From: Wuchereria bancrofti
Taxonomy: Eukaryota; Nematoda; Chromadorea; Rhabditida; Onchocercidae
Direction: 5' to 3'
NCBI GenBank assembly: GCA_005281725.1
Contig: SSBO01000003.1
Span: forward strand, 7,302,776 to 7,366,775
DNA: 64,000 nt
A program made the translations under genes and the position numbers. Positions 1 to 64,000 of the stretch are shown here, in pieces (position 1 is the first letter of the stretch; every line of letters starts with the position of its first letter). Below the pieces are notes generated by a model. That model was not told the origin of the DNA. It made no database searches and saw nothing but the letters and a program-made list of their open reading frames with translations.

Positions 1-3000
1 TAGTAATATTGTAGGTATGGAAATTTTAATAGTCAAAAAAAGTCTGTTTACTTACACGTACGTCAAAAATGAATTGTTATTTTGATATATATTATGGTGG
101 GATAGATGTTTTCCCGTTCCATTCTTCTATTTGTTCGGGGATAACCTGTTCTTTTTTTCGTTTTCTCTTGATAGATTGTTGTGCACATACTATAACACAT
201 ATATACAAATTGACAAAATATTCAATAATACTTAAAACTTATATATTTCTTCCTTATCTATTTTTTCTTACTTTGGATTAAGTTATTATGTTTATTTGAA
301 CTATATAAAATAACTTTTTTTAGAAAAATCAAAAGTACAAAGGCTAACTTTTTTTTAAATTGATGTAATTAATGTAATTTAAATTAATGAAATTTGTTCA
401 AAGAGTTATATTTAGTGAAATTGATAGCTGAATTTTCTTTTTTTTTATTTATTTGCATTTTTCTTATCAATAACTGAATTCCGTCATCAGTTTGGTTCTG
501 ATCATATCAGCTGGACCAAGCAGAATGACAGCAACAAATTCGCCATCTAGCAGATTTGTCATACGAAAAGCGAATTCATTTTTAATTGTGTAAAGTTATC
601 GCTTTTATCAATTGCAAATTTGAAGCTATGTTAGCTATTATAATGGAAATTAACGAAATTTCCTACAAAATTTTCCCTCTCTCTTTTTAAAATAACCTTT
701 GTAAATGCTCTTTTTTTTTTCGAAAACATGGAAAGATGGAACAAAAGCTGAGAAAGGTTATTTGTCAAAGTACTAATCAATCATTCCTTACTATTTTTAA
801 AGAATTCTAACTTTATCTAACAAACATTTAAGTCTATGTAGCAAAGCAGATTAAGTAAATTATTTGAAGAAAATTATCTGAAGTAAATTATTTGTTATTC
901 TAAAAATAATCGACAAGATTTTATTTTTTTTTATTTTCTTGTATTCAAAAATAGTACAAAGATAAGAAATCATTATAATGAAAATTTTTTCACACTAATT
1001 TATTCATAGGAATTCTAAATGTAAAAGTGAATAACATAAAATAGTTATTCTAATAGCCATTTTTTACAATTATATTTACAAAGTCATTAAAATTATGCAT
1101 TTTTAAACTAACGTAAAAGACCGTTTTGATGATGTCCTAAATTTCTCATAAATTCTTGTTGATATTATTACTGTTAAAAGAAAAAAAACAATTAGTAATT
1201 ATAATTATAATCTAATATATAAAATAAAAAAGAATTAGTGATCAAATTATGACAAAATTATGAAATTTAACATTTCTGCTATATAATTATGATTGAAAAA
1301 TTTAATAATGTTAAGAATCATTAGTTTTTACCGTGATTTTCTTCTGAGCAATCAGTTTTCTTATCATTATCAACAGTTTTTTATCACTTAATCTATCAAT
1401 TTTTGGCAACTAATCTTTCCTTATTTAAATAATCTAATAAGATGAGAAAAAAAAATCCCGAATTTATAGAATGGAATACGGATATGATCCGATCAAGATT
1501 TCACTATTTGCCTTCATTTATTTTTTTCTTAAAAAAAAAAGAAAAAACGAAGTCATGTGAAAATAAACGATTTCAAAAGCTAATAGATTCCTCTAATTGA
1601 TCTTTCTTAATGTTCTCAGAAAAACCGGAATTGAGAAATTTCTCACCTGATATCGTCCACACTCTTTCATCGCATTTGTGCTATTTATTCGAATTTCTAT
1701 GTTTGGCTATTCAAAGGTAAGAATATTCAGTGATTTGATTGTAACATGATATTCTACCGGAATGATTAATTGATATCTTACGGATAAAATCACTGAACGA
1801 TTTTAATTCCAGATGATTATTTAATATATTTTGATGGAAATGACTTGGGAAAAATCTAATTAAATGTCAAACTTTGTTGACTTTACATTTGTCGGTGGTA
1901 TTTTTATCACTTGAAAAATTGAAAGCGCTGTTTTTGGGGGGATTCTAAAAAAAAAAGATTTTTTATTATAATATTCTCAAATTCGAATTTTATTCAAAAA
2001 AAAGCTAAATTCCAGTTAATTTTCGGTTAAATTTTAAAAATATTTTTGAAGAGACATGCCTGCAATATAATTTGTTTTTTCGTGAATTTTGGAACTTGTT
2101 TTTTTAACTAATTGCATTGTTATCTTAAATATGCAATTGTTTAATTCAAAACAATTTCAATTTGGACGATAACACATCTATATGAAAAATGTTTGCATGT
2201 GAAAAATTTATTCCATTTTAATTTAAAGTTTTTACTTTCAGTAATGTCTTTTAATTAAGGTTGAGGTAATAATGATTAACCTGTCACTACCTGGAACTTA
2301 ATTGAAAAACATTTTTATGTTTAAAAAGAAACAAAATAGAAGGGAAGAAAATGACAACCCTTTCTTCTCTTAGTTTACCTCTTTGCCTCTTTCGTTGACT
2401 TAAAAGGTTTTAATCGATAAAATATCGTCGGAAATAGTATATTATTTGAACATAAATCTTAACAGTACTTAACTTCATTCTAACTAATTTCAAAATTTTA
2501 AATTCTTCATAATAAATTCAGTTCCACACAGTAATAAGTCTAAATTTTCGTGCTTCTTTATTTTTGCTCTTGAAATTGTTGTGTGAAAACAGATTGTTTA
2601 CAAAATAAACATTTTTTTTTTAATTAAAAAAAAAGATGAAAAATAAGTGAGAAAAACAATTTGATCATTCATCAGAACTGATATTATATTTATATCATTT
2701 AATAAATATGTATAAGTACATTTAATACTTATGTATTAAATTTATTTATATATTCCATTTCCAATTAAAATTATTATTCATTTGGTGTTAAAAAAGATAA
2801 TTTCAAAGAAAATGTCAAAAATTTTTTTCAAAAAAAATTCGAATTCCAATTCCAAATTTCAATTCGAATTTCAAAAAAAAATGCTATATTATTTTATGCA
2901 TGCAAGACTTCTCATTGCTATGTGATGATTAATTATTCCAGTCCAAGAACGATTTATTCCGTTTAAACTTAACATTTACTATTTGTTGCAAAGTTATCAC

Positions 3001-4636
3001 TGTAAATTTCCTTCCCTAAAACCTGCAGAACAATTAGCAAATAAATACTGAAATGTGGAGAAAGTAATTATCTAGAAAATCTTGCAGATAAGAAATGATT
3101 TGAAATTTTAAATTAAAATGATTTAAATTAAAATTATTTTGGAAATATATACTCATTTTCATTTTTTCATTATTACATACATATTCAATTGTACAAAGCA
3201 AATGAAATTACATGCTATATTTCTTGTAATAAAAAAAAAAATTTCTTTTTTGTCAAATTTTCCAATTTTAAAAGATATTCTATTGCCGTAAATTTTCTTA
3301 TAGTTTAAACAAAAATCAGAAGAACAAATGTGACAAATAAATACTCACACTTTTTCAACTCATTGTTTTTTTTTTCCTCTTCTCCTTCTTTTACAATTAA
3401 TTAATTAACCAATTGATGCTGTATTTACACATATACAGTTAATATCATTTTTCATTTTATCCTAAACGGAATTTTATTTTTAAGAAGTAAAAAGGAAAGC
3501 AAAAGTTTTGCAAAAAAATAATATTTTTTGCAAGGAAATATAATTTATTTACTTTACAATGGCTGAAATTTATCATCAAAAATTTTGATTGATTTTTTAA
3601 TAAATTATTCAAAGATTATAAATAATTTATATGGCAAAAGAACAATTGTTCCAATCATAGAATTTCCTTCTTTGCATTATTTTTTCACGAATAACCTGAG
3701 AATAGATATTAATGTTAAATAGTAACAAAAAGTTAAATAAATTCTTGGTTGATTGTAATTTAGGATAATTGCCAAATGATTTACTTGTCATATAAACAGT
3801 AAACAACATAATTAATTGTTTAATATATATCTAAAATATTCAAGTTACTTCTCAAGCGTAACATTCAATAAATCATTGTTATAATAAAAGTATCTTTTTA
3901 TTAGTTTTTGAATTACTTTCTTATGAATGTTATTTGTTTAAAATTTCAAAAAATTATATTTGTTATCGTTATGATTTCTAAAATAAATTGAAAACAAAAA
4001 CATTCTTCAACAGTATTTAAGTGCATAGATTTTGCATACAAATAAATGAAAATTATTGATACATATATGTTTAATATCTCTATTTTACAATTTTGAGCCT
4101 GCAAATTGATACGCTTTATTGCAATCGAATAATTTGATGTAATTATTTTTTCTTAAATCAAACAAAAAAAAAAACCAATTTTTTTCAATCTAATCTATTT
4201 TCGTTCAATAACTATAAACAATCAATTGAGATTGAAATAAATGATTTAAATTCGATTCAATTCGATTTTTCTTTTCTTTTCATTTCGATGATCACTGTTT
4301 AACTGTCATTTTCAAAAACGACAAATGAATTTTAACGATAAGATTGGCTGCGCAAGATGTAATCATAATTAATCGCTTTTCAAAAAAACATGCCTCGAAA
4401 TCATTGCAAGCATTTGTTGTTTTCATTTTTTTTTTCTTACTGCTATGAAAAATAGTTTACTCTGTTTTCACCTTCCAAACTTTTGCATATTTATTAATTT
4501 TGCTTCATTATACGACACAAATTTGTCAACTTTTAATTTTTCTCATTGTTAATATCTGCGACCGATTATCTCAAAGATTTACAATTTTCTTTTTTTTTTA
4601 AAAATAATTATTCATTTAATTTAAGGGTTATCAACA
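1..4636. other. AT-rich intergenic region, no convincing gene
   Basis: Both strands were read. Open frames here are short and of low complexity, and none resembles a known family. Poly-A/poly-T runs are frequent. One stretch at 1610-1716 could be an exon and is listed separately. The 3' end (about 4590-4636) is a T-rich tract ending in TTTAAG just before the ATG at 4637. That could be a trans-splice acceptor for the downstream gene. Confidence 0.6.
1610..1716 (+). other. Possible isolated coding exon (weak)
   Basis: From the ATG at 1610 the frame is open for 35 codons and runs into a strong donor (CAAAG followed by GTAAGAAT at 1717). An alternative acceptor, TTCTCAG, ends at 1619. Local GC is higher than in the surroundings. 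The peptide (begins MFSEKPELRNFSPDIVHTL) is not recognised, and I found no partner exon in phase. It may be a first exon, a 5' untranslated exon or chance. Confidence 0.15.
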
Positions 4637-7600
4637 ATGAAAAAACAAATATCTGCCACGGTTATTGCAATATTTCTATTATTTGCCATTTCATGTGCTC
4701 AACAAATTAAACAACGTTAGTTATTTAAATTTGAAGCAAAAATTTAGAATTTTCGTTAAAACAATAAATTATTGACAGATTTCAAAACTATATTATATGC
4801 TGTAATAACGAGTAAATGTAATCTAAAAGTTTTCTACTTAACCTCTGCTTATAATCAGTAAATGCTGCAAAAATAATGGCAGTTATTTTTATTCTTTCAG
4901 ATAATATCACTGTTAACACTAAACAGTATATTAAAAATTTACAAATGATTTATAATTTCCATATTACATGAAAGTAATTTTTTGCTTTAAAATATTTACC
5001 AAAATATCGAATTCTGAACGTTAGAAGTAATTTTAATTTAGAAAATTTAAAATTTTTAAAAATATGACATTCTCGAGAAGCAGTGATATATATAATGCAT
5101 GAATGTTTGTTGCCAGGATTCAAAAACATAAACAAATTAGTATTTTTTAAAAATTTTCCTGATAAAATAATCAATTCCAAAAATCTCTGATAATTTATCC
5201 TTATTTTCTTCAGTTTTGAGAAGTTATCATTTGTAAAAAAATAATATTGCCTTACCATTTCAGCGGATGAATCATTATTGATACGTGAAGTCAGATCAAA
5301 TAGAGCGTATAGACAAGCGATTCCGCATAAAGAGGTAGGCATTTGTTAGATTTTTTAATTTCTAGAGATTTTTGTAGAAATTTTACCAAATATCATTGGA
5401 ATGCGAATAATAGCAGAATTTTTATAAATGAAAATTTTTTACTAATTGTCGTAAAAAACAAAACATTTAAATTACACTCAAATCCTAACATTTTTCTCAT
5501 TCGTGATGAGCCTATTTTGATAATATTTTAGTGCTTTATAATTCTATTATATCCTTTATAATTATATCTATGCGTTGCGCGTTGTTATAGTGTTGATTTG
5601 TTTGGTTTAATTACCCAAATTTGAGCTCGGCAAAATAAATCATCTGGCATTTCACGATAAATTCCACGATTGTGGTTCAGTATCCAATTCGGTAATTTGG
5701 ATTCTATTATAGTTTCAATGGTCGGTTGCTCTACGTTTTCGCCAATTACTTCTAACTGCCTTAACACTCTTTCCATTTCTTCGACTATTGTTTTCCAATT
5801 TCGGTCGTTTCGTTTTGTAGATATGAGCTCATTGTACAGCAATTTTCTTATGGTGGAAATACGACCAAATTTTTCCACTAGTAATTCTCTTATAATTTTC
5901 AGGTGCCCTATCATAGCCTCTTATTAGCTGTCCCTTTTAGACAAGAAACTAAATAATTTAACTTTTGTATGTCGGGTATGTTTTGAGAGTGTACGGAGGC
6001 TTCGAAACTATTCCAAAACTCTCTCCATGTTTTAAGATCACCACTGAACGTTAGTAACGATAGTTGAGGCAAATTTACTACTGTACGACATTCAGTTAGA
6101 CTGGGTTCCTTATTTCGTGTTAAGCGTTTAAGAGCTATTCGATATCGTCCTTATACATGGATAAGGTTATAATAGTATCCGTACCTATGTTGATTAAATT
6201 TAAAATACCTCTATCATCATTTGCCATACGACGTTGGGATTAGTTGAATGTGTTCCAACCACTTGTCGTTGATTTTTTCAAGGGTGCCAACATACTTTTC
6301 GAGGCGCATCAATTTTTCCTTGATGATTCTTGCCTCGTTACGTATTGCTGGCACAATACTTCTATTGTTGATTTCTGGTCTAACGGAGTTAGATCCATTT
6401 GTCTATTTCGTCGAGGAGTTCCTCGAGATTGCTTTTACTGATTTCACTCTGACAATTATGCTGGCAAACATACCTCACCTCGGGCACCAATGAATTGTCG
6501 TGGAATTTATTGACTGCCAGATAATTTATTTTGCCGAGCTCAAACTTGGGTAATTAAACCAAACAAATCAACACTACAACAACGCGCAACGCATAGATAT
6601 AATTATAAAGGATATAATACAATTATAAAACACTGAAATATTATCAAAATACCTGCAAAAACTACCCAAAAACGTAGAGTTAAATGATGGTTAGTGGGGA
6701 AGGTTGATTAGTTTATATATAGAACTAATTTGGCAGCCGGAAATCCGGAAGAAAACATTCCCATGAATGTAAAACAAAGATTGGTAACAAGATTAGTTTT
6801 TGTTGTGTGGGAAAAGAGGAAGTAGTTAGCATAATTTAGCATGATGGCTTAAAGATCTAGACATAGATTAATTACAAATGCAAAAATATTTGGTGATTGA
6901 CTCATCACGAATGAGAAAAAATGTTAGGATTTGAATGTAATTTAAATGCTTTAATAAAAAAGTTTTTTACTACACTTCCGACCGGAGGTGGTTGTTATTT
7001 GGTAGCACGTGGGATTTATAATAAATTGGAGTTTGCTTGTTTGGTAATCTCTTTTTCCAGTGATTTGGGAGGAGTTCGTAAAGTTTCCATTGGGATAATT
7101 TCAACCCTTTGATGGTTTGGATTTCTACAACATAAGAGATTAAATATAGAATGAATTAATGTGAAATTAGACTTAAAAGCAATAAGTACAATTGATATTA
7201 CCAAGATGATCAGTCTAATTATAATCAATCTCCAGTGCAACAAAAGTTGTTACAATTTAGCTTGTAAGTATGCTGTCGTCTTTTCGAATTCTCCTTCGAG
7301 TTGTTCTGATAATTCTTCTCCTTGTTAACTGAGCTCGTCCCAAATTTTTGATATTTCTCGTGGTTTGAGAATTGGATTGATCGTTTGTTGATTCTGTGCT
7401 AATATTTCTAGTGCTACATTGATTTTATCGATTTCAAATTTACTTATTAATCCGTCTCTAAATTCAATAGTTTTCAAATTAAGCGAATCAGACTTACACG
7501 GGGCAATTAATAATTTTCCGTTTATTCTTTTAGCTATCACGTCATTTCTTTGCAACAATAGATTCGCAGCGAGAGTAGGATTATCCTACGAGTGACAACC

Positions 7601-10600
7601 ACTCGATTAATAATAACAGATTGTTCCGATTTTCACAAGTCCGTTGTTCCATTAGTTTTAATTGCTGTTGAAACTCTTGTTGCAAACTATCGAATAAGTA
7701 TTTAAACTTCGTATTTTCGGGATCACCATTGTCTCCTCGATGTGTTTCCATCATCATTAGTTTACCAATGGATGACCGAGTGCCAAATTCGTGTTTCTTC
7801 TGTTTCTAACATTAGCGATCTTCGTCACAATGCCAATGACAATGTTAGCATTCATTAGACTGGGATTGGTGAAATTGCAATTTTCACTTCTAAATGTTTT
7901 GTTTTCCTTACTGAAGACGAATGATGTTTGTAATTCGTCTATGATAACATGATTCCCATATATTTGAGCATTAAAGATTCCCACCTTACTATATAGACAT
8001 TTTTTGGTCATTTGTTGGACGTTCCAGAGAACGATGCTATTATTGGTGATGCATTTCCCGTCTTGTGTAGCGCAATTCTTTCCGGTTCATTTCCATCGTA
8101 AAGAAATATTTCTCCTTCTGTTAATACCAAATTTGTTGTTGCTTAGCATCTAACTCCCAACCATCCGTAGGAGTGCACTTGATTGATTGTTGTCCATTTG
8201 TTATGGGAAATTTAGTTTAATTTAGTTCCATCCATCTGCGTTTGATTGTATAAGATTCCACAAGTTTCTGATGACGGTGCGGAAGTAGTTGTTTGGTACG
8301 AAATTACTGATAATGAAAACTATAGAAATGCTTTAGTACACACAGTTCGGGTGATATTATTACATTTGATCGCAGGGACTGTGATGGGGCTTCGAATGTA
8401 AACACTAACTTAAAACAGAGTGGAGTTCTCTGTACAAACTAACCATCCTTCCCCACTAACCATTATTCATCCGACGTTTTTGAGTGGTTTTTGGGGGTAT
8501 TTTGATAATATTTCAGTGTTTTATAACTGTATTATATCCTTTATAATTATATTATATCTATGCGTTGCGCGTTGTTATAATGTTGATTTGTTTGGTTTAA
8601 TTATCCAAATTTGAGCTCTGTCAGTCAATAAATTCCATGACACTAATTAAGGATTAATGAATTATTTTATAGATCACGTATGAAATATTTGCTAAAGTGA
8701 GCTGTGAATATTTATAATTTGACAATTTTGTATTAATGACTGAAGGTAATAATAACGTCTTTCAGGATAATGTCATCAAATTACCTAATCACAAGGTTGC
8801 TATCGCTCATTATGTGAACTTATCCAAATCCATAGCTGAAGTACCATCCAGTGATGCCGTGGTTAAAGTGTATGGCGAAGCAAATCCAAGTAAAACAGAT
8901 GAAGAATTATTGGATGTTGATACACAAATTGTGTATGCCAGCGATCATACATCATCAGTGTCATCATCTGACGAAAGTATTCATCATTTATCAATAAGCG
9001 GTTATGAGGCGCCGGCAGAAGAAACGGAAACGGCAGAGACGGATCAACAAGCTGAAGTCTTTACGGAAATGGAAGCATCAATGCGTCCTGCTATTGAGGA
9101 TCCATATGGTGATGGTGGTGGTGGTGACGGTGGCAGTAGTGGAGTTCTGACTGCTGAAGCAGAACAACAAGCGATCACTGCGGAAAACCAGTCGATGACA
9201 AACAGAGAACAAGGGAGCTCCTCTATCACAAATACTGAACAAGCTATTATACCAAGCAAAGAACCTACAAACATTACGGAATCTGAAGAAAGATTTAGGG
9301 AATCAGGAGAAAGCGTAACTGAGTCAAGTGTGAGTGATGTCAAAGTGACGGAAAGCGTCAAGAAAGCATGTGCGGAAGATTGTGATGTATCTACAGAAGG
9401 GTCAGTGGGAATAGATGAAACAGTTATTGAACTAAGCGAGACTTCCAGTGGTAGTGAAGAAGGCAGTATAATATCATCAACAGGTGATAGCAAAGAAAGT
9501 TACGGAGGTAGTACCGAACAATTTGAGAGTAAGAGCGTCGGTACTGAAGCTGTTAGCATGTCAACATCTGAAAGCGTGAAGACAGAATCAGCACCTGAAG
9601 GGTATGGAGCAGTACCGGAAACTGTCAGAAGCGAAACAGCACTGAAAATAGTAGAAGGTATTTCCAGCGAAAGCATTGAAATTACACCATCCGAATCAAC
9701 TATGGAATCATCCACTTATAATAACGTTACGCATACACAAACAAAACTGGTCGATATGCAAACTGATGCGGAAGATTTTGGTTATGGAGTGAGTTCTGAA
9801 ATTATAAAAGAGCAATCGAGTGAGGAAGAAAATTCCAGTAACATTTCAGGAAATTTGTCGAGAACTTATGAAGCACAACCAATATTAGTACCTGATGTTG
9901 GAGAAGAAACTTATAGTGCTACGTCTTTACCAGTAATAGGCGACAAAACAAAATATACGGAACAAGAAGAGAAATACGAAAACATCAAGTCAGATTCAAA
10001 AACTGGAGGAATCTATTCTTCTACAGAGACACAAGTATCAGGAGATAGTTATCAAAATCAAAAAAGTGTTACTAGAATTGAAACAGCAACGTATCAAAAT
10101 TTAGATCAGACAACTGCGATTGAGACAGAAATGAGTGCCAACCAATCCGACTTAACAACAAACTCTGCGGAAGTCACAAGTGAACTATTCACTTCACCGA
10201 TAACGAGTAATACTACAGCGGATACTTCGTACATTATAACTGAAGGGACTGCTACCGCAAAAATAGAAGGTTCTCCAGTCATTGAAACAACAGAAAGTAC
10301 TTCAGGTTCAGGTTATGAAATTTATAATGAACCTCAAGATACCGTAACAGTCATTAAAGTAGGTTTACCGGGGCTAAACAGAGAATCAGCATCTCATTTG
10401 TCAAAATCGATTGAGGAAGCAACTTCATTGTCCAGTACCAGTATGGAAACCGGAATGGCAAGCGAAAAAGCAAACATAGCATTGGATGGTACGGTAAGCG
10501 AAAAACCAGAAGACCTGAAAGGTTCCACAGAATCTAGCATACGAGTAAATGAAACAACAGAATTTTTCAAGGAAGCATCTCTTACGTCTGTTGAAAAATT

Positions 10601-13600
10601 ACCAGAATATAGTACAGTAACATCAGAATATATTACGGAATCAACGTACCAGAAAAAAGAAACTACAGAATTGCAAAAAACAAGTGAGAAAATTGAAGTA
10701 TCTTCTTCAGCACCATATGATACTAAAAAAATACCTGGCGATTTATTAACAACATCAGATGGAGCAGTTGTAATTTCTGAATCTTCTAAGTATCAAGCAG
10801 CAACAAAATTAGAAGGGCTAATGGCAGTGGAAGAAACAACTGAAATATCAAGATCTGATGAAGGATTAGTAGGATATGGTGATATAGGTCATAGTGAACA
10901 GGTATCAAGTAAGGAAACTCAAGAAGGATCAGGAATTATTGCCACAGAAGGACGTGAAGAAACTACAGAACGAAGTGAAATGGTAAGTGGAGAAATTTCA
11001 ACTAATGATGCAACAACGACATTTATTGAACCGAAAGCAATTTCGAATGAGACAATTATACCTGATGAAGCCACAGGATCTCAGGAACAACCGATAGGAT
11101 ATGAACAATTAGCATTAACCGCTGATACTGGTAGATCTAAAGAAGCACCGTTCAATCAAACTATAACTAATGAAGAGCAAGTAACGGGGTATGAACTAAG
11201 TGCATCTAGTCAAGGTGTTGCCACATCTGAAGTTGATATTACAACTGACAAAGTTGTGGCTGTGACAGAAAGTACATTAACTGCTCAAAGTGAACGCGCA
11301 AATATCCGAACTAGTCCGGAAGATTTTGGTTATAGTGGCGCAGTAGAAGGAATCACTGAGAGGGAATATATTGGTAGCAATACTGCAATGAATTCAGTAT
11401 CTATGATAAGTGCTGAAGAAACAATGGAAAATTCAAATTTAAGCCAACAGTATTCAGAATTAAGTGAAAGTGCGGAAGCTAGCAAATCTACTGAAGGAGG
11501 AACTGTTTACCTCAAAGGTACTAGCATGGCGGAATCTGTCGAGCAGTCTGCAAGTGAAGAAGCAGCGACAACAAGTAAAAGTATTGGTAGTGCACCAAGA
11601 TACGATGTCAGTGTTTCGGATTATTATCCTACAACTGAAGAGATAACTAATGAGTTATCACGATCAGATGGAAAATTAACAGAACAACAGGAAATTGTAG
11701 AAAGTACATCAACTTTAAAATCGGAAACTAGTGAAAGAATATCAGTAGTAGATGAAGAAACCAGAAATTTTGTAAGCATCACAGAATCAGGAGCTGATGG
11801 TTATAGAGTTTCTGCAGAAGAAAAATTCACAGAAACTCCAATTAGTGAAACAATATCAATTCAAGTAGAATCTAATAAAATCTCAACGGATGCAGATAAT
11901 TTTGGTTACGGTGGAAGACTTAAAGAGGTAACAGAAGCCGAAACTTTAGTAACAAAAGCTGAATCTATCTTGACAACACAAGGAATGCAATTTACTGATG
12001 AAACAAAAAGTGAATCCATCCAGCAACCTTCAGCAACAGAAACTTCATCAGCGGATCGTACTACAAAACTTGAAACAAGTTCTGCAGTTGGAAGCGTTGA
12101 AGTTTCTTCACAATATCCTGCCGATGTAGGAGACATTGTGACATTTTTAGATACAAATAATGAAATCATAGAAACTGACAAAGCTTCAGAAATTGTTGAA
12201 TCTACTAGCCAAGCATCTAAGACGGAAAGCACATTAATGCATGTAATAACGAATGAAGAAGAAACGCCGATACCTTATGGTGGTATAAGTGAAGAAGCTC
12301 CAAAACTAATTACAATGACAAAGAAAACAAAAACGGGTCTTTCAAAGCTAACCGGTGCTACAGTTGTTGTAACGAAAGAAGCAAGAGAAGAAAGTGAAAT
12401 TACTCATACTGCATCAGAGTTTTATGAAGAAAATAGCGCAAAAATTCCAGCTAAAATACCTATGGGTCCTGAAGATTTTGGATATGGAAGTGAAAAAGAA
12501 TTGAGTACATTGATATCATCAAGTGCAGAACCAGTCACGACAATAAGATCAGAGTTATCATCTAACGTTGATCAAACTTCCATTGCTCCAGAATTATCAG
12601 TTAGCAATGAATATGCAAATTCTGGGATGTTAAAAGCGCCCGAATCTAAAAGCAGCGAAGAATTGCTGAGTGCAACTGTTCCTTCAGTTACATCAAATGC
12701 TTTAACTGAGTCATTTACTACAATTCAAAAAGAAATTGTTACAAGAGAAGATGAAAGAAGTACGCCGACTACAAAAGCCTCCGGAAATAACGATGATAAA
12801 AAAGAATCAAGCAATGCGGTATCCACTTCAACTACTATTTCAGAAGGTAATTTCTTGACTTTTCTTTGTCATGACTTTTCTCTGTTATTTGTTTCCTATT
12901 TTCTTCCCATTTATCTTATATATATATATATATATATATAAAAGACAGAGGTTAACTTTTAATCTATCAAAATTCAGTAAGTATAATAAAAACTTAAAAA
13001 TGCTAAGCTCAGGATTAGCTATAATTTGTGCGCTAATTCGAGATACTACTAGTAAATGTTTCTGATTTGAATCTGTTTTCGGAATAGAAAAAAACAATTC
13101 TGATTAAGAATATTAATATTGCATCAATTTTTTAGTGTAATCGCATCTTTTCACCTCAAAAAAAAGGGCTTAGATATAAGTTATCAATCTTTTTAATTGA
13201 CTTTTTAATCAATTAATTCAAATAATTCTAATGTTCCAGAAAAGAAACAGGATGATCATTCAGGTGTGTCAAGTACAGGTATTTTTATTAAATTTGTAAT
13301 TCTTAGAATTTTACTGCAAAAGAGAATTTGTTCAGATTATCTGTTTCGATTAAAAGTATTATCTGTGAGCTATAAATATTCTAAAGACAGATTAAAATAA
13401 TTCCTATTTTTCTTTTTAATTTTACAACAACATTACCATTCATTTCAAAATTTAGGTATTTCAAGTATTTAGATTTAAATTCTCAGTTTAAACTGCCTAT
13501 TTAAAGAGCATTGCTTAATTTTTTCCACAATTTAATGTATCAAATTTTAGTATTATCAAGCATGCAATCGAAGCAAATTGGTAACTCAGCGAAACGGAAA

Positions 13601-14692
13601 TGTAAGTTTTTTTCATGCCTCATTTTTACATTAATGAAATGAAAATTATTCAGTGAAAAAAGAAAGAACCGCGATATGACGGGAATTATGTTGAGGAAAT
13701 ATTAGAGTAAACTAAAAAATTCAATTATTAATTAGTCAAAAACAAATTTTTTTTGAGTTTTCTCAAGGCTATCTTCGACATTATTAAAGGCGCTCTATCC
13801 GTTTCAATTAATGGATATTAACTTTAAGATCGATGTGTCTACGCATTTATTTCCAATTTTAATAAACCAAAAAAAAAAAAACATACAGTTATATGTCTAA
13901 CAGTTTTCATGAGAATTCCAAAATTGACCGTTATAGAAATTCGTTTTTCTTTTCCTTTGCTGAATTACTAATCAAAGATAAAAGAACACTTCACCCTTTT
14001 AAAATATTTTCTTCAATAATATTTTAGCACAATTTTATGATTTAGTAATGTTTCATTTAGTGAATGTTTAGTTGTAAGGCGCAAGCATTTGCAAGTAAAA
14101 TTTTTTAAAAAGTTAATTAAATTAGCAATTTTATATAAAGTTAATTTGAGTTTCTACTATACAGCATAGAATACGTTGGCATTGCGTTTGTTTGACTGTT
14201 TACTGCGAGAAGCAAACTTTCCGCAACGATCATATGACCTTTTGGCGGAAACGGAACAAAACGAAAGAAACTTGCAATACTATCCGTCATAACCATTCCA
14301 TTTAATTAATATTGTAGCGGCAGAATACTAAATTTACTTAAACTTTATTGAGCAATATGTTATTCCTTTATTACTTTTTTAATTAATTGATTGCTTGGTT
14401 CATTAATTGCTCATTCGGCTAATAAATCAGTTAATCAATATCTTTTAAATAATCTCAACTATTAAAATTTTCAAAATTTTAAAATATCTCATACCTATTT
14501 CATATCACTCAAATTAAAATAATTTCAGGGAGACCATTTACTATAAACTGTGACACGGAAGTAGACGAAAAAGGTGATCTTTGTCGAGAATGGGCTAGAG
14601 CTGATCTTTGTGACACACATCGGCCAACAATGTTTCTTTTTTGTAGGCGGACATGTCTATGTATTGGACCGCCAACAGATGCGCCAATATAA
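4637..14692 (+). CDS. Secreted mucin-like Ser/Thr/Glu-rich protein with C-terminal ShKT domain
   Basis: Seven exons close in phase: 4637-4715, 5264-5334, 8673-8696, 8766-12846, 13240-13278, 13551-13601 and 14529-14692, giving about 1502 residues. Residues 1-22 are a signal peptide (MKKQISATVIAIFLLFAISCA). The fourth exon, 4081 nt, encodes a long Ser/Thr/Glu-rich region suited to heavy O-glycosylation. It has EDFGYG-type motifs at residues 394, 910, 1102 and 1294. The last exon encodes a ShK toxin-like domain with six cysteines (1456, 1467, 1476, 1487, 1491, 1493) and the usual REWA and TMFLFC core. Intron 2 holds a retrotransposon. An AATAAA lies at 14803-14808. The ATG at 8736 is not the start: TTTCAG at 8760-8765 is an acceptor, and joining 8696 to 8766 keeps frame. 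The architecture recalls filarial secreted mucin-like proteins such as Juv-p120; that link is from memory and unchecked. Confidence 0.8.
5447..5679 (+). repeat. Left outer LTR, internally deleted
   Basis: It starts TGTCGTAAAAAAC and ends GGTTCA. It matches the inner LTR (read on the minus strand) from the start through TCATTCGTGATGAG, then jumps over roughly 230 nt of U3 and resumes at ATTTTGATAATATTT. The host TSD CTAAT lies immediately upstream. It carries an SL1-like 22-mer at 5604-5625. Confidence 0.75.
5604..5625 (+). promoter_or_regulatory. SL1-like sequence in left LTR (21/22)
   Basis: This stretch is the nematode spliced leader 1 with a single change, G to A at leader position 16. 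It is at the same LTR position as the perfect copy in the inner LTR. It is followed by CTCGG rather than the GT donor that follows the leader in an SL RNA gene, so it is not an SL RNA gene. Confidence 0.85.
5682..6473 (-). pseudogene. Broken BEL/Pao gag (DUF1759-like) fragment
   Basis: Reading the minus strand from 6473 downwards gives typical BEL/Pao gag pieces: LPQLSLLTFSGDLKTW, then FWNSFEASVH (about 6010-5975) and KLNYLVSCLKG. After at least two frameshifts near 5915 comes a segment ending ESKLPNWIL (about 5690). The fragment lies directly downstream of the inner LTR and its primer-binding site, as gag should. It stops where the left outer LTR begins. The open frame that runs on to 5585 reads into the LTR and is not genuine gag. 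Frameshifts and truncation make this non-functional. Confidence 0.75.
6474..6489 (-). other. Putative tRNA primer-binding site
   Basis: Reading on the minus strand, one base after the inner LTR ends comes TGGTGCCCGAGGTGAG. It starts with the TGG that complements a tRNA CCA tail and is 16 nt long (CCA, discriminator, acceptor and T-stem strands). It confirms the orientation of the inner LTR as a 5' LTR for the gag fragment. The tRNA species cannot be named from sequence alone. Confidence 0.65.
6491..6974 (-). repeat. Inner, full-length LTR (484 bp)
   Basis: On the minus strand it starts TGTAGTAAAAAAC and ends GACAATTCA, so it has TG...CA ends. A primer-binding site follows one base later, and the env-like remnant precedes it. 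One LTR thus separates the 3' end of one element unit from the 5' end of another. A TATATATAAAC box-like stretch lies at about 6710-6722. SL1 lies at 6539-6560 (minus) and an AATAAA at 6506-6511 (minus), giving a plausible U3 of about 414 nt and a short R/U5. Confidence 0.8.
6539..6560 (-). promoter_or_regulatory. Perfect SL1 spliced-leader sequence inside the inner LTR
   Basis: The minus strand carries the complete 22-nt nematode SL1, starting GGTTTAATTACC and ending CAAGTTTGAG, with no mismatch. It begins 414 nt into the 484-bp LTR. The next bases are CTCGGC, so there is no splice donor and no SL RNA body. Its position, just before an AATAAA, is where the R region of an LTR is expected to start. 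I infer either capture of a trans-spliced element RNA or use of the leader as a transcription initiator. Confidence 0.95.
7016..8400 (-). pseudogene. Env-like remnant of the BEL/Pao element
   Basis: Minus-strand open pieces at 8011-7757, 7558-7325 and 7243-7016 are separated by stops and frameshifts. The last one begins with a strongly hydrophobic segment (LIIIRLIILVISIVLIAF) followed by CC and a short polar tail, like a membrane anchor with a cytoplasmic tail. The upstream part contains cysteines and N-glycosylation sequons. Its place just before an LTR fits an envelope gene, as reported for some nematode BEL/Pao elements (for example Tas of Ascaris). I see no diagnostic motif, so env is inferred from position and topology. 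The gene is broken. Confidence 0.5.
8420..8642 (+). repeat. Right outer LTR, 5'-truncated
   Basis: Homology to the inner LTR begins near the AACTAACC...CTTCCCCACTAACC stretch and runs to the LTR end, CCATGACA. A short block (GGCAAAATAAATTATCTG in the inner LTR) is missing after GAGCTC. The host TSD CTAAT follows at 8643-8647. AATAAA lies near the end. The start is truncated and joined to the env-like remnant. Confidence 0.7.
8594..8615 (+). promoter_or_regulatory. SL1-like sequence in right LTR (20/22)
   Basis: It differs from SL1 at leader positions 11 (C to T) and 16 (G to A). The position-16 change is shared with the left LTR. It occupies the same LTR site as the other two copies. Confidence 0.8.
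11319..12488 (+). repeat. Degenerate 192-residue internal repeats of the mucin-like protein
   Basis: The motifs EDFGYSG (11319), DNFGYGG (11895) and EDFGYGS (12471) are exactly 576 bp, or 192 codons, apart. A further copy, EDFGYG, lies at 9771. Between them, EIVESTS and the TNEE...GY or DEET...GY segments keep approximate register. The repeats are otherwise strongly diverged. Confidence 0.6.
12917..12941. repeat. (TA)n microsatellite in an intron
   Basis: An alternating TA tract lies just inside the intron after the large exon of the ShKT-domain gene. The open frame ending there is intronic read-through past the GTAATT donor at 12847. Confidence 0.9.
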
Positions 14693-15768
14693 CTAAAACA
14701 TTAGCGATTCTAATTCTGTGATAGAAAGATTATTTTTTGCCACTTTATTTCAAAATTGCGTTGCTAATTTCGAAAATTCTCGAAATTTGCTTAATTTTTT
14801 TCAATAAAATGGAATCAAACAATTATTCACATTTTTGTATCTCATTTTCTAATTTTTTGAATGATTCCATCATATCATTTTTAACTTTATCCTTTAAAAT
14901 ATTTCATCCATTCATATGATTTTTCCGGAAAAATTTTATCGAATTTGGTTGAGAAAAAAATAAAAATCATTTTATGCTATTTTGGAGCTACAATTATTCA
15001 TATCAATTCTATACGGTTTTTCCCAATTTCTAGTTAGAATTGTTTTTGGAAATTTTTGAATATTTTCTCCGAAGTTTTACATTTTTGAAAAAAAATAATT
15101 TTAAATTAATTGCAGATAAAATAGAAAGTGAAATTTTTGCAATTTGATGTTGATAATATCTTCAAATTTATAAATTAATTGTTCCATTAAAACAAACATT
15201 ACTTGTACTGTCATTGATTTCACACCAATATGTTTAATTGCGATTGCATTTCTTCGAAGTTATTGACAAACATAATTAAAATTGACGTTATGCTATAAAT
15301 ATTTCAATGACTTACTTTTACATCTCGTCTATATCGTCACAGAAAGGTCACGACAATTTCCAAATTCAATCAGTTAAATTTTTGAAAAAATTCTGAGAAA
15401 AGTATATGTAAATTAATTACGGTAGAGAAAAACAACTGAAGCATACTTTAACCAATGATTTTTTTCATTTTTCCATTTTTAAAGCTTAGTGAAATACTGA
15501 ATAAACTTTGTCTAATTATTTTTAATAATTTAATGGATTAAATTCTGGAAACTTTGATCGAATAAATGGAATAAATTTAAATTCTGTCGAAAACTGATTT
15601 ACAAATAAGGACACTGCTGTTGATAAGATCAATAGATTATATATGTGTATATGAGTCGCGTTATCCTTATCATTAAAATTATTCCACATCATCAGATCAT
15701 ATACTAATGATACATATATATAGATATGGGTCGTAGCATCCTTATCATTCAATTGATATAATTTCACC
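14693..15768. other. Intergenic spacer with polyadenylation signal and 75-bp imperfect tandem repeat
   Basis: AATAAA at 14803-14808 probably serves the ShKT-domain gene. The segment TATGAGTCGCG...CCTTATCATT at 15650-15674 recurs as TATGGGTCGTAG...CCTTATCATT at 15725-15749, an imperfect duplication with a 75-bp period. No gene was seen. Confidence 0.6.
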
Positions 15769-17168
15769 ATGTGGATTTTGGCAGTATTTATTCTAGCATT
15801 AAGTTTGTTTTTATCACTTTTCTAGCCTCTTCTTATCACTTTTTCTAGCATTAAGTTTGTTTTTATCACTTTTTCTTGAATAATATAAAAACAAACGTTC
15901 ATTTTTTCATTTTTTTTATTTAAATTTAAGACAGTAATTAAAACTATTTTATACGAAGTATAAAATACTGTATGAAATACTATTTACAATTTCAGTACAA
16001 TTACCCACAAAACAGCACGAACAACAAATAAGGTATGTATTTTGATTAGTAATTTATTGTTTGAAAAAATTAGCTTAATTGATTTTGTGAATTAAGAAAC
16101 GAAAAAAATTAGCTTAATTGATTTTGGAAACGAAAATATGCTTGCAGCCAAAGCTACAATGTCTCAATTTATACAAATCAACAAATGGGAAAAAGTTAGC
16201 TCTATTTTTACTTTTGAAATAATATATACAAAGATTTAGCAAATTATATTATCCGCCAAATAATTCTCAATGAATTTATTATTGATTAAGAAAAAGCAAT
16301 GTTATTTACATAATCAGTAAACTATGTAAGTCAATTGTAAAAATAAGAATATATAGAAATTTTTCATATAGAAATTTCTTTTTCAACTTTCATAAAACAT
16401 TGCTGATTTCATAGCATTACATTTTTTAATATAAATTTCGAAATTCACTTCGATTTGCTAAAATGGTTTAAGTACACTAGGCAGCATTAATGTTTAAAAT
16501 TACTAACATCAACAGATGGATTGCCAAAAGCTTGGAGTTTGTCAAAACCACAGAAGATGAAACAGGCAAGCAATAAAAAAGCAATCTATGATCACAATTT
16601 CCGGGAATCAAAACAATCAGTGATAAAACGGAAACCTGTAAAAATGATGACGAAACCTCCAATGAGACCATCTACGATTCCACCTAAAGTATCGCTTTCA
16701 TCCGTTGTTCACGATATGCCAAATCCTGTCAAACGTCGTCGTCGTCCGATGAAATCAGGAAACTGGTTTGATCAATCTCCCAACGTATTTTCATTTACAA
16801 CACCACAGTATCAACATATCCAGAATACCTATCCACTCTCTCCGGAAATCCCATTGCTCCCACTTTATGTTCCATATCCAGTATCAGTACCTTTTATGCC
16901 GGAACCTTTGTTTCAATCGATCAATCATCAGTCATTAATTTTGCCAACATCAACAGTGTCTACTGCAGTGACAGCTACAAGAAGCACTGCGACACTACCT
17001 TTACCAGTATTTCCCACTCTCGCGACGCATCCAGAATTTCAGAATCTGATTGCTATATCAAAAAAATTGAAGCAGAAGATGGTAAATAGCAAGAAAAGGT
17101 ATAATTGTGAAGAAGATTTTGATGATGATGACAATTCCAGAAGTAGTTTCAGAATGAAATTCGATTAA
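15769..17168 (+). CDS. Predicted secreted proline-rich orphan protein
   Basis: The model has four exons: 15769-15802, 15996-16032, 16148-16194 and 16516-17168, totalling 771 nt for 256 residues. The last exon is secure: a 217-codon open frame rich in Pro, Ser and Thr, with a KRRRRP basic cluster and an acidic DFDDDD tail near the C-terminus. The first three exons were picked because their phases (1, 2, 1) are the only ones that join without a stop. Exon 1 begins with a hydrophobic leader (MWILAVFILAL), suggesting a signal peptide. The donor after exon 1 (TTAA then GTTTGT) is weak, and a 30-bp exact repeat of that site lies 52 bp downstream. I recognise no domain. It is probably nematode- or filaria-specific. 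The basic cluster could instead be a nuclear localisation signal if the leader exon is wrong. Confidence 0.5.
15791..15872 (+). repeat. 30-bp exact tandem duplication spanning a splice donor
   Basis: 15791-15820 and 15843-15872 are identical (TTCTAGCATTAAG...ATCACTTT), with a 52-bp period. The first copy contains the proposed exon 1 donor of the proline-rich gene. Using the second copy would read through a TAG at 15823-15825. Confidence 0.85.
16064..16126 (+). repeat. 24-bp direct repeat in an intron
   Basis: A 24-bp unit ending CTTAATTGATTTTG occurs at 16064-16087 and again at 16103-16126, a 39-bp period, inside intron 2 of the proline-rich gene. Confidence 0.8.
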
Positions 17169-17969
17169 AATTCCATAGGTATTCATATTATGATATTGAA
17201 GAATGTTGTAAAATCTTTGAATTTTTTGAATGTCTTTCCTGATTTTATCACGAAAAGTGATATTTTCTTGTTAAATTCATTTTTGATTAGTGTGCGTATT
17301 CAAGCTTTCTAAGTATAAATTTAAATATAATATTTATTTTTCATTTATGACATCTTTACTGATTAATTTTAATATTTTTTGAGCATTTTTTTAAAATTTA
17401 ATCAACTTGAGTTGTGCCGTATTTTTGAAAAGTGTTAAAAATTTTTTTTCTGTGAGAAAACATAAACAATACCACTACTCATTCGACAAAGAATTTGATA
17501 TCAATTATTGCTAAAATATTGAGAAATTGATAAGGAAAAGTTTTACAGCAAAATGATTGTTTGAAAAATTATCAATCAAGATACAAGTTGCAGTAAGAAC
17601 AATGAAGATTCGATAACATCAGTGTTACCAAAATATGTGGAATATAGAGAAGATGAACTGATAGATGGAAAAATTCCGATGGAAGATTCCCGGAAATCAT
17701 GTTGATTTTCTATAATAAACACTGTGTTGGAAAATTATTCATTTAAAATTGAGTTTGAAAGATTTAATATCCTGCATTTTTCTTGATATCCAATTTTTTT
17801 CTATACACAAAACAATATGATTAACTATCAGATTTATTATTATTATTACTTATACAAATCAAATTTACATAAAATTTAAAAATTTTGCAAGTTAAGAAAT
17901 AATATTTGATAAATTAAATTATTCATTTATCATCAGCATAATCACATATATCTATCACTATCATCATTA
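17169..17969. other. Convergent intergenic spacer
   Basis: This 0.8-kb spacer lies tail to tail between the proline-rich gene (+) and the phosphoesterase gene (-). It is AT-rich, with an AATAAA on the plus strand at 17714-17719 and a TTATTATTATTA run near 17838. No gene was seen. Confidence 0.7.
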
Positions 17970-20900
17970 TCATATTAGCTTAATAGCTCGACGATATTTG
18001 TATGTCCAACGTTCTTTCTTATTCACATCTACAGATATATCAAAAATGATAGGATTATTTACTAGTTGTAATCGATCATCTACCAAAGAACAATTTACAA
18101 ATTTTGTATAACCATCTGTTGTACAGCCATATCCTAAAATAAAAACTTTATAAATGTAAAATTGTTACTTTTCATAGGCCAATAGATTCGCACTTATTTT
18201 ATATATGTGATTTAATATCCGTCAAATTAAGATTACAAGTTAATATCATCAAATGCAGTATTGCATAGCAATAATTTTATAATAATTATAAACATTCTAC
18301 CATACATTTTGTAATCATTGATTTTAATTTTAAAATAAAAAAAAAATGAATTCACTTAGTTCTGCTCCATCTATTAGCATTTGAAAAGTAGTATGAATTA
18401 GTAACAGCATGCTAACTGCTATATTTTTGGCAGAGAAAAATAAGAAACCACTGTCGAAAGATGCTTTTTTTTGAAAAAAAAGAACCTGAATGAATATGAC
18501 CGAAAATATGATACTTTGGTCGAATACGTTTGACTACAGAATTCAATAATTCGACACATCCGACATGTTCGCCAGTTGGTAATATATCGCCGTGTCCTAG
18601 AAAAAAAAAAGCAAAAATTTTAAGGTTATCATTATAAAATACATCTACTACTGATTAAAAAGATAACAAATGATAATTCTAATTTTCAAAATAATTTTCA
18701 TCTTCTCAATAAGTAAAGAGTAGTAAATAAATTTAACTGAAGAGAAAAAGATCATCAGTGATAATTTGTTGATATTAAAAAATTTAGAATAACAAAAATT
18801 GTTTAAATACTGAAGTGATGAAAGGAAAATTGCAAAAATCAATAATCACAAAAATTTTCATTTCTTATTACAACCAATAAGATATGATGAAATTAGTTGC
18901 AATTGAAATCGTTCAATCAATTATTAGTTAAGACAACCTAGCGGTGGTGTATGAGTGATGAGAACATCGATGCCGGCGGGTATATCATTCCATTTATCAA
19001 GTAAAGCTTGCCCACGAGGCAGGTTAAAAGCCATATCATCGTATTCTGGTAGCCTAAAATTTCATATATCGATAATTCTTGAATTCAAAAAAAGAAAAAT
19101 TGAAACAAGAATGCTAACTTGACAGATGAAGCAATGATTCATTTCCACAACTTATAGTATTTCCCTGAACTTATAAAACATCAAACTTATCTATCTAATC
19201 GATACCCTCTTCAGTGTGTAGTTGATTATGATAAAAAAAAGATCAAAATGATATCATTAACAAAAGAGGAAACATTTAAATTTTAAAAAAATTTCAAAAC
19301 TATTTCAATCACTTTCTTCATTTCATTATTACTTTCAAAAATTTAACCATTAATTATCAGATAAAAACATCAAAATAATTATTTATAATGTAATTAAATA
19401 AATATAAAATGAATTATTCGCGCTTCGGCAGTTAATCTAATTTGATGACGCATCTCATAACTATAATAATTAATTATGAAATGTTAAAATGAATAGACAA
19501 AGTGTTTAAGTGCTGTAATGATATAATCGATTAGTCAATTGAAATGAAATATTAACCATGGCGTTCCATAAATTCGAATACCAAATAGTTCCGATGAACT
19601 ATCTTCTAAATAAATTACATTTTCCAATTTTGCTTTAGCATTTTTCATTTCTTGCAATGAAAATTCATTGTTAAGTGTTTGCTTCACAGCTAGTTTCTTC
19701 TCACCAAATTTACTTCCTAAAAAACAAATTTAAATATTACAAATATGAATCATTTAATGCTTCTAATGTAATTCTGATATAAGTGAAATTTTCTTTGTAA
19801 TTATTTTAACTGAATTACATAATTAAATGAAGTTAAATCATGATTATCTACTTCAGAAATTATCAGAGAAATTATATTGCGCTAGCGTTACTGTTACGAA
19901 TAAATCTAAGCAAGAAATAAATTAAAATCTTAATTATCTTTCCCTTACTTAGTGAAACTTATCACAGATATTTCGAACTATGATAAGCATTTGATGATTA
20001 CAAAAAATATCAAACAGTTCACTTAAGCTAATGATAAATTAATTATTTGTAAATGGTTATGAATGAGTCATTTGTTATAATTTGAAGTATTTCAAGTCGA
20101 AATCCTACCGTGAGCTTTCATGAAACGATCATCGAAAGTATATTCGTGATTACCAGCTATTACCACTTTAAGAGTATGCGGAAGTTGTTCTGTAAAGAAA
20201 TTAAAAAAAAAGTTTTTTAAATATATTCCAGAATATTATAAATTTCAAATACTTCATGTCATCATGAAGCACATTAGCTAATTTATATGAATTTGATTTA
20301 TGTGACTTGTTTACATTATTCTTCTTGTTTTAAATTCAAATTTCCGATTCAAATTTAAGTTTATAACTTATTTGCATAATAAAATGAATGAGCATTAGTG
20401 CATTATTGTGAGTTGTTCATTAATCACTGTTAAATTTAAACTATTAAATTAGAAATAAATTACTTTTAGAAGAGCTAAAAATTTATTAAACGGAAAATAC
20501 GTAAAGTATTTTGCGGTGAAATTAAAGTTAACTATATTATTAGCTACACAAATGCTTAAGACTTCGAGTGATTACGGCAATTGCAGCATGCGATAATTAT
20601 AGAAATTATTGAGAGGACGCGGGTAATTTTTTGGGTTTGTCATTTTGCATTTGCATTATAATTACAAATCATTTAACGTAACATTATTAATTTATAATTT
20701 ATGGATTACATTGTTTGAATGCAGTTTAAATGTGATTTAAAAATTTCAAAAAATTTTGCTATAGTTTAAAAACTTGAACTATTGGCAAAAATAATTACAA
20801 ATTATTCAATTGTTGTTGTTAATTTGCGATTTGTGGAATCAATTTAAATTGCTTTAAACTTACCTAAAATGTATGCTTGCTGGATTGCACAATTACTGTG

Positions 20901-22635
20901 CTTTGTTAGCAACAAAAGTAAATTAATAAGTTAAATTTTCGAGGTGTTAGTTAATTTACTTACTTAAATATTTGCTAAAAATCTCAACTTCATCTGGCCG
21001 ACCGTACAATGTAAAATCTCCTGCAACTATGAGTATATCACCAGGTGGAATAAATTGCGGATCCGGAAATGACTGGTGAATGCAAGCCATGCAGACAAAT
21101 CGGACAGCATCATGTTTTATTGGTGTACTCAATTTCATCTGAAGATTTTATTTTAATTTTAGTTAGTGGAAAAATAAAAACTTGCAAACATTATGAGAGA
21201 ATTCTCTCGCATCTATTTCTTCTCTCCCTCTTATAACAAATTTTAGTTAGAAATCAAAGTTTTGTAAACAAAACTTCTTAAATTTTGAAGAATTTTACAA
21301 CTAATCAAGAAAATAAGCATTTGTCTGTCTCTTGCCTGTCTTACCGCCTTTACAGGACGATTATTCTTAATCATTTCCCAAGCTATTAGTGGATCAGCGG
21401 TGTATTTATGCGGAGTAATCTGCAACAATAACATTTTAAAGATAAGTAAAGTAAACAATCTCATAACTTAATCATTTGTTAAATTTATTGTGCTAATTGT
21501 TAGAAAAATATTGAATGAATTCAAAATAACAATCTTTTAGAATTTCTCATTTTAAAGAGAAAAAAAAGAGAGATTTATGGTTTCTAAAAAATTGTAAAAT
21601 TCCTAATAGCTCACTTCTGCTGTAGCATTTGAACGTCGTTTATGCTTGGATAAAGATCGTTGTTGTTTTCGAGATCGGACGATATTTAGAGGATCACAGT
21701 AAGGTGATGGAGTTCGTTCATCATCCAATTTTGTTTTTTCCAATTCTTCCCTTAATTGCAAAACAAGTGGAGAAGTCTCTGAAAAATAATTACTGAAAAA
21801 AAAAATTGAGAAAATTTAAGATAACAGAATCAAAAAAATAAAATAAATAAGTAAAAATAAAAAAAAAATCAAACATTTATAGCTTTAAATTTCCAAAGCA
21901 TTCTAAGAATTAAAACTTATTTTTAGCCAAGTTAATATTTATTAAATATATTTAAAAATATCATTTAATCTTTTTATTTATATAATAATTGAAAATTTTT
22001 TCTAAATACTCGAAAATATATGGATAATTTAAGCTAAATTGTAAATTTTACTTATTTAGTATAATATAAGAAATANTTTTAGCCAAGTTAATATTTATTA
22101 AATATATTTAAAAATATCATTTAATCTTTTTATTTATATAATAATTGAAAATTTTTTCTAAATACTCGAAAATATATGGATAATTTAAGCTAAATTGTAA
22201 ATTTTACTTATTTAGTATAATATAAGAAATAAAAATAGAATAAATTTTTAAACCATTTTCATTTTTTTCGCTACAGCCTGGTTCAGCAGTTTCACAGGTG
22301 CGTAAACAAGATTCACGTGAATTCTTGGCAGTTATGAGAGGCACTGATTTGCGCCGTTCTTTTGGTTTTGTTAAAGCCTAAAGGATTTGATAAAATATGA
22401 TCTAAACAAATTTACCGAATTTTTCTTTTTTATAACATAAAATTTTCTTCTTTTCATTATTTTCTTTCATCAATTTCAAATGATTAAAAGAGAAAAGATA
22501 TTTTAGCCAAATAAAAAGATTTTAAAACATTAGAACAATAAAAATTGCAGAAATTATATTCATTAATCGTGTTCGAACATTTTCATTTCCAGTTTTTTTC
22601 TTCAATCTTACAATTGTGCTAACAAAACGCTTCAT
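17970..22635 (-). CDS. Calcineurin-like metallophosphoesterase, MPPED1/MPPED2 (UPF0046) family
   Basis: Ten exons close in phase: 22635-22612 (tentative start exon, MKRFVSTI), 22377-22254, 21778-21615, 21419-21345, 21138-20964, 20189-20109, 19716-19557, 19053-18938, 18596-18486 and 18133-17970, giving 397 residues. Residues 1-129 are basic and poorly conserved. The phosphoesterase domain follows: GDF (D170), GNHE (N201), THTPP (H302) and FGHIH (H340, H342) match metal and phosphate ligands of the family, and GFNLPRGQ-like and GTPW segments are present. MPPED enzymes hydrolyse cyclic nucleotides weakly. The first ligand motif, normally SDTH, reads ACIH, so the Asp is Cys148 (codon 21084-21082), while His150 is kept. 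Activity may be lost or altered. The C-terminus ends RRAIKLI. The family call is firm; the first exon is less so. Confidence 0.88.
21921..22231. repeat. 155-bp perfect direct repeat separated by one N
   Basis: 21921-22075 and 22077-22231 are identical, and position 22076 is an N. This sits in intron 2 of the phosphoesterase gene. A perfect duplicate exactly at an undetermined base is the mark of two contig ends that overlap but were not merged. It is likely an assembly artefact. Confidence 0.85.
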
Positions 22636-25600
22636 TTTCAATCAGTTAACAGCTGCTAGCAAAAATTTTAAATATGATTAAAAAAGTTTAAAATTATTAC
22701 TTTGGCAAATGAAACATAAAGTCAGAAATCCAAGAAAAAAAATTTGTAAAAAGTTTTCGTTTGAAATTATGAGCACACAAGTGTGGCATAATATTTATTT
22801 TGACAATTTAATAATTTTTATTAGTTAAATTTTTTAGATAAAAATTTATAATTATGAAAAATTTGAGTGAGTTCATTTAATGATAACTATGATTTGAGTT
22901 TTTATGGAAATTTCATTCCTACCTTTCACAATTTCATCATTAAGAAAAATTTTTAAATTAATTTCAGCACTGAGATATAGATAGCGCGAAATTGTCGAGC
23001 AGTTGTTTAAAATGTGTAATAGTGAAGAAAATGAGAGAGGCAGCCTTTAAATTGCAATCTGAACTGCTCATTTGTACTAAGGCAAGAAAAATTATGCTAT
23101 AGAAGGATAAAATTTTCTTTGAATTTAAAATTTATTAATTAGAACATAAAATCTAAAAATGACACATTTTCCAATTTGAGTTTTAAATTTTTCAATTGAA
23201 AAAGAAACTGGTACTTTTTCTCACATTTCTTAATTTATTTTTTGAAGAAGAAGAAAAGTAAATAATTAAACAAACAAACAAACCAGAAACATAATCGATG
23301 ATGGTTATTAGCGCTTGATTTACACCAATTTTTTTCTTCTGTTTATTTTCAATGCTTATAATTTGTCTGAATTTAACATAATGTCAACAATTTTCATTTG
23401 GAAATTAAAATTCATTTGAGAAAATGCATATGAAGTAGGCATTATTAATGAAAATACAAATAAAATTTGGAAATGAAAATATATGAATTCAAGTATTTTC
23501 GTGTCAAAAAAGTTTTGCAAACTTGTTACGTTGCATAGAATCAAATTCAAATTTAAAGATTCAAGTTCAATAGAAGTTGTTCGACTCAGAAACTCCCACC
23601 ACATTCAGTTCAGGAAAAATTTGTCACACTGTCACATTGAATAATTGAGGTAATTTAAGGGGGGCGGGGGGGGAAGGAGAAATAGGCTGATTTTTTTTGC
23701 AAGTGGATCAAAAGTTGGAACTTTTCGCAAAAACAAGAAGGTAAAAGTAAACAAAAATGAATTAAATTCGAATTCCAATCATTGAAACATGCGTTTTTAG
23801 GTATTAAAAAGATGAAAAGACAATTAAAACGAGTGTTAAATTAATATTAACTTAATTGCTGAGAGATATATAAACTTGTCCGTTATAATAAATAAAATTG
23901 AAAAAGAATGCTATTTTTATCTTTGATACATTAATCATCAATACCTGATCGTTGTACTAAAGCAGGAATGTCAAGTAAAATCATTCAGAAGTATTTGACA
24001 AGCTTAAAAATCAGTTGTTGTATTACAACTTCTATCCAATTTAATCAGAATATTAAATAAATTGTTAATTTAATTAGTAAATTAATATAGGATTGTTTAA
24101 TAAGCAATGTAATATGGGTAAAAAAAATTTTAATTTACAATTTCATAAATTTGCTAAAACTATAAATTAATTTGTTCAACAGAACAAGTTTAATGCATTA
24201 TGAAGTTAAAATAACCTAACACTAATAACAAAGTTTATCATTTCAAATATTTTAAAAGAAAAATCCTTTCCTATCCTATCTTACAATTTGTTTTACCTTT
24301 CTACCTGTAAAACTGTGACTGTGAGAAATGAAAATCTAGCATCAAACTGAATGAATTTGTATGGGAAGAAGAGGAGTTGAGCTAACTTATTGTTACTTTA
24401 GATAAAATATTCTTTCACATTAATCAAATCTTTCCACTTTTTCTCTCACATTACTTTCAGAAAAAAAAAAAGAAAAATTTTGTAACTCAATCAACATTCT
24501 TTAGTATATGAGAAATAAGAATGTTAAAGAAATTTCGAAAAATTGTTAAAATTATCTATCATATAAAATAAAGTTTTAGAAGGAAAAAAAAAAGTAATCC
24601 ACAAACATGAGCTACCATTCATTTCATTTGAGGGATGTCTAACATCTTCCGATCTCTTTAAACTAACAGATCAAAGTCCAAGTTGTTGATTGCAATAGAA
24701 TGGAAAATGAACGATTGGTCCAACAATTTATATTACATTTTCAATTTCATGCTTTTTTCACGCTTGTAATAATAAATATGTGAAAAAATCTCAGGAGAAA
24801 AATTTCCGATTATTTCTGCTATCATTAATATAGTTCAACACTAAAAGCTAAATATTTCAAACAAATTTTAAAGAAGCTGATCAGATTGGTAAAAATATTT
24901 TAAAATCTTAGCATACAATAATAACTCGCAGTAATTCGTCATTTCATGACGATATTATGATAATTGTTTAGACCATTTATCTCCTAGAATTTATAGTTTT
25001 ATGACTATTTTAAAATTATTAGATAAGCAGTAAATAATTTGGTATGAAGGTTTAAACAGTAGACACTGTGTTATGGGTCTTAAAAACATGGATTCTACAT
25101 TTCCCTATAAAAATTAGTTAAATTGTGATTAACGCGGAAATGTTTCACTCCCAGAATTTTTAGACTTCAATTAGGTGCAAACCCATCCTTGGTGACCACT
25201 ATAGAAATTGTCAGTGAGAAATAAACTCGTTTATTCGTTGGATTTCTTTGGCATTCAATTTTTGAAATTATCCTTTGTATTCATTATTTTGAGGTATTTC
25301 AGACAGAATAATCTGAGGGAACGTCAAACAAACTCAGCGAATGGAACGAAATGTCGTACTTCAACTCGTCCAACTTCTGACGCTTTTCATGATGCATATA
25401 CATGATATTTACTACCCATAAAATGTTTAATAGTAATACTAGTAATAGTAGTAATAATAATGGTGAAAGTAATAAATAATAGCAAAAAAATAACAATGAT
25501 AACAATAATAATTTAGTAATAATATAATATATAATGATTTAGTAATAATTTAATAATAAGAACAATAGTAAAAAACAATAGCAATAATAATAATAATAAT

Positions 25601-26862
25601 GATAACAATGATAATAATAGTAATGATAGCAATGATAATAACAATAATAATAATTCTTAATAATAATAAATAATAAATAGGAAGCGAAAAGCCAACTAAA
25701 AACAACCATAAATTAAAAGAAGTAATCCTCGAAAATCTTGATATAGATTTTGGAAATATGTTAGAAAAAGTAAACAATGAATCCCCGAAAATGAGCAGTC
25801 CTATAATTCAAAAACAAGCAAAAAAACAGGATTCGCAACAATAACGGGAATATTATAACGCAAGCAGTTATCTCGTAAGGCACTGTTCCATATTAATTTC
25901 ATTAAGTACAACGGACATCTTATGAAGATGTCCATCAACTCTAGATGAAGTGTTTTCGGTTACAATTTAAAAAAAATAAAGCTTAAAAATCAACAAAGCT
26001 CATTAATGTTGATTGGATCAAAAAACTACACTATTTTAATTTCCGCATGAGGAAGAGAACGTTACCTTACCACAAGCGAAGACAACACTCAAACAACTAT
26101 GAAACAACTGCAAAGTGATAAAATTTTGTGTCAAAATGAAAACATTGCAGCAAATTCCATCTGCTGGACTTTGAGTTTTCCAAATGTATCCAAAGTTGGA
26201 TCATCAAAATCTCTTGCAATGAATGCAATGAAGAAGTTGAAATCGGTCCAGAAGTGCTGCAATTCCTGTAGCACCCTAGAGCGTACACTAAGCATGTCTT
26301 GTGATTCGAAATGATATAAACATAGTTAATAAACGAAATGAATTGAATTAATATTACATAACTAGATGCACACTGGATGCAACCTCAGGACCAAATCAAG
26401 TTTACTAAAAAAGAAATAATACGTAAATTGAAAATCACTGTAACATTAATTATAACTGAGCATACCTGCACAATAAAAATTGGTAAATCATAAAGGCACA
26501 ACAAAGGAAGGATTATGTTTCATTTTTCCTAAAAAATTAAGACCATAGAAAAGGGAGAGAGGAAAAGACAATATACGGTTTACAACTATAAGTTGAAACT
26601 TAAAAAAAAAACCATGTTTTTAACTGAAAAAACTTTCAAACCACTGAAAATTAGTTAAGGCTTTGAGAAGTATGATAGAATGAAGTTAAGAAAATTACAA
26701 GATTTGGAGTGTGCAAAACAAACAAGAATCGGAATGAGATAGTACACACATAATATTGTTGCTGTTTCATTGCCATTGTTATCATCATCGTTGTATATGA
26801 AGGATGGTAGACCCTATTATTATTAATATTGCGATTCATCGGTTTTATTTTCATTTTAAACC
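22636..26862. other. Intergenic region between phosphoesterase and vigilin
   Basis: This 4.2-kb AT-rich spacer has no recognisable gene. Minus-strand TTTATT at 26844-26849 could be the vigilin polyadenylation signal. A short G-rich run (GGGGCGGGGGGGG) lies near 23660. The 26040-26330 stretch is less AT-rich and has overlapping short open frames on both strands. It may be vigilin 3' untranslated sequence. Confidence 0.55.
25429..25680. repeat. Degenerate (AAT)n/(GAT)n microsatellite
   Basis: About 250 bp of interrupted AAT, AGT and GAT trinucleotides. Open frames across it (poly-Ile, poly-Leu or poly-Tyr) are artefacts of the repeat. Confidence 0.9.
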
Positions 26863-29800
26863 TTAAAAACGGCGTACTCCGCTCCAAGCACCAGCAGCTG
26901 CAGCTGTCGCTTGCGCAGTACCCATCGTTGGAAACTGCTCTTCGGACTGCATATCTAGCTGCCATGGTGCTCCTTTAATTTCCACCTCAACACGAGGCGG
27001 CGGTGGTGGCTGTTCCGTGACACGTGGAGATATGTACTGGCGACGTTCCTTAAATTGAGTCATATGAAATTATAATGCTAAAAACTGAGTCCTTATTTAC
27101 AAAAAATCTGACAAAAGTACTAATATGGTTCCTCATCTAAATATTCCAGCCATTACGACGAATTTGAATTTGAAAAAAAAAGTAGTCGTGAAATCTATAT
27201 TTCTGCACAATGAAACCTTAACTTCACATTATAATATCAGGTTAAGTTTCAACTTACTAAGAAATTAAAAAAAAATGAAAGTTTCGTGATATGACAAATT
27301 ACTTTTATTTACTGCTATTTAGTAACTCACGCTAAAACCAAAAGACGTAATATTCAATACTTTCTCATAAAACTGAAATCTGAAAAACCTGCAAAAATTC
27401 TTCTTCTTCTCGACGCAATTGCTCAATACAATCGTATACCGCATCTTCATCTTTGCCTGCAATCACAACCAAATTCGGATCTGGATCAGTGCTCCTTGGC
27501 AAACGGATTTCCACTTTAAACTCATCCATCACCTGAATCATCGCCATTATTATATCTTTGTGGAAAAAATTTCCTTTTAAATAAACTATTTACTAGCTTG
27601 TTTAAAAGTTTCATATTTCCTAATGGCTTGGAAAATTATTTGATATTTGGTAAAATAACAATCGATTGTTAGAAACCAAAATTACTGTGGTTACTTTTAA
27701 CTCTCAATGATAGAAAATAATCTTAATAAAAGTTTCTGAAAATGCTGCAGTTTTTCTTTGACATCTTTGAAGACCAATATTTTTTTTAAAACAGTTCTGG
27801 ACTTTTGTGCTTTTAACACAAATCTTTGTAAGCCAATTTTCAGCTCATATCATTACCTTTTTCAGATTACGACCTTTTTGGCCTATTAAACGAGGATGGA
27901 AAGTTGCATCGAGAAAAATTTCTTGAGTAAAAAGAGATTGTACTTCACCAATCATCGCTTCCATCTCTTCTTTACATGCATTACAGTTTGCCTCATAGCC
28001 TAAAAATAACAGCATTTGGAATCCGCTAAAACTGCAAACGCTTTTCAATTTGAACTTTAAATTTTAAAACACACTTTTTTCAGAGATGGAGCCAGAAATA
28101 AATTATTGATTTAGAAAATACCAGTAAGCGTAATTGTGTCCGGTGGATCGTTGCCGGATCGAGGAAAAGCAATTAAAACGTCATGTTTAGCACGCAATTC
28201 GTTTACAACTTTGCCACGTGGACCAATAAGACGAACATGGTACTCTGATGGGACATCAAATGTAAGCTTGAAGGAGCGCAGACGCTAAAATTTAAAAAAG
28301 CTGCTCAAAATCCGCGAATCATCAAGATATAAAATATCACATAAAAAGCGAAAAATTCAAAATGCAGAAAAAAACATAAGTATATATATCATATGTATGA
28401 AAATCTACTTAAAAAAATTTTTGGACAAATGTTTATTTCCGTCCCTTCAGACTGGCTGAGAGAAACTAACTTTCACGAATCTTAATCTTATGTACAACAA
28501 GAAAAATGATTAATAAAAAATAATTAAATAGTAAGAAATAAATAATACCCGAATTTCCGCTGCTTCTTCAAATTCACCAACACGCTTCAAAATATCAGCC
28601 ACGGCAGATTCGACATTGTCGGCTGTTCCAGTTACCACTATTTCATCTAAGTGTGTATCTTCTGGTGGTATAGAAATATTGACATCATGTGCTTGCATTA
28701 AAGAACGTATTGTTTCACCACTTCTACCGATGAGAAAACGATGATGTTCGAATGCAACGTTCACCTAAATCTTCCTCTAAGTATAACACCCAGTATGGCT
28801 AGAAGAAAAAAGAACACTAAAACAATAGAACGACTTTGAAAAGTTGAAAACTGAAATATTATCATCTATTAATTATATGATGGTGGATAAGATCAAAAGC
28901 GATATGCCTAACATTAACCGAAAGTTTCAAAAGTAGATAATATAACCCTAAAACTGACTGTTTTGGTAACAGGTACTAGAGCTTTAAGCGCTTCAGCGGC
29001 TTCTTTACAGCGTGTATCGCGTCCACTAATAGTGATAGTATCAAGTAGTGATGGCCCATCATCCATATTTCTTTCATTTTCATTTTGGGCGTTTTCTTAA
29101 AAAAAAAAAAACTATCGAAAGGATAAACAGAATGGAATAAAAGGAGTGAAATCCAATAAAGCTATTGTCTGTCAAAATGAAAACGACGTTGACTTGCAGA
29201 AGAGAAATTTATTGATTAGGAATAAAAATAACTCTAAGCTTTTGCCACAAAAAACTTAAGTTGTGGGCTGGTTTAGAACCAAATGCGTAAGCTAATACCG
29301 AAGTCATGAGAATGCTCATCCGCGCATTTTCACAAATAAGTTACTTCTTTTTGACAGAACAATCCTTTTTTGACAGAATTTAAGATCAAATAAGCAAATT
29401 CCGTATAACAACGAATTAAAGTTTCACGAAGGAGTCCGTAACGCTACCTCGCAGTCTTCGATCCGGAAATTTAATCTGAACATTATACTTCAACTGAAGC
29501 TCTTGGATTTTCTGTCCACGATTTGAAAGCAGTGTACGATGATATTCACCTGGGATTTCGACCTTCAAAGTTATCTGTGACTCCTGCAACGAAAGGAAAA
29601 TTTCTACACAATATCGAGCTTAAATGCTTATTAACATTTAGTAGGACGGCAGAAGAAAATGAATGGATAGAGGACACACATGAGTCACCGCACAATTTTA
29701 AGGCAAGATATCAAAAGGGTAAAACAAGATCTCCTCAAAAAGGAAAACAGGACCTACTCAATCGGTTTTATACAGCACAATAAATACAATTTTAACGATC

Positions 29801-32800
29801 TTTCTGTTATGAAATATTTAATGGAGCTTCAAACTAACCAAGTCTTCTACAATTTCTTCAATTCTAGCTTTTGCACACTCCACACATTGTTTACTTCCCT
29901 TTAGTGTTACCCTGCTATCATTTGTGCCAGCACGAGGAAATGAAATGATTACTCCGCCATTCTGATCCTGGATTTCACGCAGTACTGCAGCACCGCGAAT
30001 AACGAAATGCCGATGATGTTTGGGGTCAACCTCCATTTTTGCTTCAATATTTTCATTCTAAAAGAAACTTCCAATAAAAATTTCCCGATAATCTTTTGAA
30101 ATGAAATATACAAGAAATTAATTTCTAGAATTTATTAATATGACACAACGAAATTTCTGATATATTCACCTTAGTTATCTTACGCAATAGGACATAGAGA
30201 AATATAAAGTAGTTTCAAAGTATTAGAATTAATACATTGCCAAACGTTTGCTAAATAAAACTGGACAATTTGGAACGTCTACAATCAAACCACCTCGTGG
30301 TTTTAAAGCAGTTTAAGTGGTTGATATTGTTATCTCACTGAAATAATTGTAATCCATCCAACCTGCATCAAATGCATTATCCTCGGGTGCTACAATTCCT
30401 ACTCGAAAACAAGGAACTTGTTTCAGAACAATGCAATTCAATACTAAAATTATTTTTTCACCACGAAAATGAAAATGCGTATCGAACAAAATATAGGAAC
30501 AAAACGCCTCTTACCAGTTCCGTTATCATAGCTGCAAGCTGTTTCTTCACTTCTGTCACGTCTTCTCTTTTGCCAACAAGATGAATAATATCTTTATCGG
30601 TGTCAGTGTCGCGTGGAAATAATATGCGAACGTCTGGATACATTTCACGGATCTAAATACCACCATAATTAATAATATGAAAGACCTCATAACGATTTTC
30701 ATATAACACTACCGATCTTGTACCGATAGCTCTCAACTCAATAATTTCCAAAATTGCAATTATGCGTTTTCATTTTATACAAATGGTTATTGTTAGATTA
30801 TCGAATCAAAAATTTATCTAATAACATTAACTGCAATGTTGAGATATTAAAATATAAATAGAATTTATTTAGAGATAAGAGTACCACTGCAGAGAACACC
30901 AGTAAATTTAGTCATTCTTGTTTTTACAAACTTATTTTGAAACCTTCTTGATTCGTGAACCACCTCTCCCAATGATAAATCTGTGGAATTCGGGTTTTGC
31001 TGCGACGGAATCTTCAAAACTCGAAAGTTCTCGATCTTTTGCTAAAGCCATCAGCATTTTTTCGGCACAGGCAACATCATCCTTAGGACCACGAATGCTG
31101 ACCTACAATACGAAATATGGAGAATATTTGTAAAAAAGTGAATCACATATAAGGTAGCTCCAAGCTACTACAAAGACATGTTTATATGAAAGGGTTCGAG
31201 TTTAGTCTACCGGAATTAAACAAGCACTAAAAGATTTCGAGTTCTCCACGTGAAATATATGTAAGTTCCAGAAATTGTCATCAAAATTTAGTATATGGTA
31301 AAAAGACAAAAAATTGCAAAGCAATAGTATGAAAACCTTATCCGAAGTAATCTTTTCCGGTGGAAATTTGATATGTACACCACCACATTCATCCTGTATG
31401 TTGAGTATAAGTCGACGACCTCCACCAAGAAGACGAGCATGAATTTTTTGAGGAATATTTACTTCCACTGTTATAATATTAGCCTCAAATAATATTATGA
31501 ATTAATTTATCTATATAATTCTTCTATTAACCAGCGATTAAAAGAACAATTATTTGGTCACTTTAATTTTTTGAGTTTCATTCAAAACTTTGACTTATAA
31601 CTACCGAGTAATCGAAAATAAATTTGGACGTACCATTAGAAAAAAGTGACTACTGCAGTCCTAACTATACAGTCTAAGTAAAAAATGTAAAACACAATCA
31701 CATTTTAATTATATCCAATCTTACCAATTCGTTTTGAATTTTGGTTAATTGTTCAACAGCTTTTTCCACATTTGCTTTCTTTCCTGTAACTGTAATTTTA
31801 TCTTCGCCGCTTTCACCACCGGGCAAGTCGATTCGTGTTTGAGTTTCTTCACGGATTTTCCTAATGTTAGCACCACCCTTACCGATGATATGTTTGTGAA
31901 ATTCTTTGAAAATGGGAACTGTCATTTGGAAATTACTTTCCAGCTGAAATATAACAAATTTCACTTTCTTCATTCTAAAGAATCATGATCGTTAGAAAAA
32001 ACTGGGTCTAAATTAAGACTTGAAATAATTACAAAAACATTTAAAATAATTGAAGAAAAAAGTGTCACAAATCCAATTAGGATTAAACAAATCGATATAC
32101 TCACTAGCTCCTTATTCATCGCAGTTAACTGCTTGTAAGCTTTATCAACTTCAACTCTGTCACCCCTCAGGTTAACAATGTCTGACTTTTTTCCAGGATC
32201 TGGAAACGAGAAAATAACCGATGGAAACTGTTCACGAAGTTTCTGCACAGTTTCACCTTTGGCACCAATTAATTGTTTATGAAAACGTTGTTCGATAAGT
32301 ATGTCGCGAGTTTTTTCGTTCTCCTGGAAAAAGGAATGAAAGGTGCTAGAAATATCGCATTAATCTACAGAAAGTAAAGATTATGGAAAGTTATGAAATT
32401 CTAAAATTTGCTAAGCCATAAATATAGTTTCTTTCTTCTATGCTGTAATCGATATATTCTTTAGGTTTTATAACAGCAATACCTCCCTTTGTATATTATT
32501 GGTTTCAATGGGTAGGAAATAAGCATTCTTGGAGAAACGTTGAAATTTAAAAACCATCATATATTCAAAAACATAAAATCATTTATCAGACGGAAATCGA
32601 TATTTCAGAATGCAAAATGGCGCTATCAAACATACGATTCTCTTGACGATCTCGGCTATTTCTTCGATGGCCTTCTTCACACCTTCCTTATTACCTTCGA
32701 CTTTAATTTCATCCGAATTTGTTTGTTCATTCGGAATACTTATTTGGACCCCAGTTTCATCCTTGATTTTGGAAACTAAAGTAAAATGTTTAATAACCAA

Positions 32801-35800
32801 AAAAAAAAAAAAAAACGAAAGATTGTCCGCTAAGCTGTTGATTTTAACTTCCAGAAACCTTGGTGAAAAAAAAGGAAATGTTATATTCTACAGCATAAAA
32901 TTTAAATAATCTTCATGTTCATCAAAGTCCCAAAACAATGGTCAGATTCCGATCTCTACATAGAAGCACTACGCCTATTGTAAAAAGTATGCAGTTTAAT
33001 CAAATGTCAACGAGCAAGAGCTAATGAATAGTTTGACTGTGATTTGAACTGACCATGAAGCTACCATGTGGAATGAGCATGATACAAACATCAAGATATT
33101 TCGTATCATTTCAGTGTGCGCTAATTCTTAGGCTGAGCAGGGAAATAAATGATAACAAACAATCAGGAGAAAAAAGACCAACTCAGAGCTCCTCCTCTGC
33201 CAATAACATGACGATGAAGTGGTGGGCTAACTTTGATGGTTTCTGAAGACATTTCTTCAGTCAGACGCTTGATTTCGCAAAGTAAGGACATATGCGCTTT
33301 CTTTACTTCTTCCGGTGCACCTTCCAAATAAATTAAACCATCTTGTTCAAATCCAATTTGAACTTTATCCTTGTTTGGAACTAAAGTCTGAAAAATGGAA
33401 AATAACGAAACATAAGTTTTATCTAAACCTAACGAGATTTCCCAATTTCTCAAATTCTAGATATAATAAACTGATTCAAAAGCCATTAAAAAAAAAAAGC
33501 TTGCTGTTCTCTAAAATCTTCCTGTTCATATCTACGGTTGTCAAAAAATAAACTACTAGTGAAGAAAAAAAGAAATATGTAAAAAAACCTTCGAGAACTG
33601 AATGAAATACATAAATTGGCACACATCAATTGAAAATTATACCTCTAGAGTCATTCCTTTTGGACCGATGAGAAATTTGTGCATCCACGATTCACAAGTG
33701 ATCTCTGCCGTGATAACACTACTTGCTTTAGCATAAACCATTGCCAATGCTTCGCCTAATTTAGTTGGATCACCACGTAAAGTTATAGTGTCGGAGTCTT
33801 CCTCCTCTGGAGGCACTTCAACACTTACACCTGTTGACTTCAGTATTTCAGCTAGCCCACGTCTCTGAGGTCCAACAATATAGCGATGTTGTGCGCGTGC
33901 TACCTGAAGCTAATGAAGTAAACATTTCCCAACAAGGTTATCACAATATTCAACTCGGAAAATGCTGCAAAATAAAAACGAATCCTAATATGCTGTAGTT
34001 AAATACATCAACAAAACTTTAAATTAGCTGAAAAACATGACATATAGTAGCTGACTAATTTATACTAGAACAAATTTGGATTCAGAAATTAGAAAGTAAA
34101 ATTAAGGAACAGAAATTTCGCCCGATATTGAGAAAAGTAGAATCCCAACTTCTAGTATGAATATATAGTTTTCTTTGAAGTACTGCGTTCCCTAATGATG
34201 AAATGATAAAAGGTCTAGTAAGAAAAAAAAAATTTTGAAAGTAGTTACCTCACATGTTACTGGTTTCGCTATTGTTTTCATGTTCTCATATATTTGGCGA
34301 ACAGCCGCAGCGGCGCAATGAACACCCTCCTTTTCACCAGTAATGACAATTACTTCACTTGATGCAGTTGGTGGTGGGATATTAATTTTGGCACCTGTTT
34401 TAGAAGCTAATTCATCGATCGTTTCATTGAATGGTCCACGGATAAACGGATAATAAACGCGCGGTATCATTAAATGCTCCTGCGCTAACTTCGACTAAAA
34501 AAAAATTTTTTTTTCAAAATATTTCTGGAAGTGGGGAAAAAATACAGCAAAACTACCAATAAAATATAATGATTTATGCACATATGAAGCTGCAAGTCTC
34601 GACACACTTGATATCAAAGTAATGGTATGCTTGACAGTTGCAACAACGGCGATTTCTTACAATTATCTAAGGCCAGCATTAATGCAGCAAAATCATAATG
34701 ATAAAAATGATAACAATAACAGTGATGACAAGGATAGTAGTAATAGTAAAAATGGTAATAATAAGAATGATTAATGGTAAAATAACCGTGACAACAGCAA
34801 TAGCAGTGATGATGACAACAAAAAAAGTAATAATAACTGATAATAATAATTAATAATGGTAATAATGATAGTAATAAATAATAATAATGGTAATAATAAT
34901 AAATAATTAGCGTCAAATCTTACCTGTTTATCGCTTACGAGTTGAATTTCATGCACCGCTTTTTCGATACCATCACGTGGACCAATTATTTTGATGATAT
35001 CACTTGGTGAATCACGGCCTGGTACCATTATCCGACAATCCGTATCTTGCTCCAGTTGTCGCAACTTGATACCTTCTCTTCCTAGAGCAAGAAGAACAAT
35101 AAAAACTAAGCAATAATTACTGAAATAATACAACTTGCAAGTTGTTTAAGAGAATAATTGACAGAAAAGCATATGACACAAAAGTGTTTTGTATTAACGA
35201 ATAATACTGCTAATTAACAAAACTATTTCGAACACACCAATTAAAACACGATGGTGTTCTTTCGGTATTGCAATTTCACGAGCCGCCTGGGTCTTCAGCC
35301 TGCGTGCAATATGTGAACGTGCTTCTTCAACCCGTTGACGCTTCCCAGTGATTAGAAGCGTTAAGGAATGATCTTTAGCCTCACAAATTTCAATCTGTGT
35401 ATCAGTGGCTATAGCTATTTCGTTACATTTTTGTTGTTCTTCATTAGTATTTCCGAAATTTTTACTACCAGTCCTTGAAGCACGTTCATCACCAGAGAGA
35501 TGGTAAACCTGTAAAACATCTAAACTGTAGCTTTTATGATAATCAAACAATATCTTAATCTGGAATAAGTAGACTGCACAAATAAATATGTCTACAAACA
35601 CCGGTTATTTTCATATAGAGAATGCAAGGGTTATCGCAACAAACTATATCGCATGCTCTCAGAGAGCAACACATGATAATGTTTCTCCACTTTATTTGCA
35701 ACTAGTAACATGTGTTTCATTTTTGCAGTAACAACCATTGCTTTTTCCATGACGCAATTTGGTAATAAGACATATCAATATACATTTTATAAGTGAAAAA

Positions 35801-36783
35801 ACAAAATGAAACTTTTTCTTTCAATATTCCTTTTATCCTATCCAATTTATCACAAAAACTAAGATTAACGAAACAAGAAACTACCTGTGTAGTTCTCTCA
35901 GAACGGACAGCAGGAGGTTTATTCCATACACCGCCAAGTAGCTGTGAAGCACATGCATTCGGTTTATCCGGTAGTTCCGGAAAATCTGTGCTGTAGTCAA
36001 GAACACTAACACCCGTTTCGGAATAATTTATTCCACTTGCCCCTGCAGTACTACCATTCTGCAACATTGTGTGATGACGTTCAGCACCTGGCGCCAGATT
36101 TAGTGATCCTAAAAATTCTAAATAGAGAACTGAATATTGTGATATTAGAATAATTATTATACTAAAACAATAAATCAGACTGCTGATAATTTAGTAGATG
36201 AAAGTAGTTCAAAATATTGGCATTGACGCTTTCCAGCACACCTAGACTGTCCAGGTAAGTATACCAGAACTAAACTACACAAGTAACCAAACTACAGTCC
36301 TGCATTGGTATCCGCCTGAGCTTCTCAAAACCAATTTTGTCATATAAAATAACAGAATTTTTAAGGATATTATCAATCAGCAAAATCATTTGTGAACGAT
36401 AAGTAATATGTTATTAAACGATAAGTTATTGTTTTTCAGAGAGAAAAAAGCAATATATGACAATACAAACTATTCACGCTATAATTTCCATTTTTCATCC
36501 ATACTCTATTATAAATGTAACGATGCACACAACCTCATTCATCTAGTTACAGGTAACTGTTTACAGTTCTATCATTAATGACATTACTTTCAAAATAAGT
36601 TGGGAAATTTAAAAATTCTACAAACAACAGCACAAAATAGGAGTGTTAAACAAGGACAAAAATGCTAATAAATCCAAAAAATAAAGTCAACCATCCCCAA
36701 TGAAAAAAAAAATACCAACCTTCATTCGCTATATCAGATGTTTCAATGGATTTTTCTTGCTCATAATTTACAACTTTTTCCAT
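26863..36783 (-). CDS. Vigilin, multi-KH-domain RNA-binding protein
   Basis: Twenty-one exons run from 36783 to 26863: 36783-36720, 36108-35885, 35508-35238, 35081-34924, 34494-34249, 33903-33643, 33387-33183, 32775-32636, 32323-32105, 31943-31725, 31483-31337, 31102-30944, 30652-30515, 30057-29839, 29583-29448, 29095-28959, 28764-28549, 28284-28122, 27999-27857, 27532-27389 and 27048-26863. They total 3795 nt for 1264 residues; human vigilin (HDLBP) has 1268. Fourteen KH core loops are visible, from VLIGREG to RLIGQKG. The second (FIRGPF), tenth (VIRGAA) and eleventh (LSNRGQ) lack a clean GxxG. The C-terminus ends with an APWQL and EEQFPTMG segment, as in animal vigilins. The protein binds mRNA and tRNA, associates with ribosomes at the ER and affects translation and heterochromatin. 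The start ATG at 36783 was chosen because its exon joins in phase to GSLNLAPG. Confidence 0.95.
34693..34911. repeat. Degenerate (AAT)n microsatellite in a vigilin intron
   Basis: Interrupted AAT, GAT and AGT trinucleotides fill much of the intron between exons 4 and 5. They resemble the tract at 25429-25680. Confidence 0.9.
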
Positions 36784-38490
36784 GTTTCATGCGAAAAATT
36801 TTCACTGTATTGTTCCGGCTCGTTATTCAACAGCGATCGGCTCGCGTATTCCGCTGGGCTAGTTCGGGTTCGTTTTTCAGTACTGTAGTGTAATAGTTAC
36901 TGATCTAACTGCTTTAATTATTTTGTAACGACGATAAGAATAAAAAGGTGACAGAACAGAATCGTAGGATCACAAACACTTTGAGTATGGAAAACAAATA
37001 TGACAAGAATTCTCTTTTCATATGCGTCATTAGTGGTATAGCAAATCGTTCTGTTCGATGATATCCAAAGTGTTTAATTTATTTGCCTTAGTCAGACTGA
37101 TTTCTTTAAAAACTTTAACTATTGCTACAAATCCTGAATGTGCAGAAAATTTCCCAGACTGAGAATTGCACTAATTTTTTTAGAAAAATGGATCTATAGA
37201 CAAAAGTCGAACTTTAAAATATGCACCAAAGTTAATAATTATGATTTATTCTACTTCAATAACTATTTCTGTGATCTTTTACAACCTCTGGTTTGTAATA
37301 CATAACAGTGACGATTTTTTGAAGCAAGCAAGCGAAAAAGGAATGCAGCAAAAACAGAAAACAAAAAAAAAAAATCAATTATTGCCTAATAGCGGGCACA
37401 TCAAAGATGAAACTTTAAAGAAATAGATATAATTCTAGAGGGAAATCTGATGCAAGCGATATGCCTTTTTGCCATTTCATGAGACATAAAATATTCAAAA
37501 TCCATAACAAATTTAAAAAAATAAAAAATAAAGAAACCTACCAAACTGCTTAAGGAAGGCCTCTGAGTAGCACCTGATAAGAAGATGCAACCCAAAACTG
37601 TAAATGTATTTCTTTTACCTGTAAATCATTCGATAGGCTAGACTGCATTTAAAGTTGCACCAGATAAAAATAACGATCGAAGATTTTGCTTTATAATGAT
37701 TGGAGTGAATGATTATAATCCATATTTTAAGGATCAGACTACTAGAAGGAAACAAAATGGTAAGACCTCACCTATCCGAACAATCAATACGATAATACAA
37801 ATCCCATTAGTGATAAGGTTGATATGGCTTTTAGCTAATCATTCCTTGACAATAATTACAATGCTCTCTTCATTCCGTTCTATCATTTATTTGAAAATTC
37901 AGTTTAAAATTTTAAAAGATTTTCTTCTTAGTTAGCTAATATTCAATAAAGTTTTCTCAGTTTATGTAAGATTTTCCAAAAATAGATGATCACTCTTGAA
38001 AGATTTCGTGAAAAGAAGCATAAATTATATTCCTACATTAAAAATCGAAACTTATCCTTTTATTATTCTGTAAATAAATGTAATTCACCAGGAACTGAAA
38101 GGAAAAAAAAAGACTAAACATCAGTTCTGATAGAATTGAACTGTTGACATGAAAAAAGAAGAGAGAATTATTTTATCAGAAATGCTCAACACACATTACA
38201 TAGCTAGATGAATCTTTAACATTTGACCTCCTCCAACCACTAAACGAGCACTAACTAAACTTCGAGGCAAATAGTTCCCGCGACAAAGAAAGAGATTAAA
38301 ATTAACGCAGCCGATTGAGCATCGTTCACAGTGCAGTTTTTGGGTGACTTTGACAATGCTTACGTCTCTCTAATGACAAGAAATTAATGAGAGGGAAGTG
38401 AGCATTGGAGAGTGATTGATACTATCTGATACCATCTTATTAAATGTAAACACTGATGGTAATCCGACTGCATGAAATAATTGATATTTT

Positions 38491-38548
38491 GAGAGGAAGG
38501 GAGAAAGAGACAGAGAGATAGAAAGAGAGAGAAAGAAGAATTGAAAAG
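38491..38548. repeat. Purine-rich GA tract
   Basis: A GAGAGGAAGGGAGAAAGAGA-type run of about 60 nt lies on the plus strand. A similar shorter (GA)n run lies at 41040-41066, near the ICMT start. Confidence 0.8.
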
Positions 38549-40628
38549 ATTGATAACGACCGCTAAGAATGATAAAGAGGAAAATTAAATTTGTCCTTGT
38601 GATTTTTACATTAATATTTACGTTTATATTAACATTTCAAACCTTTTAAACTTTCACAGATTACTCTTATCCCTACATTCCATTTTGAGTTATCATAAAG
38701 AAAGATGAAATAAATGCATCATTATGATTAATCAAAAAAAATGTCAATATATGAATGTAAAAATTATCAAAATGCAACAAAAATGTACTAATCATTATTA
38801 TTCATTTCCACTTTTTTAATAAATTTTTTTTGAATGATTTGAAAAGAGGAAAAGAATCACCAACTCGACAATACAATAAAGTAAAGGTTAATAGAGCACA
38901 CAGTGTACGATGATAAGAAATGATCAATGATTTATTCTGTAAACGGTCTGTCACCATACTGCAATAGATGACGTGTCACACGAATCGGCACTTTTCTATC
39001 ATCGATCATTGCATACCATTCTTCTCAGAACATAACACAACAAACGAATGGGTTAAATTAAACGGAGCATTTCTTGGATTATATCTTTGCAATGATGTTA
39101 CCCTCCCTTATTTCCAATTTGTCGTATGGATTGGATTGACTGATTGATTGATTGACTGAATTAATGGTGGGCAGGGCAGGTCAGGTCATTCATTCAACCA
39201 AATCATTCATACTACCATTATCTTTGTTATTATTATCATTAATACTGCCATTATCTTCGTTATCACTACCGTTATCAGCTGCAATTATTATAATCTTTTT
39301 CTCATCCTTTTCAAGTGTTAAAGAGATGACAACCAATATGTGATCAGCACAACTACAATCTATCGTATACAAAGAGATAGTGTTATCCAGAGGTAGACTA
39401 ATATTATCAATACCTTTTTAATATACTTACTTGATTTCCGGAACCAGAATTTTCAGCAAAACGGAATCCAGTAGTTAATAAGGTTAATACTGCTTGCTCT
39501 TCATAGCTATGTCATTTGCACAGTCCATTAGATTTTTTCTATGGGATAATTCGGATTCTTACACAGAACCTACGAATTAGTGAGAAACAAAAAAATTTCT
39601 TTTTCAGGATATATATGAATTCACCTGCAATTGCTTCAACAAGAAATCTAAACCAGACAACTCATAAATCATCCTGATCCTAATCATCTTCGGACTTTCC
39701 CCAATATGCTTTAATTGACTTGGTGCATAATTTCATCTCTTTGATAATCGTCATTCCTTCATTTAGCAATCATTTATTTGATTTGAAATGTTAAATTCCT
39801 GTACTTTTTCATATTTATTTCTCCATCCATCTCTGCTCTAATATCACAAATTATTTAATAAAATTGATTAAATTAAATCTTTTCACCATTACTTCCAAGC
39901 AATCATGATCAATGAACATACATTTCTGTACAGATTGGTTTAATACTTCTTTTCCAATCATAATATCATTTATTTACGATAAACTATAGACAAATTCCTC
40001 GTTTATTTATTAAAATTATGGTGAATATATTATTTTTAATATAAATAAATAAAAACCTTTTTTCTTTTGCCTTGTTTACTCTTTCCTAATTTAGTGCTTT
40101 ACATATATGAGGGAGACAGACATGTCTGATCGTTATTTTCAAAGTTTTCTGAAAATACATCCTTTTCCACTTAATCAGAATAACAAAGAATGTCTTAGAG
40201 TTTTAGATAACACAGACGCAGTAGTTATCTATTCAAGAAGTACCTACGACATGAATTATTGTTCAATCATATGTTTCATCATAGAAGCATTCTGTTGTGA
40301 TCGTCTCTGCTACAAACACAATCTGTAATCTGTGTGACAATATACTAAACTATCCATACAGTTTAAGTTAGATGCGTGGGATACGATAATTAGTTATCCG
40401 TACGCCTGCATACGTAAAGATTTGTGTTGTGCACCACATTCTCATCAGAAGACAACAACGATAACAATCGCGTATACGTTGCAGTCATTTGCAAACGTAT
40501 GCACTAATACTTTTTTGTACTGCGTATGGAATGCATAAGCAGAAAAAAAGAAAAGAGAAGTAGTGAAACAACGCGGAATGAATTCACTTAAGTGACTTCA
40601 ACCACTGTATGTTCAATTACAGCGTCAA

Positions 40629-40755
40629 AATGATAACATGATGTCAACATAATGTGATGACAACCTGATTATGTCAACATAATGACAAGGTAACAATACC
40701 AACGCAATGACAACGTGATGATGTCAGCGTGACGACAAAGTGACGATGTCAATCC
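40629..40755. repeat. Imperfect TGATGTCAACATAATG-type repeat cluster
   Basis: Variants of ATGACAACNTGATGATGTCA and ATGTCAACATAATG recur about every 15-30 nt through this stretch. TGACGT-like half-sites are frequent. Function is unknown. Confidence 0.6.
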
Positions 40756-41241
40756 TCACAACCATTTCTAACAAACAATTCGTTATAACTAATTCGATGC
40801 CTTATTTAATTTTTATGGCTGCGTTAAATTCTTCATCATTTTTGAAAAAATGCACGTTTCACGTTATTGAGTTAATATTTAGTGTTGATAACTTAAATGT
40901 AGAGCGTGCTGGGTTGAGAGCTTAATTAATTTCTATTCCACTCATTTTGATCTCATTTCCTCTTCTTTCTTGCGCAAGAAAAATCTTCTTATTTCACATA
41001 TTTTACACTATAATTTTGATGAGGAAATAAGGTTGAATGAAAGAGAGAGAGAGAGTGGGAGAGAGTGTTAGTTGTAACGTACTATGATTTTATATTGTAA
41101 TGTTTTATCTTATCTAATAATTATCGTGATATTGTCGGTACTAATATTTTCTTCATTGTGCAGATCATCTCTCCATATCAGCATAAAATCAACTGTGCTA
41201 CAGCAATTATGTAATTTCTCCTTTTTTTTATAGTTTCGATA

Positions 41242-42114
41242 ATGCTATTAAACCACATAAGCAATATGGTGGCAATATTTCGAAGTGATATTGATCTACA
41301 ACATTCATTATTTTCGGTTTTGTTATCCGTAATAGTAATTAATATGGCGTATATATTACGTGTCGAAAAGTGGAAACTTGAGTACATAGCGTTCTTGCTA
41401 TCGATTCCAATATCGGTGTTAATTTGTGGTTGGCGTGCACGTTGGAATGCAATACAAGCATCTTTTCTTGGGGGTATTTTTACATTATCTCTACTTTGTG
41501 CGTATTCAACAAATAATTTATATTTATCAATATTCGCATGGTATTTCGCATGCATGGCAGTATTTCACTACGGCGAATTTCTGATGACAGCGTTAACAAA
41601 TCGACCAGATTTGAATTTTTCATCCTATCTTCTTGATCATTCTCTCGCATATTGGGCAGCTGCTTTGATAAGTTGGGTGGAATATACAATGGAAGTATAT
41701 TTCTTACCACTTTTAAAAAATGTTACCATTAGTTATGTCGGATTAATATTAATTATATTTGGTGAAATTTTACGAAAACTTGCAATGATTCATGCAAACG
41801 GCGGATTCACACATATGATTGCAATCAAGAAGTGTCCAAGGCATAAATTGATTACTAGTGGTGTGTATGGTTTCGTACGACATCCAGGATACCTCGGCTG
41901 GCTAGTTTGGTGTTTGGGCACTCAGGTAATGCTATGCAATCCTGTATGTTTGATCCTTTATTTGCTAGTTGGGTGGAATTTCTTCAACGAAAGAATATAT
42001 TGGGAAGAACGTTATCTGACTTCCTTCTTTGGTACGGAATACATTCAGTATCAAAGAAACGTACCGCTTGGAATACCGTTTATTAAAGGATACGAATCAC
42101 AGCCGTCGAGATAG
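41242..42114 (+). CDS. Protein-S-isoprenylcysteine O-methyltransferase (ICMT)
   Basis: It transfers a methyl group from S-adenosylmethionine to the C-terminal prenylcysteine of CaaX proteins such as Ras, Rho and lamins, in the ER membrane. The 290-residue frame is a single exon with several hydrophobic spans. The catalytic C-terminal signature is complete: GVYGFVRHPGYLGW (R213, H214), GTQ, NP, then NERIYWEERYL (E255, E256), FFG, Y..Y and VPLGIPFIKG. Length matches the animal enzyme (about 280-290 residues). The ATG at 41242 follows a TTTTTTTATAG acceptor by 8 nt, so the mRNA is probably SL-trans-spliced. The absence of introns is odd among neighbours that average one intron per 150-200 coding nt. 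It could be a retrocopy, although the frame is intact. AATAAA lies at 42489-42494. Confidence 0.93.
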   Translation: MLLNHISNMVAIFRSDIDLQHSLFSVLLSVIVINMAYILRVEKWKLEYIAFLLSIPISVLICGWRARWNAIQASFLGGIFTLSLLCAYSTNNLYLSIFAWYFACMAVFHYGEFLMTALTNRPDLNFSSYLLDHSLAYWAAALISWVEYTMEVYFLPLLKNVTISYVGLILIIFGEILRKLAMIHANGGFTHMIAIKKCPRHKLITSGVYGFVRHPGYLGWLVWCLGTQVMLCNPVCLILYLLVGWNFFNERIYWEERYLTSFFGTEYIQYQRNVPLGIPFIKGYESQPSR

Positions 42115-43284
42115 CATCGTGTTTGATCTTATTTGTTACTGTAATCTCAACTTTACCTCATAGAATTAACACTTGTGATAGCTTAAATTGACAGCAGTTG
42201 CATATTTATTGGTGATTCTCTTTGTGCTTCATCTTCTGCTGATGGCGCAAACAGTGGCAAACATCGGTTCTGTATGAGTTTCTTGAAAAAAGCTTTCCGG
42301 ATGTTAGCTGTATGAGTATTGCTCTTGGTTTAGAGCTTTTGATTAGCTATAATTGAACAGCTAACGTTGTCTTTTCTTTATGTTTGAAATTTGTTATTTG
42401 CTGTTATATTTTGCTATATTTCTATAAACTACACCTTCTTACAAAATCCTAGGCTTTTGATTACAATTCTTTTTCCGAAGTCGATATAAATAAAGTTGTT
42501 AACATATAGCAAAAAAACTTTTTTAATAATCTGTTTTCAATAAGAAATACTTGTTACTGGTTTAAACGAATTACAGGTGTTGTTTGTTGAAAATTTGTTA
42601 TTGTTATACGATTATACTTTTTCCATTTGGAAGTTTATACTTATAGAATAGTAACTGTAATAATAAGTCATTTTAGGTGCGATTTCAGTTTTTTGTCTGT
42701 AAATTTCAGTACCAAGCATTTTAACATAAACTGCTTAGTATTGAAATTGTTAAAGTAAGCTTAAAGGAATGAACTTATAAGTGACTTTAATTAATTTTTA
42801 CTGACAGCATTGAATATATGCTGGTAATGCTGTTTTGCTGCTTTACTGGGATAGAGTCATATGTAAGTTTTTTCTGCATCATTTTATTATTTGTGCATAT
42901 CCTAAGTTGTAGTGTTGCATGTTATTTTACGCCTAAAATGACTAATATTGATGACAAGTTCTGATAGTTTGTGCCATACGTATTTCAAAATTTAATTCGG
43001 CCTCATTTTTTTTAATGCTGGTAACATTTTGCTATTAGGTTTGAAAAATTAATTCTATTTAAAAGTTTTGCTTGCTTAGTTGTTATGCAGGATGCTGAGT
43101 TAAATTTTTTGGTTGTTGAAATACTATTGGTAGTATTTTCAACAAATTTCTTTCAAACATTCAAAGACTTAGCGTTGTAATGTTTTGTTTGCTGTAGAAA
43201 TATATGAATTAGTGTTTAGCGAATGTAGATAATACGTCTTTCTAAATGCATAGTGTTATAATTATTACATAATAAAATTTCAAG
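42115..43284. other. Intergenic spacer (ICMT 3' region, FRA10AC1 upstream)
   Basis: A candidate polyadenylation signal lies at 42489-42494. The rest is T-rich. No clear acceptor lies immediately before the ATG at 43285. The two plus-strand genes are about 1.2 kb apart, too far for a tight operon. No gene was seen. Confidence 0.6.
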
Positions 43285-45168
43285 ATGAATAAACAGAATC
43301 CATCAATCGATTATGAAGATTTGGAATCAGAATTTGACTATGCAAATGATGCTGGAAGCAGTGTTGGTGGAAGAAAAAGTTGTCGAATGCGGGATGATCA
43401 ATTATGGAAGAAACCACGATTTGGAGAAGTTGCATTGCCAGATCGAAAGAAAGCAAGGGGCATATTTGATCAAGAACAATCCTGTTTTGAGAAGTACGGT
43501 TTGCTGTTCAGGAGTTTTTTATCAAGAACGAGATGGAAAAAAAATGAGAGCAAAGAAGATTGAGTAACAAATAATTCCATTTTTTTTCTCTAATGGTTAA
43601 ACATTTAAAGGTATAATTGTGCATTCTACCACTCTAATATTGATCCTGTTTTGGGAAACGTGTAATTTCTCACTATTTTTCAGACGAAAACAACGTCTAA
43701 TGACTCTAGACGTATACACGCGACATAAAGAACTAATAAATCAGTATTATCTCTGTTATCCAGGTGCAACAACAAAATTACAGCGAGACACATCCAGAGA
43801 TCGCACCGATTATGATGTCCTTAAAGACAATCACAGATTTCTCTGGGATGATGATGAGGTTTCACATAAAATATATTTTCTTGCAGAACAAATGTAGTTT
43901 CAGGAAACAATTATTGGTTAAACCATAGTAAGGATATGTTGAACGGTTATACTCTTTATCATCATTTTGTATTTGGGTAAATCCACTTCTTTTTTAGTTA
44001 GTGAAAGCAGCGGAGAAGTCGTGGGAAGCCCGTCTAGCCAAACGGTATTATGACAAACTTTTCAAAGAATACTGTATTGCTGATCTTTCGCAGTACAAAA
44101 AGAATAGGTAACCATGTTAGGACATATTTCAGGCACTGAAATTTCGAAATGAATTTTAACATCCATATTCCTATAACGAATCTATTTTATACGAAAAGAA
44201 ATTAGAACTGAATTTCAACTTTTAAATAATTTATGTTGCTTACTACTTCTTTGTTGCTTAATTATATTGCTTGCTACTTCTGATTTTTGATTTTTGAATT
44301 TCAGAATAGCTATGAGATGGCGAACTGAAAGAGAAGTCAGATCAGGGAAGGGTCAGTTTGAATGTGGCAATAAAAGGTGCAAAGAAAAAGACGATCTTAC
44401 TAGTTGGGAAGTATGTTTTGTGAAACTTTTCGTAATGTGAACCAAATTTATGTTTCAGCTAATATCTTTTTATTATGTTTTGGCGGTGTTGATCAAGTTT
44501 TAATATAGTTAAAGCCACATATCTTCAAATGAAACAATTCACTATTTTGAACTGTATTAAAATATGAGACTGTTTAAAAAATAAAATAAAATGAAGTTTT
44601 GAATGAACCGCTTTATTTCCGGTTAACTTTGCATACTTGGAGAATAGCGTTAAGAAAAATGCTCTTGTCAAGTTGCGGTTGTGTCCTGAATGTTCGAAAA
44701 TGCTCAATTATCATTCTCAGAAAAAGAAGCTAGAAAAGAAAGACAAACATAGACACAAAAAGAGATTGTAAGTTCTTCAAAATTCTTAGTATTGAACATT
44801 CATCAAAACAATTCTGTGATATCTGCAATTTCTTAAAATTTTAAATGTTCGAGTTTATGTTTAACTTACATTTCATTTGTTGATTTATTGTTTAGTCACT
44901 TGCTTAACACTGATTTCACGAATGACTATTATTCAGGCCACATGCTAGGAGCCAGAAAAACGAAGAAATTGTGGAGCAAGCAAACACTTCAGAAGCCCAG
45001 CAGCCTGAAGTTTGTGAAGAAACGTCTAAAGAAGTAGAACAGAATATTGACGAAAAAGTGGAAAAGGATAATTTAATGGAAATCTGGAGGAAATCACCGG
45101 AAGACACTGACCCAGAAAAAGTTGCTGAACAAGAACTTGATGATTTCTTGGATGACTTGTTATTGTAA
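43285..45168 (+). CDS. FRA10AC1 homologue (spliceosome-associated nuclear protein)
   Basis: Six exons close in phase: 43285-43493, 43684-43858, 43998-44107, 44305-44410, 44622-44767 and 44937-45168, giving 325 residues (human FRA10AC1 is about 315). The family core is clear: LDVYTRHKELINQYYL, DRTDYDVLKDNHRFLW, WEARLAKRYYDKLFKEYCIA, then GQFECGNKRC (C185, C190), VNFAYLE and LRLCPECS (C221, C224). The four cysteines form a likely zinc site. The C-terminus is lysine-rich, then acidic, ending LDDFLDDLLL. The human protein is found in spliceosomal C complexes. Exon 1 uses a GTACGG donor, the only one giving phase 2. Exon 5 must start at 44622 to keep VNFAYLE, but the preceding bases are TTTCCG, not AG. 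The next AG would skip seven conserved residues. AATAAA lies at 45572-45577. Confidence 0.9.
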
Positions 45169-47810
45169 TTGATGAGCTTGTATATTTGTATATGTTTAAT
45201 GCATTTCTTATTCACTAAATCAAGAAGTCAACTAGAGAAACTGAATTTAATGAAACACTGTTGCATATTTTAGCGGCAGTTAGGCGGTATTTTGATTTCA
45301 AATATTTTAGATAAATCCGGTCATTTGTAAAGACACACAAACAAACAACTACACACAAACACTAGAACATTTATTTGAAAATAGTGCTTTAAAAAGGAGT
45401 GGTCAGATCCACGTTATTTTAGAAGCGGAAATAAACTTCATTTTCTAGTCATTTTTTGCATGCTTTAGTTGGTTCTATAATTAAAAAACAAGGTCGTTGC
45501 CGTACTAGTTTCGTGTACTAGTTAAAACGAAACAATATTTTTAAATCTCAGTGAGGTGAACGTATGGAGTAAATAAAACTAAAATGACTTGTTATAGGTA
45601 TGCCTGATTTAATTACGATCAGGATACGGCTTTCTAAAATGTTCTTTGAGAGTCTGTCTAAGTGAAGATTTTCAACTTATGTCTTTTTTTTTGAAAAGGT
45701 AAAATTAAATCTCTACGACTTTCCACTCCACATTTCACTACCATAATTATTACGGTTAAATCGTTTTTTGCTACCCTACTACCGCTCTCCAACTCCATGT
45801 TCAGTTTAACTCACATACCATCTAATTTTATCGTCCATCAGAAATCATCCTGACATGCCATTTTCTGAAAATTAAAAAAAAATTCAATCTATGATGTCAT
45901 ACTTTGTTCAACATCCAATGTTTATTATTTCTTACAACTTTAGTTGTTTACGATGAACAAAAAATTTCAATTGAGAAGCAAAATTTTTTCATAGATTCGA
46001 CGTTTGTCCAATAGATGTAGCGAATATGAAAGTCTTAATATGAAGTTCTGAAATGATAAATGATATGTGAAATATACAATAATAATTGAACTGATTGACA
46101 GAATTAAAGTGAACAAAGGATGAAAATTTTTGATGACAAATTTCAGCTCATTTCAAAGTCTGTAATTTCTGCAGTGCTACAGTTTGAATAGTGTACCTTA
46201 GTCTTCTTAATGCTAAAGTAAGTTTGCGGTAGTTTCTTGTTTAAAGAGATTCTTATCATTAATGCAAAGCTTATGCAAACATTTGTTTAACTGACAGAAA
46301 TAATGAAGTAAATAAGTTTGTTTGCATATGTGCAAGCGTGCACACATGCACGCACGCAACACATACTTGCGCACACACTACATCTACAACTTTTCAATTC
46401 GGAAAATTTTTAGATTTTCAATGATAAAATATTTATAACGTAACATTTCAATTAAGACGAGACGATCTAACATAAATGGAGATTTATGGACGAAATCACT
46501 TAACGTTCACTTACGTGTTCAAAGTTTAATTTAAGCAGATGAGTGGAACGTTGTAAATGAAGAATAAGTTTAATTCATGAACAGTATATCCACATTATGT
46601 TCACATTTTTGAAAAAAAAAAATGTCAAATTTTTGCTGTAATTATGACAAGACGATTTATCTTACTGATAATCTGATTGATTATAACAGTATTTGTTATT
46701 TAGCAAAAGATCGATTTCTTAAAAATCAATTTCTAATCCTAATGAAGATATTTGAATCAAAATGAAGACTTTTTAAATTTTAAATGATATTTTAGAAAAA
46801 ATAAGAAGACAAAAAAGATAGGCTTAGAAAGTTAGAAAACATATTGCATTTTTCTAATGAAATATCTATCGTTGTTATAACTCACTAATTTAAAGAACAT
46901 ATTGATAATATCTTGAATGAGATTGCACGATAAAATCTGCAAATATCCTCCATACATATTATTTCTTTCTGCTTTACTCAATGATACTAATATCGAATCA
47001 CTGAAATACTCAATATTTGATTAATTTGAATTATAAATTGAAATGTGTGATGTAACAAGTTAAATTATTTAGTATATTAACGATAAGAAATTCCATCGTC
47101 TCATTTCGTTATGAGTGGAATTAAACTAAATTTATAATTCGAACTTCTTATACTGAATTGATTCATTGAGTTAAACGCTTACGAATTACGTCATATTTCC
47201 GTGATTAACTCTTTACATATGATTAACTTAAAATTAATTGACGTATTTTTTTTTTTTTTGTTTTTAATGAAAACGAAAAGTTATTTTACATTATCGATCG
47301 TTATGTACTTATATTTTCATCATTGTTGAATGTTTCCTTAATTTGAATATTTCTGGAATAAAATGACGCTCTATTGACTAACTTTATAAATTATACCATT
47401 AAAATTTGCTGAAATAATTTTTTGTTTACCATTTAAACAGATAATATATTATGATAGCTTCCATTATTCAATTCTAGTTGACATCTCGTATTTGAAATAT
47501 TTGTCTAATTCATAGGATTAAATTTGAAATCTTTAAAGGAAATGACACTTTTCGCATACTAAACTATTGGAATCATTTTAGCTGAATGAAAATGAACAGA
47601 ATATTAGGATATGACAAATTTGAAAAGTTTTATTGCTAGCTTAATAAGTAACTCATTTTAGCTTATCATTAATTATGCGATTCAAATGCGCTTTGTTCAA
47701 TATATCACAATTTGCAACTAAGCATTTCAATTTTTTCATTCTTATTTATACACATTGTAATGTAATACGCATTAAAATGAATACGATGAACTGAATCTAA
47801 AAAATTTCTA
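45169..47810. other. Convergent intergenic region
   Basis: This 2.6-kb AT-rich spacer lies tail to tail between the FRA10AC1 homologue (+) and the microprotein gene (-). It has a candidate polyadenylation signal at 45572-45577 and an alternating purine-pyrimidine stretch (GTGCACACATGCACGCACGC) near 46337. No gene was seen. Confidence 0.6.
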
Positions 47811-48130
47811 TTAGTGGCGGTGTCGCCTTTCATTAAAATTCACATCATTGGGCAAAATAATAGGCACACTTTGCGCACGTTCATCTTTCATCGGATGCTA
47901 TAAAATACAAATATTTTACATGCATAATATTTTAGCATTTATAAATTTTCTTCTACACAATAATGATTTTATTATGAAATTACCGTACCTTTCGCTTTAA
48001 TAAATTTTGTTCAAATTTTATTTTTCATACAATTTACAATGAATAGTGATAAAATCATTTAACTAACCGTTTTAACATAAAAATAAGCAATAATAATAAG
48101 AACGAAGAGATAAGCAATAGCAAGAAGCAT
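47811..48130 (-). CDS. 49-residue single-pass membrane microprotein
   Basis: Two exons: 48130-48068 (21 codons) and 47897-47811. The donor is ACG followed by GTTAGTT and the acceptor is TTTTATAG, with phase 0 at the junction. The protein starts MLLAIAYLFVLIIIAYFY, a single hydrophobic span right at the N-terminus. A polar tail follows, with HPMKDERAQSVPIILP and a basic end, ERRHRH. It could be a signal anchor with the tail in the cytosol. Clean splice signals, correct phase and an ATG-to-stop frame support a real gene. I do not recognise a family; size and topology resemble regulatory membrane micropeptides, but sequence similarity to known ones is not evident. It lies between the FRA10AC1 homologue and the transporter, on the transporter's strand. 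Confidence 0.6.
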
Positions 48131-48230
48131 TAACGACCGCTTTCAATCAAACAGTCATGAAATGAATTTATTGAAACGATTACTTCCTTCGGTTTTATTG
48201 AATTTTTAATTATTTTACACCATTATTCCA

Positions 48231-48260
48231 GTACGTACGTACGTACGTGTATATATATCT
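48231..48260. repeat. (ACGT)n followed by (TA)n tract
   Basis: Four and a half perfect ACGT units, self-complementary, directly followed by GTATATATAT. Confidence 0.9.
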
Positions 48261-48450
48261 TATTTCCTTTCCGTTCCCAACTATATGTTGTTATTTACCT
48301 TTTTCTGTTACCTAGAAACGAAAAAGTCTTACAGGAAGCACTATGTGAAATAAATTAAATTGAGTTTTGAAAAAAGATAAATTTCAAGTTTTTTGCGTTT
48401 ACGTATTTGAACGTATTATTTGTATCAGTGTACTTGTTTGCTAATTTATC

Positions 48451-48558
48451 ATTCTTTAATACTATAAGGCATTACTTTAATACCTGCAGTGGGTATTACT
48501 TTACTGCAAAGTATTACTTTTTATAGTATTAAAGTAATACCTGTAAGGTATTACTTCC
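48451..48558. repeat. Hairpin-forming GTATTACTTTA repeat cluster
   Basis: TTTAATACTATAA at 48455-48467 is a perfect inverted copy of TTATAGTATTAAA at 48521-48533. Between and after them the word GTATTACTTTA, or its complement, recurs at about 48493, 48511, 48530 and 48548. A cruciform or a small foldback element is possible. Confidence 0.65.
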
Positions 48559-49457
48559 CACCTAGCCTTCTTTCTCTTCTTCATCGCAAAATTGTTTCTG
48601 ATTTTTGCAGCGAATAAGCTAATCAGTTTATGTGATCAGTCATGATCTTCATTAAGTTAGCTAATGCTTTCTTTTATTCAAATTAGCAAATTGTCAATTA
48701 GTAAATAATGTGAGTAATATCTAACTGAGATTTACGACTTTTATTAAAGATAAAAAAGTATTGAAAGAGTTGTTTTGACTTTGATCCCGATATATCTCAG
48801 AGAGATAATAAAAAAGAGAGAATTAGAACTGCAACATGGCATATGGTTTCTGACTTCTTAATCTTCCGATAAATATTAAAGTGACAATTTTAAACATAGA
48901 ATTCGCATGGAATTTCCTACATACCTCTTGATAAAGTGTTATATGCTTTTGTTACATATGCTACCTAAATTTTGAAAACGATAAAATAATTTCGTGATGG
49001 CTAACTTTCTTTGTAATTCTAATTTATTTCATTCAGATTATAAGGTGAAAAGCAAACATGTAAAGCGTAATTTCTCACTTCTTAACAAAATATTAATTTA
49101 TCACATTATTAGTAGAATAATTGGACTGGTGAAGTTCATAAGAAGAGAAAATGATATTAGAAAAAATTGACAACGGGTTTATTTCATTTGAAATTACACT
49201 AATAAGAATTTTTTTCGTAGTTACGATATGAATGCATGTATATTTACTGTATTTAGACGAATATTTGTTAATTATTTGGTGAAAAACAGAAAAGTGAATT
49301 TTAATAACAATACATTTTTCCATAGTTTTATTGTAATACTTTTATTTATAAATTAATAGGAGAAACTATTTCTTTTCCTTTTTTTTTTTTTTTTTTTTTG
49401 AATATTTCAATTTGTATAAATCAATGCTCGGAAAAAGGGAAATTCGATGCAACTCAA

Positions 49458-52400
49458 TCATTGATTCATACATTGATTTTCCGGATTCCATGTGATATTC
49501 GAGTATTGTCCACAGCAATTTAGTAAACTAGTAGTGGTATTTAAATGATCTGTTGATTCCAGAAATGGTTGTATGAAGCAAGGTGGAACAAATCGAATTG
49601 TTGCCATTGCTTTGATTGCCATCAATGCACTTATTATTGATGCAATTATTGTTATCACTATAATATAAGAAATATGCTAAATAATTTTCTAACTTGTTAA
49701 ATTATGTTTATTAATTGATTAAATGATATTTGACTGATGGTTTATTTGATGGACAAATTAGTTGAATTATTTATTGCTCATTTAATAAAATCATTTATAC
49801 CTCGTAAAATTACATAATCTATTAAGCAAAATAACACAACTCTTTTTTTTTTTTTGCTTGTTCATTGTTTAATTAATTAACGCAACTTACCATTCAAAAT
49901 CCCATACCAATACATCATATGACGTGGTGTCCTCTCATAAATTCTGCAAATGAATAATTACTAGCAATTTTCTTTGATAATTGCAACTTAAAGAACAATT
50001 GCTGTGCAAAGATTACACTTCATTTGCCATAAATTCTTCACGTATAACAAAACGTGTTTTGAGGTCAGAGTGATTTTCTGATATAAAAAAAAATTAACAT
50101 ATAGCAGCTCATGACATTCTTTGATGCTATACAAACGAAAATTTAGCCCATATGCAAGTCATTTATTTTTTGGCGAAGCCTAATTGGAAGCCGATTATTT
50201 GGCACAACTAACTCTTCTAATGTGGGTATTTTCCATTCTTTCGTTTTCTCATTGTATCGTTGAGATTTGAGAGAGAGACCAAATATAGTTGGCAGTATGA
50301 TACAGGTAAATGGTAGAGTTGTGCTCCCAAAGAAATCCATAATTGAACCAAAATTTGGCACTGATAAAGCAACGAACAATACGGATACCAAAAGTCCGGT
50401 ACGAACGACGATACGTTGCCAACACATCTCTACAATGCACTTTTTTTTTTTTAGAAAATTTTAAAACTTGAATTAAAAATTTCTAGATGTAGAATAAAAT
50501 TCATTTCTAATTTATTCATCAAATTCAATGAATGTCAAATTAAGAACTTTATGACTTTCAACAAACATTCATTTACCTTATCTTTTTTAATATCATTAAT
50601 CGAAATTGTCAAACTAATAGTTTAAGATTAGAATGAACAAACTATGTGGAACATGAAAAATATCTTCAAATTGTTGATTGATCGGATTGATAGTTAGAAT
50701 AATGGTAAGCACGCAATGAAATGCAACTGCTAGATCAGCTGCATGCCGAATCCATGTTGTTTGCAACGAATCAATTACTGATTCATGCATACTTTGACCG
50801 TAAACAACATAGGAATAGACGGATAACGGAATATACAAACAACCGGTCCCTAAAAATAATACTAAGAATTAGGCAAATAGTGTTCAACTTTTTTTTTTTT
50901 AATTTGCTCATTTTAGTTCATTCGAAATCAGGCATTTTTTTTTCCACAACCATAGTACAGAGAACCAATATAGCCATAAAAAGCCTGAAATATAATTGCT
51001 AGTTTACTACTATTTACGGTAAGCGAAATTGATTTTTGATTAATTTTTGGACAAAATTTGAAAGTAAAATTAAATCGATAAGATTGAAATTGCTTATTTT
51101 AATAATATTTGTATCGAATTTCGAATAAAATAGCACTTTTCCAATTATCTATTTGTTATCTGAAATAATTTCAATCTTTTTAAAATAAATTTTGGTGAAG
51201 TTGTCTCATTCTCATGTATTAGACCCTTTTAAATATTCAAATTTTCGAAATGATCAGAATAACTAACAGATGAATCCAAATAAAATGGATTTTGTGAATT
51301 CATTTGGGTCACGCATATCATGCTGTATCGTTGGGAATACGTGATGACCACTGTAGGCAAATACAAATGTGCCAAGACTGTAGAGAGAGTGAAACGATGG
51401 TGGCTTATAGACAGCTGATAATTTGCATGAACTATGATCTCGACTAACACCAATCAAAATTAACACAACTGCAGCAATGGTACAGAGAAGCGATATAACT
51501 ACAAAAAGCCTGAAATATAATTGTTAGCTTACTTCTATTTATGGCAAATACAATGGTTCATTTTTGGACAAACTTTGAAAATTTAATAATTTGAAATAAA
51601 TTTGATCTTTTTTACCTCCAGCACATATAATAATTATTATTTGACTAAAAATTTGACATAGATTTGACAGAAAAAAAAAGAGTTATATTTATGTATTGGA
51701 AATGAAGAAATTTGAGTGGAAATCATTTAAGGCATATCTAGCAAATCAATTGTCAAGACATATTTGACTTATATCATTTAAAGTATCTCTGAGTGGTTGA
51801 AAAAAAAATGAAAAGTAATCTTTTTATAGAATGGTAGCTTATTTGTTCATTCATTAAAGGGTCAGTCTTTTCTACGGATTAACTATTAATTAATAGGAGA
51901 AAGTAGCATTCCACTAAAAATTCTATTCCGTTTGTATATTTAAGCAGAAAACATTGTTGATATTTGGTGAAAAAGAAAAAAAAATCGTTTCATATTCTTT
52001 TCAAATCTTATCTCTCTTTTTCAAGAGATAAGATTAGATGGCAATAATAACTACCTGTATTTTTGCATACTTATTTTATGAAATTCCAAGAAAAAAAAGA
52101 TGCGATTTTTCGAACAAACCAAAAATCAGCTGGCGATCGGAGAAAAGTAATCGGCAAGATTAGTATTACAAGGATTATTAGCAAGAGGCAGAAATTTATT
52201 TTAATACCGAAATAGATCAGAACTTTGTGAAATATGCTTGATGACAGAATAACATATACAGTAGTGACACCAAACAGCGTTGTATTAACACAAAGAGCCG
52301 TGAAAGTCCTAAAATTTGTAAAATTTTAATTTTTGAAATATAAAATGTAAAAGATTTAGGTTGATAAAAACTGTAAATTTCTACTGTTTTAAATTTACTC

Positions 52401-53256
52401 TAGCTTCGTTTACTGTAATTTGCAAACAGAGATATTAATGAACTTATAATTATAACATAATGGAGCTTAATATATAATTCAACAAATCTACAAAGCTTAT
52501 CTGAATATTTTACAAATTCAAAATACGGCGCATAGCATAATTTGAAAATGATGAAGTAATATAGCTAATTTGCCTCATTTTAGGTCCAAAACTACGCATG
52601 CCAATTTCAGGATACGGTTGACGACAATTTGTCTTGTACATAGGCCATCGTTCTCTCATTATAGTCCATGTCTCTGATAAAAGATAAGCACTGTTCGTAA
52701 AGAATATAGCAATTAGTCCCATAAATATACAACCAAGAATTATACCTGAAAATATGCATCATTTAACACAAAATTAGTTAAATTTCACACATGAAAAGAA
52801 ATATGTTATGATGAATAAATTGAATAGAAATGTATAAGAAAGAAGAAATGAATGACTTTTTGAAATATTTAAAAAACTTTATTATTTCATCTTCATTACT
52901 CAATTCAGGAATCTTTTGCATATAAACATAATCTTATTAAGATCAAAAATTTTAACAAGAAAACCTGTTTCATGAAATGCAGCTGGCATAGCTACTATAC
53001 CACCACCAACCATATCCGCAACAACCATAACGGATGCGACGAACCAACCGTAACCTCGTTCCGGAACTACGAATGTAGATGTGATGCTAACATCTTTCGT
53101 CTTATCTTTTCCAGTCTCCGTTTGTTGATTATTTTGCATTTCAATATCAGGATTGAATGTTTTAGCAGTTTTTTTTGATGATTCACTGCTAGTAGAAGTT
53201 TTAGCACCTGTTTGTATTCGTACTATATTGCTTGAATCACCCACCAATCTACTCAT
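49458..53256 (-). CDS. Amino acid transporter, AAAP family (Aa_trans domain)
   Basis: Eight exons close in phase: 53256-52965, 52745-52574, 52308-52120, 51509-51268, 50849-50643, 50429-50213, 49943-49891 and 49657-49458, giving 523 residues. After a polar N-terminus comes [20 protein letters not shown] with [13 protein letters not shown], the family's first transmembrane helix. About ten further hydrophobic segments follow, with [18 protein letters not shown] and [11 protein letters not shown] as family landmarks. KIPTLEEIYERTPR precedes the last helices. This family moves neutral amino acids or related solutes across plasma or vesicle membranes; the substrate cannot be told here. Exon 2 ends at a GC donor (AG followed by GCAAAT), needed for frame. 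The open frame continuing past 50213 to 50143 is intronic. Exon 8 adds a tail with NTT and NIT sequons. Confidence 0.9.
50950..51060 (-). pseudogene. Degenerate duplicate of the transporter's exon 4 start and its acceptor
   Basis: GCCTGAAATATAATTG and about 70 following bases at 50980-51060 match 51508-51590, the 3' end of intron 3. The adjoining bases on the minus strand (GCTTTTTATGGCTATATTGG, then TTCTCTGTACTATGG) match the first 40 nt of exon 4. It lies in intron 4, keeps a TTTCAG acceptor, but cannot be spliced in without a frameshift or stop. It is a pseudo-exon. Confidence 0.65.
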
Positions 53257-56220
53257 TTTCCACAATTTTTATCTAATCTGAATGCTAAAGTTATAAAAAT
53301 TGAATTAAAACATTTTTAATTTAAAGGAAAAAAAAAATGTATGATAATAATCATTTCGTTTTACTCATTTGTACAGTCTACTTCTAATACTTTTTGCAAT
53401 CATTGAGTAAAAAATTTACAATTAAACTTTAAGAATTGAAATTAATCGTGAACTATTAGCTAATCATAAATATTAACTTGTCATGAATTGCTCCTCTTTC
53501 AGATATAGCAAGCAATATTTAAGTATATATGTCTCTCAATGAGTACACGTAGCTTAGATCAGTCTAATTAGGCGCAAATGTATGCATATCACTTTTATCA
53601 GCACAATATGAGCGGATGACGTAAGAGTTATTGAAGACAAGTTTTCAAACAGTATCTCATATAACAGCTAAAAAAGAACAAAATCAAAATTCATCTGTTC
53701 ACTTTTCAAAACGGAAACAAAAACAAAACAAAGCAAAAGAAAAAAAAAACTGAATTTGGAAATAAAAAAAATTTAAAAAGTTGTTTTATGAAGAAAGTAT
53801 CGAATGAATAGGTATTAATTGATAGTAATTTGAAGTTCATTGCCCTAATCATAGCATGATGATTCAGTATGATTTATTCAAAACATTATTTAACAAAATA
53901 TTGCAATAAAAAAAATCACTTCAATTTTTTCATAAAGTAAGATATTTTAATTAATGGAATAATATACGGATAGGTATTGTTCAATCTAATCTTTGGTCAA
54001 GTTGTTGTTGTCATTAATGGTTTGAATCATTTGCACTTCTCACAGAGATTTACAGCTGTTGCTGAGAAATAAAAGACGGATTAGTTACTTTGACCTTGAC
54101 CTTAACATATTTCAAAGAGATAAATAATCAAAGAAGAAAGAATTAAGGTTGGACAAAACGTATATATACGATTAATTGTTCATCCTACTACATCATAATA
54201 ATTAGATAAGGATAGAATTGAAGTGCAGATTTTTCAAGAAAAAAAAGAAAAAAAAAGCTAGATTTGACATAAAGGGAATTTCAAAAAACACTTTATTAAA
54301 AAAATAATTAAATATAGGCTAAATAAATATTAATGGAATAATAGATATCTGTTTTAATCATACAAATGAAAGACATTACTTGTCAAAAAATATTTGTTTA
54401 ATAAGTAATGTCACGTAAACTTCCTAATCGTTTCAATGGATAAGAAAATATTAGTTGTAAAAATTGAAATTCTCATTTAAATTTCCTGCATGCAATGCAC
54501 TTAGTAAAAAAGACAAAAAGTTCACATTCCACCATTTTATGCTAAATATCACAGATCAAATTACTATTACTTTTTAGAAGAAAATATTCACAAACGTTCA
54601 GTAACATCACGTGACTATTACCGCCCCTCTACACAACCATATTATTACTAATTAAATTAACAAAGCATATCTTTTTCAAACAACTTTAAAACTTGACCTC
54701 ATCTTCCTTCCTCTCTTTTCTTCTCTCTCCCTCTCTCTTTGTCTCTGTTCCTTCCTTCTCTTTGAACATCTTACCACCATAAAATGAAAGCGATGTCAGA
54801 ATACCTTCTTAAAGATGAACCTTGACTGGCAGATCAATATTGGGAGTTGAAATATTCACTGAATCACAGCTTTTGATTTTAATAATTATTAGCGCTTCTC
54901 TTCCTTTCTGATCACTAATTATCACTGATAATTAGTATTTTTACGAAATTAATAGAATTTTCTAGTTTTTAAAACCTTTTTGTTCTTTTTTATTGAATAA
55001 AAACGAATCGTTTATTCCGTAATAATCGATTTATTCCATAAACAAAAAAAATTTTACAATTCTTCAATATTCTTCGTACCTAAATGTGAACAATTTATTT
55101 CATACCTTAATTTCATATGATTTGTCATCAAAATGTAAGATAATAGTATGCTAATTTTGTTGACAATAACGAATGTATCATTGTTATTAGTTAAATGATG
55201 ATAGAAGGCTGATCTAATCAAGATTAAATAGCATTTTGTTCAAAATAATTTAAATAGATGTTAATTTAAAAAAAAAAATTAATAATTTAAATTTATCTCA
55301 GTATTGTAAACTGCATCTGCAACATCAGACATCATTTTTTAAATTATTTTTGAATCTTTTGTGTTCTACAAGAAATGAAAGTGCATTTTCTACTTTCAAT
55401 TGTGCAAAAAATGTACAATTGAAAATTCAATGAAATTGCTGAATTTCAACATAAAAGTTCAACAAATACCTTACCTTACAGCTTTAAGAAAACATTTCAT
55501 TAAAAAATTGCATTTTTCAATCCAAATTTTTTTTTTTTGAGAAACTTCTTTTTTAATTCAAATATTTGATTTTGACATATAATTCAACTTTGATAGTTCT
55601 TTTTGTTAGTATTTACTGTAAATTTTTAACTATCGTAAGAAGCTCAATAAATATCCTTTATGAAAGATGATAATAACATTGGAAAGACTAGTAATTAGGT
55701 ACGGTTTAATTAGCTGATACAATCTAAAGAAGTAAGAAAATGTAGCTTAAAAGAGCAAAATTTTCGGACAAATTCATTAATTAAAATGAAATTAGGGAAA
55801 CAGCCAACATTCACAGAAACTAGTTTCAGTTACTTTTCAGTACAAAATATTTGCGATGTCTAATAACTTTTTTTCTTTTTTTTTTATATGAAACTTAAAC
55901 ATTTCAATGACAAATATTGCAATGTATAATATTTTAATCACTGATTAATAATCTAACCGACAAATGTATATTAAACTAGAAAAATTTGTGTAAAATGGAT
56001 GTGACGTATGCTCAAAATTACTTCCGTAAGATATGAATGATTAAATTTATTAATTATTAATAATAAATGTATTACTAATCTAATCAACAAAAATATAGTA
56101 TGATCGATCGTTCATACTATCTATCGGTTTGCGTTTTTCATATTCTTTTACATTGCTCGTTTAAATATGATTTTTGTGATGTTATTTGAAATAAAAAATT
56201 TTTTTTTACAACAATAAGGA

Positions 56221-56290
56221 CGATAGAGAAGGACAGAAAGAGAAAAATAGACAAAGAGAGGGAAAGAAAGAGAGAGAGAGAGAGAAAGAC
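56221..56290. repeat. (GA)n purine tract
   Basis: About 70 nt of AGAGA and GAAAG words on the plus strand with few interruptions. Confidence 0.85.
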
Positions 56291-59200
56291 TGTCAAAGGT
56301 AATTAACTGAAGTTCAAAAGTCAACAAAGCTAAGAAATTAGAAAACAGAGGTGTAAAGTTGAAAATTCCAAGAAAAGCGAGTAAATGATGTTGACATGTA
56401 TTCGTTTGGAGCAGAAAATGGTATTGTTGCTACATAAAAATACATTATTCATTGATATGTAGTTTGGTGTTGATATGTCCTGAAGGAAATTAATTGAAAT
56501 TAATTGAAACTAATTTAGTAATGAGAGTCAATTGACTCATAATCGATGATTGAAGTAGCAAGTGATAAGCAATAAATGATAACAAATGAAAAATGGCAAA
56601 CAAATTTTTAAAAAAAAAAAAAACAAAAGAATCAGTTAATTAATTCATTCCAAACAAAAATAAAACCGATGCAAACCGATAGCGCAAGCTGAAATTTTCA
56701 AATTTTCAATACAATTTGAAATGCAAAATTATTATTATCAACGTAATGCATTTGCTATTTGTTTTTTTTTTTTGATTGTTAAACAAAACAGTTTTGACTA
56801 TATCATCTCTGATACTTTCACTTACACCAAAATTAGCACTTTGCACCAGTGGAACGTGTGCATTTCTATATCACATTAAAGGCAAGTTTAAGAAATAGAT
56901 AAATTGATGGATGAATACTTTTATCAGTTAACTTTTTCGATATCATTACACAAAATTAAGCCTAACATTCATTAATCACTTGTTTTTTGTTTCTTTTTGA
57001 AGCTTATCACTCTTTTTTATCATTGACAGTCTAATTAAATAGAAAATCGATGACCACAAAAAAAATTGTGATTTTGGTGCAAGCAAATTTCAATAGAGCA
57101 AAAAAGTTGCAATGATATTTCAACAACAGTAGAAAATTTTTCGAAAAAAGCCACCGATACTCTCATTGCAATATGTATCAATGGTAAATTCAAAAAAAAA
57201 AAAAAGAAAAAATGTTACTATCAATCATTCAAAAAATAGAAATTTATGAATATACTGAGAGATAAGCTTATTAATAATATTTTTTCTCATTTATGATAAG
57301 ATTACAAAAAAAAGAGAAGAAAAAAGAAACAAATGTACAGTTTTTTTTCTTTTTCAGTTCAATAAAAGTAACAAAATAATAGTACGGTAATTGTGGTTAG
57401 AATCATTCTCGTAAAAATTATTAATGATAGCTAAAAGATAAATGTTTGCTGATTAATGTTTACTTCTGTGGCAACTCTAACCATAAGCAACTGAATTAAA
57501 TAGCACAATTGTTAATTATCAATCCTCTATTGTATTTCTTACATGTTTACAATACAAATACTATTCAATATCATTTTGAAACAATTAACTAATAAGTCAA
57601 AAAATTCCTCAATTTGATATCTATCTATTAATTTAATTATTTCAAAAAAATATCAAGTAATTAAATGATAAGGTTTGTATGAGTTGTTCATATGAATATA
57701 TTTAGGGAAATAATTCTTGAATCTTTGCTTCAATCATTCTTAAAATGGGCATGAAGTAAAATTTGCATTCAATTAAAAACTTTATTTCAAATTCATTGAA
57801 TTTATTTACGAATCATGTTTTTTGCTAAATAATTGAGTCTATGTTACTTTTATCGCCTTCTTTTTACTAGATTTTGAAATAATTTTAATACTTTCTGTAA
57901 TTTAGAATTAATGATACTTTTCTCGAGATTTATATACCTGTAAAGACCTAGAATAACCTACATTCTTGCATCATTACAATAGTATTAGACATTTGTACCT
58001 TTTTACACGAGCAATTAAAATTAATTAAAAACTGAAAAAAGGATTCAATGTCACTGAATGTATGAAATTTTCGGTTTCAGTTTTGTCCTGAACATGAAAT
58101 CAAAATCAATAATTCTCAAATATTAAAATATCTTCTATAATAATCCATTTCTGATTAATGTTTAAAAAGAATGCTATTTGAATGAAAGACATCAAAGCAT
58201 ATCGATAATATTGTCAACTATTTCGAGAATGTTTAAATTATTCACATCGTTCTCAACATCACACTATAAACTGTTTGTTATTGAAATTGACAGCAGGTGT
58301 CAACTTAATTAATCGCAATATTTTCTGTGTACTTTTTTTTTTCTAATTTTTTATGAGAAAGATACCAGTCAGTCTTTTTATCTATCTCCTACAACTTTCT
58401 GCATGTGATGAAATTTGTCTGTCCATGAATATCAGTAAATTTTTTCATTCCAAATTGAGTTTTCGAATGAGATACGGTAAATAAAGGAATAATTGACTGA
58501 TATTTTAATTGTTAAGGATCCTTTAAAAAAAAATTGTTAAAAACTAAGAAATATATGAATTTTTAGCAAATAAATTTTGCTTATTAAAATGAGAAATGGT
58601 GTATGAAAAGTATAAATTACAGATAGTTGATTAGCAGTTAATAAACATAAGCAAATCGAACGGTGCAAACTGAATAGTTTCTTATACATTCATTAAATAA
58701 TTTTACTATTCCTTTTATTAAGCAAAGTGAATGAGAAATACATTGAGATTTGTTTGAAAAAATTTCCACTCTAATTATATTGATCGATCTTTTCATCAAA
58801 TGTAAAAAATAGACGGAACAGTAATCTATTATGGTTCGCGGATGTAATACACGAAAAAAATTTTGTAAACTTGAATAAAAAAAATACTTTTTTTTAACTT
58901 AAAAAAAAATATAAACTCATTCACTGAGCATTAATAGATTTTCATCTGATTGCTACTTATTATGAAAAATAAAATAGATGTGACAGTTTGTTTGGTTTGA
59001 GTAGGGAGAGAATGGTCCACTGATAATTATATTTAATATCAGTTGTAAACAAATTACCGATGAGATTACTGTAAAAATTATCATTCAATAAATATATTTA
59101 AACTTTAAAAGTTAATACGGTAGATCACCAATTCGTCAATTATTGCTTGTTATGAGCGATTTGGTTGATGATGATACTGTCACAGCTTGGACAATTCTTG

Positions 59201-61939
59201 TGACATATTAAAAACATCACTGCAAATTGGGGCTTAACAGATGTTTAGTATTAAAAAAAAAGAAAAGAAAAAACAAAATTCGAGTTCTTTTTCTAATAAT
59301 ACTACAATATATTCATTGAGATATTATATCACTATAGCAATGTATTGCATAAATAACTTATAATTAATGAATTAAATTTTTTAATTTAGATATAGAATTT
59401 AAAATTTTAAATTTGTACTTAATTACAACGTGGTTTTAATTGAATTTAAATGAGCACCTACTCATTAGTCAACAGAAAGCTTAAAGATCATTTGTCAAGT
59501 GTTATTTTTTGAAATGTCTCTTGGTGACAATAACATTTATTGATAAAAGTGATAACATGCCACGTGCTGTGACATTCGGATGAGAAGGGGACTGTTCTTG
59601 CAGAAATTGGCAATAAGAAGATCGCTGCATTTAAATTATCGCTCAATGACATAATAACAAAAGGACAAATAAGACATATATATTTGCGGTGACTTTTTTT
59701 CTCTCTCTCTTTTTTTTATGAACACAATATTGTCTTTTTAATTAACAGTTGGGCAATATGAAATTATGTCGCGCAATTTTTTCCATTCATAATTAGATCA
59801 TTTTGTGCTCTCGATGTTTAGACATTTTTGAGGTAGATCAGAATCTGCACAATTGACCACCTGTTCCTATCTGCAGGTAATATGATAACAATTTAAGAAT
59901 GACCGAGAGACAATATTGCTCGTTGTAAATTCTGCAAAATCTGTAAAAAATAAAACGGGAAAAAAAAAACGACATTCCTTATTCTGCAAAATGTCAGTAT
60001 TTTTTACATATATCATGTGAAAACTAAATTGTCAAGGATATTGAACATTCATTCAAGTTACTTTGGATCATCAAATAATCACTGAGTAAAACTAAAGTAA
60101 TAATTGTTCCTAATAACAGTGATAAATGTTGCCAATAAATTTTTAATTTTTATACCAGAAGTTATTCAAGCAGAATTTATGTTATATTAACATTTTTTAC
60201 TTATTGCATATTTTAGATAGTTCATTCCTGACCGTTTAATTCATTTCGCGTATATTAATTAATTAAATGTTATCAATTTAATTCAGGTTTAACTCAAAAA
60301 AAAGCCAATCTCATACGGCAAAAAAAAATTCCTTAATTGAACTATAATTTAACTACTATTTCATTATTTTAATTATCTTTAGCTCAGATGGATAAATATC
60401 TTTTACACGTATCATATCAATAAGCAACAGAATTGTGCAGATTTATTTAGCGTAACTAAGTTTATCTTCTGATATTATCTGATTTAAAAATTTTATCTTT
60501 CTAATTTAAAACACCAATTTATTTCGTCTAATGCTATCTATTCATAATTTTTCTCTTTTTTGACTACAAAACGTCAAAAAATGTTATGTTCTTTAATGAA
60601 GAAGAAATAAATTTAAAAGATGAAACAAGTTGAGATATTAACCCAGTTTTGAAAATGTTTTTTAAAGTTTCTGATAGCACTGATAACCTTAAAAAAAAAA
60701 CCGTGGGAATGATAATTGGAAAGGAAGTATTAAGAATTGAATGTGTAAGAAAACTGACAAGTGAAATCAAACAGTTTACATCGAAATGCGCAAACAGCGC
60801 TCTCTATATACACTTTCATTGATGTGCTATATATATTTCACAGAAATTACTTCATCTTCCTAGTTTACCCATTTCAGCATGTTTGATCACATTTGCGCAC
60901 ATTGAAATTGACTATCATGTAGATATCATATTCACCTACATTTAAGACAACATTTATGACATATTTGTTAGCGTTAGCATATTACTATGTCCTCTTTAAA
61001 TTCAATGATAGAAAGTTGTCTAATTTACAACTATCACTAAAGTGACCTTTAAATAATCCCACTTTGAACTACCAATTAATTTAGACTACAACTGATCAGT
61101 TAATTTGAATTTTATTCAATAATTTCCATCTATTTATCATCATTTACTTATCATAAATGAAATCACTATTAAATTTATAGAAGAGAGTTAAAATTTTTCA
61201 TTCATTCAATTAATGCTATATTATTCGTCGTCAGATATGTAACTTAGAAATTACTTCCGCTTCATGATCTTTCGCATTACGATTCTATCGATGAATTATA
61301 AATAAATATGTATTATCGCAAATGTATGTATGCCTTTTGTAATTTCTCCACTTTTATGTTACTTACGCTTCATTCATTCTCCTTACTCATTCTTCTGCAA
61401 TAATATAATTCTCGCATTTCAGTGACATCACATAGAAGAAGCATATGAGTAAGCTGAATAAACTAATCTATCTGCAATTAGAAAAATAAACTGTTTAGTC
61501 TAAATTTTGACGTACAACTTTTATACACAGTCATTGAATAACTTCACTTTTGCATCTGTAAGATTCGACGAATACTGTAAATCCCCATTATTTTTAATAT
61601 CACGTATACACGAGAATTATGAGATCATTATTTTGTCATAATTGTGACCTATGATCTTATAATATATCTTAAAGAATACAAGTGAAACATGTTTATTTTA
61701 ATATAAATTTATGGAGATTATTCATTGAATCTTGAAAGTTAAGGTAAGCTAATTATGTATAAAGAGATTTTCTTATGTATGATGGAATAAATGGAGAATT
61801 GGAATACTTCTAAAGTTTTTTTTTGTGTTCAGAACGAATAGCTGATAATAACTGCTTAAATGATTCAAGCTGCAGAAATAGAACTTTGAATTATTGCGGT
61901 GGATCAGATTAAATTTCAGCTAACTATCAATCATGATTT

Positions 61940-61959
61940 GGTGAAATCATGATTTCACC
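61940..61959. repeat. Perfect 20-bp palindrome
   Basis: GGTGAAATCATGATTTCACC reads the same on both strands. A third ATCATGATTT word lies just upstream at about 61930. Confidence 0.9.
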
Positions 61960-62270
61960 ATTATCAATTAAGCATAATTTACAAATGCTTTCATCGGTTG
62001 TAACTGATAGCAGAATACTTACTTCTTCCAATGATATCAATACAACAAACAAAACTAATTTTAAGACGTTATTTGTATGGTATTTAGCTATTACGTAACG
62101 TACGTGAGCTAATTTTCTTTTCATTTCATTGCAACTCCACTTTGTGTATCAGAGAGGAAATATGTTATCCATAATTTAGAAAAGTATTGTTGCAATGATT
62201 GCGTAGCAGAATTGAAGTTTCGTACAATTACCATTAAGGTTTATGACATGAAGTTTAAATGAAATGTAAA

Positions 62271-62326
62271 CTTTTTTAGATATTACTTTTTGAGAAAACT
62301 TTTTTAGATATTACTTTTCGAGAAAG
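62271..62326. repeat. 28-bp tandem duplication with inverted flanks
   Basis: The unit CTTTTTTAGATATTACTTTT plus eight bases occurs at 62271-62298 and 62299-62326, with two mismatches. It is bracketed by GAAATGTAAAC (62261) and the near-inverse GTTTACATTTTC (62326). Confidence 0.8.
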
Positions 62327-63120
62327 TTTACATTTTCAATGTTACGGAATCTGTTACGAAAATAAGAAAATACCAATATTATTTGTAAATGAAATATTAG
62401 TGGTAATATTCTTGAAACTGTTAATGATATTTTTGCTTAATGAGATTATGAAAAAAATTTAGCTTTGAAATCAAGTGATGTGATGCTATTTTGAAATACA
62501 AAAACTTTTTGTCCATTCAATTGTTTATGATTTTAAAATGAATAATTTTCTTTTTCTTTTAATACTAATAATTTCACTTTTAGAAAGATCTAACAAATTA
62601 AAGAATTTACAAAAATTGAGGATTATTTAATAATCTTCAATTTCAAATGTCATATATATCATTGAAATAAACAAATGTTTTCTTGGTTGCATACCTTTCA
62701 TAAATCTTATTTAAAACATTATTTCATAAACATTTGCCTAAACTATTATCGAAAACTTTTGAAATATGACATGAATTGCTGACTTTTCATTGTTATTCGA
62801 AAATTGCTTAATTTTAATAATTTGTAAAGTAACATTTTCATTTTTTTACTCTCTAATTGAATTATTTCTTTTCATTTTTACATCTTTCACCTGTAACAAT
62901 TGTTTCAACTTCATTTCTCTTTAAGAATTAGTTGTAAAATTAATCGCAAATAACTAAATAATCTATATTATTCATCATCAAAAAAAAAAATAACCAAATT
63001 CATTTATAAAAGCTTTTATATATTAAAAGTTTTTCTTCACTTATTTCTTGCTTTATTGATAAGACAATCAGGAATTGATATATCTTTAGCATTCATAATT
63101 ATTAATATTCAAATAAAATA

Positions 63121-63180
63121 ACACATACACATACATATGCACACATACATACACACACACACACACATACACACACATCC
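63121..63180. repeat. (CA)n/(TACA)n microsatellite
   Basis: About 60 nt of alternating ACAC and ACAT words. Confidence 0.9.
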
Positions 63181-64000
63181 ACGTTGATGAAACAAGAATG
63201 CTCAAACGATACGAAGCATTAAATGTTGTAAAAAAAGAAAAAAAAATGAACGAAAGTCAAAATATGAACTGAAAACAGGTTTGTGACAAAAAAAAAAAAA
63301 CTGATGGAATATTGATGTAGACGAGATGAAATGAAATGATTAATAAATCAGTGAGCAACAACATACCATCTATATATCTACTATTCATTTTCGGCATACT
63401 CTTTTCTTCCTTCGTTCATACAAATTCTTTTCAGTCATTTTACAATTATTGATTTGAAGAAATTTTCAAATTCTACAGAAAAAAAAAATTAAATAAAAAG
63501 AATTTCTACGGCATTAAACTATTACAGTATGACAAATGATGTGAACATTTCAAAAGTTAGCCGTATAAATCTTTCTTTTTTCTACAGTTAAAATTTAAAA
63601 ATTATCAATGTTAAGACTATTATTATCAAATCAAGATTACCATTAAATATATTAGTTTAAATTATCTTCTAAAAAATTTCCCAATTTTGTTTTAATTTTT
63701 CATATTGATATGTTATTAAGAGGAAAAAATAAAAGCTAAAAATACTTTTATCCAAATAAGGAAGGAATAAATTTGGAATTTATTTAGCTAAATTTAAAAG
63801 AAATGTAAAAATTTAAATAGTATCATATTGGAAAATAAATATTGAATGATAATTGATTATCTTATTAATTATTCAAATCTTTTACATTTGTCTTAATTAA
63901 ATTCATTCACAAAAATTATTTCAAAAGAGAAAAATTATCAGATTCTCATTCCTCTCACGCATAAATCATCAGTTCTGCATTGTGTGAGACATCTCACGTT

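Follow-up and report, generated by a model that had tools for sequence, protein, structure and literature searches.

The 22-nt spliced leader SL1 occupies a fixed place inside the long terminal repeats (LTRs) of BEL/Pao retrotransposons in Wuchereria bancrofti. It is present, intact, decayed or cut, in every copy counted from two LTR families, it is carried by several lineages as judged from their gag domains, and in the mosaic LTRs inspected it appears to be the joint between exchanged U3 and U5 blocks. The best explanation, held with moderate confidence from comparisons between copies, is that the DNA-encoded SL1 serves as the R region, or as its core, letting families exchange U3 at SL1. 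One insertion of this kind is found in a 64,000-nt stretch of contig SSBO01000003.1 (the window).

The insertion in the window

Three SL1 matches with zero, one and two mismatches occur in the window (Table 1), and 100 shuffles of its sequence gave none. The exact copy forms nt 415-436 of an inner LTR with the borders TGTAGT...ACGACA, and 43 nt separate it from the LTR 3' end. An initial annotation, made from the letters alone, had placed the three copies inside LTRs of a BEL/Pao element with an AATAAA shortly after the exact one, and all of this was confirmed. Its SL1 offset of about 414 nt also stood; its LTR length of 484 bp is corrected to 479 bp.

Table 1. Parts of the compound insertion, in window coordinates
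Feature	Positions	Strand	Evidence
Left target-site repeat copy CTAAT	5442..5446	+	5 bp, sequence
Left outer LTR, U3 internally deleted, 3' end cut	5447..~5649	+	Repeats; 5460-5543 and 5513-5602 match inner LTR
SL1, 1 mismatch (G16A)	5604..5625	+	Pattern search
gag piece, later DUF1759 part, 3' end runs into left LTR piece	5585..5920	-	PF03564, 26.3 bits, E 8.6e-6
gag piece, first DUF1759 part	5911..6150	-	PF03564, 46.3 bits; same place in genome-wide DUF1759 search
Putative primer-binding site TGGTGCCCGAGGTGAGG	6473..6489	-	Sequence; similar sites in related loci
Inner LTR, 479 bp	6496..6974	-	TGT...ACA borders, primer-binding site, U3 family copies
AATAAA	6525..6530	-	9 nt past SL1
Exact SL1, proposed R region	6539..6560	-	Pattern search, genome-wide copies
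Internal 3' region, 5' of inner LTR on the minus strand; frames short and broken	6975..8423	-	
Right outer LTR, 5' part missing, ends ATGACA	8424..8642	+	8424-8592 matches inner LTR
SL1, 2 mismatches (C11T, G16A)	8594..8615	+	Pattern search
Right target-site repeat copy CTAAT	8643..8647	+	Sequence

The element is assigned to BEL/Pao because two pieces of the Pao-type gag domain DUF1759, in a minus-strand frame, lie behind the inner LTR; the domain has 118 matches in the genome. LTR pairs with TG...CA borders and a target-site duplication are represented by the complete element L003/L004 (GTTAC) and by the outer pieces in the window (CTAAT). A putative tRNA primer-binding site (PBS), TTGGTGCCCGAGG, comes after the inner LTR, and PBS-like sites are seen in related loci, although none of the PBS motifs searched was found at family B loci. 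Three scanned pieces of the internal 3' region (6975..8423, minus strand) contained no Pfam family above the cut-off.

The layout first described, an inner LTR between two outer ones, needs correction. The outer pieces are opposite in orientation to the inner LTR, CTAAT stands on both outer flanks, and the core (3' region, LTR, PBS, gag) is both inverted and permuted; window positions 5442-8647 are a compound insertion, not a clean nested element. Its three SL1 copies are therefore not independent witnesses, and the evidence has to come from copies elsewhere in the genome. A-family LTRs in mixed orientation are likewise clustered at C12:10878871-10888290 and C8:1443456-1445738. An open frame of 1401 aa (window 8736-12941, plus strand), with relatives in Brugia, Loa, Acanthocheilonema and Dirofilaria, begins about 94 bp past the right LTR and points the same way as the SL1 relic in it.

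SL1 in the genome

The genome searched comprises 86.5 Mb in 108 contigs. A protein encoded next to the insertion is 100% identical to a W. bancrofti entry, and a HhaI repeat start had no match; Brugia was rejected as the source. SL1 with at most two mismatches is found at 371 places and the same pattern reversed at none, which together with the window shuffles rules out a chance origin of the matches. Exact SL1 is followed by A, C or T at 28 places and by G-N-[CGT] at 178, with GT in every one among the matches listed. A minority of the 371 places was inspected one by one. The first 30 exact places listed (L001-L030) have, by eye, the LTR-like surroundings of a few families. Exact SL1 followed by GTAA occurs at 11 places, of which 10 were fetched: four (L031-L034) have an SL RNA body by eye, confirmed by Rfam for L031, L033 and L034, and six (L035-L040) have LTR-like surroundings by eye, L036 giving no Rfam match. 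That only four of the 11 show an SL RNA body is probably due to collapse of the 5S/SL arrays in the assembly.

In the window and in those LTR loci that were scanned, Rfam rules out an SL RNA gene or pseudogene as the source of the matches. No Rfam family reached its cut-off in the window, the SL1 RNA (RF00198; exon, donor and Sm-bearing body) included, as the initial annotation had held for the LTR site, and scans of L003, L036 and L041 found no SL RNA gene.

Position and conservation of SL1 in LTRs

Copies were collected with U3 queries that end one base before SL1, and SL1 thus played no role in their recruitment. All 61 counted copies of families A and C have SL1, or a decayed or cut SL1, at the same place, and none is without it. 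Family A, that of the window, supplied 24 copies from 48 matches, the uncounted ones being second pieces, matches short of the U3 end, or left out; SL1 is exact in 12, has one to three mismatches in 11 and an insert in one. For family C the count takes in 37 of 40 matches, since three end at assembly N. Here 21 are exact, 13 have one or two mismatches (among them L105-L107, actually cut at the SL1 3' end), and single copies carry an insert, keep only the 3' part, or run into a gap. Some counted copies are duplicates with common flanks (L094/L095, L098/L100 and L105-L107). Four extra A/G-like copies (L142-L145) include two exact matches, one with two mismatches and one with a 1-nt deletion. Two sets of apparent exceptions were rejected: L113-L115 break off at assembly N, and the 5' LTR of L063 agrees with its relatives at the start only, the next match being at the LTR end, a deletion.

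In family A, SL1 is the best-conserved 22-nt block (mean pairwise column identity 0.935, against 0.83-0.85 in the two preceding blocks and 0.69 in the following one). In family C its value of 0.917 is not above the two preceding blocks (0.916 and 0.931), and the following block falls to 0.65. AATAAA or ATTAAA lies within the 16 nt preceding or the 20 nt following SL1 in eight of nine family representatives, where shuffles lead one to expect 0.43; in families C, F and H the motif stands directly before SL1.

In two elements SL1 stands between U3 and U5 in the 5' and the 3' LTR alike, as is the case for an R region. In the complete element L003/L004 the LTRs are 99.5% identical, with SL1 ending 11 nt before the LTR end; in L041/L042 they are 100% identical, with no clear target-site duplication. 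The initial annotation had expected SL1 where R should begin, and the common position in the 61 copies and the U3/U5 joint at that point agree with this.

Variants of the arrangement are also seen. Two SL1 copies 53-124 nt apart occur in single LTRs (L020/L021, L027, L030, L056, L057, L061), and because L056 and L057 differ both in location and in flanks, the double-SL1 LTR has multiplied. Another element reportedly has a repeated R-like unit in its LTR, comparable to these double-SL1 LTRs, with no spliced leader in the title of the report. L055/L085, with two SL1 copies 234 nt apart and like flanks, resembles a local duplication. In L120 and L124 a decayed SL1 ends in TTTCAG, similar to a splice acceptor.

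Mosaic LTRs with a joint at SL1

One U3 type, ending approximately ATGTTAAATAAA, precedes SL1 and U5 types as different as gtttcacgaca, gtgtctac..., gtgcgg..cagttcgg and gtgcgg..cgacgaac; in L071 a similar U3 end is followed by SL1 and then attgagctcc. Conversely, the U5 gtttcacgac(a) is found behind three different U3 types. The C1 (L041/L162) and C2 (L062) elements share a U3 84% identical over the 369 nt up to SL1; past it the leader falls to a background level of 55%, the Gag DUF1759 domains are 30% identical in amino acids, and the PBS differ (TTGGTCC against TTGGTGCC). The D LTRs of L016 and L030 agree at 94% in U3 and at 59% beyond SL1. In L105-L107, SL1 is cut at CAAGTTT, and the same stretch precedes cacgaca in L022, as a short-homology jump might leave it.

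In the individual mosaics inspected, SL1 thus appears as the crossover joint between U3 and U5. A U3 that stays constant up to SL1 with a U5 that changes right behind it is the pattern expected of first-strand transfer between elements through SL1. In these mosaics U5 did not bring along nucleotides from upstream of SL1; provided that strong-stop DNA was complete, the RNA would then begin at SL1 or within it.

Carriers and noncarriers among Pao lineages

From the 118 genome matches to DUF1759, 50 loci (30 and 20) were examined. SL1 with no more than two mismatches lies upstream in 18; in the other 32 the nearest SL1-like sequence has at least seven mismatches, and 13 of these were set aside as unclear, the 5' LTR being truncated or unrecognised. 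Intact members without SL1 had been named in the initial annotation as the finding that would speak against it; families A and C, in which this was tested, contain none, whereas SL1 is absent from other Pao lineages of the same genome.

A gag-domain tree of 21 rows (12 with SL1 and 9 without, after removal of L167/L170 and of rows that were identical, short, stop-bearing or unclear) rejects a single clade of carriers with p-AU 1.9e-9, the long branch of L162 being of unsure position. The SL1 label requires at least four changes on this tree, two of them forced by the well-supported branches alone; it is also clustered, with only 4 of 500 shuffles reaching as few as four changes. In an earlier 35-row tree, with the unclear rows as a third group, there were eight changes. 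The gag tree thus shows the carriers as polyphyletic, and several carrier lineages are indicated.

Another history would be a single old capture, with SL1 now an inert relic shared by descent and the mosaics made by DNA recombination or gene conversion. In its favour, families A, B, C and G have by eye a similar TTATAATGTTG-like stretch where U3 ends, SL1 is decayed in many copies, and its conservation in family C does not exceed that of the U3 end. A relic does not account well for the polyphyly on gag, for the joint at SL1 in several mosaics, for family A, where SL1 is better conserved than its flanks, or for a C-type U3 joined to the U5 gtttcacgaca in both LTRs of L003/L004, an insertion with its target-site duplication. 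We regard such a history as quite unlikely.

Closely related loci with and without SL1 differ in U3. L156, with SL1, and L157, without it, have gag domains 89% identical in amino acids and agree in PBS and U5 end; L071 (with) and L070 (without) agree in U5 end, PBS and gag, the L071 domain being 99% identical to that of L068, which is itself identical to that of L070. A simple trans-splice acceptor at the joint of the SL1-less sisters was looked for and rejected: no AG acceptor was found at the joint in L070. L157 and L163, which are SL1-less relatives of L156, instead have a donor-like CAAG/GTAAG 60-85 nt before the PBS-like site, near the place where SL1/GT stands in L156.

Is SL1 renewed in each cycle?

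The initial annotation proposed that the genomic RNA begins with SL1 and would resemble trans-spliced host mRNAs with a trimethylguanosine cap. In the corresponding model the RNA is trans-spliced and reverse transcription writes a fresh SL1 into both LTRs each cycle, which resembles what Foster et al. inferred about the origin of such copies. SL1 is exact across diverged LTR families (many loci, however, were chosen by exact SL1), the joint at its 3' end is precise, and its presence in L156 and L071 and absence from their sister loci would suit a trans-spliced RNA. Against renewal, G16A is common to both outer LTRs of the window and G2C to L125/L128, a probable LTR pair with an unreadable target-site duplication. 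The same mutation in both LTRs indicates that the SL1 of the RNA was template-encoded (n=2), although the window case could be coincidence since G16A is also seen in other copies. An acceptor at the joint could come only from the TTTGAG of SL1 itself, which is a poor one, and none of 10 loci, near-copies among them, has a TT[TC][CT]AG on the stretch from SL1 to the gag domain.

A parallel that favours renewal is Cer1 of Caenorhabditis elegans, also a nematode LTR element, where by the excerpted text of PMC3315495 a spliced subgenomic RNA may receive SL1. That element differs in being of the Gypsy/Ty3 type, with SL1 added in trans, and its full-length 8-kb RNA is not trans-spliced, which also counts against renewal. 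On balance, trans-splicing in every cycle is considered unlikely, and the earlier interpretation as a whole is partly supported.

SL1 as a proposed shared R region

In LTR reverse transcription, U3 is derived from the 3' end of the RNA and U5 from its 5' end, the two being joined via R. With a DNA-encoded SL1 as R, the genomic RNA would start at or within SL1 and be polyadenylated in, or soon after, the 3' SL1 copy. Minus-strand strong-stop DNA would then end in the SL1 complement and could anneal to the 3' end of any RNA that bears SL1, that of its own element or of an unrelated Pao family, and because R is shared, families would swap U3 blocks at an SL1 joint. The signal directly before SL1 in C, F and H fits such a start, since an RNA beginning at SL1 has AATAAA or ATTAAA only at its 3' end.

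SL1 would have been captured at least once, the donor being perhaps a trans-spliced RNA or perhaps SL RNA, and such jumps would then have spread it. Trans-splicing would most naturally explain where the first SL1 came from and how SL1-less lineages gained it later. An alternative origin is unspliced SL RNA, hinted at by GT behind SL1 in 6 of 10 U5 types and by GTAATT in part of family E, as in SL RNA genes.

The GT also invites a third reading, in which SL1 is retained as a promoter or initiator, sometimes with a donor (SL1/GT), giving spliced element or host-fusion mRNAs with a cis-encoded SL1. In the SL RNA genes of Ascaris, the 22-nt leader works as a promoter element. The 178 sites with exact SL1 and G-N-[CGT] noted above are consistent with a donor, as is GT behind SL1 in the U5 types B, C1, C2, E, F and L156, types named by the analyst and not certainly independent. 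A cis donor can outcompete the spliced leader for an acceptor, as reported in the excerpts of PMC4558846. Four U5 types, however (A, D, G and H, that of the window included), lack GT, and U3 ends have no evident similarity by eye to the flanks of SL RNA genes. Cis-splicing from SL1/GT to a site before gag was rejected, the 10 loci above having no acceptor-like site there. A role of this kind is considered improbable.

Some observations also fit poorly with SL1 as R. Families A, C and F have TATA-like sites at -44 to -48, which at the usual TATA-to-start spacing of 25-31 nt would predict a start about 13-24 nt before SL1. The mosaic combinations of gag and U3 require either a further template switch or an event at the DNA level, and the conservation of SL1 in family C, no higher than that of the two preceding blocks, gives SL1 no advantage there. 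The clustering of carriers on the gag tree, the mere two changes forced by well-supported branches and the unsure place of L162 count on the same side.

Comparison with known systems

The initial annotation knew of no description of such an association, but one is in print. In Brugia malayi, Foster et al. 2020 (PMC7181701, excerpts) reported 316 SL1-like elements, of which 120 lie outside SL RNA genes and 60 of those 120 at most 1 kb from PAO elements; their inference was that PAO RNAs had acquired leaders, which then became integrated. As in W. bancrofti, SL1 can be exact outside SL RNA genes, near Pao, and sometimes at both ends on one strand; in contrast, the available text has SL1 flanking or within 1 kb, with no placement in an LTR or R, family spread or exchange joint. 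The association and the idea of its origin are thus already published for B. malayi, and the fixed LTR position, the spread among families and the module exchange at SL1 are new. Among the matches listed in a search of open-licence literature, no account of these three was found, and the excerpts of PMC4586141 and PMC9094657 are silent on SL1. SL1-captured B. malayi reads (PRJNA525735, given in the excerpts of PMC7181701) bear on the analogous elements of that species.

The DinoSL relicts of retroposed dinoflagellate genes (PMC6050394, excerpts) are similar in that a spliced leader is fixed in the genome via reverse transcription, with tandem copies. DinoSL, however, is the tag of a retrogene, and SL1 here is an inherited part of an LTR element.

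If SL1 is indeed R, there would be a concrete reason for LTR elements to keep a host leader, namely a shared R together with mimicry of trans-spliced mRNAs, and promoters would have a simple route between retroelement families. More tentatively, the host leader may act as the shared R of a whole community of LTR elements, in which U3 promoters circulate among unrelated Gag and PBS types and trans-spliced SL1-less lineages are drawn in; carriers and trans-spliced RNAs have the same 22 nt, so any strong-stop cDNA could land on the 3' end of any carrier. SL1-anchored RNA-seq in filariae may then capture element RNAs or LTR-driven host transcripts that were never trans-spliced.
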